Assembly: GCF_034627025.1 (NCBI RefSeq)
Contig: NZ_CP141049.1
Span: forward strand, 806,001-870,000
DNA from: Microvirga lotononidis
Lineage (GTDB): Bacteria; Pseudomonadota; Alphaproteobacteria; Rhizobiales; Beijerinckiaceae
Length of the DNA: 64,000 nt
Reading direction: 5' to 3'
This document shows, in pieces, positions 1-64,000 of this stretch. Position numbers and translations under genes: made by a program. Positions within the stretch are counted from its first letter, which is position 1. Each line of letters opens with the position of its first letter. The notes beneath the pieces were generated by a model. It had not been told where the DNA came from and did no database searches. It saw only the letters and a program-made list of their open reading frames with translations.

Positions 1-99
1 CATATCTTCGCCTCGTTGAAGGAACTCTGTGATTGGCTCGGTAATGTACAGATGGAAACCGGACGGGACGCTGATCCGCATTCGCAGATAGTTCAGTAG
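1..99 (+). pseudogene. C-terminal tail of an unidentified ORF entering from the left edge
   Basis: Frame 1 is open from base 1 to a TAG at 97-99 (32 codons, ending in PHSQIVQ). I do not recognise the family. It is only assumed to be coding because it is open from the edge. The transposase fragment starts shortly after it, so it may be the end of a host gene or of another mobile element. Confidence 0.25.
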
Positions 100-139
100 T
101 GGATCCGCATCTTAGCTTGAGTTTGGCCATTTCTGACGG

Positions 140-645
140 GTGATTTGCGAGCGCGGGAGCGGCGAAGCGAACAACGCGGTAGGTTGGTGTGTCCCCGCCA
201 AGAGAGACGCCGCCATGCTGCACCTGCCCGCCCGCTTCGCCGCGATCATGTTAGCCTTTGCCCGGCTCTTTCGCCACCGGACCTGGTGCCATGCCGAGAT
301 CCTGCTCCTCGGGGCCATCCTGGCGCCCGGCAAGCGCACGGTGACCAGCCTCCTGCGCATCGCCGGCCTCAGCCGCGAGCGGCACTTCGGCAACGACCAT
401 CGCGTTCTCAGTCGGGCCCGCGGGAGCGGACGCGACGCTGCCCGGCTGCTGTTGGGCCTGCTGATCCACGCCTTTGTCCCGACCGGTCCGGTGATCCTCG
501 GCCTGGATGACACCATTGAGCGCCGCCGCGGCAAGCGAATTGCAGCCAAAGGCATCGACCGCGATCCGGTGCGCTCATCGGATGCCCACTTCGTCAAGGC
601 CTCAGGCCTGCGCTGGACTTGCTTCGCGGAAGATACTGCTGGCGA
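140..645 (+). pseudogene. DDE transposase, N-terminal fragment (IS701/IS4-like)
   Basis: The frame is open from a GTG at 140; the ATG at 215 is the more likely start. It contains a typical first-aspartate block (ILGLDDTIERRRGKRIAAKG) followed by RDPVRSS and HFVKASGLRW, as in DDE-superfamily endonucleases of IS701/IS4-like elements. The gene stops after about 150 residues, where the IS1182 fragment begins near 645, so the second and third catalytic acidic residues are missing. Family placement is from recall of the motif block. Confidence 0.6.
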
Positions 646-650
646 GTTCG

Positions 651-1714
651 TCACGCTGGGGTCGGAGCCATCATGAGCTTGGTAAATGCGGATTGACGGG
701 TTTGCGCAAGTGGTGTGCCACCCATCCAAGCACCAATGCGGACGAGGTTCATGGCAGCTGCCGTCAGCACGTGTTGCAGATGCGGTTTGGCGAGACCGAT
801 ATAGCGCGAGCGCTGAAGATGCAGGACCCGGACGCCCGCCGAAATCGTTCCTTCGATGCCGGCGCGCTGTCGATACTCTTTTGAGAAGGCGAGTTGCTCC
901 TCGCGCTGGCGAGCCGCCTCCAGCGTCTCGTGTTCCTCGCGTGGTCGTAGCGTGAGCAGGCGCCGCCCGCTTCGGGTACACTGTGTCTTCAAGGGACAGG
1001 ATCGACACTCTGTTGTCGAGAAGCGAACTTTCAGTGCGGTCCGTCTCTGGTGATCATCAGGACCCCAACTCCTGCTCTCGTGCCCGGCCGGACAGATTGC
1101 CACTTCCCGATCCCAATCGAGGAGGAAGTCCTGCACCGTGAAGCCCTCGCCTGACCGGACCTGCCCCTGATCATCCTTGGGAGCCGGCCCTAACAGGGTG
1201 ATGCCTTTCTGCCGGCTGGCGACCAGTTGGTCGGCTGCGACATCCCCGGCATCGACAAGGTGAGTGGCCGGCAGCAGACCCTTGGCTTCGAGCGCCGCAT
1301 GGATGTCATCGAGAGCATCACAATCAACGATGGGCGCCGGCGTGGTCTCCCCATGCGTGATGAGATGCGGTTCGCCCTCGTCACACGCCTCGGTCAGATG
1401 CACCTTGTAGCCGATCCAGATCGTTGATTGCTTCCTGGCGTAGTGCACCTCCGGATCGTAGGGCGAGGCGACCATCAGCAAGGAGGGTGGAAACCCCTCC
1501 TGGTCCGTCCGCCACCGTATCAGAGGCAGAGCCTCAGGTCGCGCGGGTGGAGCTTCACTGAGCAGGCAGAAGTTCTGAAGCCAGACCTGCCGCAGCACCG
1601 CAACCGCCGGGATGTGTCGCAGCCATGTCGCTGCGCCAGGAGCCATGATGGCCGCAAGCCATTGATGACCATCGCGGCCGATCTGCTCGGCATGGGCTTG
1701 CCGCTTCTGGTTCG
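651..1714 (-). pseudogene. IS1182-family transposase, C-terminal part
   Basis: The reverse strand encodes the last 350 or so residues of an IS1182-type DDE transposase. Landmarks in order are SPYDPEVHYARK, IWIGYKVHLTE, a cysteine-rich segment (CRSCPLKTQC) and the end block YIGLAKPHLQHVLTAAAMNL with the expected C-terminal length. The N-terminal part is replaced near 1715 by an IS3-family orfB start, in the same frame, giving a chimeric open frame of 487 codons (2114 to 651). The product should not be an active transposase because the first part of the DDE fold is missing. Confidence 0.75.
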
Positions 1715-2411
1715 GGCCCACGGCCGAGAAGTCCTGCTCCAGCAGGTTGGGAGCGACCGGGAAGGCCTGATGGCTGTCGGTGGTGCGCTTGAACCGGCGC
1801 TTCTGTCGGCCTTTCAGCCCGTTCTCGCGCATCAGCCGGGCAGTCCGGCGCCGACCCACCGTCAGGCCTTCGTCCGGCAACTTGCGGGTCAGGCGCGGAC
1901 TGCCATAGGTCCCATGGGAGCGGGCCAAGGCCGAGCGGACATGGGCCAGCAGCACCAGATCCTCGCGCTGGCGCGGACTGGCCGGACGGGAGCGCCAGGC
2001 GAAGGAGCCGCTCTGGCTGCCCCCGAGAACCTGGCACAGACGGGTGACGGAGAAGTCCGCTTTCGCCGCAGCGATGAGCCGGAACGTCATCGCCTTCCCT
2101 CCTTGGCGACACAAGCGGTGGCCCCCGCTTCAGGATCTCCCTCTCCTGACGCAGGATCTCGGTCTCGCGCCGCAGCCGCTTCAGCTCGGCCGCCATGGCC
2201 TCCTGGCGCTCGTCGGGCGGATGGTCGATCTCGCGCTCGCGGCGGCGATCGATCCAGTGGCGCAGGGTCGACAGGCCGATCCCGAGATCCGCGGCAATCG
2301 CCCGTCGGCTGCGGCCACTGGTCAGGGCGAGCCGAACGGCCTCATCCTGAAACTCTTTCGTAAAGCGTGTCTGGGGCATGGAGATCCTCCTGCTTCAGGA
2401 GAGGCTCTCCA
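1715..2411 (-). pseudogene. IS3-family element, 5' half (orfA plus start of orfB)
   Basis: orfA starts at ATG 2379 and encodes a helix-turn-helix protein (KEFQDEAVRLAL, SRRAIAADLGIGLSTLRHW) with a leucine-zipper-like stretch of RRETEILRQEREILKR. orfB begins near 2087 in an offset frame (MTFRLIAAAKADFSV) and carries the HTH_21-type segment SHGTYGSPRLTRKL, but it ends near 1715 before the DDE catalytic core. The left end of the element is at about 2411, where the reverse strand reads TGGAGAGCCTCTCC. The element is cut by the IS1182 fragment. Confidence 0.75.
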
Positions 2412-3249
2412 TTCTTTCGAAGCAATACCATGCTGGATCTCGCCCAGAAGTGTGGCGTCCGGTTGCGCCAGAGCTATCGGCGGGTGGCCAAGCACGCCGC
2501 GATCAGGATTGGACGCTATCTTCATGCGCATCAGTTCAAGCGCGCTACCCGCGAGCTGCGCTTCCTGCGGTTCAGGCTCGGTCGGGTAATCCGGGACGTA
2601 CGCCGCAAGATCACAGGCGATGCGGCTCTGGAGGAGCGGTTTGGTCCGCTGCTCGCCTTGGCGGTGAGGGTCCGGCAGCAGACCCAGCGTCAGCGCGGGC
2701 CCAAGGTCTACGCCCTGCATGCACCCGAGGTGGAGTGCATCGGCAAGGGTAAGGCCCGCACACCGTATGAGTTTGGCTGCAAGGTGAGCATCGCCACTCC
2801 GGTCACGAAGCCCAAGGGTGGCCAGTTCGTGCTGCATGCCCGGGCGTTGCACGGCAACCCGTATGACGGTCACACGCTCGCAGCCGCGGTGGCCGATGTC
2901 GCCGTAATGACCGGAGTTGCGGTCCAGCGCACCCATGTGGACAAGGGCTATCGCGGCCACAACCATCCGAACCGGTTCCAGGTTTATCCTCCGGTCAGAT
3001 CAGGCGCACGACCGCCGCCCTCAGACGCGAGATGAAGCGGCGGGCGGCGATCGAGCCGGTGATCGGGCACCTGAAAGCCGAGCACCGCATGGGCCGCAAT
3101 CATCTGAAAGGCCGCGAGGGCGACCGCATCAATGCCGTCCTGGCGGCCGTCGGGTATAACTTCTCGCTCCTGCTACGGTGGTTGGCGGCGCTTTTGTGGC
3201 CTCTCGCCCTGATGCTGGTCGGCGATGATCCATTGCGCCAACGCGCATG
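2412..3249 (+). pseudogene. IS5-family transposase, N-truncated and frameshifted
   Basis: The first part encodes LRFLRFRLGRVIRDVRRKI, then YEFGCKVSIATPVTKPKGGQ, LHGNPYDGHTL and HVDKGYRGHNHPN, which are catalytic-domain blocks of IS5-family transposases. The frame breaks near 2985-3000. The C-terminal part resumes in another frame as RRTTAALRREMKRRAAIEPV and GHLKAEHRMGRN (third catalytic acidic block) and ends at 3249. About the first third of the usual protein is missing. The element is dead. Confidence 0.8.
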
Positions 3250-3435
3250 ACTCACGCTATCAAACATTCTTCACGGACGACTATATCAGTTGCTTCTGCC
3301 CTTACGCCTTCACGACTCTTCTCGGCTTGGCCTCGTTCTTTGCCGGCATTGCCGAGTTATCCACATCAATATTGCTTGTTTGTTCCCGACGGAAAAGGGG
3401 TGCGCCATATCTCTGTCGAGAAGCAGGGCACGGGC

Positions 3436-4674
3436 CTAAAAGCCTGTCCGGACGATCGGCAGCCGCGCAAGGTGGGTGTCGATCGCCTCCACCGCAGGAC
3501 CGGGCAAGGGCAAATGCCTCTTCTCGCCCCCCCACTGCGTCAGAAAGCGCTCAACCGTCTCCTGTGCGACAGCCAGCGCCGGGCGGACGGGCAGGCCTGC
3601 CTTGTCCGCTAGGTACGAGAGCTCCTCGCGCGTAAAGCCGTCGAACCGCTTGGTCCTAGCGAACTTCAGCGCAAAGCTGTAGTCCTCCAGGTAGGGGATC
3701 GTCGAGACCAGGTCGTAGGCCGGCGCAAGCAGCGGCGTGCGCCGGTCCGGGTAGATCAGCGACCAGTTTTTCAGGTGCATGTCGGCATTGCCGATCAGCA
3801 CGCTGAACACCACGCGCCGGATGAACTCCGCGACGCTGTCGCTGCCGCTCTCGATCCCGAGCACGTGCGCGAGACGGCGCAGCGTCGCCTTCTTGTACTT
3901 GTCCTCCGGATAGACACCGAACACCTGCGCGAAGTCCTCAATGTGAACGGGCCCGTCCGCCGTCCGGTCGAACCGCTTTATCGCAAAGGCCTGCCCTTTG
4001 AGCACGCCGATGCCATCCGGCAGCCCGTTGATCGAATCCACGTCGAGCAGCTGGATTTCCGGGACGTCAATACCGACCGCCCGGGCCAAGCTCATCATGG
4101 CATATTCATTCTCCGGCACTCCTTCAAAGCGGGTCGAAGGCAGCTTCACGATCCACTCGCCACCCACGCCCTGCGCGGGGACTACGAGACCGCCATTCTT
4201 GCCGCTGTTTTTGACGGCCGAAAATTTGAGCTGCACGCCGGCAAGGGAAAAGCGCAGCGCATTCTCACGGTCGCGCTTGACTGTTTTTGCAGGGGCGCTG
4301 TCCGCCTCCGGCGGCCAAGCCTCCCCGTCGGCCGGCACAATGGTCAGGGCGCCAGGTAGGTCGCGTCCCAGCACCCACAGCAGGAAAAACTCGCGCTCGA
4401 CATGCACGCCCGCGCGCTCGGCGAGATAGTCCCGCAACGTGCCTTCGGGCAGCAGATTGGCAAAGAAGGGCGCCACACGCCGCTGTGTTGCGGGCAGATC
4501 GGTGATCAGCCCGCCAAACTCGTCTTTGAAAGACAGGCTCAGAGTGGGCCGGTCATTGCTCTCGATATAGCTGTCACTGAACGCGAAAATCGTGCGGTCG
4601 CCGCCCACATGAGTGAGCGTGCCGATCGTCTCGCCATAGAGCTGGACATAGAGAATGGAGACATCAGGCATCAT
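3436..4674 (-). CDS. hipA: HipA-type serine/threonine kinase toxin
   Basis: About 412 residues, the usual HipA length. The N-terminal HipA_N domain (Couple_hipA) is followed by the kinase fold. Visible motifs are the glycine-loop-like FSLAGVQLKFSA, the catalytic block GNADMHLKNWSLIY (HxKN with catalytic Asp) and the metal-binding APAYDLVS. HipA kinases phosphorylate targets such as glutamyl-tRNA synthetase and induce growth arrest; the substrate of this one is unknown. ATG 4674 or ATG 4671 overlaps the hipB stop by 8-11 nt, so the pair is co-translated. All kinase motifs are present, so it appears functional, an exception among the broken genes around it. Confidence 0.9.
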   Translation of the reverse strand: MMPDVSILYVQLYGETIGTLTHVGGDRTIFAFSDSYIESNDRPTLSLSFKDEFGGLITDLPATQRRVAPFFANLLPEGTLRDYLAERAGVHVEREFFLLWVLGRDLPGALTIVPADGEAWPPEADSAPAKTVKRDRENALRFSLAGVQLKFSAVKNSGKNGGLVVPAQGVGGEWIVKLPSTRFEGVPENEYAMMSLARAVGIDVPEIQLLDVDSINGLPDGIGVLKGQAFAIKRFDRTADGPVHIEDFAQVFGVYPEDKYKKATLRRLAHVLGIESGSDSVAEFIRRVVFSVLIGNADMHLKNWSLIYPDRRTPLLAPAYDLVSTIPYLEDYSFALKFARTKRFDGFTREELSYLADKAGLPVRPALAVAQETVERFLTQWGGEKRHLPLPGPAVEAIDTHLARLPIVRTGF

Positions 4675-5302
4675 CGTCCTCCTCATCCAGGGCATAGGCC
4701 GGTCGGACGGCCGGTTTTACAGCCGCGGGACTATGCGCAATGTGATTGCGCACGCTTCTAAGGGCCTGCGCCGCACTCCTGATCGCGCTCTGCAGGCCCG
4801 GGTCCTGCAGCTGGCGCGCGAGAGCCTCGTAGTTCTTAGTGTGAATCGGCAGATGCTGCAGGGGCTTGAGCTGCTCGACCGCCTTCTGCACGCGGGCAAT
4901 CTCCTCCCGTGGGATCGTGACCTTCTGCAGAAGGTTGGCGGCATCGGCCAGCCGCTCCGCGTCCGGCAGAAGGTGCAAGCGAGAGAGCTCGCCCGACGCC
5001 TCGGCAATGCGTCTCAGATTGTTATGCAGACGCGCCTGCTGCTCGGCTTCCGCCGAGGGCGCGGTCGTCCTGACGACGCTGTCGACGGCGGGAAGGGCCT
5101 TGCGCGGGACCAGCCTTACATCCAGATCGAGGACGCGCGCGAGTTCGATCAGGCTGGAAAGCTGCAGATCGACCGCCCCGCTCTCGATCTTCGAGATATG
5201 GCTCTGCGGCAGGCCGACCAGCCCGCCCAAGGTGGCCTGGCTCAGTCCTTTATTTGCGCGGGCATCCTTCAGAGCCCTTGCGATTTCACCGACAGCTGGC
5301 AT
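4664..5302 (-). CDS. hipB: HipB-type antitoxin, XRE-family DNA-binding repressor
   Basis: 212 residues. Residues 8-60 form an XRE helix-turn-helix (ALKDARANKGLSQATLGGL, LPQSHISKIESG). The remaining 140 residues are charged and helical and end in DEEDDDA. This is longer than the classic HipB of about 90 residues, so the C-terminal part may be an additional domain of unknown role. It should neutralise HipA and repress its own promoter, which lies in the AT-rich palindromic array just upstream. ATG 5302 is chosen because it opens directly onto that array and the HTH follows at once. Confidence 0.85.
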   Translation of the reverse strand: MPAVGEIARALKDARANKGLSQATLGGLVGLPQSHISKIESGAVDLQLSSLIELARVLDLDVRLVPRKALPAVDSVVRTTAPSAEAEQQARLHNNLRRIAEASGELSRLHLLPDAERLADAANLLQKVTIPREEIARVQKAVEQLKPLQHLPIHTKNYEALARQLQDPGLQSAIRSAAQALRSVRNHIAHSPAAVKPAVRPAYALDEEDDDA

Positions 5303-5303
5303 A

Positions 5304-5424
5304 ATATGCTTTCACATATGGCATTAGAATCGTTATATATTTAAACATATCATCTTTGATCGAGCCTGTCAATTAGATATATGCCATAACATATATAGCG
5401 CTCTGGATATACGCTATAGCATAT
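5304..5424. promoter_or_regulatory. Operator array of hipBA: four 16-bp palindromic sites
   Basis: Four related 16-mers lie in the 120 bp before hipB: 5304-5319, 5335-5350, 5379-5394 and 5409-5424. They fit the palindrome ATAYGCTATAGCATAT, the best copy being ATACGCTATAGCATAT. Start-to-start spacings are 31, 44 and 30 bp, close to whole helical turns. The region is strongly AT-rich against a GC-rich background. The first site begins 2 bp outside the hipB start codon. Autoregulation by HipB through several palindromic operators is established for E. coli hipBA; its application here is inference. Confidence 0.7.
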
Positions 5425-5818
5425 GAAGCATTCGGGATGTCAGGCTGTGGCCGTGCCCGGGACAGGGTCCTCCGACTTAGAAGGCCAGTGCCAGCCGCGG
5501 TCCGGCTTCAGCCTCTTCCAGGAGATGGCTTCTCTATTCGGCCGGGTTCAGTCAAGCGCTTAAGATCTGTTTGGCTCCATAACATGGCTGCCCCGCGGGC
5601 TCTCGCTTCTCTCCGGAATCAGCGCAATGGCTCTTCCACTATGGGGTCAGACGAATGAAGCGGAACGATCTGAACAGCGTCCTTTGTGCCTGAGGCGCAA
5701 GGAACATACCCTGATGCGGACTCGCTTCATTCATCGTCCCGCGAGGGACAGCTCTCCGCCACGGGGCGGAACCTTGTCTTTCCGTCCGGCTCGGACGGTC
5801 TTCGTCGGCCAGACGCAC
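5425..5818. other. Intergenic stretch without a recognisable gene
   Basis: Between the hip operators and the IS110 transposase I find no ORF with a recognisable domain, no RNA gene and no clear inverted repeat. Part of the right side probably belongs to the non-coding end of the IS110 element. Confidence 0.5.
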
Positions 5819-6850
5819 CTACATCGCCTGAGCCTCCCGCGTCCACCGGAACTCAGTGCCATCACACCAGATTCGATGCAGAATGGTCGCCAGCCGGCGG
5901 GCGAGCGCGATGACCGCCTTTCCCCGCCCGCGCCGCTGGGCCACCTTCATGGCCCAGGCCTTCAGCCAGGACCAGCGGCTGGCTCGGGTCAGGATGATCT
6001 GAGCCGCTTCAAACAGCAGCGTTCGCAGCATGGCATCGCCGCACAACGAGATCCGGCCCACCCGGCGGCTTTCCCCTGACTGATCCAGGACAGGTGTCAG
6101 CCCCAAGGCAGGACCCACCGCCTTGGAGCGCCGGAACCGAGCTGGCGTGTCGATCGTCGCCACAAAAGCCAGGGACACCACCGGCCCCACTCCCGGAACC
6201 GTCATCAGGCGCCGGCATACCTCATCATGGCGGACCAGGGCGAGCAGCTTCCGGTGCAGGGTGGCAAAGTGCTCGCGCAACTCGCGACGGGCCTGCAGCA
6301 GCGGTTGGATGACCTCGATCAGATCGGGCATGCTCTCGAGGAGCTCATGGATGCGCACCTCGAACCGCACCGTTCCGACGGCCCCAACTTTGAGCCCGAA
6401 GTTGCGCAACAGACCGCGGATGTCGTTCTCGACCGCAAGGGCTTTCTCCTGCAGGAGCTTGCGGGCGGTGAGCAGAGCCCGGCGCTTCTGACTTGAGAGT
6501 GTTTTGACGTGAACCGGTCGGAACAGGTTGACCCGCATCATCTGGGCGATGCCGCGGGCATCATTGCGGTCGCTCTTGTTGATCTGCGCCTTCAGGAAGG
6601 CTTTGGCGTGGCGCGTCTCGATGCACACGACAGGAAGTCCGGCTGAGGCAAGCCCCTCGAAGAGCCATTGCGAGAGAGGACCTGCCTCAAGACCAACCCG
6701 CTCGAGGCGCCAGGCGGAGTCTTGCAGAAGCTGCAGCAGGTCCTCGGGATGAGAGACGACCTTGATCTCACGGCAGATCTTCCCCGTCTCGTCAACGATG
6801 CACACCGACGTCTCTTTGACCGAGACATCCAAACCCGCATAGTGTTTCAT
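5819..6850 (-). CDS. IS110-family transposase (DEDD recombinase)
   Basis: 343 residues, the family length. The N-terminal DEDD domain shows YAGLDVSVKETSVCIVDE, the block KSDRNDARGIAQMMR and a long helical linker. The C-terminal Transposase_20 domain has MTVPGVGPVVSLAFVATID, ALGLTPVLDQSGESRR and GDAMLRTLLFEAAQ, including the conserved serine region. IS110 transposases act with a bridge RNA made from the element's non-coding end. The frame is intact. Element ends were not located. Confidence 0.9.
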   Translation of the reverse strand: MKHYAGLDVSVKETSVCIVDETGKICREIKVVSHPEDLLQLLQDSAWRLERVGLEAGPLSQWLFEGLASAGLPVVCIETRHAKAFLKAQINKSDRNDARGIAQMMRVNLFRPVHVKTLSSQKRRALLTARKLLQEKALAVENDIRGLLRNFGLKVGAVGTVRFEVRIHELLESMPDLIEVIQPLLQARRELREHFATLHRKLLALVRHDEVCRRLMTVPGVGPVVSLAFVATIDTPARFRRSKAVGPALGLTPVLDQSGESRRVGRISLCGDAMLRTLLFEAAQIILTRASRWSWLKAWAMKVAQRRGRGKAVIALARRLATILHRIWCDGTEFRWTREAQAM

Positions 6851-6965
6851 GCTGCGCGTCTCCCACTGAGGCCTGAGGCCGCTCCGAACGATCCTCGTTG
6901 TACCATTAGCCTGCAGTGCAGCACCTCACCGGGAATCGAGGGCTCCGGCGGCAGGCCGAATACCC

Positions 6966-7090
6966 CATCTGAATCTTCTTCAGGTTGACCTTTCGCTCGA
7001 GCAGCAGCATCAAAGCAAAGAAATGACGCAGGTCATAGGGGCGGTATTTCACCTGCTCGACCATGAAGTAGCCCCCGAATAGACCGACCG
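6966..7090 (-). pseudogene. Tyrosine recombinase, C-terminal fragment
   Basis: The reverse strand reads YFMVEQVKYRPYDLRHFFAL followed by MLLERKVNLKKIQMG. This matches the box II region of tyrosine recombinases (LRHFFA with catalytic Arg, then NLKKIQ leading to LMGH). The fragment is lost on both sides, to the IS110 region and to the IS3 element starting near 7100. It resembles phage- or island-type integrases but is too short to classify. Confidence 0.55.
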
Positions 7091-7266
7091 GACACGATCT
7101 CCCACCTCGTTAAGAGATAGGAGTAGTGTTAGGCCTATGACTGGTTCTTCCTCGAAGTTAGAGGTCCTCGACGGACCGCAACACCGGCGCCGCTGGACGG
7201 CCGCCGAGAAGCTGGCCATCGTCCAGGAGACCTACGAGCCGGATGCCACGGACGCCCTTCTGTTTG

Positions 7267-8349
7267 TCAAGCGGTGATCCGAGCCTGGTTGATCTCCTTT
7301 TGCCGCTGGCTGATTAGGGTGAACACCTCGCGCGCGATGTAGCGCTTCAGGCACCGGATCGCCTCAAGCTTGGAGTGGCCTTCAGCGACGCGTTTAGCCA
7401 TGTAGGCCTTGGTTCGCGGATCGGTCCGAAGCCTCCCGATCGCAATGATGTGCAGAGCACTGTTGGCGGCTCGATCACCACCCCGGTTGAGACGGTGGCG
7501 CGTCGTCTTGCCGGACGAGGCTGGGACCGGGCTGACACCGCAGAGTGCGGCAAAGCCGGCCTCGGAATGCAAGCGCTCCGGATTGTCCCCCGCTGTCAGG
7601 AGCAACTGGGCCGCCCCTGCGTGACCAATCGAGTTCCGGGCCACGAGGTTGGGGGCAAGTTCATCGACAATGGCACCGATCATAACGTCCAAGTCGGCAA
7701 TCTCATCGTGCAGTTCGACATAGCGGCGGCCGAGCGACTTGAGGCTGATCCTATAGGCGGAATCCACATTGCGGTAGTCAGTCAGGTCAGGCCGCCATGC
7801 CGCCAAGGTCCTGACCAGCTGCATGCGGGTCATCTGGCGCAGCGCCTCCCGCAACCCGTCCGGCGCGCAGACGATGGTGTTCTGGATCATCTGCAACGCG
7901 ATGCGCCGCGCCACCACTGCTGTCTTTCGACACGCCTTGAGAACGCGCAAGGATTCGATCATGCCATCCCGGCTTCTGGGCGTGACGGTGCGCTTGCCGG
8001 CAAAGGCGGCATGCGCGGCGTTCTGAGCGTCGAGATCATCGTTCTTGCCCCGCTTGCGCCGGTCCGGTTTATCCGGAGCCGTGACCTCCAGAACTTCGAC
8101 ACCGGCATTCTGCATGGAGCGCAGCAACCCGGCGCCATAGGTGCCTGAGGCCTCAATGCCAACGCACCGGAGCTGTCCGAAGGAGCGCATCCAGGCGAGC
8201 ATCTGCCGATATCCCTGTCGGGTTGTCGCAAAGCACTGGGTCCCGAGAACACGGTCGTGTTCGTCGACAACAGCGGCGACGTGAAGATCTTTGTGCGTGT
8301 CGACCCCGCCGACAACGGGATGTAAGACAACGTCCTGACCAACTTCCAT
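7267..8349 (-). CDS. IS110-family transposase
   Basis: 360 residues from ATG 8349. The DEDD domain starts VVGGVDTHKDLHVAAVVDEH, with KRGKNDDLDAQNAAHAAFAG and, in the C-terminal Transposase_20 domain, GHAGAAQLLLTAGDN, LCGVSPVPASSGKTTRHRLN and GDRAANSALHII. The ORF is also open upstream of 8349, but homology-type sequence begins at MEVGQDVVLHP, which decides the start. It appears intact. Bridge-RNA-guided recombination is the known mechanism of the family. Confidence 0.9.
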   Translation of the reverse strand: MEVGQDVVLHPVVGGVDTHKDLHVAAVVDEHDRVLGTQCFATTRQGYRQMLAWMRSFGQLRCVGIEASGTYGAGLLRSMQNAGVEVLEVTAPDKPDRRKRGKNDDLDAQNAAHAAFAGKRTVTPRSRDGMIESLRVLKACRKTAVVARRIALQMIQNTIVCAPDGLREALRQMTRMQLVRTLAAWRPDLTDYRNVDSAYRISLKSLGRRYVELHDEIADLDVMIGAIVDELAPNLVARNSIGHAGAAQLLLTAGDNPERLHSEAGFAALCGVSPVPASSGKTTRHRLNRGGDRAANSALHIIAIGRLRTDPRTKAYMAKRVAEGHSKLEAIRCLKRYIAREVFTLISQRQKEINQARITA

Positions 8350-8632
8350 ACCGGCTCTCCTGGTTCGACCGTGGATCGACGGTTCACCACGACCGCATGC
8401 CTGGACAGGACAGTAATGCGACAGGATGTCAGGCCCTTCTTGGGTCACATGCACCGGTGAGGCAAACCTCACCGCAAGGCTCCCGGGCGGCCGACAGGTC
8501 CGAGGAAAGACACGGGTTGTGGTCGATCAGCGTGTGGGTCAGGCCACACCGGCGCCTTGCGATACCAGTGATGTTAGCCGGTCTATCGCCGTGAGGGTCA
8601 GGCCGCCCAGGAACACTGGCCTAAGCATACTT
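8350..8632 (-). ncRNA. Possible bridge RNA region of the IS110 element
   Basis: About 280 nt of non-coding sequence lies between the transposase start and the element edge. In IS110-group elements this 5' non-coding end encodes the bridge RNA that specifies target and donor. Position and length fit, but no structure was computed, so this is inference from layout only. Confidence 0.35.
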
Positions 8633-9076
8633 ACTGTCAGCCTGGTCGCCCGCCGGCATGGCGTGGCCCCCAACCAGCTGTTCCGCTGGCGCAAGCTCGC
8701 CGCCCATGGTGCCCTCACGGCCACCAGTGCTCAGGAGGAGGTGGTCGCCGCCTCCGAGTACCGCGCCCTGCAGAACCAAGCCCGTGAGCTGCAGCGGCTC
8801 TTGGGCAAGAACACGCTCGAGGCTGAGATCCTCACGGAGGCGCTGGAGGTCGCCACGGGGCCAAAAAAGCAGCTGTCGCGCTCGCTGTCGTGGCCCAAAG
8901 GCGGTTCGCGATGAGCGCTGTCTGCTCTGTCCTTGAAGTCGCCCGCTCCACCATCGCCGAGCAGATTGCAGGCCGGCCACCAGAGCCGGAGGAGGAACTC
9001 GTCACGGCCATCAAGGCGATCATCTGTGTCGCATGTTCGACATCGGCGGGCGTCGGACATAGCCGAACGCGGTTGA

Positions 9077-9232
9077 ATGACGCGCGAATTGCGCGTCCCC
9101 GCGGAGGATCCTGTCCGCCACTCCTTGGATAAACGTCGGGTCCCCGACACCGACTGTCGGGTTTGTCAGGTCCGGGCCCCGGTGCTGTGCGGCCTGACGT
9201 CCTGCCGCACTCTCATCCAAGCCCTTGAATAA
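9077..9232 (+). pseudogene. Remnant of an FNR/FixK-type regulator N-terminus (copy 1)
   Basis: A 51-codon frame from ATG 9077 to TAA 9230-9232 contains DTDCRVCQVRAPVLCGL, which has the spacing C-X2-C-X7-C seen at the N-terminus of FnrN/FixK-type oxygen regulators. There is no sensor or HTH domain. A diverged copy lies before nifQ. The match is short, so the identification is tentative; alternatively this is only conserved leader sequence of the nif-type promoter. Confidence 0.35.
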
Positions 9233-9270
9233 TCTGCACAACATTTCTTCTGAGGCGCTTGCGGCGCCGT

Positions 9271-9286
9271 TGGCACGCCTTTTGCA
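9271..9286 (+). promoter_or_regulatory. Sigma-54 (-24/-12) promoter
   Basis: TGGCACG-CCTT-TTGC matches the RpoN consensus TGGCACG-N4-TTGC at all fixed positions. It lies about 95 bp before the M16 gene start. A TGT-N10-ACA sequence, the NifA binding pattern, occurs at 9027-9042, about 230 bp upstream, which is rather far. The promoter and roughly 270 bp around it are a diverged duplicate of the nifQ leader, supporting NifA/RpoN control. Confidence 0.8.
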
Positions 9287-9380
9287 ACTTCCTCGTCGTA
9301 CGGCGGCAGGAGCTGCCGACCGGATCTTGAGGCTTGAGAGCGGTGAGACGATCGATGCCGCGTCCGTCGGGGAGGTTTGC

Positions 9381-10873
9381 ATGAAAGCCAAGTTTATCGC
9401 GGGGCTCGTCGTCCTGCAATTCGGTGCTGCGCCGGCAATCGGTGCCGCTCCGCCGCAGGAACCAAGCGCGCCGGTTGCGAGTGCGCGCGAGATTGTGGCG
9501 GGCGTAAAGATTCCCTATCAGAGCTTCACCCTCGCCAACGGGCTGCGCGTCCTCGTCCACACCGATCGCAAGGCGCCGGTGGTCGCCGTGTCGGTCTGGT
9601 ACAATATTTTGGTTCCAAGCACGAGCCCAAGGGCAAGTCCGGCTTCGCGCACCTGTTCCAGCATCTGATGTTCACCGGCTCGGAAAATGCCGGCGACTTT
9701 TTCTTCAAGCGGATGCCGCAGGTCGGCGCTACTAACATGAACAGCATGATCTGGTACGGCACGTTCTCGTACGACTACACCAACTACTATGAGACAGTCC
9801 CAACCGGCGCGCTCGAAATGACGCTCTATCTCGAGTCCGACCGGATGGGACACCTTCTTGGCGCGATCACGCAGGCCAAGCTCGATAACCAGCGCGGCGT
9901 CGTCCAGAATGTAAAGCGCCAGCGCGACAATCAGCCATACGGCCTCGTCCAATATGCCCAAGCCGCAGCCCTGTTCCCGGCCGATCATCCTTACGGTCAT
10001 CCGCCGATCGGGTCGATGGCCGATCTCGATGCCGCCAGCCTGGACGACGTGCATGGCTGGTTCCGCCAGCACTATGGGCCCAACAATGCGGTCCTTGCCC
10101 TTGCCGGCGATATCGACCTTGCGACCGCAAAGCCGCTGGTCGAGAGATATTTCGGGTCCATCAAGCGCGGACCCGACAGCAGCCCGATCGCAGTCGCCAT
10201 CCCAACCTTACCCGCGCGCAAGGACGAGACGCTGCAGGATCGGGTGGCGATGACGCGGCTCTACCGCACTTGGGTGGTGCCGGGGCTCAACGACCCTGAT
10301 GCGGTGCCGCTTGCGATCGGCGCATCGGTGCTCAGTGGCCTTGCCAGCTCCAGGCTCGACAACACGCTGGTGCGCGACGAGAAGCTCGCGGTCAGCGTTT
10401 CGGCCGGCTTGCAGACGTTTGCTCAAGTGAGCCTGTTCGAGGTGAGCGCCGACGTCAAGCCTGGCGTCGATCCAGCGGTGGTTGCGAGACGTCTCGACGC
10501 AATCATCGCCGATCTGATTGCTGAAGGCCCGACTGCTGGTGAAGTTGATCGTGTTGCGATCCAGAATGCCGCCGACACGATCAAGTCGCTCGAATCCGTC
10601 AGCAGCAAGGCAGGAACACTGGCCGAAGGGCTGCTCTATTTAAACGATCCTGATCACTATGCCCAAGATCTCGATGCGTACGCCGCGGCCACGCCCGCGA
10701 CGGTCAAGGCAGCGTTGGGCAAATGGCTGTCCCGCCCGGCCTATGCCCTGACTGTGACGCCAGGGGCGCGCCCGGCCGATCGCGATGCGCAGGCCGTCAC
10801 GAAGGCGAGCAAGCCGGCTTCGGCCGTTTCAGGGGTCCGAACAAAAGCTGTTCCTGCTGACACGATAAGGTAG
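9381..10873 (+). pseudogene. M16-family zinc protease-like protein (y4wA-like), frameshifted
   Basis: ATG 9381 follows a GGAGG site and encodes a signal peptide (MKAKFIAGLVVLQFGAAPAI), then the M16 start SFTLANGLRVLVHTDRKAPV. Near 9605 two extra bases shift the frame. The rest reads EPKGKSGFAHLFQHLMFTGS, TNYYETVPTGALEMTLYLES, LDNQRGVVQNVKRQ and YGPNNAVLALAGDID, to a stop at 10873. The length, about 497 codons, is close to rhizobial y4wA-type proteins. Besides the frameshift, the zinc motif HxxEH is HLFQH and the usual third ligand Glu (QNEKRQ) is Val. It should not be a working peptidase. It lies under a nif-type promoter. Confidence 0.8.
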
Positions 10874-11001
10874 AACGGATCGGCAACTGTTTTGGCGCGG
10901 GTTGAGGCCCGCCCGGTCTGTGTGAGGCAGAATGATATTCGCACAAATAGGGTACCCGATTGTTGGTTGTACCTAGTTCAGTTCGCCGAACCTACTTTAA
11001 C

Positions 11002-11019
11002 AGCGAGACGTTTCTCGCT
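11002..11019. repeat. Short perfect hairpin
   Basis: AGCGAGA, a 4-nt loop, then TCTCGCT form a 7-bp stem between the M16 gene and the next start codon. It has no T-tract, so it is not a clear terminator; it may affect the downstream leader. Confidence 0.4.
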
Positions 11020-11042
11020 GGCGACTCTCAGAGGAGCAATAC

Positions 11043-11081
11043 ATGTTTCCATCAATTGTCACGCGTAAGCGGGGCAGATTA
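11043..11081 (+). pseudogene. 5' end of a gene cut off by an IS4 element
   Basis: ATG 11043 follows a good ribosome site (GAGGAG, 6 nt spacing) and encodes 13 codons (MFPSIVTRKRGRL) before the IS4 terminal repeat at 11082. In NGR234 the M16 gene y4wA is followed by a second M16-like gene, y4wB; this may have been the equivalent gene, but the remnant is too short to tell. Confidence 0.35.
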
Positions 11082-12258
11082 CTTTCAATTACCCACATCT
11101 CCGGAGCGAGCGCCGCTTCAGCTTGCACGACATGGCTCGGGCGTGATTCCTTGTCGGGCACCCGTTCGGAAGGAGGGGTGCCATGGATCCGATGCTCGAA
11201 GGTACCTCGTGGCTCGATGAGGAACTCGCCGGGTCGACCTTTGCCGATGCACGGCTGGGCCAGCGGTTGCGGCGGCTCCTGGAGCAGCTTGGCGGGGCAA
11301 TGGGAGCAAGCCTGCCGCTGGCCTGCCAGGACTGGGCCGCCACCAAAGCCGCGTATCGCTTCTTCGACAACGATCGCGTCAGCGAGGCTGAGATCCTGGC
11401 CGGCCACTTCGCGGCAACCGCCAGCCGCGTGGCCGCGACTGAGGGGCCGCTCCTCATCCTCCACGACACCACTGAGTTCGTCTATCACCGGGTCCGGCCC
11501 GAGCCAATCGGCCTGACCGGGCAATATCCCTGCCGCAACACCAGTTACGATCGCCGCCCGTTCTATACCGTCTGCGGTCTTCTGATGCACTCAAGCCTCG
11601 GTGTCACGCCGGACGGGTTGCCGCTGGGACTGTGCGCGATCCAGTTCTGGACCCGCGCCAGCTTCAAGGGCACGAGCACCCTCAAGCGGCATATCAACCC
11701 GACGCGGGTGTCGATCGAGCAGAAAGAGAGCCTCCGTTGGCCCGAGAACATGCGCCAGGCATCCGGACTTGCTGCCGATCCGGCGCGGTGCATCCACATC
11801 GGCGATCGCGAGGGCGACATCTATGAGCTGTTCGTCACGGCGCACGAACTCGGCACACACTTTCTCGTGCGCAGCAGCGTCGACCGGCGGGCGGATGACG
11901 GCACCCGGACGATCATCGCAGCCATGGACGAGGTGCCAGGTCAAGGCGAGCACCGGATCGCGGTGCGGGACGATAAGGGCAAGAGCAGCCGGGCCCACCT
12001 TACCATCAAGTACCAGCGCCTTCATGTGTTGCCGCCCCTCGCCAAGCAGAAGCGCTATCCCGCTCTCGAACTCACCGTGATCTGTGCTGATGAGCGAGGG
12101 ACGCCCGAGAACCGCCCGCCGATCCACTGGCGCCTCATTACCGATCTGCCCATCACGTGCGTCGGTGAGGCGGTCGAGAAGATCGGCTGGTACGCTCTGC
12201 GCTGGAAGATCGAGCTGTTCCATAAAATCCTGAAATCGGGCTGCCGCGCTGAGGAGGC

Positions 12259-13804
12259 TGTAGGCGCAGAGTTAAAATGTCCCACCGTAGCAAACTAGGA
12301 ATGTCACACTCCCCTGAACCGACGGGCATGGGAGTGTGGCATGGGCTGGGTGGAGATGAGCGAACGGGAGCTTCGTCGTGCTGAGGTGCTGGCATCGGTG
12401 TTGGCCGGCCGTCTGACGATGTCCGCAGCGGCCGGCCTCATGGGGATCACCCGGCGCCAGGCGCATCGACTGGCCCGGCAGTTTGCCGAGCATGGTGCGG
12501 CTGGCTTACGTCACCGGGCGCGTGGACGACCCTCCAATCGGGGGCTGGGGCCGCATGTGCGCCAGATGGCGATTGCGTACGTCACGGAGAACTACCGGGA
12601 CTTTGGACCGACCCTGGCAAGCCAGATGCTTCTGGAACGCCACGCCCTGAGCGTCTCGCGCGAGACACTGCGCACATGGATGCGGCAGGAAGGGCTCTGG
12701 CTGTCGCGCAAGCAGCGGCGTCAGCTGCATCAGCCGCGTCTGCGCCGCGATCACTTTGGCGAGTTGGTGCAGATCGACGGCAGTGAGCACCGCTGGTTCG
12801 AGGATCGCGGCCCGCGATGCACGTTGATCGTCTTCATCGATGATGCGACCAGCCGGTTGGTGGCGCTGCGGTTCGTCCCATCCGAGAGCGCCTTGGCGTA
12901 TTTTGAGACGCTCAAGAGCTATCTCACCAGCCACGGGCGGCCCCTCGCCTTCTATTCCGACAAACACTCGATCTTTCGCGTATCGAAGGCGCAGGCGCAG
13001 GGTGGTCAAGGCCTGACCCAGTTCGGGCGTGCACTGAGTGAGCTGGGGATCGAGATTCTGTGCGCGAACTCGAGCCAGGCGAAGGGGCGGGTGGAGCGAG
13101 TGAACCGCACGCTGCAGGATCGGTTGGTGAAGGAACTCCGGCTGGAGGGGATCGCGACGCTTGAGGCGGCGAACGCCTACCTTCCAGCCTTCGTGGCGCG
13201 CTTCAATGAGCGGTTTGCGATCGCTCCCGCGCGGTCGGAGGATTGGCATCGTCCGCTGGAGCGCACCTCAGCCCAACTCGACACGATCCTGGCCTGGCGT
13301 GAGCAGCGCTATGTCACGCAACACCTGGCGCTCTCCTACGACCGCAAGCGCATCATTCTGGACGAGACGCCGCTGAGCGTGGGATTGGCCGGCAAATACG
13401 TTGAGACTTACGAGTTCCCTGACGGGCGGCTCGAGGTCCGCTGGCAAGGCATCGCTCTGCCTTATCGCATGTTCGACAAAGACCAGCGGGTCACTCAGGC
13501 GGCGATCGTCGAGAACAAGCGGCTGTCAGAAGTCCTTAGCTGGGTGAAAGCTCGTCAGGATGAACTCAGGCCTGTGCGCCCCAAGACGAACAGCGAAGCG
13601 GGCGGCTACGTCTCCCGTCCAAAAGGGCGCCGCGGCCGGATGTCCTTCACCGACCGGTACATCGCAGCCAAGAACGCCCATGCCGCCGCCTCTGCCGGAA
13701 CTGCTGCGATCGGTGAGGTCTCCGCAGCCCCGGCAGAGGCTCCGTAGAGCCCTGTGACATTTCTACTTTGCCAAAACCTGAGACATTTCAATCTGGTTGC
13801 AACA
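12259..13804 (+). mobile_element. ISNCY (IS1202-type) element, 1546 bp, with 16-bp target duplication
   Basis: The ends are TGTAGGCGCAGAGTTAAAAT and, on the other strand, TGTTGCAACCAGATTGAAAT, which match imperfectly and then share ATGTC. GCCGCGCTGAGGAGGC occurs directly on both sides (12243-12258 and 13805-13820), a 16-bp target duplication. Long duplications are typical of IS1202-like ISNCY elements. The host site is an IS4-family transposase gene. Confidence 0.85.
12341..13747 (+). CDS. ISNCY-family transposase
   Basis: 468 residues. The N-terminus has two helix-turn-helix segments (TMSAAAGLMGITRRQAHRLA). The rve-type integrase core reads ELVQIDGSEHRWFEDRGPRC, LIVFIDDATSRLVALRFVP, FYSDKHSIFR and ANSSQAKGRVERVNRTLQDR (DDE), followed by a C-terminal beta domain. 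This is the standard layout of ISNCY transposases of proteobacteria. The frame is intact and the target duplication is exact, so the element may still be active. Confidence 0.9.
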   Translation: MGWVEMSERELRRAEVLASVLAGRLTMSAAAGLMGITRRQAHRLARQFAEHGAAGLRHRARGRPSNRGLGPHVRQMAIAYVTENYRDFGPTLASQMLLERHALSVSRETLRTWMRQEGLWLSRKQRRQLHQPRLRRDHFGELVQIDGSEHRWFEDRGPRCTLIVFIDDATSRLVALRFVPSESALAYFETLKSYLTSHGRPLAFYSDKHSIFRVSKAQAQGGQGLTQFGRALSELGIEILCANSSQAKGRVERVNRTLQDRLVKELRLEGIATLEAANAYLPAFVARFNERFAIAPARSEDWHRPLERTSAQLDTILAWREQRYVTQHLALSYDRKRIILDETPLSVGLAGKYVETYEFPDGRLEVRWQGIALPYRMFDKDQRVTQAAIVENKRLSEVLSWVKARQDELRPVRPKTNSEAGGYVSRPKGRRGRMSFTDRYIAAKNAHAAASAGTAAIGEVSAAPAEAP

Positions 13805-14253
13805 GCCGCGCTGAGGAGGCGAAACTCCGGTCGGCCGAGCGGCTGGTCAATCTGCTGGCGCTGTTCTGCATCCTGGCATGGCGGGTGTTCTGGCTGACGA
13901 TGCTCAATCAGACGGCACCCACGGCATCCCCACGCCTGGTCTTCACCCCGCTCGAGATCCGCCTGCTCGATCAGCTGGCCAAGGACAAGGCGTCGTCACC
14001 GGCGCCAACGCTGTCCCACTATCTGACCAAGATCGCCCGGCTTGGTGGCTATCTCGCGCGCGCCAAAGATCCGCCGCCCGGCAACATGGTCCTATGGCGC
14101 GGCCTCTCGCGCCTCACCGACATCGAACTCGGCGCCTCCCTCGGCATGAGGCTTGTGGGTAATTGAAAGGTTTGCGCAAAGAGAGCGAAGGCACGCTTGC
14201 ACCTCCAATCTATCATCTTACCCATAGGAATTATTGTGACCAACGGGAGCACT

Positions 14254-14889
14254 ATGACTAACGCCGTCACTATGACCAACGCCGTCATCGAAAATATCCT
14301 GAGCCGCAGCACAGCCAAGTACTATGACCCTGCCGCTAGCCTGAGCGACGACCAAATCCGCGAGTTGGTGCGCATCGGCACGACCGCGCCGACATCTTTC
14401 CATTTGCAGAACTGGCGCTTCATCGCCGTACGCTCGGCTGAAGCCAAGGCTCATCTCCGCCCGATCGCCTGGAATCAGCCGGCGATCACTGAAGCCGCCG
14501 TTACCTTCATCATCATCGGCCAGTTGGCCGATGCCAGTACTGTTCCCGAGCGCCTGGCGCCGGTCGTGGAAGCCGGAATCATGCCGGCGCACCTAGTGCC
14601 GGAATGAGAGATGCCCGCGCGCGGGCTGTATGACGATCAGCCCCAGCGGCAGCGCGACGAGGCGGTGCGGTCCGCGACCTTCGGCGCTGCGGCGATCATC
14701 TATGCGGCCCGCTCGCTGGGCCTCGGGTCGACGCCGATGATCGGCTTCGACGCTGACGCGGCGCACCGCAAGTTTGGCTTGGCCGACGATGAAGTGCCAG
14801 TAATGCTATTGACCGTCGGGCCCGAGCGAGCTGGCAACTGGCCGCAGAAGCCGCGCATGCCAGTGGCCGATGTGCTCGACTTCGCATGA
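14254..14889 (+). pseudogene. Nitroreductase-family protein with an internal stop
   Basis: From ATG 14254 the frame gives VIENILSRSTAKYYDPAASL, TAPTSFHLQNWRFIAVRS (FMN-binding arginine and serine region) and ends at TGA 14605-14607. Directly after it the same frame continues as EMPARGLYDDQPQRQRDEAV, AAIIYAARSLGLGSTPMIGF and EVPVMLLTVGPE up to 14889. The family usually has VPEW here, so a TGG to TGA change is likely. The total of about 211 codons is normal. A start at 14272 is possible because MTNAV occurs twice in tandem. Confidence 0.75.
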
Positions 14890-14923
14890 TGCTCAATCAA
14901 CTAAAAAACTAATGGAGACCACA

Positions 14924-15420
14924 ATGGAAAAAACTGCTGTGACGCTCGACCAGGTGCCGGCTGATTCGAAGCCGACCCTCGATGCATTTACCAAGAACAT
15001 TGGGTTCACCCCCAATATGATGGCAGTCTTTGCGCAGAGCCCGATCGCCTTCAACGCGTGGTCCTCGCTGCTCGGCGCCCTGAGCAAAGCGCTCGATGTG
15101 AAGACGCGCGACAGCATCGGACTCGCCGTATCCGAAGTGAACGGTTGCAACTACTGCCTGGCGGTTCACAGCTTTACGGCTCAACATATGGCCAAGATGT
15201 CGGCCGATGACATCATTCTCGCCCGGAAGGCACATGCCAGCGATCCGAAGCGGGACGCCGCCCTCCAGTTTGCGCGCAAGGTCACCGAGACCCGGGGGCA
15301 GGTCAGTGACGCCGATGTAAAAGCCGTCCGCGACATAGGCTACACGGATGCGAACATCATCGAGATCGTCACGCTGGTTGCGATGTACTCCCTGACGAAC
15401 TTCTTCAACAACGTGCTAGT
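14924..15420 (+). pseudogene. AhpD-like carboxymuconolactone decarboxylase family protein, 3' end replaced by IS481
   Basis: ATG 14924 starts about 35 nt after the nitroreductase. The protein has the AhpD-type redox motif in EVNGCNYCLAVHSFTAQHMA (CxxC plus His) and the helical pattern to ALSKALDVKTRDSIGLAVSE. At LTNFFNNV (near 15413) the host frame runs into an IS481 element, which adds 19 foreign residues before a stop at 15484. About 10-15 native residues are lost. Such proteins are peroxidase-related disulfide enzymes; the pairing with a nitroreductase suggests an oxidative or electrophile stress pair. Confidence 0.75.
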
Positions 15421-16402
15421 TGTCTGGATGCGAGACCTCCTTGGCGTCAGCAACGACCTGGAGGGCGGGCGGCAACGCGTCTGAATCGGGTGGCTTGTAG
15501 CGCCGGTTGGCCAGCTTGGGCTCAGCAACCAGGCGGCTGTGCACGACCTCATCTGGTGTTCGCCCCTTGAGCACGCGCTGACGTCTCCGGTTGTAGGCTT
15601 GGTTGAAGCCCTTGAGCAGCGTCTCCAGATCCCGGTGGCTGTCGATGGTAATGCCCAGCACCTCGCGCTGAACGCGGCCGTTGAAGCGCTCCACGAGACC
15701 GTTGGTTTGCGGCGTGTACGGCTTGGTCGTGCGATGCTCCACCTTCAGCTTCCGGCAGGCGTCCTCGAAGCCATCGGCGGTGAAGCACGAGCCGCGATCG
15801 GTCAGCACGTGTGTGATCTTGAACGGGAAGGCGCGCACCGCCTCGGTCAGGAAAGCGACCGCGCTGGTGGTCAGCTCGTCGTCTTTGACCGCCAGGTGCA
15901 CCCAGCGCGAGCAGCGGTCGATGGCGACATAGAGAAAGCGCTTGCGGCTCTCGCCATTGGCGGTCCGCAGCTTCGGCAGGTGTTTGATGTCCATGTGGAT
16001 GAAGCCGAGATCGTAGTCCTTGAACGTGCCGCTCTTGCGCTTGCGCTGCTGCGCCGGCGGCAGGCGGCCCAGACCTTCCGCCTTGAGGATGCGGTAGACG
16101 GCATCGCGGTTGAGATGCGGCAGGAAGTGCGTGACGATAAAGGTCAGGTCATCGAGCGGAAAGCCAGTGGCCTGGCGCAGGGCACAGACGATCGCCCGCT
16201 CCTCGTCCGTGGCCTTCCACGGCAGCTTGTGCGGCCGGCTGGAGTGGTCCTGGCAGTCCTGCGCCCCACGTTTGCGCCATTTGCGGATGGTCTCGGTGCT
16301 GACGCTGAAGCGCTGCGCCAGCACGCCGGTGGGCTCGCGCGAGCGGGCGATCTCCTGGCGAACAGCTGGGGTGGTGCGGGCTTGCGGATGAAGGGAGTGC
16401 AT
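15416..16402 (-). CDS. IS481-family transposase
   Basis: 328 residues from ATG 16402 (MHSLHPQARTTPAVRQEIAR). It has a helix-turn-helix (GVLAQRFSVSTETIRKWRKR) and an rve core with FIHMDIKHLPKLRTANGESR, FLYVAIDRCSRWVHLAV, THVLTDRGSCF and KPYTPQTNGLVERFNGRVQR (DDE). The TAG stop at 15418-15416 lies outside the terminal repeat and is provided by the CTAG target. The frame is intact. Confidence 0.9.
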   Translation of the reverse strand: MHSLHPQARTTPAVRQEIARSREPTGVLAQRFSVSTETIRKWRKRGAQDCQDHSSRPHKLPWKATDEERAIVCALRQATGFPLDDLTFIVTHFLPHLNRDAVYRILKAEGLGRLPPAQQRKRKSGTFKDYDLGFIHMDIKHLPKLRTANGESRKRFLYVAIDRCSRWVHLAVKDDELTTSAVAFLTEAVRAFPFKITHVLTDRGSCFTADGFEDACRKLKVEHRTTKPYTPQTNGLVERFNGRVQREVLGITIDSHRDLETLLKGFNQAYNRRRQRVLKGRTPDEVVHSRLVAEPKLANRRYKPPDSDALPPALQVVADAKEVSHPDN

Positions 16403-16509
16403 CAGATCCTCCACCAAGGACGCGGCGGCCGCCGCGAGCCATCGAAGCGCCAAGTATAGTTCTCAATCGCCCAACGCACCTGATCCCAACAACGTTCCGC
16501 CACCAAACA
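15421..16509 (-). mobile_element. IS481-family element
   Basis: The ends are TGTCTGGATGCGAGACC (15421 on) and TGTTTGGTGGCGGAACG on the other strand, reading in from 16509. The flanks GCTAGT and GCTAGG agree at five positions and contain CTAG, the known IS481 target core (NCTAGN). The length is 1089 bp. The right flank abuts an ISAzo13 element. Confidence 0.8.
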
Positions 16510-16513
16510 GCTA

Positions 16514-17895
16514 GGGCTTGGCAGCCAACTATTTGCCAATTCAGGTTATCAAGTTCGCGGCGAGAGCGTGTAATTCCATGCGGGACAGACGGCATGCGGC
16601 CTCAGGTGGAGGCGACGCATGACCTCGTCGGAGACCCGCTCCCCGGTCTCATTGCCACCACGCTTGAGGCGAGCATTCACCCGCAGCCCGGCTGCCGTGA
16701 CGGTTCCGGCAATGTAGCGGACCATCGTCGCAAAGGTCCGCAGCGGCACGCCAGCCCAGTTCAAGCTGATGAAGCTGAAGAGCCGGTGCTCAATTGGGTT
16801 CCACTTCGAGCAGCCGGTGGGATAGTGACACACCGTGACCTCGAGCCCGCAGGCATCGCAGAGCTGTTCTTGCAACTGGGCTTTCCAAACTCGGGAGCGG
16901 CAACTGTTCGAGCCGCCCGCATCGGCCAGGACGAGGAGACGCCCGGCTTCTGGAAAGCGCTTCTGTCCTTCGCTCTCCCACCAGTCACTGATCGCCTCAA
17001 CGGCAAAGCGCGGGGTGTCAAAGCAATCGCCGATGCACACATAGCCGCTGTTGGTTGTGATCTCGTAGATGCCGTAAGGAATGGCCTGACCGACTGCATC
17101 CTGCGGCTAGTCGTGCACCAAGACCGGCTCGGCTCTCCGGCACCACGTCTGGCCCGGGTTCTTGAAGTCACCGACCAATTCCTTTTTTTTTCGAATCCAC
17201 GCTGATGATCGGCTCACCTGTGGCTGCAAACTGCGCGCGCTGTTCGGCGATGTGCTGGAATTGCGCATCGCGCTCAGGCGGCGTGCTGTGCGCCTCGGTA
17301 CGCCGTGCATTGGCTTTGGGCGAGTAGCCCAATTGGCGCAGCAGGCGCGCCACCGTGGGGCGGCTGGCCGGGTGTCCTGCGACGGCAAGCTCATGGCTCA
17401 GATGATGCAGAGAACTCCGCTTGGCTTTGGCGTGCCGACCCATCGGGTCACCCGCTGTCTCGCCTTCGAGCAACTCCTCCAAGGTCTGTGGGAGTTCAGG
17501 ATCCTGGACCTCTCGGGTGGGACGGCCACCACCGGCGACCCGCACGCGCTCGGTGGGGCGGTCAACAAGCCCGGCCTCGAGTTCGCGACGGCCGCGCCGG
17601 ATGGTATGGGGGCTCAAGCCCGTGATCTGGGCAAGCCGCTGAGTGCCGCCCCAGCCGATCCGCATCGCCTCAAACGCGATAAACCACCGGCGCTGCTGTT
17701 CGTCGAGCCGGCTGGCAAGCAGGTTGATCTGCCGATGAAGCATGCGGTCCGGATGGGGCTTGCGCGAGTGACACTTGGGGCATCCACATGGGTGAAGGGA
17801 GGGTAGCGACATCGGCAGCTCCGTTCAGAACGGATGGTCCTTGTTCCAACAACGCACCAGTTGCCCATTTGGGCAGGTTGTTGCCTGCCAAGCCC
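16514..17895 (-). mobile_element. ISAzo13-family element, copy 1 (1382 bp)
   Basis: Ends GGGCTTGGCAGCCAAC (16514 on) and GGGCTTGGCAGGCAAC (reverse strand, from 17895) form the inverted repeat. The length equals that of the copy in pabB exactly. Flanks are CTA on the left and TAG on the right, so no clean 3-bp duplication is seen; the left flank is the IS481 target. Confidence 0.85.
16549..17812 (-). pseudogene. ISAzo13-family transposase, frameshifted and with an amber codon (copy 1)
   Basis: The first part (ATG 17812 to 17168, 214 residues) has FIAFEAMRIGWGGTQRLAQI, the HTH region GLSPHTIRRGRRELE and RPTVARLLRQLGYSPKANAR, and reaches EPIISVDSKKK at an A9 run. The second part is in the +1 frame (ELVGDFKNPGQTWC, VLVHD), meets TAG, then continues as AIPYGIYEITTNSGYVCIGD, RLLVLADAGGSNSCRSR and SKWNPIEHRLFSFISLNWAG to 16549. 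With 8 A and a sense codon at the amber site this is a normal DDE transposase. Confidence 0.85.
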
Positions 17896-17907
17896 TAGGA
17901 GGGACGC

Positions 17908-19091
17908 CATGACGACTGATCGGCATACTTTGCGGGGCGCAGCGGGCGCGTATGAGTGCGCCTACAACCTGTTCAGAAGCAAGTTTCTGCCTGACATCAT
18001 CTGTGCCGTGCCGGAGGACAGCTTCCTGGTCCCGTGCGCGAAGGCCTGTGCCTCCTGCAAGGTTTGCTCCTCTGCGGCGTGTGCGGTCGCCGTCTCGGCG
18101 TCCGATATACCGGCAATGGCGGGATCTACCCGATTTATCAATGTGTGTGGAAGCACCGCGAGGCTTTGGCACCCCGCGCTTGCCTCAGTGTCCCGTCAGC
18201 GCCGCTCGATCAGGCCATCACCGATCGCCTGGTCAGCGCCATCACGCCGGTAACGATCGAGCTCGCGAGGTCGGCGCGCAGTGGCGGATGCGGATCGAGC
18301 GGGCGCGCTACGAGGCCGAGCTGGCGGAGCGGCGCTACGAAGCTGTCGATCCCGCCAACCGGCTGATCGCCGCGACGCTCGAAACACGTTGGAACGACGC
18401 CCTGCAGCGCCTGCATGATCTCGAAGCCGAGCTCGCGGCCTTTGAACACAAGACGATGCGCGCCGTCACCGCCGAGCAAAAGCGCCAGATCCTCGCGCTG
18501 GCCCAGAACTTTCCTCGCCTGTGGTCGGCGCCAACCACGACGGCACGGGACCGCAAGCGCATCCTGCGCCTGCTGGTGCGCGACATCACCGTGACGCGGG
18601 GACCGGAGCCGAAGATCGTCCGCTTGCACGTTCGCTGGCAAGGGGGCGAGACGGAAATCCTGCCACTCCGGCTGCCACAGAACCGGGCTGAGGCGATCCG
18701 GTATCCCGAGGCCTTTGTCGCGCGCATTCGCGGGCTGTCAATCGATCACCTTGATGGTGACATTGTCGCCCTGTTGCGCGCGGAAGGTCAGCGCAGTGCG
18801 ACAGGCAAGCCCTTCACGGTCGGCGCCATCCGATGGATCCGCTACAAGCACCGGATTTCTGCGCCCAAACCGCCGGCCGGCAGCCTCAGCGTGCGCCAAG
18901 TGGGGGAACGCTATGGCGTCAGCCTCTGGGTCGTTCATTATTGGATCGCACGCGGTATTATCTCCCCTACGCGAAGCAGGCCGAAAGGCCCGTACGCGAT
19001 CACGATCGATGCCGCCTTGGATCAACGCCTCCGGACCTGGATTGCCAAATCAGGACACCTTCATCCGACACCCCCAACGCTTACCGCATGA
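17908..19091 (+). pseudogene. Large serine recombinase, C-terminal half, frameshifted
   Basis: The first frame shows a recombinase zinc-ribbon segment (LLLCGVCGRRLGVRYTGNGG, YQCVWKHREALAPRACLSV). After a frame change near 18268 the sequence continues as WRMRIERARYEAELAERRYE, DPANRLIAATLETRWNDALQ and a coiled-coil, then LSVRQVGERYGVSLWVVHYW and ends at 19091. This is the DNA-binding and coiled-coil part of a large serine recombinase; the N-terminal resolvase domain is missing, replaced by the ISAzo13 element. A matching type of N-terminal domain lies at the right window edge. Confidence 0.7.
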
Positions 19092-19788
19092 GGTGCATTA
19101 TGAAGCCCGCGTCCCATCCGTTACAGACAGATTGGTGCAGGAGGTTGTTAGGTCGATTCTGGAGGTCATATACGAGCCGGTCTTCTCAGACCACTCGCAT
19201 GGATTTCGCCCGAAACGATCCTGTCACACCGCCCTGACTAACATCAAAAATGTCTGGTCCGGGGTTAAATGGTTTGTGGAAGCAGACATCAAAGGCTTCT
19301 TTGATAACCTCGACCATAAAATCATGATGACCTTACTGGCCAAGAAGATTGACGATAAGAACTTCCTACGTCTTATCGCCTCTTTCCTTGCGGCTGGTTA
19401 TTTGGAGGACTGGAAATACCACAACACCTATAGCGGCACGCCGCAAGGCGGTATCGTTTCTCCAATTCTTTCCAACATCTACCTCCATGAACTTGACCGG
19501 TTCATGGAACGATGGATTGAGGCACGGAATAAGGGGAAGGAGCGAAGGGGTCATCCCCCGTGGATTTCCATCACCGCACGGATCGGTTACATCCGAAAGA
19601 AAATCCGGACTCTTCAGGAACGCGTCGAAGATCTTCAACATATGACGCATAGCCCTGAAGGGACGGAGGACATCAAGGATGAGATCGCAAATGTGATGGC
19701 GCAGATTGTTGAACTTGAAGCCGAACTAAAGGCATCTAAGATTCAACAATTCTCAGTACCCTCGAAAGTCGCAGACGACCCTAGCCGC
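19092..19788 (+). pseudogene. Group II intron reverse transcriptase, internal fragment
   Basis: The frame contains VTDRLVQEVVRSILEVIYEP, DHSHGFRPKRSCHTAL, WFVEADIKGFFDNLDH (RT domain with one catalytic Asp) and GTPQGGIVSPILSNIYLHEL, followed by the long insertion typical of LtrA-like proteins. The N-terminus is missing and the frame ends at the IS4 element at 19789, before the YADD box. It therefore lacks two catalytic aspartates, the maturase domain and the intron RNA 3' end. Confidence 0.8.
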
Positions 19789-21482
19789 AATACCGTTGAC
19801 TTAAGCTATAGTACCAAACGCCGGCGCAGCCGGGCGACCCACTGGTTGAAGCGGTACACCTCCAGATCATGGGATTGGCAGTACGCCGTGCGTGTCAGTC
19901 GACTGACATTCCAGTCGCGAACGTGCTGATGCCATGAAGGGCGGCCGCAGGCTTGGCCTGGTGGTCTGGAAGCAGTCTGCGGGAGAGCCGTTGACAGGAG
20001 CACCGTGTCCTCCACCATTGGCGCGACAATCCGGATAAGCGCGCTGGAGCGGACGATCGGCGCGGTCAGGGGCGGCCCAGCCCGCGCCTTGGTCGGGAAG
20101 TTGCTCATCTTGCGTTTCACCACACGTGGATTGTGGCGACCTCGACTGGGCTCGGCCGGTGTGTCGATGATCTCGATCAGGATCATCTCATGCATCTGAT
20201 GCTGTCGCTGAGGGGGAAAACGCGGCATAAAACGGGAGATGCCGCCGGACAATCCGCACCGTGTGGAGGAAGGACAACGTGTCCGGGTCGCACCCGGCCT
20301 TTCGGCTGGCAGCATGGATCAGCTGCCGCACAACGCCAGATGGACGAGCAGAAAGCCATAGAGTTCTTGTTCGGCCAGATCCGCCCGGCGACTGCGCAGC
20401 ATCAGGCGCTGCCCGGGCAGGCTCACCTTGAATTCGGCGAAGGTCCCCTCGCACTCCCACCGTTCATGATACAGCGCTGCCAACTCCGTCGCTGGCGCGA
20501 CGGCCGGGTCGAGGAGCGTGGTGACCAGCCGATAGAGGGGCTCCGCGTCCGCGATGCCTTCCAGGCGGTAGTCGATGACGCGCACGACCTGTCCCCCCTC
20601 ATCGTGTCGACGCTGCTTGGGCGAGGCGTAAAGCCGGCTCAGATACGAGCCATCGGAAAGGCGCTGGCGGCAGGGCAGTTTGTGGTTGATGCGCACCCGC
20701 CAGAGCAAGTCGGCGCCCGTCGCCGCCGCCAAGCGCCACAGCTCAAAGCCGACGAAGGCCCGATCAGCCAGACACAGCATGTTCGGCTGCAAGTGCTGCA
20801 ACACGCGCGGCGTCAAGCGGACCTCGCTGGTGTCGTAGCGGCCAACCGCCACGGCGAACATGGCATGGGTGCCGGTTTCAATCAGCCCCACCAGGCGCAG
20901 CTTCGGGAAGCTGCTGGCGCCCCGCGAGGCGGCAGGGCGGCCGAACTGGGCCTCCAGTTCCGGCGTATCCGGAAGATCAATGGTCGTGCCATCCACACTG
21001 ACCAACCGGCGACCACGGTACCACGCTCCGGGCGTGCCGGGGTCCGCAATGGGATGGGCCACCCGCTGGAACAACTCCCGCACGGGCGTGACCCCCAGCC
21101 GGATCCGCGCACGGGTGATGGCCGACTTGGTCGCCCCCAGCGCGTCGAGCCCGCCCAGGCGGAGCCACCGCACCCCCTCCAGCAGGCATCGCAACACCTC
21201 GCCGTAGGAGGCCTGTGCATACAAGGCCAGCGCCATCACATAGTACACCACCAACGGCGCTGGCAGCTGTCGATGCCGCTGGCTCTGTCGCTGCGTCGCG
21301 ACCAGCACAGCGTCAATCAAGGCCGCCGGAACGGTCGTCGTCAGCACCCCGAGTGTGACGAGATCGCTGATCCGTGGGCTGTCCGGCAGGCGCGCTGGAG
21401 GTCGGGTCATGACTGAACCCTCCGCAAGCTACCCCCCTCGTCACTTCACACCCCATCGGCAGCTTAAGTCAACGGTATTGGG
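19789..21482 (-). mobile_element. IS4-family element in a group II intron fragment
   Basis: Inverted ends AATACCGTTGACTTAAGCT (19789 on) and its complement ending at 21479 bound the unit. CCTAGCCGC occurs on both sides (19780-19788 and 21483-21491), consistent with a 9-12 bp IS4-type target duplication; three extra G lie between the right repeat and the duplication. The element is about 1.69 kb. Confidence 0.8.
20188..21410 (-). pseudogene. IS4-family transposase with a late frameshift
   Basis: ATG 21410 starts 363 codons with a DUF4372-like N-terminus and the DDE blocks RLVSVDGTTIDLPDTPE, MLCLADRAFVGFELW and LYHERWECEGTFAEFKV. The frame stops at 20319 (LVHLALCGS), while the neighbouring frame continues as RQLIHAASRKAGCDPDTLSF to 20188, as expected for the family C-terminus. 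A single-base change near 20330 would explain this. All catalytic residues precede the shift, so some activity cannot be excluded. Confidence 0.8.
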
Positions 21483-21608
21483 CCTAGCCGCTCTTATTCA
21501 TGATGTGGCTGGAGAGGGCTGGCGAGTGTAGCCTAAGTGACTGACGTGTCGTAGGATTTGGTTGCTGACACCAATCTCTGCCACCGATTGCACCGTGCCA
21601 CACCCGCC

Positions 21609-22963
21609 ATGCCGGATGATACCCCTCCAACGTTTCCGTTTCCAGCCGTTGGCCGCAAGAAGATCACCGCCGCGTTCGACGGTGGACGCCTGTCGTCCGA
21701 CGGCGGCGTCATGCTCCTGGCCCAGGCCGAGCGCCGGCTGGGCGTCGCCGAGCGGCTGGCGCGTTTCATTCCGGATCGGCGCGATCCGGCCCGCGTCAGG
21801 CATGCTGTGGCGGACATGCTCCGCGCCCGCATCTTCGCGATTGCGTGCGGTTACGAGGACTGCAACGACTTCGGTCCGCTGCGCGCGGATCCGGCGTTCA
21901 AGCTCGCCTGCGGGCACTTGCCGGAGACGGGTGCGGATCTGGCCTCGCAGCCAACCCTCTCACGCCTGGAGAACGCCCCGAGCCTGCGCGATGCGATCCG
22001 GCTGAGCTATGCTCTGATCGATCAGTGGATGGACAGCTATGTGACCCCGCCGGACGGCGTGGTGCTGGACATCGACGATACCTGCGACGTCGTCCATGGC
22101 CATCAGCAACTATCACTGTTCATGCGCATTACGACGAGCGCTGCTTTCTGCCGATCCATGTCTATGACAGCGCCACCGGCCGACCGGTTGCCGTCGTGCT
22201 GCGGCCGGGCAAGACGCCCTCGGGCCGTGAGGTCCGGGCGCATCTGCGACGTCTCGTGCGGCGCATCCGCACCCGCTGGCCTCTCACCCGCCTCACGATC
22301 CGGGGCGACAGTCACTATGCCCGCCCTGAGGCCATGGACTTCTGCGAGCAGAACGGCGTCAGCTACCTCTTCGGGCTGGCTGGCACGAGGCTGCTCACAA
22401 GCAAGGTGCAGGACACCGCGGATGCGGTGCGCACTCAGCGGGCGGTCGAGGATCGCGAGGTCGTGCGTGGCTTTGCCGAGACGACGCACCGGGCCAAGAG
22501 CTGGTCGGGCGAGCGCCGGGTGGTCGCTCGCATCGAGGCGACCCGCCTCGGGCTCGATATCCGGTTTGTGGTCACCAACCTGATCGGCACCAGTCCACGG
22601 GTCATCTACGAGAGCCTGTACTGTGCCCGGGGTCAGGCCGAGAACTGGATCAAGTTCCACAAGACGCAGCTCGCCTCCGACCGAACCTCGTGCCGGCGCG
22701 CCGTGGCCAACCAAGTCCGCCTCGTGCTGCACACAGCCGCCTATTGGCTGATGCTGTCCGTGCGCGAGACCATCCCAGCCGCTCGCGATCTCGCCCGGGC
22801 GGAGTTCGCCACGCTGCGGCTGCGCCTGCTCAAGATTGCCGTGCGGGTGCAGGAAACGGCCAGCCGCATCCGCTTGGCCTACGCGTCCTGCTGTCCCGAA
22901 GCCGACCTCTTCCGGCGTCTGGCTTGGGCTCTCAGCCCTCGGCCGCGGGCAGCGTCGCCGTGA
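21609..22963 (+). pseudogene. IS1380-family transposase, frameshifted
   Basis: ATG 21609 (MPDDTPPTFPF) opens a typical IS1380 protein: TAAFDGGRLSSDGGVMLLAQ, FAIACGYEDCNDFGPLRADP, LASQPTLSRLENAPSLRD and VVLDIDDTCDVVHGHQQLSL. Near 22122 one A appears to be missing, and the rest (AHYDERCFLPIHVYDSATGR, LTIRGDSHYARPEAMDFCE, CARGQAENWIKFHK) is in the next frame to 22963. Only this single lesion was found, so it is a recent loss. Confidence 0.85.
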
Positions 22964-23062
22964 ACGGCGGGGCCACGATCGCCCCGATCATCCCAGCCAA
23001 TCCCTGCAAACGCGTTCCCCACGTTCCAGAGCTCGCTGCGGTGAAAGAGACGCAACAGATTG

Positions 23063-23446
23063 GCTCGCCTCGCCGCAGATCAGGTCAATGCAGTAAACCC
23101 TGGTGAATAGGAACGGATAGAGCAGCGCATGGAGGCGCTGGCTGATCAGGAGGAGCTCCTGCGCAACGATGCGCAGCGCCAGCAGCAACTGGCCGGTATC
23201 GCAGCCTCCCTGGAGGCCTTTCGGGAGCGGCTGCAGCACGGGCTGGCGAAGGCCACCTTCGAGCAGCGCTGGCAGCTTGTGCTGTTGTTCGTCCACCGTG
23301 TCGTCGTCACGGGCGACGAGGTCGAAATCCACTATGTGGTGCCCATCAGCCTTGCGAGTGAGCACGTCCGCTTTTGTCCATTGCGTAAGGACTACTTCGA
23401 CCACCCACCTGCGTGGCAGCGGCTGAAAGCTCTGTTGCTCGGATAG
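23063..23446 (+). pseudogene. Serine recombinase C-terminal fragment (second type)
   Basis: Reading from about 23063 the frame has an internal TAG at 23106-23108 and then gives ERIEQRMEALADQEELLR, LAKATFEQRWQLVLLFVHRV and ISLASEHVRFCPLRKDYFD to the stop at 23446. This matches the coiled-coil and end of resolvase/invertase-like recombinases of transposons. It is unrelated in detail to the fragment at 17908. No catalytic domain is present. Confidence 0.55.
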
Positions 23447-23557
23447 CCTACGCGCGATCTCGATCACGAAGTCCCAATAGGCCGCCTGGCCCATCAATCT
23501 CCCGCGATCGTCGCGGGAAAGAACAGACCTCTCGTAAGGATTGCAACATGATCTCGA

Positions 23558-23638
23558 TCAAGCTGCAGCCACATATGTGGCGCCGGCGAGCATCGTTCCG
23601 GACAACGCGGCAACAAGGAGAAGGCGAGACATGGTCAT
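23558..23638 (-). pseudogene. Signal-peptide-like mini ORF (26 residues)
   Basis: ATG 23638 encodes MTMSRLLLVAALSGTMLAGA followed by TYVAAA and a stop. It looks like a complete signal peptide with an Ala-x-Ala cleavage site and nothing after it. Probably the 5' remnant of an exported protein gene. Confidence 0.3.
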
Positions 23639-23736
23639 TTTGACTCCGTTTCTCACACGCGCCCGACACGGCCACGTGTGCTTGACTGACTGGATTTGCT
23701 TCGGTCTAGTGGAGAGTGTTTTGCTGTCTATTCGGC

Positions 23737-23822
23737 GTGCCTTTCGAACTGAACCGGACTGACATAGTCGAGCGTCGAATGCCGCCGGACACGGTTGTAG
23801 AAGTCGTCGATGTAACGGCCGA
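23737..23822 (-). pseudogene. IS3-family orfB, 3' end fragment
   Basis: The reverse strand encodes RYIDDFYNRVRRHSTLDYVS followed by PVQFERHAE and a stop at about 23737, the standard end of IS3-family OrfB (YNxxRRHSTLxYxSP). The sequence AGTGGAGAGTGTTTTGCTG just beyond is probably the element's terminus. Only about 29 codons survive. Confidence 0.7.
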
Positions 23823-24258
23823 GCCCCTCAGACTTGAGGATGCGGTAAGCCGCATCGCAGTTGAGATGCGGCAGGAAGTGCGTGACCGCGAAGGCGAGGT
23901 CATCGAGCAGAAAGCCGGTGGCCTGGCGCAGAGCGCAGACGATCGCCCGCTCTTCCTCGGTGGCTTTTCAGGGCAGCTTGCGCGGCCGGCTGCTATGATC
24001 CTGACAGTCATGGCTTCGCGCTTACGCCATTTGCGGATGCTCTCGGTACTGAACCCGAAGTGTTTCGCCAGCACGCCGGCGGACTCGGCTGAGCGGGCGA
24101 TCTCCTAGCGAACGGCCGGGGTGGTGCGGGCTTGCGTGTGGATGGACAGCATCACGTCCTCCTGCGATGAGGAGTTCGGCGTCGCAGGCCGTCAAAGCGC
24201 CAAACATATTCCTCAATCGCGCAACGCATCCGATCCTAACAACCTTCCGCCACCAAAC
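23823..24258 (-). pseudogene. IS481-family element, degenerate N-terminal fragment
   Basis: Sequence parallel to the element at 15421-16509 (inverted end CCACCAAACAG near 24258, the start region and HTH LAKHFGFSTESIRKWRKR) continues until about 23823 with several frame breaks. The rve core is missing. It ends beside an IS3 orfB fragment. Confidence 0.65.
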
Positions 24259-24266
24259 AGCCCTCC

Positions 24267-25706
24267 CTAGGCCCACAAGCGCTTTTCCCGGCGGCGCTGC
24301 ACGGATGAGGGGATGTTCATCGCCTCGCGATACTTTGCGACGGTGCGACGCGCAATATCGATGCCAGTTTCCTTAAGTCGGACGACGATGTCATCGTCGG
24401 ACAGCACATCATCAGGCGATTCTACGGCGACCATCGCCTTAATCCGATGGCGGACAGCCTCGGCGGAGTGCGCGTCGCCACCTTGGGATGAGGCGATTGC
24501 GACAGTGAAAAAATACTTCAGTTCGAACACGCCGCGCGGAGTGAGCATGTACTTGTGCGACGTCACTCGGCTTATCGTCGACTCGTGCATGTTGATCGCG
24601 TCAGCGACAGTTCTGAGATTGAGAGGCCGCAGGTGGGCGATGCCATGTTCAAAAAAGGCATCCTGCTGGCGGACGATTTCAGCCGCTACCTTAAGGATTG
24701 TCTTGGCGCGCTGATCGAGGCTGCGGATTAGCCAGTTCGCGTTTTGGAAGCAGTCGTTGAGAAATGCCTGATCTTTCGAATTATGGGCGGTCACGCGTGA
24801 GACTTCGGCGAAATAGGTTTGGTTGATCAGCAGCTTGGGCAGTGTGTCTGGCTCAAGTTCGATTTGCCATCCACCTCCGGGCGAGGGTTGGACCCAAACG
24901 TCGGGAATGATGGATTCCGGGCCTCCGGACTGAAACCGGTTTCCCGGCTTTGGGTCGAGCGCACGGATTTCATGCAGCATGTCGAGAAGATCGTCTTCGC
25001 CGACTCCGCAATGCCGCTTCAATGCCTGAAAATCGCGCTGCGCAAGCATCTCAAGATTGGCAACCAAAGTTGCTATCGCCGGGTCGAACCGGTCTCGCTG
25101 GCGCAACTGTATCTCGAGGCATTCACTGAGAGTACGCGCAAAGATTCCCGGCGGATCAAAGAGCTGCAAAGTTCTGAGAACCCGTTCCACATCAGCCTCC
25201 CGGACATTTAGGCTCCCGGCCAGCTCCAAAAGGTCTACCTGAAGGTACCCGGTGTCTTCCAGATGATCGGAAAGCGCGCGAGCAATCAGCCGCTCCTGCG
25301 GTGTGTATGCGGTGAGGGCGATCTGACGAGCGACATGGTCGTGCAATGTTTCGGCGGAGGCAGTAAACTCGCCGAGGGCAAGGCTTTGCCCGGGCGGGAT
25401 ACTGGTTGTGTCGCGCGTTGATTTCCATTGCATGGGCTGTTCCGGGGCCCCGGTCCTGGTCGGCTCATCAACGTCGTTTTCGCGTGCGCCGATGTGCGGA
25501 TCCTCGGCCGAAGTCGACAAAACATCGCCTAAAGCCCCGCCATCGTTTGGCGCTAGCTCCAAAAGCGGGTTCTTCTCGATTTCCTGCTCCACGAACTGAC
25601 GCAGCTCGGCATGTGTCAGTTGCAGCAAGCGGATCGACTCAATGAGTTGAGGTGTTATACTCAGAGATTGCTTCTGACGCTGAAGCTGGCTTGCTGAGAA
25701 TCTCAC
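24267..25706 (-). CDS. rpoN: RNA polymerase sigma-54 factor
   Basis: 479 residues, full length. Region I is LQRQKQSLSITPQLIESIRL with EQEIEKNPLLELAP; an acidic region II follows. The core-binding domain, the HTH (TVADAINMHESTISRVTSHK) and the RpoN box ARRTVAKYREAMNIPSS are all present. Sigma-54 directs transcription from -24/-12 promoters with activators such as NifA. It lies 37 nt after prxS on the same strand, the gene order of the rhizobial prxS-rpoN2 operon, so this is probably the symbiosis or nitrogen-fixation copy and not the housekeeping one. The sequence shows no damage. Confidence 0.95.
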   Translation of the reverse strand: MRFSASQLQRQKQSLSITPQLIESIRLLQLTHAELRQFVEQEIEKNPLLELAPNDGGALGDVLSTSAEDPHIGARENDVDEPTRTGAPEQPMQWKSTRDTTSIPPGQSLALGEFTASAETLHDHVARQIALTAYTPQERLIARALSDHLEDTGYLQVDLLELAGSLNVREADVERVLRTLQLFDPPGIFARTLSECLEIQLRQRDRFDPAIATLVANLEMLAQRDFQALKRHCGVGEDDLLDMLHEIRALDPKPGNRFQSGGPESIIPDVWVQPSPGGGWQIELEPDTLPKLLINQTYFAEVSRVTAHNSKDQAFLNDCFQNANWLIRSLDQRAKTILKVAAEIVRQQDAFFEHGIAHLRPLNLRTVADAINMHESTISRVTSHKYMLTPRGVFELKYFFTVAIASSQGGDAHSAEAVRHRIKAMVAVESPDDVLSDDDIVVRLKETGIDIARRTVAKYREAMNIPSSVQRRREKRLWA

Positions 25707-25743
25707 GGTGAAACTCCTGTCAAGCGACGCACTTGGTCGGGCG

Positions 25744-26325
25744 TCATGGGATCTGTGAGATGTTGACTCGTCCAGGTCGTGCGGCGGCCGCGGTTTGAAA
25801 GGACTTCAGCGCTTCGAGAACGTTCTGCGGCGACGAGATGCCGTAAGGGTCGGTTTCGCAGTTGTCGGAGAAGCCGTCCTCCTCGAACCACTGCTCCACC
25901 ACGCCGTTATCGATCACGGCAGCGTACCGCCAGGAGCGCATACCGAAGCCGAGATTCTCCTTGGCAACCAGCATGCCCATCTTACGCGTGAACTCACCCG
26001 AGCCGTCCGGGATGAGCTTGACTTTCTGCGACCCCAAGGCCTTGCCCCACGCATTCATGACGAAGGCATCGTTGACGGAGATGCAGTAGATCGCGTTAAT
26101 TCCTTCCCTTTCAAACTCGTCATAGAGCTTTTCGAAATCGGGCAGTTGGTAGGTCGAGCAGGTCGGGCTAAAGGCGCCAGGCAACGAGAACAGGACGACG
26201 CGCTTGCCGCTGAAATAGTCGTCGGACGTCTTGTCTTCCCAGCGGTAGGGGTTCGGCCTCTCGATGGACTCATCGCGAACTCGGGTGCGAAATGTGACGA
26301 AGGGAACCATCTTATTAACGGTCAT
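25744..26325 (-). CDS. prxS: Peroxiredoxin (PrxS-like, Prx5 group)
   Basis: 193 residues from ATG 26325, preceded by AAGGAG. The thioredoxin fold carries the peroxidatic motif FSLPGAFSPTCSTYQLPDFE (Cys of PxxxTxxC) and GFGMRSWRYAAVIDNG of the redoxin family. It reduces hydrogen peroxide and alkyl hydroperoxides. In Rhizobium etli the homologous prxS precedes rpoN2 and is expressed with nif genes; the same arrangement is seen here. A sigma-54-like promoter lies upstream at 26678-26692, and an upstream ORF overlaps the start by one base. Confidence 0.9.
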   Translation of the reverse strand: MTVNKMVPFVTFRTRVRDESIERPNPYRWEDKTSDDYFSGKRVVLFSLPGAFSPTCSTYQLPDFEKLYDEFEREGINAIYCISVNDAFVMNAWGKALGSQKVKLIPDGSGEFTRKMGMLVAKENLGFGMRSWRYAAVIDNGVVEQWFEEDGFSDNCETDPYGISSPQNVLEALKSFQTAAAARPGRVNISQIP

Positions 26326-26636
26326 CAATGGTGCTCCTTGAGAAGAAAAACGGGCGGTGCAATCACGTGAGGATGGTTGTCGAGGCGAGGATAGGAACGT
26401 CTGACGAAATCGACGATGTCCTGACCGGCATGATCGCCGCGCGCGAGACGGATGGTCCGACCGTTTCCCGAACGGCCGTAAACGTCCATCGATCCGTCAT
26501 CGCGCGGTTGCCAGCAATGCGATTCCGCATGCTCAATAACAGCGGCGGTGTTGCGCAAGGGGCGCGTTGATGGCGCCAGCGTGTGCAAACGAGGAGCAAT
26601 CACCCCGGATAAACGGTGCCAATCAGTTTGCGACAA
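26325..26636 (-). CDS. Small protein of unknown function upstream of prxS
   Basis: The reverse frame ends in TGA overlapping the prxS ATG (TGATG), which suggests translational coupling. The start is unclear: TTG 26636 has AGGAG 7 nt before it, while ATG 26663 would lie at the predicted transcription start. From TTG 26636 it has 103 residues, including SGVIAPRLHTLAPSTRPLRN and RLARGDHAGQDIVDFVRRSY. I do not recognise a domain. No signal peptide or membrane segment is visible. It could be a leader ORF only. Confidence 0.45.
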   Translation of the reverse strand: MSQTDWHRLSGVIAPRLHTLAPSTRPLRNTAAVIEHAESHCWQPRDDGSMDVYGRSGNGRTIRLARGDHAGQDIVDFVRRSYPRLDNHPHVIAPPVFLLKEHH

Positions 26637-26677
26637 AGCCCGTCTCCTCACTCTGTGACGCATGTGCGGAGAGCCAT

Positions 26678-26692
26678 GCATGTCCCGTGCCA
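26678..26692 (-). promoter_or_regulatory. Sigma-54-like promoter for the prxS-rpoN operon
   Basis: On the reverse strand TGGCACG-GGAC-ATGC deviates from TGGCACG-N4-TTGC at one base and keeps both the -24 GG and the -12 GC. It points towards prxS and rpoN. A TGT-N10-ACA site at 26877-26892 lies about 185 bp upstream. Confidence 0.6.
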
Positions 26693-26793
26693 AAGGAGAA
26701 ACTCATGTCAAAACAACATAATGGCTCTAATGCTGCGATGCCGCCTGTCCGACATTGTCGACTTTCGGACCATGCGGAGCGCGGTGGGACGAC

Positions 26794-26962
26794 GGGTGAA
26801 CTGCGCTGTTCCCGCGGAGCATTCCTGTCCGCCACTCCTGGGACAACGTCAGGCAACCGACACCGACTGTCGGGTTTGTCGTGTCCGCGACACGGTGGTG
26901 TGCGGCCCGGCGTCCTGCCGCGCTCTCAAGCCATTGACCAGGATCCAGAAAATTATTTCTGA
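26794..26962 (+). pseudogene. Remnant of an FNR/FixK-type regulator N-terminus (copy 2)
   Basis: The frame VNCAVPAEHSCPPLLGQ followed by TDTDCRVCRVRDTVVCG and ALKPLTRIQKIISEA parallels copy 1 near 9.1 kb and keeps the C-X2-C-X7-C spacing of FnrN/FixK sensors. No cNMP-binding or HTH domain follows. The DNA also serves as the nifQ leader. Identification rests on a short motif. Confidence 0.35.
26877..26892. promoter_or_regulatory. NifA upstream activator sequence candidate
   Basis: TGT-CGTGTCCGCG-ACA fits the NifA pattern TGT-N10-ACA. It is about 90 bp before the -24 element of the nifQ promoter, a normal distance. The duplicate leader at 9 kb lacks it at the equivalent position. It falls inside the FNR-like motif codons, so a chance match is possible. 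Confidence 0.5.
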
Positions 26963-26979
26963 GGCGCTTTCTGCGCAAT

Positions 26980-26994
26980 TGGCACGCCTTTTGA
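26980..26994 (+). promoter_or_regulatory. Sigma-54 promoter of nifQ, degenerate -12 element
   Basis: TGGCACG-CCTT-TTGA: the -24 half is perfect, but the -12 half has GA where GC is expected. Its duplicate at 9271 has the perfect TTGC. It lies about 90 bp before the nifQ start. Confidence 0.6.
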
Positions 26995-27082
26995 AACTCC
27001 CCCGTCGGGAGCCGAAGGAGCTGCCAACCGGCACTCATGTTGTGGGTACCCGCGATCGATGGGCCGCAGGAAGGAAAGCAAC

Positions 27083-27775
27083 ATGTCAGGTCTGCGTCAG
27101 AACCGCAGTCTGTGGGAAACGGTTATTCCTCGTGGACTCCGAATGTCCTTTTGGTCCGATGAGCGACGACACTCACAATCGCGCAGCATCGGCCGACGGC
27201 CGATCGACTTGGAGACCGGGTTCGACCAGCATGTGCTTGCCTGTGTCCTCTCACGAGCGCTCGAGGAGGCCGAGGCCGGCGAGGCGACGGCGACAGAGGC
27301 AACCGGCCTTTCGCGTGCCGAGCTGCAGGGTGTCCTGACCCGCAATTTCCCCGCTATCGCTGTCAACGCCTTCGCTTTGGAAGAGGTGACCGACCGCGAG
27401 CCGGATATGGAGGAAGAGCTTTTGCGCGGCCTTCTGTTCGCGCATGCCCGGCCGGGCGACCCGGTGAGTGCCCGCTTCGCCAAGATCATCGCCCGGCGTG
27501 CCTTGTGCAATAACCATCTCTGGCAGGACCTCGGCCTTTTCAACCGGGCCGCGCTCAGCCGCTTGCTTGCCACGCATTTTCCGATGCTGGCGGCCGGCAA
27601 CACCAAAAACATGAAATGGAAGAAGTACTTTTACCGCAAGCTCTGCGAGGCTGAAGGTTTTTCGCTCTGCGCCGCGCCCAGTTGCCGGGAATGCAACGAA
27701 TTCGACAGCTGCTTCGGCCCGGAGGAGGGCGAAAGCCTCCACGCACGGACCAAGAACGGGCTCGCCTTGGATTAA
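27083..27775 (+). CDS. nifQ: NifQ, molybdenum donor for FeMo-cofactor synthesis
   Basis: 230 residues from ATG 27083. Helical blocks such as FDQHVLACVLSRALEEAEAG and ADPVSARFAKIIARR-like DPVSARFAKIIARRALCNNH, then LSRLLATHFPMLAAGN and MKWKKYFYRKLCEAEGFSLC, lead to the family signature C-X4-C-X2-C-X5-C in CAAPSCRECNEFDSCFG. NifQ carries a Mo-Fe-S cluster and supplies molybdenum to NifEN/NifH during FeMo-co assembly. No other nif structural genes are in the window, so they must be elsewhere. It is preceded by a nif-type promoter. The frame is intact. Confidence 0.9.
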   Translation: MSGLRQNRSLWETVIPRGLRMSFWSDERRHSQSRSIGRRPIDLETGFDQHVLACVLSRALEEAEAGEATATEATGLSRAELQGVLTRNFPAIAVNAFALEEVTDREPDMEEELLRGLLFAHARPGDPVSARFAKIIARRALCNNHLWQDLGLFNRAALSRLLATHFPMLAAGNTKNMKWKKYFYRKLCEAEGFSLCAAPSCRECNEFDSCFGPEEGESLHARTKNGLALD

Positions 27776-27825
27776 GAGTGGCTTTCGCCAGCAGGACAAG
27801 GCCGCCAGTCTTGATCGCCATTCGT

Positions 27826-27975
27826 CTAAATCCACAGGCGCTTTTCCCGGCGGCGTTGCACGGAGGAGGGGATGTTCATCACCTTGCGGTATTTGTGACG
27901 GTGCGGCGCGCAGTGTCATGTCGGTTTCCTCGAGCCGGACGACGATGTCATGTCGGACAGCACATCTTCGGGCGT
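27826..27975 (-). pseudogene. 3' remnant of a second rpoN
   Basis: The DNA parallels the last 150 nt of the intact rpoN at 24267: the reverse strand ends in SVQRRREKRLWI-like codons and a TAG at 27828-27826, and includes a broken RpoN-box region and the DDIVV segment. Several single-base deletions disrupt the frame. Upstream sequence is not recognisable as rpoN. It indicates a duplication of the rpoN-nifQ neighbourhood followed by decay. Confidence 0.7.
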
Positions 27976-28168
27976 TCTCCTCGCGCTGTTCGAGGTAGGA
28001 AAATGCCGGGTCTCGAAGATTTCGCTCGGGAAGGCGCGCAATCCGCTCTTCCGGCCAGGCCGCTGCCCGGTGAAGAGGCTTACAATCTTGTCGGATGGCG
28101 AACGCTATGCCGCGCAACCTAGGGAGTCATTAGGTGTGACTTTTTCGTTCTTGGAGACCCGACGCGCC

Positions 28169-28642
28169 ATGAGGGCCGATGCGCGCCGTTATAAATCAGA
28201 CGCCTTCCTGAGCGAAGCCATGAAAATGCTCGCCGTAGGGATGATCCCCCTGTCGGCGGGCGCCTGCAGCTTCTCCTTCGGGACCGTGGGACTGCAGGAG
28301 GAGGAGCCGCAGATCACGGACTCGGTCAGCCGGACGGCCGTGCCCCTGTCGCCCGACCTCAACGAGGAGGATTGGCGCCGGGCCAAGGCGGCCCTCTCCG
28401 TGGCGCTCGATCCGCAGCGGCCCGGCACCCAGGTCTCCTGGGATAATCCGGCCTCCGACCGGAAGGGCACCTTCACGCCCACAAGCGCTCCCTTCGTGAA
28501 GGACGACCAGATCTGCCGGAACTTCACGGCTCTCATCAACGGATCGTCCTCCTCCTCCCTCCAGGGCATGGCCTGCCGGCCCTCGGGCGGCGGATGGGTG
28601 ATCAAGGGCATCAAGCCGGACAAGACGACCGCCAAGGTCTAG
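28169..28642 (+). CDS. RT0821/Lpp0805-like surface protein (putative outer-membrane lipoprotein)
   Basis: 157 residues from ATG 28169, or 140 from ATG 28220, which would begin a short signal peptide (MKMLAVGMIPLSAGACSFSF) with a weak lipobox before the Cys. The mature part has LNEEDWRRAKAALSVALDPQ, VSWDNPASDRKGTFTPTSAP, ICRNFTALING and GMACRPSGGGWVIKGI, features of the RT0821/Lpp0805 16-kDa surface antigen-like family, in which the C-terminal beta domain ends in a CR..G.W motif. The role is unknown. Intact frame; ends 21 nt before the P450 start. Confidence 0.65.
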   Translation: MRADARRYKSDAFLSEAMKMLAVGMIPLSAGACSFSFGTVGLQEEEPQITDSVSRTAVPLSPDLNEEDWRRAKAALSVALDPQRPGTQVSWDNPASDRKGTFTPTSAPFVKDDQICRNFTALINGSSSSSLQGMACRPSGGGWVIKGIKPDKTTAKV

Positions 28643-28663
28643 CCGAAGATGAGGAGAAACCAA

Positions 28664-29881
28664 GTGGCGAGCAACCCGGTTCCAGATCATGTCCCACCCG
28701 AAATGGTGAGGGACTTCAGCCTGTTCACGTCGGCTGGCATGCTGCCGACGCCCAACGGGGATCCGCACGCAGCTGTCGCTTGCGTCCATGCCGGGCCACC
28801 AATCTTTTATTCCCCCTACAACACACGCAATGGCCGGGGGACCTGGGTTATTACGCGCACCAGAGACCAGCGCAGGGTGCTGCAGGACGCCGAAACCTTT
28901 TCCAGCCATCGCAGCATCTTCGCCTCCGTGCTCGGCGAAAACTGGCCGATGATCCCGCTCGAACTCGATCCACCAGCCCATGGCATTTTTCGCTCACTAC
29001 TCAATCCGCTGTTCTCGCCCAAGCGGGTGATGGTGCTGGAGCCGGTTGTCCGGGAGCGAGCGATCGCGCTGATCGACAGGATCGCCGCATCGGGCACAAG
29101 CTGCGATGTTATGAAGGATTTTGCATTTCCTTTCACAGTCAACATCTTCCTTGGCTTTCTAGGGCTATCGGATGATCGACTCGATATATTTGTCGGCTGG
29201 GCGAACGATCTGCTCCACGGCGACGATGTCAAACGACCGGCGGCGGCCCGGATGATTGTGGCGTTCATCGACGAACTTGCAGCCATGCGCCGCAAGGAAC
29301 CAGTCGCCGATTTCATGACCTTCGTCGTGCAGGCAGAGGTCGAGGGCCGCCCGCTGACCGACGAGGAAGTCCGTGGCACTGGGGTGCTTCTGTTCGTCGC
29401 TGGACTCGACACAGTTGCAGCAGCGATAGGCTTTGACTTGGCCTATCTCGCGCGCAATCCCAAAGACCAGGACTTGCTGCGGAGCGAACCGGATCGAATC
29501 GGGCTCGCAGCCGAAGAATTGCTGCGCGCCTATCCAACCGTGCAGATGATCCGGGTGGCAACGAAAAATATCGACTTCGAAGGCGCGCCGATCCGTAAAG
29601 GGGACTATGTTTCCTGCGCCACGATGATTGCCAATCGTGACCCGGCGGAATTCAAATGCCCCAACACGATCGATCTTGCGCGAGAGGACAACCGCCATGC
29701 TGCCTTTGGCTATGGCCCGCATCGTTGCCTTGGCTCACACCTTGCCCGGCGGGAGATTGTCATTGGCCTCGAGGAGTGGCTGGCGCGCATTCCGGGCTTC
29801 CGGATCAAGGAAGGTACGGCGCCCATCACCTATGGCGGCCATGTGTTCGGGATCGAAAATCTGATCCTGGACTGGTCCTGA
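28664..29881 (+). CDS. Cytochrome P450
   Basis: 405 residues from GTG 28664, chosen because AGGAG lies 8 nt before it; an ATG at 28649 overlaps that site. The I-helix motif is FVAGLDTVAAA, the K-helix ExxR is in AEELLRAYPTVQMIRVA, and the heme loop is AAFGYGPHRCLGSHLARREI with the Cys ligand. This is a soluble bacterial class I P450 that needs a ferredoxin and a reductase. A ferredoxin follows at 29918; a reductase is absent. The substrate is unknown; related gene sets act on terpenoids, steroids or fatty acids. Confidence 0.9.
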   Translation: MASNPVPDHVPPEMVRDFSLFTSAGMLPTPNGDPHAAVACVHAGPPIFYSPYNTRNGRGTWVITRTRDQRRVLQDAETFSSHRSIFASVLGENWPMIPLELDPPAHGIFRSLLNPLFSPKRVMVLEPVVRERAIALIDRIAASGTSCDVMKDFAFPFTVNIFLGFLGLSDDRLDIFVGWANDLLHGDDVKRPAAARMIVAFIDELAAMRRKEPVADFMTFVVQAEVEGRPLTDEEVRGTGVLLFVAGLDTVAAAIGFDLAYLARNPKDQDLLRSEPDRIGLAAEELLRAYPTVQMIRVATKNIDFEGAPIRKGDYVSCATMIANRDPAEFKCPNTIDLAREDNRHAAFGYGPHRCLGSHLARREIVIGLEEWLARIPGFRIKEGTAPITYGGHVFGIENLILDWS

Positions 29882-29917
29882 CCAAAGCTGCCGGGGCACA
29901 AACATGGAGGTAGAACC

Positions 29918-30151
29918 ATGCGCATCATCGTCCACCATGCCACATGCCAGGGTCACGCGCGATGCTGGGCGCAAGCGCCGGACATCTTCAAGCTTGATGA
30001 CGAGGGCTATATCCTGCCCGGTGACATCAATGTTGCGGAAGGGGACGAACTGCTCGCGTCACGAGGCGCGCAAGCCTGCCCCGAACGTGCACTGGAAATC
30101 GATCGCACAGCCGCTGCGCTTGAATCGGTGTTTATTCAATCGAGAGTCTAG
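29918..30151 (+). CDS. Ferredoxin, [3Fe-4S] type, P450 partner
   Basis: 77 residues from ATG 29918 with GGAGG 7-11 nt upstream. The cluster region is ATCQGHARCWAQAPDIF (C-X2-H-X2-C) and the distal Cys is in GAQACPERALEI. A His or other residue in place of the second Cys is typical of 3Fe-4S ferredoxins that serve bacterial P450s. It lies 36 nt after the P450 on the same strand and should pass electrons to it. Confidence 0.85.
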   Translation: MRIIVHHATCQGHARCWAQAPDIFKLDDEGYILPGDINVAEGDELLASRGAQACPERALEIDRTAAALESVFIQSRV

Positions 30152-30411
30152 TGGGCTTAAATTGGGGTCAGCGCGACCTGGCCGCACCGCGAAAAGGACG
30201 GCGCGCGGCCTCTGTCCTGCCACCGTCCTCGTCCAACTGGGCAGTGGGGTCATCCTCTCCGGTATCGAGCTGCTTCACATGATACGCAAACGGCAGGCGA
30301 GGTTCGTCTTACAGTCCACCTCCTAGCGCCGACCAGTTCGAAATCGTTGCAGCGGACCGGAGACGCGAAAACGCCTCTTCCTGGCCAATCTCAGCATTCG
30401 CGACAGAGCCG

Positions 30412-30951
30412 ATGAACCAGGCAAGAATTTCCGAACTACGCGACCGGGAGGCGATCCGCGACTGCCTCTATCGGTACTGCCGTGGGATAGACCGCGCGGA
30501 CGAGGCGGCGCTGCGCAGCTCGTACTGGCCCGATGCACATGACCATCACGGGGCCTATTCCGGCTCGGCCGAGGGCTTCATCCAGTTTGCGCTCGGTGTC
30601 TTCAAGACCGGACCGCGCAACATCCATCAGATCACGAACGTCCTGATCGAGTTCATCAGCCCGGAAGAGGCCGCGGTCGAGAGCTACTTCACCGCGCTGC
30701 AACGCGGACCGGACGAGGCCGGAGAGATACGCCAGGTGCTCCTCTGTGGCCGCTATTGCGATCTGTTTCAGGAGAGGGCAGGGGAATGGCGGATTGCCGA
30801 ACGCACGGTGGTCTACGATTGGGTCGAGGAGCAGACCCCGCCGGCGGCCTCCGAGACAGAGCAGTTCAGCCCCCGGCAGCCGCTCGGAGCATCGTACCCG
30901 GATGACCCGGTCTACGCGCTCACGAAGCGCCGCATTTCTTCAAAGATATGA
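30412..30951 (+). CDS. SnoaL-like (NTF2 fold) protein
   Basis: 179 residues. [20 protein letters not shown] and [20 protein letters not shown] are typical of SnoaL_4/SnoaL-like polyketide cyclase and dehydratase-like proteins, including an Asp and a His pair in the cone-shaped pocket; [20 protein letters not shown] and ERTVVYDW follow. Such proteins act as isomerases or dehydratases, or have no known substrate. With the P450 and ferredoxin it may belong to a catabolic set, separated from the ferredoxin by 260 nt without a gene. Confidence 0.75.
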
Positions 30952-31728
30952 AAGTGTACTGCATATGAATGTAACGGTTGAATGCTCCGCTCCCATAGCC
31001 ACGGTGCCTTCAGAGGCTCCCAACTGGAGAGCCGCGTCGGCCGCGGAGACGAAAGAATATAACCATCCTGCAATGCCCCAGCGCTTCTCCCGGCAAAAGC
31101 CTGCCGGTGAGGATGCGGCCGTGAGGATTGCCTTTCCGAGCCGAAACGGCGCGACCGCAACAGCGGTCTGCTCCGTCCCACGAGCCCGCCGACGATCCTT
31201 GTGTACATCAATTGCAGGCCATCGGCGGAGCCGCTCATCGAGGCGAGCGGCGCCTTCGCCATAATTTCCTGACGGAGGAACAGCACCGTGTTGCGTGCTT
31301 TCTTCGACGTCCAGGCGCAGCCTGGAGGATCGGTTCGCAGAGGGGAAGAGAACCGACATATAGATTATTGTTATTTTACAGATGCTTAACAGGGTATATT
31401 TAGCCTCTATGTTGCAGGTTTGTGTACCACCAGAGGCGATACCTCCACGCACATGGAGTTGAGCAACGTGCACCCTTTATAAATGATCTATCGTTAGCTA
31501 TCGAGGCTCTCGGCTGCGCGGTCGAACTTTTCCAGCTCCTGCGCTGCTATTCGAGGGGGTGAGACAGGTATTTTGGCTCACCAAACCCGCGGCATGGTTG
31601 ACTTGCAATCGGCGGCGGGCTTCAACGGCTCTGCTATTCTCCAAAGTGTGGCAGTGTGGACGACGCTCTGCGCTAAATCGGTCTACGAGGGTTCTTGATG
31701 GCTAACGGCATTGTACATCTTCCACCTA
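30952..31728. other. Gene-poor stretch
   Basis: 777 bp between the SnoaL-like gene and the ISAzo13 fragment. Open frames exist but none shows a recognisable domain, a good start site or coding-like composition. No RNA gene or inverted repeat of note was found. Several short AT-rich segments occur around 31360-31410 and 31480. Confidence 0.5.
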
Positions 31729-32046
31729 GGGCTTGGCAGCCAACTATTTGCCAATTCAGGTTATCAAGTTCGCGGCGAGAGCGTGTAGACGGCATGCGGC
31801 CTCAGGTGGAGGCGACGCATGACCTCGTCGGAGACCCGCTCCCCGGTCTCATTGCCACCACGCTTGAGGCGAGCATTCACCCGCAGCCCGGCTGCCGTGA
31901 CGGTTCCGGCAATGTAGCGGACCATCGTCGCAAAGGTCCGCAGCGGCACGCCAGCCCAGTTCAAGCTGATGAAGCTGAAGAGCCGGTGCTCAATTGGGTT
32001 CCACTTTGAGCAGCCGGTGGGATAGTGACACACCGTGACCTCGAGC
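31729..32046 (-). mobile_element. ISAzo13-family element, truncated copy 3
   Basis: Begins with the same inverted repeat GGGCTTGGCAGCCAAC and follows the sequence of copy 1 (16514 on), including the end of the transposase gene, with a 17-bp deletion after GAGAGCGTGTA. It is cut off after about 318 bp by the IS256 element. The left flank is CTA. Confidence 0.85.
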
Positions 32047-32049
32047 CAG

Positions 32050-33424
32050 CTATGACGGAATTTAGGTGATGGGGCCGATCAGGCGGCGCTGTTTGTCGGC
32101 AGCGGGATGACCTCGCTGCCGTCCTGGAATCTGACACCAGCGATCACCTTCGGCAACTGGTTTTCACCCATCAGCCGGCGCCAGGTTTTCGCAGCCGCCA
32201 TGATGAGTTTGAACACCATCAGGCGAGCAGTCGTTGGAGACAGCGCGCCCTTGGTGCGCACGGTGCGGTGCCGCACGGTCGCAAACACGCTCTCAATCGG
32301 GTTCGTCGTGCGCAGATGGATCCAGTGCTCAGCCGGCCAGTCGAAGAAGGCTAGCAGCGCCCGCTGGTCCTTGCGCAGGCACTCCACCGCCTTCGGATAG
32401 CGTGCGCCATAGGCGTCCTCGAACAGATCGAGGGCGACCTCGGCCTGAGCGCGGGTCGGGGCGAGATAGATCTCCCGCAGGGCCCCCTTCATGCCGGGCT
32501 GCACGGACTTGGGCACCTTGTTGAGCACGTTCGCGGTCTTGTGCAGCCAGCAGCGTTGATGATGCGTGCCGGGAAAGAGCTCGTCGAGCGCCTTCCAGAA
32601 GCCCAGCGCTCCGTCTCCCACAGCAATGTGAGGCGCAATCGACAGACCCCGCCGCTTGATCTCGACCAGCAGCTCGCGCCAGCTCTGGGCACTCTCGCGC
32701 ACGCCGGCCTGGAAGCCGATCAGCTCCTTCCTGCCCTCCGGGGTGGCGCCGATCAGCACCAGGATGCATTCAGCCTGGTCCGCCATCCGGGCCTGCAGGT
32801 AGACGCCGTCGGCCCAAACATAGACGTAGCGCCGAGCCGAGAGATCGCGGGCCTGCCAACGCTCGTACTCGCCCTGCCATTCGCCCGTGAGTCGGGTGAC
32901 CACCGAGGGCGAGAGGTTGGGCGCATCCTGGCCGAGCAGGGCGGAGAGCGCCTCCTGGAAGTCGCCGGTCGAGAGCCCGCGCAGGTACAGGATCGGCAGC
33001 AGCGCATCCAAGCTTTTGGTGCGCCGCGCCCATTTCGGCAGGATCGCCGAGGTAAAGCGGATGCGGTCGGCATCATCCGTGGCGCCGCGGTCGCGGATCT
33101 TGACCCGGCGGACCGCCACCGGGCCGATGCAGGTCTGGAGCATGCGCTCGGGGCCATGCCCGTGCCGGACCAGGCGCTCGCGGCCGTCCGGCAGCTTGAG
33201 ATCGCGCATGCTGGCCAGATAAGCCTCGGCCTCGCTCTCGATGGCTTGGGCCAGCAGCTTGCGCGCGCCGGCTCGGAGAAGATCGGTCAGGGGATCGTCG
33301 ATCGTGTCGGGCTGACGAAGGCGGACAATGCTGGTAGTCTCGTTCATGACGTATCGCTCTCCTGGAGAGGTTCAGGCAGGCTCGACACCCGCCTCGATAC
33401 GTCGCCTTTCTCAATCCGTCATCA
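32050..33424 (-). mobile_element. IS256-family element
   Basis: Imperfect inverted ends share ATGACGGA-WTT: ATGACGGAATTTAGGTGATG on the left and, on the reverse strand from the right, GATGACGGATTGAGAAAG. Outer limits are approximate. It truncates the ISAzo13 copy on the left and abuts an IS1111-type element on the right. Confidence 0.7.
32079..33347 (-). CDS. IS256-family (mutator-type) transposase
   Basis: 422 residues. Transposase_mut features: PLTDLLRAGARKLLAQAIES, the block YVYVWADGVYLQARMADQAE (first Asp), APHIAVGDGALGFWKALDEL (second Asp) with the CWLHKTANVLNKVPKS motif, and the Glu in HLRTTNPIESVFATVRHRT. The length is normal and the frame intact. Confidence 0.95.
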   Translation of the reverse strand: MNETTSIVRLRQPDTIDDPLTDLLRAGARKLLAQAIESEAEAYLASMRDLKLPDGRERLVRHGHGPERMLQTCIGPVAVRRVKIRDRGATDDADRIRFTSAILPKWARRTKSLDALLPILYLRGLSTGDFQEALSALLGQDAPNLSPSVVTRLTGEWQGEYERWQARDLSARRYVYVWADGVYLQARMADQAECILVLIGATPEGRKELIGFQAGVRESAQSWRELLVEIKRRGLSIAPHIAVGDGALGFWKALDELFPGTHHQRCWLHKTANVLNKVPKSVQPGMKGALREIYLAPTRAQAEVALDLFEDAYGARYPKAVECLRKDQRALLAFFDWPAEHWIHLRTTNPIESVFATVRHRTVRTKGALSPTTARLMVFKLIMAAAKTWRRLMGENQLPKVIAGVRFQDGSEVIPLPTNSAA

Positions 33425-34815
33425 CCCATGTATGGATGCCCCCGTTCGCGCAAGGGATTTCTGAACAGCTTCGGCATGTGATCGGGTGCGGTCATGTATC
33501 AGGCCTTCTGTTGCGGCCATGATCATGCCGCTGGCCGGTATGGAGATACGCGGAGCAGGTGCAGATCAAATTCCCGAGCGCGAAGCTCTTTGGGTGATAA
33601 TGCTTTTCCTGCTCCCGATCTGACCGATCGTTTTGCCCTTACTGTTCCTCGACCTCCTCACACGCCTGACGCACCGGCAGGATCGATGCCGGATCTCCCG
33701 ATCACGACGCCGTTGCTGCCGGAACTCTGAAGTCCTCGCCTTTCGTCAGCATGGCCCAGGCGGACCGCGCCATCTTGTTCGCCAGCGCAATGGCCACGAG
33801 CATCCTCGGCTTGCGCGCCAGCATGCGGGCAAGCCAGGAGCCTTCCGGCGCGCTCTTGCGCCCTGCGCTCTTGACGACAGCCATCGCGCCGATGATGAGC
33901 AGACGTCGGATATCACGCTGGCCCATCTTCGAGGTGCGCCCGAGCACCTGCTTGCCGCCGGTGGAGTGCTGGACCGGGACAAGCCCGAGCCAGGCGGCGA
34001 AGTCGCGTCCGCGTCTGAAGCTCTCCATCGGCGGTGCGAAGGTTTCGATCGCCATTGCGGTGATCGGCCCGATCCCGGGCATGGTCTGCAGGCGTGACGT
34101 CGTCACCCCACGCGCGGCCTCGCGTTTCAACACCCTCTCGAGATCCGCGATCTTGCCGTCGAGGGCTGCGATCTGGTCGAGATAGAGGCGACCGAGTTCG
34201 ACGACCAGTGGCTGAAGGGTCGTGTTGACGTCCTCGATCACATCGCTGAGCAGCTTCACTTTGGCTGTTCCCTGTGGCGCGACGACGCCGTGCTCGGCGA
34301 GATGCCCCCGCAGCGCATTGATCAGCTGCGTGCGTTGGCGCACGAGAAGATCCCGCGTGCGGAAGACCATCGCTCGCGCCTGCTGTTCCTCGGTTTTGAC
34401 TGTGACGAACCGCATGGTCGGGCGTGCCGCCGCCTCGGCGATGGCCTCTGCGTCCGCCGCGTCGTTCTTCTGGCGCTTAACGAAAGGTTTTACATAGACC
34501 GGCGGGATGAGCCGCACTTCATGCCCGAGAACCTGAAGTTCGCGGCCCCAGTCATGCGCTGTGGCGCAGGCCTCCATCGCAACAATGCAACGTGGCTGCT
34601 TGGAGAAGAACGTCAGAACCTGCTGGCGGGTCAGTTTCCGGCGAAAGGCCACGCTCCCATCGGCGCGGGCGCCGTGCGCCTGAAAGACACGCTTTGCAAG
34701 GTCGAGACCAATGATGTTAACGTCTGTCACGGATGCCCTCTCCATTTGTGAATGATCCTCAGATCACCACCTTGGCACATTGTGATGCCGTCAGGAGGGG
34801 GCATCCACTCCATCA
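33425..34815 (-). mobile_element. IS110-family, IS1111-group element
   Basis: Subterminal inverted repeats TGGATGCCCCC (33433-33443) and GGGGGCATCCA (34797-34807), 11 bp, perfect, flank the unit. Subterminal repeats are the hallmark of the IS1111 group. About 260 nt of non-coding DNA follow the transposase gene (33440-33700), where the bridge RNA of this group is expected. Outer limits are approximate. Confidence 0.75.
33702..34745 (-). CDS. IS110-family (IS1111 group) transposase
   Basis: 347 residues; a GTG at 34730 (VTDVNIIGLDLAKRVFQAHG) is an alternative start. DEDD domain blocks are NIIGLDLAKRVFQAHG, CIVAMEACATAHDWGREL and VKRQKNDAADAEAIAEAAAR. The C-terminal Transposase_20 domain has LQTMPGIGPITAMAIETFAP, FAAWLGLVPVQHSTGGKQVL and RDIRRLLIIGAMAVVK. 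The frame is intact. Confidence 0.95.
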   Translation of the reverse strand: MERASVTDVNIIGLDLAKRVFQAHGARADGSVAFRRKLTRQQVLTFFSKQPRCIVAMEACATAHDWGRELQVLGHEVRLIPPVYVKPFVKRQKNDAADAEAIAEAAARPTMRFVTVKTEEQQARAMVFRTRDLLVRQRTQLINALRGHLAEHGVVAPQGTAKVKLLSDVIEDVNTTLQPLVVELGRLYLDQIAALDGKIADLERVLKREAARGVTTSRLQTMPGIGPITAMAIETFAPPMESFRRGRDFAAWLGLVPVQHSTGGKQVLGRTSKMGQRDIRRLLIIGAMAVVKSAGRKSAPEGSWLARMLARKPRMLVAIALANKMARSAWAMLTKGEDFRVPAATAS

Positions 34816-35120
34816 GGTTCCACCATAGCTGTAGGCGACGCTCAGCGCCGCCTTGGCCTTGAGGGTGGGGGCGGCCTCGAGCAGGCGGGCAACCTCGTCG
34901 GGGCTGAGGACCACCGGCAGCTTGCGCGGCTCGGGCACGAATGGGATTGGCTGCATGACCTCGGGCCGGTGCAGGGTGACCTGAAAGAGGAAGCGCAGGG
35001 CCGTAACGGCGTGGTTGATGGTGGGCGGGGTGGCGCCGGTCTCGATCAGGAAGAGCTGGTAGCGACGCACATCCTCGAAGTCGGCCTGGTCGGGGGAGGC
35101 GCCAAGGAAGGCGCTGAAGC
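34816..35120 (-). pseudogene. Tyrosine recombinase (island/IS91-associated type), N-terminal fragment
   Basis: The reverse strand gives QADFEDVRRYQLFLIETGAT, PPTINHAVTALRFLFQVTLH and LPVVLSPDEVARLLEAAPTL, the core-binding domain and first helices of the catalytic domain of XerD-like integrases. It ends as AALSVAYSYGGT where AYGAGLRVSE would be expected, at the IS1111-type element. The upstream end is cut at 35121 by IS66. No catalytic residue remains. Confidence 0.75.
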
Positions 35121-35210
35121 GTACGCATCCGAGGAAGGACGCATTGCGCTAGTGAGTGAGACTGTGGATGGTCTGTCTATATAGACGTCAATATAGACAG
35201 TGCTTTAGCC

Positions 35211-35639
35211 ATGGACATGATGGATGCTCGCCCGGGGCGCGTCAGCAGGATGGAGATCGTCGAGAGCGGTCGCCGGCGGCGGTTCACTGATGAGGCGAAG
35301 CTGGCGATTGTGGCGGAAAGCTATAGCGGCCTGCGCCAGGTCACCGCAACGGCGCAGCGCCATGGGATCACGCGCTGGCAGTTGAACGGGTGGCGCAGGG
35401 CCGCGCGGGAAGGAAGGCTCGTCAGCCGTTCGACGGACGGCTTTGTTCCGGCACTGATCGTTCCCGCGTCTCGTGGTGCAGTCGCGCAGCCTGCATCGGC
35501 TGCACCTATGCAGCCTCTCACACCCGACCACGGTCGCATGGAGGTCATGAGCGCGAACGGCAGGCGTGTGATTGTGGACCGGGATGTCGACGTTGAGGTG
35601 TTGCTGCGGATCATACGTGGTCTGGAGACGTTGCCATGA
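35211..35639 (+). CDS. tnpA: IS66 TnpA (copy A)
   Basis: 142 residues. HTH_Tnp_1-type protein: RRRRFTDEAKLAIVAESYSG and TATAQRHGITRWQLNGWRRA form the helix-turn-helix. The C-terminus ends in VDVEVLLRIIRGLETLP. It is an accessory protein needed with TnpB for IS66 transposition. The stop overlaps the tnpB start (ATGA). Confidence 0.9.
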   Translation: MDMMDARPGRVSRMEIVESGRRRRFTDEAKLAIVAESYSGLRQVTATAQRHGITRWQLNGWRRAAREGRLVSRSTDGFVPALIVPASRGAVAQPASAAPMQPLTPDHGRMEVMSANGRRVIVDRDVDVEVLLRIIRGLETLP

Positions 35640-35989
35640 ACCCGTTTCCGATGGGTCAGGCTGTGAAGGTATGGCTGGCAACCGGGCATACCGATATGCG
35701 CTGTGGCTTCCCCACTCTGGCTCTTCGGGTGCAGGAGATTTTGAAGCATGACCCTCTGGGCGGCCACCTTTTTTGCTTCCGGGGGCGCAAAGGTGATCTG
35801 ATCAAAGTGATTTGGCATGACGGCCAGGGAGCCTGCCTGTTCACGCGAAAATTGGAGAAAGGCCGGTTCATCTGGCCCAATGTGGAGGGCGGCGCTGTTG
35901 CGATCTCGCCGGCGCAGCTGTCTTACTTGTTGTCCGGAATCGACTGGCGCAATCCGCAGGAAACCTGGCGTCCGACACGGGTTGGGTAG
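35636..35989 (+). CDS. tnpB: IS66 TnpB (copy A)
   Basis: 117 residues of the IS66 Orf2 family: VKVWLATGHTDMRCGFPTLA, LGGHLFCFRGRKGDLIKVIW and KLEKGRFIWP. Required in IS66 transposition, molecular role unclear. ATG overlaps the tnpA stop, 45 nt before tnpC. Confidence 0.95.
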   Translation: MNPFPMGQAVKVWLATGHTDMRCGFPTLALRVQEILKHDPLGGHLFCFRGRKGDLIKVIWHDGQGACLFTRKLEKGRFIWPNVEGGAVAISPAQLSYLLSGIDWRNPQETWRPTRVG

Positions 35990-36034
35990 CATTATTCGAT
36001 TGAAAAGACAGGGAAATTCTGTTCGAATGGCGTC

Positions 36035-37720
36035 ATGCCGTCAACGCCTGTCGATCTTCCAGACGACCTTGTGAGCGCCTATCTGGCGCTGCTGTCCGAG
36101 CGTGAGGGGTTGCAGGCTGAACGGGATGTCGTTGTCGCCGAGAGGGACAGGGCTGTGGCGCAAGCCGCCAAGGCGCAGGCCCTGTTGTCCGACAGCGAGG
36201 CCCTGATCGCCAGTCTGGAACTGGCGATCGAAAAGCTGAAGCGCGAACTGCACGGCCAGCGGTCTGAGCGCGCGGCGCGACTGATCGACCAGCTCGAATT
36301 ACAGCTCGAAGAACTGGTGATGGCCGCGACTGAGGATGAAGTTGCGGCGCAAGCCGCGGCCAGGAGCTCAAACGGGCGCTCCTTTGTGCGCCGGCGGCCG
36401 GTCCGAAAGCCCTGGCCGGAGACGATCGAGCGCGAACGTGTGGTGATCTCTCCCCCGGCGACCTGTGCCTGCTGCGGCGGCTCGCGCCTGGCGAAACTGG
36501 GCGAGGACATCACCGAGACGCTGGAGGAGATCCCGCGTCGGTTCAAGGTGATCGAGACGGTCCGGGAGAAGTTCACGTGTCGGGACTGTGAGGCGATCAG
36601 CCAGCCGCCGGCGCCGTTCCATGCCACGCCGCGCGGCTTCATCGGCCCTCATCTGCTGGCGACGATTCTGTTCGACAAGTTCGGCATGCACAGTCCGCTC
36701 AATCGCCAGAGCGCCCGGCTCACCTGCGAAGGCATCGCGCTGTCGACCTCGACGCTGGCCGATCAGGTTGGGTTTGGAACCTCCGCTCTCAGGCCGGTCT
36801 TCGATCTGATCGAGACGCATGTCTTTGCGGCCGAGCGCCTTCACGGCGACGATACGACCATCCCCATCCGGGCCAAAAGCAAGTGCACGACTGGACGGAT
36901 CTGGACTTACGTGCGGGACGACCAGCCGTTTGGTGGGCCTGCGCCGCCAGCCGCGGTCTACTACGCCTCAGGTGACCGCCGCGGCGAGCATCCGCAGAAA
37001 CACCTGGCCGGGTATGGCGGCATTCTGCAGAGTGACTGTTACAATGGCTTCGAGCCGATCAGTGTTGCCGAACAGAAAGCGGTGCCCCTTACCTTTGCCT
37101 TCTGCCACGCGCATGCGCGACGGAAATTCTTTGAACTGGCCGATATTGAGAAGAGGGCTCGGGATCGCAAAAGAAACGGCAAGCCGATCTCCCCGATCGC
37201 GTTGGAGGCCATCAAGCGGTTCGACGCGCTGTTTGACATCGAGCGTCAGATCAACGGCTTGAGCGCCGCGGAACGACTGGCTGTGCGGCAGGAGAAGAGC
37301 AAGCCGCTGTTCGATGACATGCACGAGTGGCTGAAGCGGGAGCGTGCCACGCTCACGCGATCGTCCGAGGTGATCGGCGCCATCGACTACATGCTGAAGC
37401 GCTGGGATGGCTTTGCCCGGTTCCTGGAGGATGGCCGGGTGTGTCTGACGAACAATGCCGCCGAACGGGCCTTGAGAGGGATCGCCCTGGGGCGCCGCAA
37501 CTGGACCTTCGCCGGGTCCCAGCGCGGGGCGGATCGTGCCGCCGTCATGCTCACCCTCATCACGACCTGTCGTCTTAACGACGTCGATCCAAAAGCCTGG
37601 CTCGCCGACGTACTGGCCCGGATTGCCGATCTTCCTGTCGCCCGCCTGCACGAATTGCTTCCCTGGGAATGGAAAAGGCTACGGCAGGCCGAGAACCCGG
37701 CCTCCCAGCTGGCCGCGTGA
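36035..37720 (+). CDS. tnpC: IS66 TnpC transposase (copy A)
   Basis: 561 residues. A leucine-zipper-like N-terminus (SLELAIEKLKRELHGQRSER) is followed by an HTH, the zinc-finger region CACCGGSRLAKLGEDITETL with CRDCEAI, and the DDE core: RLHGDDTTIPI, LQSDCYNGFEP and the Glu in LTNNAAERALRGIALGRRNW. The DDE_Tnp_IS66_C end is present. Intact. Confidence 0.95.
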   Translation: MPSTPVDLPDDLVSAYLALLSEREGLQAERDVVVAERDRAVAQAAKAQALLSDSEALIASLELAIEKLKRELHGQRSERAARLIDQLELQLEELVMAATEDEVAAQAAARSSNGRSFVRRRPVRKPWPETIERERVVISPPATCACCGGSRLAKLGEDITETLEEIPRRFKVIETVREKFTCRDCEAISQPPAPFHATPRGFIGPHLLATILFDKFGMHSPLNRQSARLTCEGIALSTSTLADQVGFGTSALRPVFDLIETHVFAAERLHGDDTTIPIRAKSKCTTGRIWTYVRDDQPFGGPAPPAAVYYASGDRRGEHPQKHLAGYGGILQSDCYNGFEPISVAEQKAVPLTFAFCHAHARRKFFELADIEKRARDRKRNGKPISPIALEAIKRFDALFDIERQINGLSAAERLAVRQEKSKPLFDDMHEWLKRERATLTRSSEVIGAIDYMLKRWDGFARFLEDGRVCLTNNAAERALRGIALGRRNWTFAGSQRGADRAAVMLTLITTCRLNDVDPKAWLADVLARIADLPVARLHELLPWEWKRLRQAENPASQLAA

Positions 37721-37738
37721 CAGAAAAGGGACCGACGA

Positions 37739-37987
37739 ATGGGATATCGCAACTCAACGCTGTACACGCTGAAATACGTGGCTGACATGCTCGGCGAAGA
37801 CGAGGACGTCCTGCACGAGTGCTCGATCGAAATGTTCCCGGAAGACGGCCGCCTCAGTGCCTACGACAACTACCCAGCCTCCGAATTGACCGAGCACATT
37901 GTCCTCTTCACCGAGGATGGCATCGAGAACCTCAAGTACATCATCGAGGCTCGCAGGACCGTCGCATCACAAAAAGCCGCCCCTTAA
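37739..37987 (+). CDS. Small fourth ORF of the IS66 element (copy A)
   Basis: 82 residues: MGYRNSTLYTLKYVADMLGE, HECSIEMFPEDGRLSAYDNY and TEHIVLFTEDGIENLKYIIE. It begins 19 nt after tnpC and lies inside the element ends. It is identical in copy B. It is acidic and soluble, of unknown function. Its conservation and coding-like character suggest a real accessory protein of this IS66 type. Confidence 0.7.
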   Translation: MGYRNSTLYTLKYVADMLGEDEDVLHECSIEMFPEDGRLSAYDNYPASELTEHIVLFTEDGIENLKYIIEARRTVASQKAAP

Positions 37988-38059
37988 ACCTGCACCAACG
38001 TTAGCCACGATCCCATCGACGCGCGAGGCCTGATCCTGCGGTCTTCCTCGGATGCGTAC

Positions 38060-39053
38060 TTTGAACCCGCGCGAACTGCGCCTTGTTCGCTACTGGGCCG
38101 AGGGTGGTCAATAGCGAGCGCGGTTCTCCCACCACAAGTTCCTCGGCGATGCTCTTGGCGATCGCGGCCGCTTCCGGTTGTCGATGCGCAGGGACGAGCA
38201 GGCGGGTTGGCGCGTCGCAGGACTGGCCACTGTTGGCGAAGCAGGCATAGGCCCCATGTCTCACAGCTGTCGCGAAACTTGCATCGTCGAGAAGGATGTT
38301 GGGGGACTTGCCACCCAACTCCTGATGAACCCGCTTGAGGGTGTCAGCTGCGGCTTTGGCCACAACGATCCCAGTGTGGGTTGAGCCGGTGAAGGAAACC
38401 ATATCAACGTCAGGATGAGACACAAGTGCCTGACCGACAGTGGGTCCGTCGCACTGGATGAGGTTGAACACGCCCGGTGGCACGCCGGCCTCATGCAGGA
38501 TTTCTGCGAAGATCGATGCCGAGGCGGGTGCGAGCTCACTGGGCTTCAGGATCATCGTGCAGCCGGCAGCAAGCGCTGGGCCAACCTTGCAGGCGATCTG
38601 CAGAAGGGGCCAGTTCCACGGGGTGATCAGTCCACAGACCCCGATGGGCTCCCGCGTGATCAGGGTCGAGCCCAGCACTGTGTCGAACTGATAGGTTTCC
38701 AGCGATTTGATGCTCTGCTGCAGATGAATGAGCCCAGCCGGCACCTGCCGCTCGCGGGCAAGGGTGAGGGGAGCCCCCATCTCCAGCAAGGCCGCTTCGA
38801 CAAGATCGTCGGTGCGTCGCCGGTAGCGGTCGACGATGGCTCGCAGGAGATCCAGCCGCTCCCGTCGTGTGGTTTGGGCGTACGCCCCGAAGGCCTGCCG
38901 GGCTGCGGCAATGGCGCGGTTCACATCACCGACATCACTCGGTGCGAAGGTTGCGAAGACTGCCTCGGTGGCAGGGTTGATGAGGTCGACAAGCCGCGGG
39001 GTCTCAGGTGAGACCCACCGTCCATCGATATAAAGATGGTGGAGATGTTGCAC
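38060..39053 (-). pseudogene. NAD-dependent aldehyde dehydrogenase, C-terminus removed by IS66
   Basis: About 331 native residues from ATG 39053. Motifs: VCGLITPWNWPLLQIACKVG, KPSELAPASASIFAEI, VSFTGSTHTG (cofactor binding), HQELGGKSPNILL (general base Glu) and FANSGQSCDAPTRLLVPAHR (catalytic Cys). The frame enters the IS66 end at 38059 after KAQFARVQ and picks up foreign residues to 38001. The last 130 or so residues, including the oligomerisation domain, are missing, so the enzyme should be inactive. Confidence 0.9.
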
Positions 39054-39584
39054 CGACCTGCGCCCCTTGCTTCGTTGTCAGCGACAATCTCAGTCGTTCG
39101 AGCCAAATCGAGGACCCACACCACAGCGCCCCTTTCGCGAGGTTTGAGCGGATTGTTCCTGAAACCGGACGACATTACTCTCTTCACCATGCGACACCGC
39201 GCCGTCAAGAACCCGCGGAAAATGTTGGTTAGACCGCGCGACAGCTCGCTGGATCCGCTTTCTTGTTGGTTGGGCCAAGACACACCTTGGATCGACTCTG
39301 GTACCGGGGCCTGTGGCACCTTGAGTGAGGAGCAGATGTTACGCTGCAACTCCCTGCTAGGCCGACCGATGTGAACCCGGTCACCCGCCCTGCTGGCACA
39401 GTTCCGTAGAGAATACTGGTAATGGTGCTGCCCTTGGGAAGAGAGCTGCAACCCATGTCTCGTGCCCGGGCGACCGTGTTGACACTCGCTCCGATGTAGT
39501 CCTTGATGCTCTGGCGCCAACGGGTGAGCGCATCAACGATGCCTCTCGTCCGTCTGCCGTACATTCATCGGCACGCAAGCCGAT
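39054..39584. other. Stretch without a recognisable gene
   Basis: No frame here shows a known domain. The last 100 bp resemble the segment before the queC remnant at 48.6 kb (shared GGTGAGCGC block and TTCATCGGCACG with a CGGC-GCCG hairpin), so it is partly a diverged duplicate of that leader. Confidence 0.45.
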
Positions 39585-39601
39585 CCGGTCAAAACAAGGA
39601 G
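39585..39601 (+). promoter_or_regulatory. Remnant preQ1 riboswitch with the aptamer loop deleted
   Basis: CCGGTCAAAACAAGGAG matches the outer parts of the preQ1 aptamer at 48653-48684, but the 15 nt between the two CCGGT repeats (loop and 3' P1 strand) are missing. The ribosome site AAGGAG is retained before GTG 39607. It cannot bind preQ1. Confidence 0.75.
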
Positions 39602-39606
39602 CCCAC

Positions 39607-39714
39607 GTGAAGACCCTCGTCGTCTGTTCCGGCGAATTGGACTCCGTCACCCTCGCCCACAAGGTTGCGGCTGAGCAATCCCTCACCCGCCTCGGTGTGC
39701 CGCTTGTTGGATGA
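39607..39714 (+). pseudogene. queC N-terminal remnant (copy 1)
   Basis: GTG 39607 begins VKTLVVCSGELDSVTLAHKV followed by AAEQSLTRL, the start of a rhizobial-type QueC, and stops after 35 codons at TGA 39712-39714. The PP-loop motif SGGLDS is changed to SGELDS. It lies 52 nt before pabB. Confidence 0.85.
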
Positions 39715-40844
39715 GGTCAGCACGCCAAGAACGCCAACCTTGATCCGATTTTCGACTGCTGATGTCATGCGACACCCGATCCATCTTGAACATCTTGGCA
39801 GCCTTGACGCATTCACCTGCGCGCGGGCATTGTCGCAACTGCCCGATCTGCTGTTCCTGGATAGCGCTCTGCGCCACCCTGTGCTCGGACGCTACTCCTT
39901 CGTCGCCGCAGACCCTTTCGGCCGGTTTGCCGTGCGGGGTGGACGAGCACTCTGGAACGGCGATCCCTTAGCTCAACCGCCGCTATCCGCACTGCGCTCT
40001 CTCTTAGACCGGTACCGCCAATCGAGAATGGAAAGCCTGCCGCCATTCCAAGGCGGTGCAGCAGGTTATCTCGCGTATGATTTTCGGCACACTCTCGAGA
40101 GGCTCACACCGGCGCCGACCGACGTCCCATGCCCTGAAGCCGTGCTCCCATTCTACGATGTCGTCGTGAGCTTCGATCACCGGAGTGGCGACGCGTGGCT
40201 TGTTTCAACGGGCTGGCCAGAGCAGGACCCAGACAAGCGCCAGAAGCGGGCCGCAGCTCGCGCTCAGCAATTCCGGAGGCTTCTCGGCCATGGACCGCGC
40301 CAGCTCCGTGACTGCAGGCTCGCAAGCCCATGGACGTCGAACTTCTCGGCCAGCGGCTACAGGAAGGCCGTTAAGGCCGTGATCGACTCCATATTGGCCG
40401 GAGACATCTTCCAGGCGAACATTGCCCAGCGCTTTACCGCTTGCGTTTCCGATGACTTCGACGCGCTTGCCTTCTACGGCCAGCTCCGCCGCGTGAATCC
40501 TGCGACCTTTGGCGCTTTTCTCAGCTTCGACGAGAGCACGATTGCCTCGAGCTCGCCTGAGCGCTTTCTGAAGGTTGATCAGGGCTGCGTCGAAACACGC
40601 CCGATCAAAGGCACAGTTGCACGCTCCTCCGATCAGCAGCGCGACGGGAACTTGGCTGAGACGCTGCTGCGCTCCGACAAGGATCGGGCCGAGAACCTCA
40701 TGATCGTCGATCTCTTGCGCAATGACCTGTCGCGGGTGTGCAAACCACACACCGTGCGAACCCCCGTGCTGTGCAATCTGGAAAGCTATGCGGCGGTCCA
40801 CCATCTCGTCTCGGTCGTCGAGGGCCAACTCCAGCCAGGCGTTA

Positions 40845-42226
40845 GGGCTTGGCAGGCAACAACCTGCCCAAATGGGCAACTGGTGCGTTGTTGGAACAAG
40901 GACCATCCGTTCTGAACGGAGCTGCCGATGTCGCTACCCTCCCTTCACCCATGTGGATGCCCCAAGTGTCACTCGCGCAAGCCCCATCCGGACCGCATGC
41001 TTCATCGGCAGATCAACCTGCTTGCCAGCCGGCTCGACGAACAGCAGCGCCGGTGGTTTATCGCGTTTGAGGCGATGCGGATCGGCTGGGGCGGCACTCA
41101 GCGGCTTGCCCAGATCACGGGCTTGAGCCCCCATACCATCCGGCGCGGCCGTCGCGAACTCGAGGCCGGGCTTGTTGACCGCCCCACCGAGCGCGTGCGG
41201 GTCGCCGGTGGTGGCCGTCCCACCCGAGAGGTCCAGGATCCTGAACTCCCACAGACCTTGGAGGAGTTGCTCGAAGGCGAGACAGCGGGTGACCCGATGG
41301 GTCGGCACGCCAAAGCCAAGCGGAGTTCTCTGCATCATCTGAGCCATGAGCTTGCCGTCGCAGGACACCCGGCCAGCCGCCCCACGGTGGCGCGCCTGCT
41401 GCGCCAATTGGGCTACTCGCCCAAAGCCAATGCACGGCGTACCGAGGCGCACAGCACGCCGCCTGAGCGCGATGCGCAATTCCAGCACATCGCCGAACAG
41501 CGCGCGCAGTTTGCAGCCACAGGTGAGCCGATCATCAGCGTGGATTCGAAAAAAAAAGGAATTGGTCGGTGACTTCAAGAACCCGGGCCAGACGTGGTGC
41601 CGGAGAGCCGAGCCGGTCTTGGTGCACGACTAGCCGCAGGATGCAGTCGGTCAGGCCATTCCTTACGGCATCTACGAGATCACAACCAACAGCGGCTATG
41701 TGTGCATCGGCGATTGCTTTGACACCCCGCGCTTTGCCGTTGAGGCGATCAGTGACTGGTGGGAGAGCGAAGGACAGAAGCGCTTTCCAGAAGCCGGGCG
41801 TCTCCTCGTCCTGGCCGATGCGGGCGGCTCGAACAGTTGCCGCTCCCGAGTTTGGAAAGCCCAGTTGCAAGAACAGCTCTGCGATGCCTGCGGGCTCGAG
41901 GTCACGGTGTGTCACTATCCCACCGGCTGCTCGAAGTGGAACCCAATTGAGCACCGGCTCTTCAGCTTCATCAGCTTGAACTGGGCTGGCGTGCCGCTGC
42001 GGACCTTTGCGACGATGGTCCGCTACATTGCCGGAACCGTCACGGCAGCCGGGCTGCGGGTGAATGCTCGCCTCAAGCGTGGTGGCAATGAGACCGGGGA
42101 GCGGGTCTCCGACGAGGTCATGCGTCGCCTCCACCTGAGGCCGCATGCCGTCTGTCCCGCATGGAATTACACGCTCTCGCCGCGAACTTGATAACCTGAA
42201 TTGGCAAATAGTTGGCTGCCAAGCCC
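40845..42226 (+). mobile_element. ISAzo13-family element in pabB, copy 2 (1382 bp)
   Basis: Inverted ends GGGCTTGGCAGGCAAC (40845 on) and GGGCTTGGCAGCCAAC (reverse, from 42226). TTA is duplicated directly (40842-40844 and 42227-42229). The sequence is the mirror image of copy 1 at 16514-17895, of the same length. Confidence 0.95.
40928..42191 (+). pseudogene. ISAzo13-family transposase with A9 frameshift and amber codon (copy 2)
   Basis: ATG 40928 opens 214 codons to SVDSKKKGIGR. The run of nine A at 41549-41557 shifts the expected frame: with eight A the protein would read DSKKKELVGDFKNPG. In that frame TAG at 41631-41633 follows VLVHD, and the sequence continues without further stop to 42191. 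The same two features occur in copy 1. Transcriptional slippage on A9 could correct the first; the amber codon would still need readthrough. Confidence 0.9.
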
Positions 42227-42543
42227 TTACGGCAACCGACGTGATCGCCGCCTGTTTCCCGGGCGGGTCGATCACGGGTGCGCCAAAAATCCGCGCCATG
42301 GAGATCATCACCCGGATCGAACGCTGTGCCCGGCAGGTCTATTGTGGCTCCATCGGCTACTTTGGCTTCGACGGGACAGCCGATACGAACATCGCGATTC
42401 GGACCATCATGCTGACGGACGGATCAGCCGTATTTCATGCGGGCAGTGGGATTACGGCGCTGTCCAACCCGCAGGCCGAGTACGAGGAAACCTTGGCGAA
42501 GGCCCAGCGCATTTTTGCAGCCTTTGAAGCATAGACGACGAGA

Positions 42544-43143
42544 ATGATCTTGATCATTGACAACTATGACTCTTTCGTTTTCAACGTCGCACGGTACTTC
42601 TCTGAGCTGGGCGAGACGGTGAAGGTGGTCCGCAACGACGCGATCGACGTCGGCGCAGTTCGAGGCCTATCGCCGAGAGCCGTCGTGCTCTCGCCCGGGC
42701 CATGCTCTCCATTGGAAGCCGGCGTGTCCTGCGAGATCGTCCGGCATCTGTCGGGATTGCTCCCGCTTCTGGGGATTTGCCTTGGTCATCAATGCATCGG
42801 ACAGGTCTTCGGGTGGCGGGTCACGCGGGCGCACAACCCCATGCATGGGCGCTCCTCCGCGATCAGCCACAGCGGTCAGGGTATTTTCAACAGCCTGCCC
42901 AATCCGTTAAAGGCGGGGCGTTATCATTCGCTGATTGTCGAGGAGGATCGGAGCTCGACGGAGTTGGAGGTGACCGCACGCTCGGAGGACGGCGAGATCA
43001 TGGCCCTGCAGCATCGACGCCATCCCACCTATGGCGTGCAGTTTCATCCGGAGTCCATCCTGACCGAGCACGGACACACGCTGCTGTCCAACTTCCTCGA
43101 TATCGCGGCGAAAGCCAAGGAGAGGCGCCATGCTGTGGTTTGA
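42544..43143 (+). CDS. pabA: Aminodeoxychorismate synthase component II (glutamine amidotransferase)
   Basis: 199 residues. Class I amidotransferase: MILIIDNYDSFVFNVARYFS, oxyanion strand VVLSPGPCSPLEAG, nucleophile elbow LLGICLGHQCIGQVFG (Cys) and the His-Glu pair in YGVQFHPESILTEHG. It releases ammonia from glutamine for PabB. It starts 9 nt after pabB and overlaps pabC by 14 nt, so the three form an operon. Intact, but its partners on both sides are disrupted. A TrpG role is less likely given the context. Confidence 0.95.
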   Translation: MILIIDNYDSFVFNVARYFSELGETVKVVRNDAIDVGAVRGLSPRAVVLSPGPCSPLEAGVSCEIVRHLSGLLPLLGICLGHQCIGQVFGWRVTRAHNPMHGRSSAISHSGQGIFNSLPNPLKAGRYHSLIVEEDRSSTELEVTARSEDGEIMALQHRRHPTYGVQFHPESILTEHGHTLLSNFLDIAAKAKERRHAVV

Positions 43144-43912
43144 TGGGGCGGTCTCGAATGATCCGCGAACCGGTTTCGATTTGCGCGACCGAGGGCTTCT
43201 GCTGGGCGACGGCTTGTTCGAAACGCTGGCTGTTGCGAATGGCCGAGCCTTCATGCTTGACGCGCATCTCGATCGTCTTCTCGCCGGTGCGGCCGCATTG
43301 AACATCCCAGTGGATCGGGAGGCTCTGCGACGGCCGGTTGAGGATCTGACTGCCGCTCTCCCCGAAGGGGGCATCATTCGCCTGACCCTGACCCGAGGCG
43401 CGGGACCCCGCGGCTTACGACTTCCGATACACCAACAGCCCACCGTCTTTGCGGCTGCGTCCGCACCATGGTCGCCAAATCCGACGGCAGCGGAGGTGCG
43501 CTTGGCGACGGCACGGATTCGGCGCAATTCTTCTTCGCCTACATCACGATACAAAACGCTCGCCTATCTCGATAATGTCCTCGCCGTACAGGAAGCGTTG
43601 GACCAAGGCGCTGACGACGCGCTCCTCCTGGCGGTTGGCGGGCAGGTGGCCTGCACCAGCGCCGGAAACATTTTTATCATCGAGGGTGAGAGGCTCCTCA
43701 CCCCATCCCTCGACAATGGAGTGTTGCCTGGAATCACCCGCGCCCTTGTTCTCAATGTCTTGGCACCCGAACTCGGTCTGATCCCACAAGAAGTGAACCT
43801 TCCAAAGGACAGTCTCTTTCAAGCCGATGCCGTGCTTCTGAGTAAGCATCCGAGGAGCCGCGCGGACTTTGAGCGTCGCGCGTCATCCGGTTTGTCGTAT
43901 GATGGTGGATGT

Positions 43913-45586
43913 TCAGGCGGCCCGCTGTGGCGCCGGGCTTTCGCCTTGGCGCAACCTCTTCCATTCCCATGGTAGCATTTCATGGAGGCGTGAGACCGGC
44001 AGGTTGGCGATCCGAGCAAGGATATCGGCGAGCCATGCCTTCGGGTCGACATCGTTGAGACGGGCCGTCATGGTGAGCGTGAGCATGATGGCGGCCCGGT
44101 CGGCGCCGCGATCGGAACCGGCGAAGAGCCAGGATTTTCTGCCGCAGGCCACACCGCGTAACGCCCTCTCGGCCGCGTTGTTCGTGAGACAAATTCTGCC
44201 ATCGTCGACAAAGCGGGAGAAGTCGGCCCAGCGCGAGAGCATGTAGTTGATCGGCTCGATCACCGGGGAGGATCGCGACAGATGACCCTGCTCCTGGCGC
44301 AGCCATGCTTCCATCGCGTCCAGCAGCGGCTTGCTCTTCTCCTGCCGCACGGCGCGCCGCTCCGTCGCACTCCGGCCGTTGATCTCGCGCTCGATGGCAA
44401 ACAGCGCATCGATGCGCCTGACCGCCTCCAGCGCAGTCGGCGAGGCCGGCCTGGCGTTCCGGCCGCGCCGGGGATGGCGGGCGACATCGACCAGTTCGAA
44501 GAATTTCCTGCGGGCATGTGCGAAGCAGAAAGCGGCCGTGATCGGCGTTTGATTCTTCGTCGGGTCGAACAGCGGATTGAAGCCGTTGTAGCAATCAGCC
44601 TGAAGCACGCCGCCGAAGCCGGCCAGGTGTTTCTGCGGATGCTCGCCGCGCCGATCGCGGGAGGCGTAATAGACCGCGGCCGGCGGTGCAGGCCCGCCAA
44701 ACGGCTGGTCGTCCCGCACGTAAGTCCAGATCCGTCCGGTCGTGCACTGGCCCTTGGCCAGGATCGGGATCGTGGTATCGTCGCCATGCAGCCGAACGGC
44801 GGCGAACACATGGGCTTCGATCAGGTCGAAGACCGGCTGGAGCGCGGCGCTGACATGGCCGACCTGATCGGCCAGGGTCTGGGTCGACAGCGCGATGCCC
44901 TCGCATTGGAAGCGCGTGCTCTGGCGGTTCAGAGGGATATGCTGTCCGAACTTGTCGAACACGATCGTCGCCAGCAGATTGGGGCCGAGAAAGCCGCGTG
45001 GCGTGGCATGGAATGGCGCCGGTGCCTGGCTGATTGCCTCGCAATCCCGGCACGTGAACTTCTCCCGCACCGTCTCGATCACCTTGAAGCGGCGCGGGAT
45101 CTCCTCGAGCGTCTCCGTCACGTCCTCGCCCAGCTTCGCCAGTCGTGCGCTGCCGCAGCATCCGCAGACCGTCGGCGCCTCCACCACGATGCGCTCGCGC
45201 TCAATGTCTTCCGGAAAGGGTTTGCGCACCGGCCTCTTGCGGGTGAAGGCGCGCACGGTCTGCGCTTTCGCCGCCGCAGCCTCAGCGGCCAGTTCATCCT
45301 CAGTCGCCGCTATCACCAGCTCTTCGAGCTGCAATTCCAGCTGGTCGATCAGCCGTTGGGTGCGCTCACGACGTGGGCCATGCTTCTCGCGCTCGAGTTT
45401 GCCGATCTGCAGCTGCAGATACGCGATCAGCGCTTCGGTGCTGGACAGCCTCGCCCTCGCATGGGCGGCATCCGCGACCGCAGCATCCCGCTCGGCCTCG
45501 CTGCGCAGCCGTGCCTCGCGTTCTGCCAGCAGCGCGGCCTGGGCGCTGGCAAGATCCGAAGGCAGCGAGAACGGTGCCGATGACAT
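43913..45586 (-). CDS. tnpC: IS66 TnpC transposase (copy C)
   Basis: 557 residues with the same plan as the other TnpC proteins: coiled-coil N-terminus, CGCCGSARLAKLGEDVTETL and CRDCEAI zinc region, DDE core with RLHGDDTTIPI, LQADCYNGFNP and LTNNAAERALRGVACGRKSW. Intact. Confidence 0.95.
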   Translation of the reverse strand: MSSAPFSLPSDLASAQAALLAEREARLRSEAERDAAVADAAHARARLSSTEALIAYLQLQIGKLEREKHGPRRERTQRLIDQLELQLEELVIAATEDELAAEAAAAKAQTVRAFTRKRPVRKPFPEDIERERIVVEAPTVCGCCGSARLAKLGEDVTETLEEIPRRFKVIETVREKFTCRDCEAISQAPAPFHATPRGFLGPNLLATIVFDKFGQHIPLNRQSTRFQCEGIALSTQTLADQVGHVSAALQPVFDLIEAHVFAAVRLHGDDTTIPILAKGQCTTGRIWTYVRDDQPFGGPAPPAAVYYASRDRRGEHPQKHLAGFGGVLQADCYNGFNPLFDPTKNQTPITAAFCFAHARRKFFELVDVARHPRRGRNARPASPTALEAVRRIDALFAIEREINGRSATERRAVRQEKSKPLLDAMEAWLRQEQGHLSRSSPVIEPINYMLSRWADFSRFVDDGRICLTNNAAERALRGVACGRKSWLFAGSDRGADRAAIMLTLTMTARLNDVDPKAWLADILARIANLPVSRLHEMLPWEWKRLRQGESPAPQRAA

Positions 45587-45633
45587 GGCACCATTGAATC
45601 AGATTGCCCAGCAACTTCAATGGCAAAACCGGC

Positions 45634-45984
45634 TCACACCCGGGTCGAACGCCAGGTTTCCTGGGGATTGCGCCAGTCGATTCCGGACAGAAGATAAGAC
45701 AGCTGCGCCGGTGAGATCGCAACAGCGCCCCCTTCCACGCTCGGCCAGATGAACCGACCTCTTTCCAATTTCCGCGTGAACAGGCAGGCTCCCTGGCCGT
45801 CATGCCAAATCACTTTGATCAGATCACCTTTGCGTCCGCGGAAGCAAAATAAGTGGCCCGCCAAAGGATCATGCTTCAAAATCTCCTGCACCCGAAGCGC
45901 CAGGGTCGGAAAGCCACACCGCATGTCGGTATGCCCGGTTGCCAGCCAGACCTTGACGCTCGAGCCCATCGGAAAGAGGTTCAT
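45634..45984 (-). CDS. tnpB: IS66 TnpB (copy C)
   Basis: 116 residues: SVKVWLATGHTDMRCGFPTL, LAGHLFCFRGRKGDLIKVIW and KLERGRFIWPSVEGGAVAIS. IS66 Orf2 family. ATG 45984 overlaps the tnpA stop. Confidence 0.95.
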   Translation of the reverse strand: MNLFPMGSSVKVWLATGHTDMRCGFPTLALRVQEILKHDPLAGHLFCFRGRKGDLIKVIWHDGQGACLFTRKLERGRFIWPSVEGGAVAISPAQLSYLLSGIDWRNPQETWRSTRV

Positions 45985-46424
45985 CGCAGCGCCTCGAGGC
46001 CCCGGATGATCCGCAGCAGCGCCTCGATGTCGACATCCCGGTCGACGATCACATGCCGCCCGTTGGCCGTGACAATCTCCATCCGACCGAGGCCGCAGGG
46101 AGGATGCGGCACCGGCGCATTCGGCACGGAAGACTCCAAGGGCGCGTGAGCGTCCGGCACGACCAGGGCGGGCACAAACCCATCCCAGGAACCAGCGCCG
46201 AGCCGTCCTTCTCTGTGAGCCTTGCGCCAGCTGTTCAACTGAAAGCGGGTGATCCCGTGCCGGCGCGCCGTGGCTGAGACCTGCTTCGGCTCGCGATAGC
46301 TCTCGGCCACAATTGCCAGCTTTGCTTCATCGCTGAAACGGCGGCGACGACCAGTGTCGACCACGTCCAGGCGGCTGACCGGCCCATGCTCCCTGATAAT
46401 GTCCATGGCTATAGCACCGTCCAT
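45981..46424 (-). CDS. tnpA: IS66 TnpA (copy C)
   Basis: 147 residues from ATG 46424; ATG 46406 (MDIIREHGPVSRLDVVD) is an alternative start. HTH in RRRRFSDEAKLAIVAESYRE and ATARRHGITRFQLNSWRKAH; C-terminus IEALLRIIRGLEALR. The open frame extends upstream into pabC DNA but that part is not element sequence. Confidence 0.85.
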   Translation of the reverse strand: MDGAIAMDIIREHGPVSRLDVVDTGRRRRFSDEAKLAIVAESYREPKQVSATARRHGITRFQLNSWRKAHREGRLGAGSWDGFVPALVVPDAHAPLESSVPNAPVPHPPCGLGRMEIVTANGRHVIVDRDVDIEALLRIIRGLEALR

Positions 46425-46677
46425 ATCGACGTCGATAGAGCCAGTGCTCTTCCAAATGCCCCAGTCCCACAAGGCGGCCCAGCTCGGATGCGTACGCTTC
46501 TGACCAACTCTGTCGCGCTCGTGGCACACGTGACGGAACTCGACGGCAAGCCGCTCTCTCGCCACAGGCGGAAAACAGTCGAGCATATCCGCGCCAATCT
46601 CCTCGCCTTGATGAATTAGCAACGGTTTGTGAGATTGGCCGGACGTTGGAAATTGGCGGCAGCAGCCGTGCACTCAG

Positions 46678-47151
46678 CTAGGCCAGCTTCGTGATGTCAC
46701 TGCAATTCAAGTCAGCGAGGATGTCGGCAATCATTTTCCGACCGAGCTGCAGATCGGGTGCGATCTCGGCCAGCGGCACCAGAACGAAGGCGCGCTCCGC
46801 CAGATACGGATGGGGAAGCGTCAGGCTGGGGGTGTTCACCTCAAGATCATCGTAGGTGAGAATATCGACGTCGATCACCCGAGGTCCCCACTTGACCTCG
46901 CGAACCCGCCCCAACTCCTGCTCCACCCGAAGGCACAGGGCCAGGAGGTCATGCGGCGCGAGCTCGGTTTCAGCAACGGCGCAGGCATTCACAAACCAGT
47001 CCTGAGCAACAGGTCCCCACGGCTCTGTGCGATAGTCTGCAGAGCGGGTGAGAATTCTTGCCCCACCCGCGTCAAGAGCTGACAGCACCTTGGCGATATT
47101 GCCGCGCTTGTCGCCGAGATTGCTGCCGAGGCTGAGCGTGACCCTAGCCAT
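46678..47151 (-). CDS. folK: 2-amino-4-hydroxy-6-hydroxymethyldihydropteridine pyrophosphokinase
   Basis: 157 residues. HPPK motifs: VTLSLGSNLGDKRGNIAKVL, YRTEPWGPVAQDWFVNACAV, and LGRVREVKWGPRVIDVDILT with the ATP and Mg binding residues of DxD, then LPHPYLAERAFVLVPLAEIA. It transfers pyrophosphate from ATP to hydroxymethyl-dihydropterin. Last gene of the folP-folB-folK operon; its ATG overlaps the folB stop by 8 nt. Intact. Confidence 0.95.
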   Translation of the reverse strand: MARVTLSLGSNLGDKRGNIAKVLSALDAGGARILTRSADYRTEPWGPVAQDWFVNACAVAETELAPHDLLALCLRVEQELGRVREVKWGPRVIDVDILTYDDLEVNTPSLTLPHPYLAERAFVLVPLAEIAPDLQLGRKMIADILADLNCSDITKLA

Positions 47152-47512
47152 CGCGCGACCGCCTGATCTCGACGCTCACACCATCGAGGATGAACGGAAT
47201 CGGCGCCTCAGGCTTCTCGACCCGGACCGTCACGGCCGCCACCGGCGGGAAGTCGTCGAGCACGCTGGTGGCGATCACCTCGGCAAGGCCCTCAATGGTA
47301 TGGAAGCGACGCGTCGTGCCGATCTCGTGAACGAGCTTGGCCAAGCTCGCGTAGCAGACGGTCTGTCGGTAATCATCGGCCTGCCCGGCCGGCTTCAGGT
47401 CGAGCGAGCAGATCACGCTGACGTAAAACCGCTGTCCCAGACGGGCCTCTTCGGCATGAACGCCATGATGGGCGTACAGCGCCAGACGGGAGACTGTGAT
47501 CGTGTCGCTCAC
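47144..47512 (-). CDS. folB: Dihydroneopterin aldolase
   Basis: 122 residues, normal length. VSRLALYAHHGVHAEEARLG (catalytic and pterin-binding start), YVSVICSLDLKPAGQADDYR, VCYASLAKLVHEIGTTRRFH with IEGLAEVIATSVLDDFP, and VRVEKPEAPIPFILDGVSV with the catalytic Lys. It converts dihydroneopterin to hydroxymethyl-dihydropterin. Overlaps folP (ATGA) and folK. Intact. Confidence 0.95.
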   Translation of the reverse strand: MSDTITVSRLALYAHHGVHAEEARLGQRFYVSVICSLDLKPAGQADDYRQTVCYASLAKLVHEIGTTRRFHTIEGLAEVIATSVLDDFPPVAAVTVRVEKPEAPIPFILDGVSVEIRRSRDG

Positions 47513-48324
47513 GGCAGGGTCCTCAGCAAGATATCGGCCACGCGGCAGGCCTCGACGTGAGCCTTGACGTCATGGACGCGAACGATGTCGGCACCCCGGC
47601 TCACGGCGGCCAGATGCGCTCCCAAGGTGCCAAAGAGCCGGTCTCGTGGGGGGACTTGCGGATCGTAAAAGCGGCCCAGGACCGATTTGCGGGAGGCTCC
47701 CACGAGCACGGGGAAGCCCAGTGTCTTCAGCTCCGGCAGGCGGCGCAGCGCCTCCAGGTTCTGGTCGGCCGTCTTGCCGAAGCCAATGCCGGGATCAAGG
47801 ATCAAACGTGCATCCGGAATGCCGGCTTGGCGGGCGTGAGTAAGGGAATGCTCAAAGAAATGCAGCATGTCGGCCATGATGTCGAGCGAAGCATCGACCT
47901 CTGCGCGATTGTGCATCACGATTGCGAAAGCATCATGTTCCGCCACGACTGCCGGCATGTCGGGATCGCGCTGGAATCCCCAGATGTCGTTGACGATCCT
48001 CGCTCCCGCCCTAAGGGCAGCCTGGGCTGTCAACGCCCGATAGGTGTCGATGGAGATCGGCACATTCAGGATCTGCGCAAGCTCACGAATAATCGGGATG
48101 ACGCGCCGCTGCTCCTCATCGGCCCCCACGGGCATATGCCCCGGCCGCGTGGACTCCCCGCCGACATCAATGATGTCAGCGCCCGCCTGCTCCATGTCAT
48201 GGGCATGTGCAACGGCAACGGCAGGGTCCCGGAAAAGGCCGCCGTCGGAGAACGAGTCGGGCGTGACGTTCAGGACACCCATGATCAAGGTGCGTGTGCC
48301 GAGTTCTTTCAGGATCGCTGTCAT
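47509..48324 (-). CDS. folP: Dihydropteroate synthase
   Basis: 271 residues. Signatures MGVLNVTPDSFSDGG, ADIIDVGGESTRPGHMPVGA, VPISIDTYRALTAQAALRAG, IVNDIWGFQRDP, LILDPGIGFGKTADQNLEAL and VGASRKSVLGRF are all present. It joins p-aminobenzoate to the pterin pyrophosphate to give dihydropteroate. First gene of the folP-folB-folK operon, transcribed towards the pab genes. It is the sulfonamide target, and this copy appears intact and ordinary. Confidence 0.95.
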   Translation of the reverse strand: MTAILKELGTRTLIMGVLNVTPDSFSDGGLFRDPAVAVAHAHDMEQAGADIIDVGGESTRPGHMPVGADEEQRRVIPIIRELAQILNVPISIDTYRALTAQAALRAGARIVNDIWGFQRDPDMPAVVAEHDAFAIVMHNRAEVDASLDIMADMLHFFEHSLTHARQAGIPDARLILDPGIGFGKTADQNLEALRRLPELKTLGFPVLVGASRKSVLGRFYDPQVPPRDRLFGTLGAHLAAVSRGADIVRVHDVKAHVEACRVADILLRTLP

Positions 48325-48652
48325 GGCTCACTTCAGATCAGGACGGGTCTCCTTCTGTCGCGGTTTGCGCCAGAAGTCGAGCTTTGGTTGATAGGAGGGC
48401 CAAGAGGCACTGCTCGAAGCCAGCCGCAATTTCAGTCCACCCTCGGCTTCGGTGCTTGAGCAGATCAGGCTACTCTATCCCTCCTGCTGACAAGCCATGG
48501 CGGCTCTGAGGAAGCGTGTGATGGAATGCATTCTTATTGACACCTGCATGTCTATTATCGTTTATGCCGCGCAGAACCGGTTGGGTGAGCGCTTGGTAGA
48601 GCCGCGCGTTCACAGGTCCATCCACTTCACGTTCATCGGCACGTGAGCCGAT
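48325..48652. other. Intergenic region between folP and the preQ1 leader
   Basis: No ORF with a domain. Divergent promoters for folP and the que genes must lie here. Near 48634-48650 a CGGC-ACGTGA-GCCG hairpin precedes the aptamer; a related hairpin precedes the defective leader at 39.58 kb. Confidence 0.5.
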
Positions 48653-48684
48653 CCGGTCGCAGCCTACCCGGTCAAAACAAGGAG
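48653..48684 (+). promoter_or_regulatory. preQ1 class I riboswitch
   Basis: The compact aptamer has P1 as CCGG/CCGG (48653-48656 and 48668-48671), the loop TCGCAGCCTAC and the A-rich tail TCAAAACAAGGAG. It closely follows the known preQ1-I type in which GGTCGCAG, ACCC and ACAAAACAAGG occur in this order (as in the Thermoanaerobacter example). The tail contains the ribosome site AAGGAG of GTG 48690, and AGG can pair with CCT of the loop, so ligand binding should block translation. Known ligands are preQ1 and preQ0, matching the queuosine genes downstream. Confidence 0.9.
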
Positions 48685-48689
48685 CTCTG

Positions 48690-48857
48690 GTGAACACCTT
48701 CGTCATCTGTTCCGGCGGATTGGACTCCGTCACGCTCGCGCACAAATCCGCCGCAGAGCGAACCCTCACGCGCCTCAGCTTGTCTCACGCCATCGTCGGT
48801 ATCTCCACCGTAGGACGCCTCCCGACCAGATCGGCGCCGACTATAGGTGCAGCGTAA
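48690..48857 (+). pseudogene. queC N-terminal remnant (copy 2), now a 55-codon leader ORF
   Basis: GTG 48690 encodes VNTFVICSGGLDSVTLAHKS followed by AAERTLTRL, a rhizobial-type QueC start with intact SGGLDS, then unrelated residues to TAA 48855-48857, directly next to the queE ATG. It cannot be an enzyme. Because its ribosome site is inside the riboswitch and its stop touches queE, its translation could carry preQ1 control to queE. Confidence 0.85.
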
Positions 48858-49490
48858 ATGAGCTACGCCGTCAAAGAGATCTTCCTGACGCTTCAGGGCG
48901 AAGGCGCCCAAGCCGGACGAACCGCCGTCTTCTGCCGCTTTGCCGGGTGCAATCTCTGGTCAGGACGAGAGAGCGACAGGGCCGCGGCGGCTCGCCGGTT
49001 CTGCGACACGGACTTCGTGGGCACCGACGGGACCTTCGGCGGACGCCATGCCACCGCCGCCGACCTGTGCGACCGCATTGAGGAGCAATGGGGCCCTGGG
49101 ACTGATCACCGGCTTGTGGTGCTGACAGGCGGAGAACCGCTGCTCCAGGTCGATTCCGCTCTCATCGATGAACTGCACCGCCGCTCCTTCACGATCGCAG
49201 TCGAAACAAACGGCACCATTGAGCCCCCACCGGGGCTCGACTGGATTTGCGTCAGCCCGAAAGGAAGCGCCGACCTCAAGATCCGGGCCGGCCATGAGCT
49301 GAAGCTGGTCTATCCGCAAGAGGATGCCCCGCCCGAGCGGTTTGCCTCGTTAGCCTTCGAGCGGTTCTCGCTTCAGCCGATGGATGGACCGGATCAGGTC
49401 GCGAACACGGCGCTGGCCGTCGAATATTGCCTGGCTCACCCGCAATGGCGGTTGAGCCTCCAAGCCCATAAGTACTTAGGAATCCGCTGA
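48858..49490 (+). CDS. queE: 7-carboxy-7-deazaguanine synthase, missing one cluster cysteine
   Basis: 210 residues. Radical-SAM enzyme of the proteobacterial QueE type: VKEIFLTLQGEGAQAGRTAV, FCRFAGCNLWSGRESDR, FCDTDFVGTDG, VVLTGGEPLLQVD, VETNGTIEPPPGLDWICVSP and LQAHKYLGI. It makes CDG from 6-carboxytetrahydropterin. The family has CX14CX2C; here the sequence is C-(14)-R-RF-C, so the middle cluster Cys is Arg (CGC; one transition from TGC). The [4Fe-4S] cluster would lack a ligand, so activity is doubtful. The TAA of queC' abuts its ATG; it overlaps the queD start. Confidence 0.9.
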   Translation: MSYAVKEIFLTLQGEGAQAGRTAVFCRFAGCNLWSGRESDRAAAARRFCDTDFVGTDGTFGGRHATAADLCDRIEEQWGPGTDHRLVVLTGGEPLLQVDSALIDELHRRSFTIAVETNGTIEPPPGLDWICVSPKGSADLKIRAGHELKLVYPQEDAPPERFASLAFERFSLQPMDGPDQVANTALAVEYCLAHPQWRLSLQAHKYLGIR

Positions 49491-49867
49491 TGTGGGAACT
49501 CACCAAGTCGTTTAACTTCGAAGCCGCCCATACGCTGACCGGCACCACGCTCGGACCTGCCAGCGAGGAGATCCATGGCCATTCCTTCCGGGCCGAGGTC
49601 GCCGTGCGCGGACTGCCCGATCCCGAAACGGGCATGCTGATTGATCTTGGCCTGCTCGAGGGCAAGCTCGCAGAGATGCGCCGGACGCTCGATCACAAGT
49701 TCCTCAACCGCATCGAGGGGCTGGAGCGGCCGACTTTGGAGAACATCACCCGGTTCATTTTCGAGCGGGTCCAGCCTATCGGACCGATCGCCAGGGTGAC
49801 GATCTACCGCGATAGCTGCGGCGAAACCTGCACCTACTATGCGCCGGCTGACCATGAACGCCGCTGA
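49490..49867 (+). CDS. queD: 6-carboxytetrahydropterin synthase
   Basis: 125 residues. PTPS fold: [20 protein letters not shown] with the first zinc His, [16 protein letters not shown] (HGHS zinc site), [27 protein letters not shown] and [15 protein letters not shown]. The second start base overlaps the end of queE. It converts dihydroneopterin triphosphate to 6-carboxytetrahydropterin, using the same GTP-derived pool as the folate genes next door. Intact. Confidence 0.9.
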
Positions 49868-50567
49868 GTCCTCCGCTCTCGTGGTCTTTTCGGGCGGACA
49901 GGACTCGACTACCTGTCTGGCCTGGGCGCTGTCGCGCTACGAGCGGGTCGGGACCATCGGATTCTCGTATGGTCAACGCCACGCCGTCGAAATGGACTGT
50001 CGGGAGCCAATCCGGCAGGCGCTTGCCAGTCTGTCGCCGCTCTGGGCCAGCCGCCTCGGACCGGACCGGGTGATCCCGCTCGACGTGCTGGGCGAGGTGA
50101 GTGTGAGCGCGTTGACGGCGGACCTGCCAGTGGCCAGCAGCCGGGCGGATGGCCTGCCGGCGACCTTCGTGCCCGGGCGCAATCTGGTGTTTCTCACCTT
50201 TGCGGCGATCGTCGCCTTCCAGCGCGGCCTCAAGCGCGTGGTGACGGGCGTCTGTGAGACGGACTTCAGCGGCTATCCCGATTGCCGCGACGACACGATC
50301 AAGGCGCTCCAGACCGCGCTCAACCTCGGCATGAGCGCGCGGCTGGTGCTCGAGACGCCGCTGATGTGGATCGACAAGGCCGAAACCTGGGCCTTGGCCG
50401 AGACCTTGGGCGGGGACGCGCTCGTCGAACTGATCGTGCAGGAGACGCATACCTGCTACAACGGGGATCGCGGCATCCGGCACGACTGGGGCTTTGGTTG
50501 TGGCGAGTGCGACGCCTGTCGGTTGCGGTCAGCGGGATGGCAGCGTTACACCCAAGTGCGGAGCTGA
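49854..50567 (+). CDS. queC: 7-cyano-7-deazaguanine synthase
   Basis: 237 residues from ATG 49854 ([20 protein letters not shown]); an upstream start would overlap queD further. PP-loop [64 protein letters not shown], and the zinc motif [11 protein letters not shown] with the preceding TCYNG. It makes preQ0 from CDG, ammonia and ATP. It belongs to a QueC type with SGGQDST, different from the two remnants (SGGLDSVTLAHK). Intact. Confidence 0.95.
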
Positions 50568-50884
50568 CGAGTCTGGAGCTGAATCATGAGGAGGATTATG
50601 GGGAGGCATGTGATGCCGTGTGCCCCATCTCGACGGTTCCATTGGAGACCGTATCAAGCACCGCAACCGGCGGCACGATCTCGCCTGTAGCAAAAAGGTG
50701 GATCTGAAGTCGGCCGCCGCTCATCGCATTGATGCGCTCGGTGATCGGGTGCGCAGAGATTCCGAGGCCGGTGCGGTTCTTTGGTCACGAGGTGAACCAT
50801 GCGCTAGCGCAGGGGCTGAGCGCGAACGACAGTCAGGGCGGCAAGAGCCGAGGCACCAATGCCAAGCGCCGCACGGCGTGATGC
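50568..50884. other. Gap between queC and thiD without a recognisable gene
   Basis: 317 bp. Frames here give no known domain, and no terminator or RNA was recognised. The queC and thiD genes converge on it. Confidence 0.5.
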
Positions 50885-51685
50885 TTAGGACCGCTTGGCA
50901 TGGAAGTGATGCACGGGTCCGTGCCCGCGCCCGATCTGGAGTTGGTCGGAAGCACCGATGGCGGCACTGATGAAGCTCTTCCCGGCTTCAACTGCATCAT
51001 TGAGCGACAGGCCTTTGGCAAGCCCGGCTGCAATGGCCGAGGACAGGGTGCAGCCGGTGCCATGCGTGTTGCGCGTGGTGATGCGAGACGCCGCAAAGCG
51101 CCATATGCCCTGCTGATCCATGAGAATGTCGGTGCTCTCCAGTCCCATGCCGTGGCCGCCTTTTACCAGGACGGCTCTAGGGCCTAGCGCCAGGATGCGC
51201 TTGGCCTGGCGGCACATGGACTGCTCGTCCTGAGCCGACGGCTCGTCGAGGAGCGCCGCAGCCTCCGGAAGATTTGGCGTGACGAGCAGCGCCATGGGGA
51301 GCAACACGCGGCGCAGCGCGTCAATGGCCCTCGGCACGAGCAAGCGATCGCCACTTGCCGCCACCATCACGGGATCGAGTACGATCCGCGCCGCCCTGTA
51401 ACGCACAAGCCCTTCCGCCACAGCGTCGACGACAGCAGGTTGTGACAGCATGCCGACCTTCACCGCGTTGACGGTGAGATCGGAAAAGACGCTGTCGATC
51501 TGCTGTGTGACGAACTGAGGAGGAACATCGTGAATGCTCTGAACACCAGTCGTGTTCTGGGCTGTGAGCGCGGTGATCACGCTCGCACCATAGACGCCGA
51601 GGGCCGAGAAGGTCTTGAGGTCTGCCTGGATGCCGGCGCCACCGCCTGAATCCGAGCCCGCGATCGTGACGGCGATGGTGGTCAT
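50885..51685 (-). CDS. thiD: Hydroxymethylpyrimidine/phosphomethylpyrimidine kinase
   Basis: 266 residues. Ribokinase-like Thi[91 protein letters not shown] and the anion hole [20 protein letters not shown]. It phosphorylates HMP and HMP-P to HMP-PP. It overlaps the upstream thiM (ATGA) and so shares its TPP riboswitch. Intact. Confidence 0.95.
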
Positions 51686-52338
51686 GCCAGAACACCCCGC
51701 GATATCAGACCCTGATCCGCCCTATGCCGTAGCCGGCGCTTCAAGTGGCTGCCATGCAGGAAACCAAGTGCTGCGCCGAGGGTGGTTCTGGCGCATCCCG
51801 TGGCATTCACTCGGATCATCAGCGGATGACTGTTCTCGACGCGAATGATGGGGACGCGATCCGTCATCCAGCCCACCGCGCCAATCAGGGCCGCGATAGT
51901 ATCGTGAGCCTTCGCGAAGGCCTGCACCGTTTCAGGTGTCGCGTCCTCTCCCGCGAGAGCCGAAAGCTCGCCTGCATCGGAGCGCAGGACATGCGACCTG
52001 CCCGTAAGGCCGGAGTGAGCAGATTCCAGGCGGGGTGGGGAGGCTTCGATAAAGTCGGAATTGAGGATCCAGGGCTTGGCGTGCGCGCGATCAGCCGCGA
52101 TAGCCTTCGGGACCGCTGCACGACGCTTGCTGTCGAGCCTGCCGAGATTGGCGAGCAGCGCGGGGATCAGTGAGCGAATGCCGCCTGCGTCCAGCAAAAA
52201 GTAAAACGTAAAGGTTCGCGCCGCAGCATTGGTGATCGCATGGACGCGTGTGCGCTGACCGCGAAGGCGGCTGAGCAGATGCCCGGCCACTTCTCGAAGA
52301 CAAAAAGCATCCGATCCAAACGCTGGTGTACTCGCCAT
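51682..52338 (-). pseudogene. thiM: Hydroxyethylthiazole kinase, degenerate
   Basis: 218 codons against about 260 in the family. Recognisable blocks are VHAITNAAARTFTFYFLLDA, LLANLGRLDSKRRAAVPKAI, KPWILNSDFIEASPPRLESA, DAGELSALAGEDATPETV and [16 protein letters not shown]. About 25 residues are missing between LLDAG and LLANLG, and the C-terminal 50 or so after the GCxxT anion-hole region are lost or altered. It is open and could be translated, but is unlikely to salvage thiazole. It lies directly behind a TPP riboswitch. Confidence 0.65.
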
Positions 52339-52344
52339 CTCGCA

Positions 52345-52425
52345 ATCCCTCCGCCAGCATAATCCGGATCAGGTTCGATGGGTTGATCGAGAAGACCTCT
52401 CAGCCCGAGCGGGCACCCCAAGGAG
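52345..52425 (-). promoter_or_regulatory. TPP riboswitch upstream of thiM-thiD
   Basis: On the reverse strand the THI-box elements occur in order: GGGGTGCCC, GGGCTGAGAGG, then GAACCTGATCCGGATTATGC and GGCGGAGGGA. The GGAGGGA strand lies 7 nt before the thiM ATG, so the 3' strand of the closing helix is also the ribosome site; TPP binding should block translation initiation. Confidence 0.95.
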
Positions 52426-52518
52426 ATGCTGCCGTGATAATTCCTTGGTTCTCCTTTTGCAAGAACCAATCTGTTCAGCTCTTGACAGCCGAGACCACGT
52501 CCACGAGGATAGCATCCG

Positions 52519-52612
52519 TTCCGAGGGGAGCCCTGTGAGGGGCTGAGAGTCGGCTGATCCGCCGTGACCCTTGAACCTGATCCGGGTCGTACCGGCGGAG
52601 GGACTGGAACTA
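52519..52612 (+). promoter_or_regulatory. TPP riboswitch upstream of thiC
   Basis: GAGGGGAGCCC, GGGGCTGAGAG, TTGAACCTGATCCGGGTCG and GGCGGAGGGA follow the TPP aptamer consensus. It is about 70 nt before the thiC start, leaving room for an expression platform. It is back to back with the thiM riboswitch, separated by about 95 bp that must hold both promoters. Confidence 0.95.
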
Positions 52613-52623
52613 TCGAGCAATGA

Positions 52624-54531
<1,908 letters not shown>

Positions 54532-54535
54532 CGGC

Positions 54536-55495
54536 ATGCGCATCCGTGTCATCGGCGCCGGTGTCGCTGGCCTGACAGCGGCACTGGAATTGGCCGAGCG
54601 CGGCGCCATGGTCGAGGTGATTGACCGTGGCCCGCATCTCGGGGCGGCCGCGTGCTCCTGGTACGCGGGCGGAATGCTTGCGCCCTGGTGTGAACGCGAG
54701 AGCGCAGATCCGGTCGTGGCGGAACTGGGCCATCGTGCGATCGACTGGTGGCTGCGGCGCTTCCCCGGGACTGCGCGCAAGGGTACGTTGGTGGTCGCAC
54801 AGCCGCGCGACGTAGGCGACCTCGCTCACTTTGCGCGCAGGACGGAGCGCTTTGACTGGGTCGATGGCGCCCGGATTGCCGAGATCGAGCCTGATCTGAA
54901 AGGACGGTTCCACAAAGGCCTGTTCTTCGCGGACGAAGCACACCTTGATCCCCGCAGCGCGCTGACCGCACTCGCCGCGCGTCTTACAGAGCTTGGTGTC
55001 TCTCTGCGATTCGGTGCCGAGGCTCCCATCGGGGATAATAGTGTCGACCGCATCATCGACTGTCGCGGCTTTGCCGCGCAGGGAAATCTTCCGGACTTGC
55101 GTGGCGTCAAGGGTGAGATGCTGCTTGTCAGAACACGGGAGATCTTCCTCCAACGCCCTGTTCGCCTGCTTCATCCGCGCATCCCCCTCTACATCGTGCC
55201 GCGCGCAAACGGGCTCTTCATGATTGGAGCAACGATGATCGAGAACTCAGATCGAGGTCGCGTGACAGTGCGCTCAGCGGTTGAACTCCTCAATGGAGCG
55301 TATTCTGTTCACCCGGCCTTCGGCGAGGCCGAGATTATCGAGTTTGGAGCCGATGTCAGACCCGCCTTTCCTGACAATCTGCCCGCAATCCGGGAATCTG
55401 GCCGCACGATCTCCTTCAACGGCCTGTATCGCCACGGATTTTTGCTCGCCCCCGCCTTCGCGACCTGGGTCGCCGATGCAGTCTTCCACCCTTGA
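54536..55495 (+). CDS. thiO: Glycine oxidase
   Basis: 319 residues. FAD-dependent DAO family: MRIRVIGAGVAGLTAALELA (GxGxxG), VEVIDRGPHLGAAACSWYAG with GGMLAPWCERES, DEAHLDPRSALTALAARL, DCRGFAAQ, VKGEMLLVRTREIFLQRPVR and FNGLYRHGFLLAPAFA. It oxidises glycine to dehydroglycine for thiazole formation. Starts 4 nt after thiC. Intact. Confidence 0.95.
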   Translation: MRIRVIGAGVAGLTAALELAERGAMVEVIDRGPHLGAAACSWYAGGMLAPWCERESADPVVAELGHRAIDWWLRRFPGTARKGTLVVAQPRDVGDLAHFARRTERFDWVDGARIAEIEPDLKGRFHKGLFFADEAHLDPRSALTALAARLTELGVSLRFGAEAPIGDNSVDRIIDCRGFAAQGNLPDLRGVKGEMLLVRTREIFLQRPVRLLHPRIPLYIVPRANGLFMIGATMIENSDRGRVTVRSAVELLNGAYSVHPAFGEAEIIEFGADVRPAFPDNLPAIRESGRTISFNGLYRHGFLLAPAFATWVADAVFHP

Positions 55496-55514
55496 GCGAC
55501 TTTGGAGATGACAC

Positions 55515-55712
55515 ATGAGGATTATCCTGAATGGTGAGGAGCGTGAGATTGAGGAACGGATCCTGTCGCGCGCTCTGTGTGAGCTCGAGTTCGGCGATGC
55601 CGTTGTAGCCACGGCCGTGAATGAACGGTTTGTGCCAGCGGCTCAGCGATCGGCCATCGCGCTGAACGACGGCGATCGCCTCGAGGTTCTCGCGCCCATG
55701 CAAGGAGGCTGA
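55515..55712 (+). CDS. thiS: Sulfur carrier protein ThiS
   Basis: 65 residues with the ubiquitin-like fold and a C-terminal Gly-Gly (LEVLAPMQGG) that is adenylated and thiocarboxylated. MRIILNGEEREIEERILSRA and VVATAVNERFVPAAQRSAIA are typical. Sits between thiO and thiG, spacing 19 nt and 3 nt. Confidence 0.95.
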   Translation: MRIILNGEEREIEERILSRALCELEFGDAVVATAVNERFVPAAQRSAIALNDGDRLEVLAPMQGG

Positions 55713-55715
55713 GGC

Positions 55716-56486
55716 ATGCTGTTGTATGATGTCGAACTTGCGTCGCCTTTGATGCTGGGAACCGCCCAGTATCCATCCCCAGCCATCCTGGCAGCGGCTG
55801 TCCAAGCCTCGGGGGCGGAGGTGGTGACCGTGTCACTCCGGCGCGAGGCGGGTGGCACTCAGGCCGGACAGGCCTTCTGGTCGATCATCCGTGATCTCGG
55901 CACACGCGTTCTGCCCAATACAGCTGGATGCCGCACGGTCAAGGAGGCAGTCACGACGGCCCATATGGCCCGGGAGATGTTCGGGACGCCGTGGGTCAAA
56001 CTCGAGCTGATCGGGGAGGAGGACACGCTCCAGCCGGACGTCTTCGGCCTAGTCGACGCTGCGCGCATTCTGACCGAAGAGGGCTTCCAGGTCTTTCCGT
56101 ATACGACGGAGGATCTCGTTGTGGCCGAACGCCTGCTCGCGGCGGGATGTCGGGTTCTGATGCCTTGGGGCGCACCGATTGGCTCAGGCAGAGGTCTCAA
56201 TAACGTCTTCGGGTTGAAGATGCTCCGGGCCCACTTTCCCGACGTGCCGCTTGTGGTCGACGCCGGGATTGGCCTGCCCTCACACGCGGCTGCCGCCATG
56301 GAGCTTGGGTTCGACGCGGTTCTTCTGAACACCGCGGTTGCCAGGGCCGGTGATCCAGTCGGGATGGCCAAGGCTTTCGCCCTGGCGGTTGAGGCTGGCC
56401 GGCTGGCACGGCACGCTATTCCGATGGAGCCGCGGGAGATGGCGAGCCCGTCGACCCCGGTTCTGGGCAGGGCGATGCTGACATGA
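55716..56486 (+). CDS. thiG: Thiazole synthase
   Basis: 256 residues, TIM barrel: [69 protein letters not shown] (active-site Lys), [19 protein letters not shown] and [20 protein letters not shown] with [20 protein letters not shown]. It forms the thiazole phosphate from DXP, dehydroglycine and ThiS thiocarboxylate. Overlaps thiE (ATGA). Intact. Confidence 0.95.
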
Positions 56487-57094
56487 CGCTCGTGCTCGAT
56501 CCCTTCTATCTCATTGTCGACAACGCGGCTTGGGTGCGGCGCCTGGTACCGCTCGGCGTGAAACTCATTCAACTTCGCATCAAGGGCGAGCCCGATGCCG
56601 CGATCGCACGTCAGATTCGAGAGGCTAAGATCTGCTGCGAGCAGCATGGCGCTCACCTCGTGGTCAACGATTACTGGCGGCTCGCCATTGCGGAGGGCTG
56701 CACCTTCGTTCACCTCGGGCAGGAAGACCTCGCGGGCGCGGATCTGGCGGCCATTCGAGCGGCCGGGATCCGGCTGGGTGTCAGTACGCATGATCACATC
56801 GAACTCGATCAGGCACTCTCCGTTGCGCCGGACTACGTGGCTCTGGGACCGATCTATCCGACCGTCCTGAAGCAGATGCCCTGGAATCCCCAAGGCTTGA
56901 GCCGCATCACGGAGTGGAAGCAGCTCATTGGCGAGATCCCACTCGTTGCCATCGGTGGTCTGACCATCGACCGCATCCCAGGGGTGCTGGCTGCGGGCGC
57001 CGACAGTGCGGCGGTGGTGACGGACATTCTCCGGCACCCGGACCCGGAGCACCAAACCCGCCGTTGGATGGCAGTCACGAGTGCCATAGTATGA
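56483..57094 (+). CDS. thiE: Thiamine-phosphate synthase
   Basis: 203 residues: [113 protein letters not shown] and [20 protein letters not shown] with DSAAVVTDI. It couples HMP-PP to thiazole phosphate. Overlaps thiF by 4 nt. Intact. Confidence 0.95.
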
Positions 57095-58092
57095 CTGCAC
57101 GTTACGCACGACAGATCGTCCTCCCGGCGGTGGGTGAGGCTGGCCAAGCCAAGCTTGCTTCATCCTCGGTTCTGGTCGTCGGGGCCGGCGGCCTTGGGTG
57201 TCCCGTCCTGCAATATCTCGCAGGGGCCGGAGTCGGGCACCTCACAATCGTCGACCATGACCGCGTTGACGAGAGCAACCTTCACCGTCAGCCGCTCTAT
57301 CGTACGACCGACATTGGCCAGCTGAAGGCCGAGGCTGCTCGCAAGGCTCTCGAAGTCCTCAATCCGTCCGTGGTTGTTGACGCGCTTGCCCTCTATCTCG
57401 ATCCGGCCGCGGCGAAGGATCTCGTGAGGGGCGCCGATGGCATCGTGGATGCCGCTGATAGCATTGCGGTCACGTACAATCTGAGCGACATCTGCAAGGC
57501 AGCGGGCAAGCCTTTGATCAGTGCGTCCTGCGTGGGTTTGAAGGGCTATGTCGGCGCCTTCTGTGCCGGTGCTCCGAGCTACCGATCCGTGTTTCCGGAT
57601 ATTCCTCAGAACCTAGGGAGTTGCGCCACGCTGGGCGTCCTGGGCTCGGTCGTCGGCGTGCTTGGCGGGTTGCAGGCGCAGATGGTGTTAGCCCTGATTC
57701 TTGGCTTGGATCCATCGCCGCTCGGGCAGCTGGTTTCGGTTGATCTGCAGAAACTGGAGTTTGGCGGGTTTTCCTTCCTGGATGCGCCGGAGGCGGCAGG
57801 TTTCGCGCCGCCGTTTATTGCGCCATCGGATGTCAACGCCGACGATATTGTCTTTGAGCTCAGAAGCATGGATGAGGTGCCGGTGTCTCCATTCCCGCAG
57901 GCCCGCCGCGCGACCGCTGACACGATCGTGGAATTGAGCCGGGATGTCGCAGGATCGAGCCGGATCGTGCTCTGCTGCCGCAGCGGCCTACGAGCGTGGC
58001 GGGCAGCGAGCCTTCTCAGGGATCAGGGACATCAAAAGCTTGCGCTCATCGCAATGGGCGATATTGGTGAGGTTTGTACGCAGCGTGTTTGA
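57091..58092 (+). CDS. thiF: ThiF-type adenylyltransferase with C-terminal rhodanese-like segment
   Basis: 333 residues from ATG 57091 ([20 protein letters not shown]). E1-like domain: SVLVVGAGGLGCPVLQYLAG (ATP loop), HDRVDESNLHRQPLYRTTDI, DAADSIAVTYNLSDICKAAG, SASCVGLKGYVGAFCAGAPS and a hydrophobic stretch near residues 180-210. The last 60 residues contain a short rhodanese-like end, RIVLCCRSGLRAWRAASLLR with a possible active Cys. It adenylates ThiS and may help load sulfur. A MoeB role is possible but the operon argues for ThiF. Intact. Confidence 0.9.
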   Translation: MTARYARQIVLPAVGEAGQAKLASSSVLVVGAGGLGCPVLQYLAGAGVGHLTIVDHDRVDESNLHRQPLYRTTDIGQLKAEAARKALEVLNPSVVVDALALYLDPAAAKDLVRGADGIVDAADSIAVTYNLSDICKAAGKPLISASCVGLKGYVGAFCAGAPSYRSVFPDIPQNLGSCATLGVLGSVVGVLGGLQAQMVLALILGLDPSPLGQLVSVDLQKLEFGGFSFLDAPEAAGFAPPFIAPSDVNADDIVFELRSMDEVPVSPFPQARRATADTIVELSRDVAGSSRIVLCCRSGLRAWRAASLLRDQGHQKLALIAMGDIGEVCTQRV

Positions 58093-58114
58093 GCGGTTTG
58101 TTGACTGAAGCCTT

Positions 58115-58576
58115 TCAGCTCCGGAATGCGTCGACACGGTTGGCCTCCAAGGCAACAGTTTGATCGGGCAGAACCAACTCGCACTGCATCTCAGCAAACG
58201 TTGTCAACCCTCGCTGACTCACGTCCAGAAGATGCCCACACAGTCGGAACGGCGCGTCGCATGCGATGGCCTGCCGGAATCGCACATACCGCAGGGCTGC
58301 AAGCCAGCCGCTCTGGGCTTGCGCGACGAGATAGGTCTCCCGGATTAAAGAAGGCAGGAGGGCGAGGAGCAGGTGACCTGGAACGATCGTTCGCCCACTG
58401 GTTAATTCATGAGCGGCGCGAGACGAATCAACATGAATCCATTGCAAATCGTTGGTCAGCGCCGCAAAGGCGTTGATGGTGTCCTGTCCCACCTGGCGCC
58501 ATGCTGTCGGACCGAGTGGCTGATGCAGGAACTGGCCGAGATCAGACGCCTGCTTGACGCGCAAGGGCTCACCCAT
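58115..58576 (-). CDS. MaoC-like (R)-specific enoyl-CoA hydratase
   Basis: 153 residues from ATG 58576; the open frame continues upstream but that part is the thiolase end. Hot-dog fold with LGPTAWRQVGQDTINAFAAL, TNDLQWIHVDSSRAAHEL (hydratase motif with Asp/His) and TIVPGHLLLALLPSLI (usual IAHGxLTLS is IVPGHLLLAL). It would hydrate 2-enoyl-CoA for beta-oxidation or polyhydroxyalkanoate supply. It overlaps the thiolase end, an operon-like layout. It converges with thiF, 22 nt apart. Confidence 0.8.
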   Translation of the reverse strand: MGEPLRVKQASDLGQFLHQPLGPTAWRQVGQDTINAFAALTNDLQWIHVDSSRAAHELTSGRTIVPGHLLLALLPSLIRETYLVAQAQSGWLAALRYVRFRQAIACDAPFRLCGHLLDVSQRGLTTFAEMQCELVLPDQTVALEANRVDAFRS

Positions 58577-59210
58577 GACGATCTCCGGAAGAGCGCAGGA
58601 GAAGGGCGCTTCCCAGTTCTCCGGCAGCCGCGATTGCCGCCAGCCCGAAGCCGTCATATCCGAACTGCACCATTTCGTGCCATAATCTGACAGACAGGAT
58701 AGCGCCGGAAGCTCCAATCGGGTGCCCTCGCGCGAGAGCGCCACCACCACAGTTGACGAGAGCAGGGTTGAGGCCCAAGGCTGCGATCCCGGCCATCGCC
58801 TGCACGGCGAAAGCCTCCATGATCTCCACGCACGACAGCTCGGATGCCGTCACCTCCTGGCGGTCAAGCAACCTGCGGACCGCCGGGATCAGCGCAAGGC
58901 CGGGGCGGACTGGATCTCCACCCACCCTGGCACCCCCGACCACTTCTAAAACCGTGCGTTCACGTGCCGAGCGATGGAAGCGGATGCCACAAGAACAATG
59001 GCGGCACTGTCAGCCTCAACGGCCACGGTTGCGGCCGTCACGCCGTGCACCGTATCGCCGGCCAGCACTGGCAGCCGACGACAGAGACCCGGTGTCAGCT
59101 TGCGCGAGAAGGCATCGCGTGTGACACCACCGAGCGGCACAATCTCGTTCACGTGTCGCACGCTCAAGGCTTTAGCGTGGCTTGTCACGGCGAACGCTTC
59201 CTGATCAGTA
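58569..59210 (-). pseudogene. Thiolase (acetyl-CoA acyltransferase), N-truncated and frameshifted
   Basis: The upstream part reads TDQEAFAVTSHAKALSVRHV, LTPGLCRRLPVLAGDTVHGV and ADSAAIVLVASASIARHV, then TAG at about 58946. In the next frame it continues VVGGARVGGDPVRPGLALIP, ELSCVEIMEAFAVQAMAGIA and NCGGGALARGHPIGASGAIL with the catalytic His of the GHPIGASG box. The N-terminal half with the first catalytic Cys is missing. It is cut near 59210 by a short IS66-terminus remnant and the IS3 element. Confidence 0.85.
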
Positions 59211-59221
59211 GTACGCATCCG
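59211..59221. repeat. 11-bp IS66 terminus remnant
   Basis: GTACGCATCCG equals the outer end of the IS66 copies A and B and lies exactly between the thiolase fragment and the IS3 left end. It suggests that an IS66 element once sat here and was replaced by rearrangement. Confidence 0.5.
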
Positions 59222-59271
59222 TGAACCGTCCCGGGATTCCCGGAGGCTCCAACACCTGACAGGATGGAGCC

Positions 59272-60089
<818 letters not shown>

Positions 60090-60143
60090 TGAGACTGTGG
60101 ATGGTCTGTCTATATAGACGTCAATATAGACAGTGCTTTAGCC

Positions 60144-60572
60144 ATGGACATGATGGATGCTCGCCCGGGGCGCGTCAGCAGGATGGAGATCGTCGAGAGC
60201 GGTCGCCGGCGGCGGTTCACTGATGAGGCGAAGCTGGCGATTGTGGCGGAAAGCTATAGCGGCCTGCGCCAGGTCACCGCAACGGCGCAGCGCCATGGGA
60301 TCACGCGCTGGCAGTTGAACGGGTGGCGCAGGGCCGCGCGGGAAGGAAGGCTCGTCAGCCGTTCGACGGACGGCTTTGTTCCGGCACTGATCGTTCCCGC
60401 GTCTCGTGGTGCAGTCGCGCAGCCTGCATCGGCTGCACCTATGCAGCCTCTCACACCCGACCACGGTCGCATGGAGGTCATGAGCGCGAACGGCAGGCGT
60501 GTGATTGTGGACCGGGATGTCGACGTTGAGGTGTTGCTGCGGATCATACGTGGTCTGGAGACGTTGCCATGA
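60144..60572 (+). CDS. tnpA: IS66 TnpA (copy B)
   Basis: 142 residues, identical in sequence to the copy A protein, with the HTH in AKLAIVAESYSGLRQVTATA and QRHGITRWQLNGWRR. Stop overlaps tnpB. Confidence 0.9.
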   Translation: MDMMDARPGRVSRMEIVESGRRRRFTDEAKLAIVAESYSGLRQVTATAQRHGITRWQLNGWRRAAREGRLVSRSTDGFVPALIVPASRGAVAQPASAAPMQPLTPDHGRMEVMSANGRRVIVDRDVDVEVLLRIIRGLETLP

Positions 60573-60922
60573 ACCCGTTTCCGATGGGTCAGGCTGTGAA
60601 GGTATGGCTGGCAACCGGGCATACCGATATGCGCTGTGGCTTCCCCACTCTGGCTCTTCGGGTGCAGGAGATTTTGAAGCATGACCCTCTGGGCGGCCAC
60701 CTTTTTTGCTTCCGGGGGCGCAAAGGTGATCTGATCAAAGTGATTTGGCATGACGGCCAGGGAGCCTGCCTGTTCACGCGAAAATTGGAGAAAGGCCGGT
60801 TCATCTGGCCCAATGTGGAGGGCGGCGCTGTTGCGATCTCGCCGGCGCAGCTGTCTTACTTGTTGTCCGGAATCGACTGGCGCAATCCGCAGGAAACCTG
60901 GCGTCCGACACGGGTTGGGTAG
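60569..60922 (+). CDS. tnpB: IS66 TnpB (copy B)
   Basis: 117 residues, identical to copy A; IS66 Orf2 family with GHTDMRCGFPTLALRVQEIL and FCFRGRKGDLIKVIWHDGQG. Confidence 0.95.
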   Translation: MNPFPMGQAVKVWLATGHTDMRCGFPTLALRVQEILKHDPLGGHLFCFRGRKGDLIKVIWHDGQGACLFTRKLEKGRFIWPNVEGGAVAISPAQLSYLLSGIDWRNPQETWRPTRVG

Positions 60923-60967
60923 CATTATTCGATTGAAAAGACAGGGAAATTCTGTTCGAATGGCGTC

Positions 60968-62653
60968 ATGCCGTCAACGCCTGTCGATCTTCCAGACGAC
61001 CTTGTGAGCGCCTATCTGGCGCTGCTGTCCGAGCGTGAGGGGTTGCAGGCTGAACGGGATGTCGTTGTCGCCGAGAGGGACAGGGCTGTGGCGCAAGCCG
61101 CCAAGGCGCAGGCCCTGTTGTCCGACAGCGAGGCCCTGATCGCCAGTCTGGAACTGGCGATCGAAAAGCTGAAGCGCGAACTGCACGGCCAGCGGTCTGA
61201 GCGCGCGGCGCGACTGATCGACCAGCTCGAATTACAGCTCGAAGAACTGGTGATGGCCGCGACTGAGGATGAAGTTGCGGCGCAAGCCGCGGCCAGGAGC
61301 TCAAACGGGCGCTCCTTTGTGCGCCGGCGGCCGGTCCGAAAGCCCTGGCCGGAGACGATCGAGCGCGAACGTGTGGTGATCTCTCCCCCGGCGACCTGTG
61401 CCTGCTGCGGCGGCTCGCGCCTGGCGAAACTGGGCGAGGACATCACCGAGACGCTGGAGGAGATCCCGCGTCGGTTCAAGGTGATCGAGACGGTCCGGGA
61501 GAAGTTCACGTGTCGGGACTGTGAGGCGATCAGCCAGCCGCCGGCGCCGTTCCATGCCACGCCGCGCGGCTTCATCGGCCCTCATCTGCTGGCGACGATT
61601 CTGTTCGACAAGTTCGGCATGCACAGTCCGCTCAATCGCCAGAGCGCCCGGCTCACCTGCGAAGGCATCGCGCTGTCGACCTCGACGCTGGCCGATCAGG
61701 TTGGGTTTGGAACCTCCGCTCTCAGGCCGGTCTTCGATCTGATCGAGACGCATGTCTTTGCGGCCGAGCGCCTTCACGGCGACGATACGACCATCCCCAT
61801 CCGGGCCAAAAGCAAGTGCACGACTGGACGGATCTGGACTTACGTGCGGGACGACCAGCCGTTTGGTGGGCCTGCGCCGCCAGCCGCGGTCTACTACGCC
61901 TCAGGTGACCGCCGCGGCGAGCATCCGCAGAAACACCTGGCCGGGTATGGCGGCATTCTGCAGAGTGACTGTTACAATGGCTTTGAGCCGATCAGTGTTG
62001 CCGAACAGAAAGCGGTGCCCCTTACCTTTGCCTTCTGCCACGCGCATGCGCGACGGAAATTCTTTGAACTGGCCGATATCGAGAAAAGGGCTCGGGATCG
62101 CAAAAGAAACGGCAAGCCGATCTCCCCGATCGCGTTGGAGGCCGTCAAGCGGTTCGACGCGCTGTTTGACATCGAGCGTCAGATCAACGGCTTGAGCGCC
62201 GCGGAACGACTGGCTGTGCGGCAGGAGAAGAGCAAGCCGCTGTTCGATGACATGCACGAGTGGCTGAAGCGGGAGCGTGCCACGCTCACGCGATCGTCCG
62301 AGGTGATCGGCGCCATCGACTACATGCTGAAGCGCTGGGATGGCTTTGCCCGGTTCCTGGAGGATGGCCGGGTGTGTCTGACGAACAATGCCGCCGAACG
62401 GGCCTTGAGAGGGATCGCCCTGGGGCGCCGCAACTGGACCTTCGCCGGGTCCCAGCGCGGGGCGGATCGTGCCGCCGTCATGCTCACCCTCATCACGACC
62501 TGTCGTCTTAACGACGTCGATCCAAAAGCCTGGCTCGCCGACGTACTGGCCCGGATTGCCGATCTTCCTGTCGCCCGCCTGCACGAATTGCTTCCCTGGG
62601 AATGGAAAAGGCTACGGCAGGCCGAGAACCCGGCCTCCCAGCTGGCCGCGTGA
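60968..62653 (+). CDS. tnpC: IS66 TnpC transposase (copy B)
   Basis: 561 residues, differing from copy A by one residue that I see (Val for Ile in ALEAVKRFDALFDIE). DDE residues and the zinc region are intact. This copy has a perfect target duplication and is probably the younger, possibly active one. Confidence 0.95.
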   Translation: MPSTPVDLPDDLVSAYLALLSEREGLQAERDVVVAERDRAVAQAAKAQALLSDSEALIASLELAIEKLKRELHGQRSERAARLIDQLELQLEELVMAATEDEVAAQAAARSSNGRSFVRRRPVRKPWPETIERERVVISPPATCACCGGSRLAKLGEDITETLEEIPRRFKVIETVREKFTCRDCEAISQPPAPFHATPRGFIGPHLLATILFDKFGMHSPLNRQSARLTCEGIALSTSTLADQVGFGTSALRPVFDLIETHVFAAERLHGDDTTIPIRAKSKCTTGRIWTYVRDDQPFGGPAPPAAVYYASGDRRGEHPQKHLAGYGGILQSDCYNGFEPISVAEQKAVPLTFAFCHAHARRKFFELADIEKRARDRKRNGKPISPIALEAVKRFDALFDIERQINGLSAAERLAVRQEKSKPLFDDMHEWLKRERATLTRSSEVIGAIDYMLKRWDGFARFLEDGRVCLTNNAAERALRGIALGRRNWTFAGSQRGADRAAVMLTLITTCRLNDVDPKAWLADVLARIADLPVARLHELLPWEWKRLRQAENPASQLAA

Positions 62654-62671
62654 CAGAAAAGGGACCGACGA

Positions 62672-62920
62672 ATGGGATATCGCAACTCAACGCTGTACAC
62701 GCTGAAATACGTGGCTGACATGCTCGGCGAAGACGAGGACGTCCTGCACGAGTGCTCGATCGAAATGTTCCCGGAAGACGGCCGCCTCAGTGCCTACGAC
62801 AACTACCCAGCCTCCGAATTGACCGAGCACATTGTCCTCTTCACCGAGGATGGCATCGAGAACCTCAAGTACATCATCGAGGCTCGCAGGACCGTCGCAT
62901 CACAAAAAGCCGCCCCTTAA
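62672..62920 (+). CDS. Small fourth ORF of the IS66 element (copy B)
   Basis: 82 residues, identical to the ORF at 37739. Inside the terminal repeats, 19 nt after tnpC. Acidic soluble protein of unknown function. Confidence 0.7.
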   Translation: MGYRNSTLYTLKYVADMLGEDEDVLHECSIEMFPEDGRLSAYDNYPASELTEHIVLFTEDGIENLKYIIEARRTVASQKAAP

Positions 62921-63485
62921 ACCTGCACCAACGTTAGCCACGATCCCATCGACGCGCGAGGCCTGATCCTGCGGTCTTCCTCGGATGCGTACCCTTCGTG
63001 ATCGACGCCTTCGCTCGCAAGATCGTGGGCTGGCGCGTGTCGCGCTCAGCCCGGGCCGCGTTCGTGCTCGATGCCCTGGAGCAGGCTCTCCACGAGCGGC
63101 GACCTCTCCGGCAAGCCAACCTCATTCACCACAGCGATAGAGGGGGTCAATACGTGTCATTTAAGTACACCGAGCGCCTCGCCGAGGCGAGGATTGAGCC
63201 ATCCGTCGGCAGTGTCGGCGACGCGTACGATGCTCTGGCGGAAACCGTCATCGGCCTCTTCAAGACTGAGGTGATCCATCGGCGTGGTCCGTGGCGCTCC
63301 TTTGAGGCCGTCGAATTCGTCACCCTCGAATGGGTCGATTGGTACAACAACCGGCGCCTGCTCGAGTCCATCGGCAGCATTCCGCCCGCCGAGGCGGAAG
63401 CCACCTACTATGCCCAGCTTGAGCTCACGCCGATGGCCGCATAGAATCCAAGCCAATTAGCCTCCGGAAAATCCGGCGCGGTTCA

Positions 63486-64000
63486 AAGCAGCACCTGCCG
63501 GATTGTCTGGAGCTCAGCGAATTTACGGAAGACAAGCAGGATGCCGTCCTGGACGCGCCGATCAGGGTCCTTCTCGATACGGTTGTCATCCGTCTTCACG
63601 TAGCCGACGGCGACGGTCAAATGGAGCTCGCCCCGCCGCGCCTTTTGGCGCATGGCCTCGACGGACCGCTGTCGAAAGATTGACAACTCCATCTCGCTCA
63701 TGGTGCCCTTCATCCCAAGCAACAGCCGGTCATTGGGGGAGCGTGGATCATAGATTGCTTCCTCGTCGACAATCAATGTGCCGACCAGGCCGCAGAACTC
63801 CAGCAAAGTGTGCCAATCGCGGCCGTTCCGGGCAAGGCGTGATGCCTCCAGCGATACCACGGCGCCAACCCGCTCTTCGCAAATCGCTGCCAGCAGCTTC
63901 TCGAAGCCTGGTCGGACCGTTCCGCCACCGGATCGGCCGAGATCATCGTCGACGAGTTGGACATCGTCCCAGCCGAGCTGCCGCGCGCGTTCGACTAGAC
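63486..64000 (-). pseudogene. Serine recombinase, resolvase domain, running off the right edge
   Basis: The reverse frame is open from the window edge: QLVDDDLGRSGGGTVRPGFE, VVSLEASRLARNGRDWHTLL (conserved SRLARN), FCGLVGTLIVDEEAIYDPRS, DRLLLGMKGTMSEMELSIFR and VAVGYVKTDDNRIEKDPDRR. It is the catalytic and linker part of a large serine recombinase; the active Ser would be beyond the edge. The gene ends artificially at FAELQTIRQVLL where the IS3 end begins, so the zinc-ribbon and C-terminal part are lost. It resembles the missing front of the fragment at 17908. Confidence 0.8.

Follow-up and report, generated by a model that had tools for sequence, protein, structure and literature searches.

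The window analysed here is a stretch of 64,000 nt of DNA from Microvirga lotononidis; Microvirga is a genus of soil and root-nodule bacteria. The window carries an operon of queE, queD and queC, preceded by a short ORF that corresponds to the head of a queC gene and by a predicted preQ1 aptamer. The features of the locus, in window coordinates, are:

48635..48652, + strand: hairpin P0 (ATCGGC-ACGTGA-GCCGAT), directly 5' of the aptamer and present in the MFE fold
48653..48682, + strand: predicted preQ1-I type II aptamer (clade covariance model, P1 covariation; RF00522 13.9 bits)
48653-48656 and 48668-48671, + strand: P1 strands of the aptamer (CCGG and CCGG), with L1 starting TCGCAG and the A-rich tail AAAACAAGG
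48679..48684, + strand: Shine-Dalgarno AAGGAG of the leader, its first bases within the 3' tail of the aptamer
48690..48857, + strand: leader ORF, a queC head of 55 codons with a GTG start; its TAA (48855-48857) abuts queE
48858..49490, + strand: queE (7-carboxy-7-deazaguanine synthase), ATG at 48858; TIGR04508, 340 bits
49490..49867, + strand: queD, its start overlapping the queE stop (TGATG); PF01242, 96 bits
49839..50567, + strand: full-length queC of a second type, overlapping the queD end; PF06508, 229 bits

The leader ORF and the predicted aptamer

The first-pass annotation had described a truncated queC of 55 codons that touches the ATG of queE, behind an aptamer with the ribosome site in its tail. 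Its coordinates are right, the ORF has a QueC-like start and a TAA directly before 48858, and AAGGAG begins inside the aptamer. The 55-aa product has no family match at E 1. With tblastn it aligns, with a gap and 50% identity, to residues 1-76 of full-length QueC from Microvirga, and the window leader is without 69 alignment columns present in other copies. On the − strand, 5' of the aptamer, are the genes folP, folB and folK. QueF and TGT are encoded in the genome. A queE-queC-queD-like set without this aptamer occurs at L021 (G000:C2:1096512-1100117); its QueC is 39% identical to that of the window, and the rest was named by eye. Elsewhere in the window there are two divergent TPP riboswitches (52329-52430, − strand; 52514-52621, + strand) and an ALIL pseudoknot (59553-59669, + strand).

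A simple scan of 48325-50700 finds no terminator-like site between the aptamer and queE. The two terminator-like sites of this stretch are both within the downstream queC, with 1.3 expected in shuffles, and control by a transcription terminator is rejected on these grounds. The same stretch holds no promoter-like site. TTGACA at 48537-48542 is unchanged in 12 aligned upstream regions of queE-linked copies and is a possible -35 box, with no match in the promoter scan.

The aptamer is 30 nt long, and a 28-nt core including AAGG is used for the comparisons below; the AAGG-bearing core lies 7 nt before the leader GTG. In the window copy A48666 and C48667 precede the 3' strand of P1. By the rule as given in the available text of PMC11625349, AC at this place marks type II and UC type I, hence the window sequence is a predicted class I type II preQ1 aptamer. 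The ACC of the relatives was demanded by our search pattern, and its constancy there is no test of the class. We take the letters UCGCAG and AAAACAAGG to resemble those of the T. tengcongensis aptamer. According to the available text of PMC11625349 and PMC10622847, the T. tengcongensis class I type II switch has in common with the window copy P1, L1, the A-rich tail, AC before the P1 3' strand, a partly internal Shine-Dalgarno and the control of que genes. The Microvirga copy is unlike it in its low score with RF00522 and in having a dead queC head as first ORF.

The aptamer had been called a near-textbook preQ1-I, and here Rfam disagrees: RF00522 gives the window copy 13.9 bits in the right register, against a gathering score of 39 (E 3.3 in a 401-base stretch). 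At the cut-off the model has no match to this aptamer within the window, and at E 0.001 none in the genome. Seven further loci of other genera (four from alphaproteobacteria, one from a gammaproteobacterium and two from Firmicutes) are all below the cut-off as well, three with 31.2, 22.9 and 22.0 bits and four absent at E 10. None of the alphaproteobacterial aptamers tried here is recovered by the Rfam preQ1 model at its curated threshold. The Infernal search named as a check in the first-pass annotation thus fails at the Rfam threshold and passes solely with a clade-specific model. This model (R1), built from 57 aptamers of other genera with none from Microvirga, gives the window copy 58.0 bits (E 3.4e-15). 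The 57 aptamers were hand-picked from 117, with near-duplicates, some others, all Microvirga rows, L101 and L136 omitted; five Firmicutes rows, shifted by MAFFT in the first alignment, were removed from the set.

P1 is paired in 99.6% of 224 cells of the 57-aptamer set, with 10 double-changed cells. None of 500 shuffles reaches the percent paired, the cells or the score, while 21 reach the count of pairs with double changes and 386 the count of pair types; two of the four P1 pairs never vary, being fixed by the search pattern. The two stem positions left free by the pattern pair in 67 and 66 of 68 distinct combinations among the 117 loci listed. The 28-mer, with up to 3 mismatches allowed, has no match in 100 shuffles of the window, and together with the P1 covariation this rejects a chance aptamer. 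P0 pairs in 120/120 cells of 20 distinct Microvirga sequences, mostly via G-U changes; 133 of 500 shuffles reach its measures, and P0 is rejected as a covariation-proven hairpin. The aptamer stretch folds no better than its shuffles (145/200 and 174/200 fold equally well), with a program that draws no pseudoknot.

Copies in Microvirga and in other bacteria

Of 48 Microvirga genomes 17 have the 28-nt core, with up to 3 mismatches, at 36 places in total. It precedes a full-length queC (235-251 codons) at 16 places, a queC head before queE at 13, a 35-codon head before pabB at three and a head before folP at two. The two others are G062, in which a shortened queC that still has the aptamer is followed by a YhhQ-like transporter gene (by eye), and an orphan in G030, whose queC head has about 41 codons and which lacks all of the tested genes within 6.5 kb. 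The cores are identical at 34 of the 36 places; the folP copy in G020 has one mismatch and the G030 orphan three. In L085 (3208-4700) and L088, whose operons are aptamer-led, a YhhQ-like transporter gene (by eye) separates queC from pabB or follows a shortened queC.

The native operon has the order aptamer-queC-queD-queE-folP-folB-folK (M. vignae, L211). The stump-linked queE is 34-35% identical to native queE (L212, L218, L225) over residues 2-135 in tblastn and, judged by this identity, is of a different lineage. Among the best 20 of 151 records with nucleotide matches to the queE-queD-queC region, only Microvirga sp. VF16 covers the leader, and the remaining 19 begin at or behind the queE start (±2 nt). 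The leader as a general part of queE-queD-queC operons is rejected on this count.

Other copies of the aptamer stand before folate genes. The chromosome of the organism itself carries, at L086 (G000:C1:4762000-4768000), the aptamer, a 111-codon queC head, folP, folB and folK, with the native queD and queE gone. In M. calopogonii the queC head before folP has 100 codons and is fused in frame to the final residues of the native queE. In both folP leaders the stop overlaps an in-frame folP ATG (TGATG). The alignment to FolP starts at another ATG, six codons further in; the native operon L211 has only the overlapping ATG, therefore the first ATG is the likelier folP start.

The window holds a further copy, before pabB:

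39577..39600, + strand: deleted aptamer (R1 22.8 bits; alignment with L082 and L084)
39607..39714, + strand: queC head of 35 codons that follows the deleted aptamer and lies 52 nt 5' of the pabB ATG

In this copy a deletion of 15 nt between two CCGGTC repeats, in which the P1 strands lie, has removed the aptamer; the hairpin and the ribosome site are retained. The pabB gene of the window is interrupted (pieces 39767-40885 and 42226-42531), as is pabC (43130-43846 and 46497-46616); to judge by eye, the ORFs at 43913-45984 resemble IS66 genes. The pabB-linked heads end about 50 nt before pabB and are uncoupled from it, with the aptamer kept in 3 of 4.

When one genome per species was scanned with the search pattern, Microvirga included, at least 117 stretches matched, mostly from Rhizobiaceae, Mesorhizobium, Brucella relatives and Rhodobacteraceae, with few from Gammaproteobacteria and Firmicutes. 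Among the 117 loci listed a full-length queC lies directly 3' of the aptamer in 86, a queC truncated by the end of the available sequence in 8 and a queC head in 2, one of these being Microvirga; the aptamer thus stands before queuosine genes at 86 + 8 of them. The other 21, by reading of the translations, comprise queF, queD, transporter genes, two stretch ends, L189 (a Microvirga queE leader with a frame-shifted head) and the likely chance matches L101 and L136. At L152, L157, L159, L164, L114 and L155 a QueF-like start follows the same aptamer at about 50-100 nt, and at this distance the gene does not share the ribosome site of the aptamer. In L099 (a Xanthobacteraceae MAG), L131 and L187 (MAGs) a short ORF of different sequence stands between the aptamer and a QueD-like gene. 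In the last two the ORF has 33 or 50 codons, starts MKMTNICISR and has a TAATG overlap with the QueD-like gene; queD there has, by eye, a good ribosome site of its own.

With the clade model and stricter filters, 385 genomes drawn evenly from the class yield 8 with the aptamer, and the idea that it is common across the class is rejected. In six of the seven other genomes matched by the model the search pattern is readable, always before a full-length queC. In the open-licence literature we found no paper on a preQ1 riboswitch at queC in Alphaproteobacteria, which is not proof of an unpublished arrangement, and none on queuosine in Microvirga.

Sequence change in the queE-linked leaders

The 13 queE-linked places give 11 distinct leaders, since G015a equals G018 and G024 equals G000a; L018, with a queE piece at a contig end, was left out. 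Twelve of the 13 were found via queE and independently of the aptamer. The core including AAGG is identical over 28 nt in all 13. Had these 28 nt changed at the rate of the stump (tree length 1.118 per site), about 31 changes should have occurred, and none is seen. By this comparison the aptamer core is constrained in the queE-linked copies. AAGGAG is present in 10 of 11 distinct copies, with AAGGAA in G064.

The stump itself varies in length from 55 to 88 codons, with gaps of 69, 26, 5 and 1 nt. The QueC start is readable from the GTG in 10 of 11 stumps, and G018 is frame-shifted near the start. Read from the GTG, each of the 11 distinct leaders is open as far as the queE start, while the other two frames have inner stops in 9 and 8 of them. 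At the junction with queE there are seven ATGA overlaps and four abutting stops, so that the stop overlaps or abuts the next start in every distinct leader.

The changes in the leaders are spread evenly over the codon positions (57/45/60; chi-square p 0.31), and the stump is thus dead as a protein; the leader as a conserved peptide is rejected by this flat test. The corresponding counts are 55/39/277 for queE and 60/29/254, counted pairwise, for five full-length queC heads, which places both under strong protein-level selection by the distribution of their changes. In the leader count G018 was masked over its whole length and G015b from position 195 of the leader onward; the start codon and all positions from 219 on did not enter it.

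Neutral change was simulated on the stump tree with three present-day copies as starting sequences, of which two (G020a and G009) are nearly alike, and with 4000 runs for each. All 11 frames stay open in 0.8, 0.3 and 0.25% of these runs. Without the frame-shifted G018 the figures are 3.7, 2.2 and 2.2%. The start codon, kept in all real copies, survives in all copies in about 7% of simulations. Parsimony counts 206 changes in the leaders, among which 3.2 stops are expected and none is seen (P 0.04). Only 1.5% of random changes in the GC-rich head make a stop. We suggest that an open translated path has probably been kept and the peptide has not. The support for a selected open frame, with P from 0.0025 to 0.04, is moderate; sequence exchange between the copies may inflate it, as the independent events would then be fewer than the copies.

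Proposed relay from the aptamer to queE

The duplex of the leader Shine-Dalgarno with the anti-Shine-Dalgarno is -7.2 kcal/mol in 10 of 11 copies, close to the random 5% quantile of -7.4 without passing it. The queE sites fall in two groups: in 6 of 11 copies they have -3.0 to -3.6, close to the random median of -2.9, and in 5 of 11, the window included, they are moderate with -4.4 to -6.1. In the window queE has its own AGGTG 8 nt before the ATG (-6.0).

Because the ribosome site is in the aptamer tail and no terminator-like site precedes queE, control is most likely translational. A translational riboswitch acts directly only on the start site that it contains, and such control must cross the stump to reach queE. 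We suggest the following sequence of events.

At low preQ1: Ribosomes would start at the GTG and cross the stump. On reaching the queE start codon they would terminate at or over it and reinitiate, and queE-queD-queC would be made. Ribosomes translating the stump may also hold off Rho.

At high preQ1: The aptamer would fold and partly hide AAGGAG, in the manner of the T. tengcongensis type II switch, the Shine-Dalgarno of which is described as partly occluded in the available text of PMC11625349. With AAGGAG hidden the stump would stay untranslated and the output of queE-queD-queC would fall. The stump would thus serve as a relay of free sequence, kept for its openness and not for its peptide.

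The closest precedent is ppe2 of M. tuberculosis, where, in the available text of PMC11260477, a translational B12 off-switch acts on the upstream ORF uPPE2, the stop of which overlaps the next start (AUGA). There ppe2 has no Shine-Dalgarno of its own and is made mostly by termination-reinitiation, and the dependence was shown by mutation. The likeness is in the path from riboswitch to upstream ORF to gene. Ligand and aptamer are different, and in Microvirga the relay ORF is a queC stump of variable length and peptide; the term pseudogene is absent from the available main text of PMC11260477. The junctions of the leaders with queE and folP are of the same types as the ATGA and TGATG overlapping pairs in PMC6728339, for which coupling is reported there as strict in 13 of 14 tested. 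That paper, in its available text, is a general study of overlapping gene pairs, with no riboswitch or gene remnant.

The first-pass annotation had proposed that the remnant was kept as a translated leader which couples the riboswitch state to queE-queD-queC. The unchanged core at 13/13 places, the open frame in 11/11 leaders and the similar folP arrangement at two places favour this proposal. We also count in its favour the queE sites near the random median in 6 of 11 copies, the loss of the aptamer in the window copy before the interrupted pabB, the three mismatches of the G030 orphan and the presence of QueF and TGT. It is weakened by the moderate statistics of the open frame (P 0.0025 to 0.04), by the window queE having its own Shine-Dalgarno, by the leader site being no stronger than the random 5% quantile and by the uncoupled pabB heads, three of which in four keep the aptamer, as does the copy in G062; the coupling is a prediction from sequence. 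On balance, we lean towards the stump relaying preQ1 control to queE-queD-queC in Microvirga. For the window copy our confidence is somewhat lower, since its queE has a ribosome site of its own.

The most serious alternative, which we consider unlikely, is that the aptamer and the queC head are leftovers before a second queE-queD-queC operon, with queE self-started and the riboswitch controlling a dead peptide. The unconserved peptide, the moderate site of the window queE (-6.0) and the uncoupled pabB-linked heads would fit it well, and with so few near-stop codons in the GC-rich head (1.5%) an open frame is not very improbable. However, leftovers would hardly keep 28 of 28 core bases at 13 of 13 queE-linked places next to a leader that changes freely, nor the frame in 11 of 11 leaders and a start codon that survives in all copies in about 7% of simulations. 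Moreover, a self-started queE is at odds with a Shine-Dalgarno near the random median in 6 of 11 copies.

Less probable still is Rho acting without reinitiation, when the untranslated stump exposes RNA and preQ1 binding leads to premature termination before queE. Such a mechanism also needs a frame open to queE and is consistent with the stretch from aptamer to queE having no terminator-like site, but Rho alone leaves the stop on the queE start in 11/11 copies unexplained. It is very improbable that the leader encodes a stalling or attenuator peptide which regulates by sensing queuosine-type codons: the leaders do have 3-8 NAU/NAC codons each, but these are few and shift in position, the changes are even over codon positions and G018 is mostly read in another frame, and an attenuator on queuosine codons is rejected on the number of such codons and their unkept positions.

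Returning to the relay, its wider form we put forward tentatively, and with less confidence than the relay to queE: after loss of the queC body, its start would be kept as an ORF of free sequence and variable length that serves only to carry ribosomes, by which the riboswitch would have been handed to queE at 13 places and to folP at two, with short ORFs of different sequence at this position before queD in L099, L131 and L187, MAGs from other groups. The aptamer type is known and so is the principle of coupling, while the relay is unusual. New here would be a relay ORF derived from a dead enzyme gene, with free sequence and in repeated use. In Microvirga the preQ1 aptamer has been placed before folate genes, and the queE-linked copies with their different deletions, those before folP, the uncoupled ones at pabB and the window copy with its deleted aptamer form a natural mutant series. 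If the proposed relay is true, gene decay would hand a riboswitch to new genes: the stump stays open and coupling does the rest.
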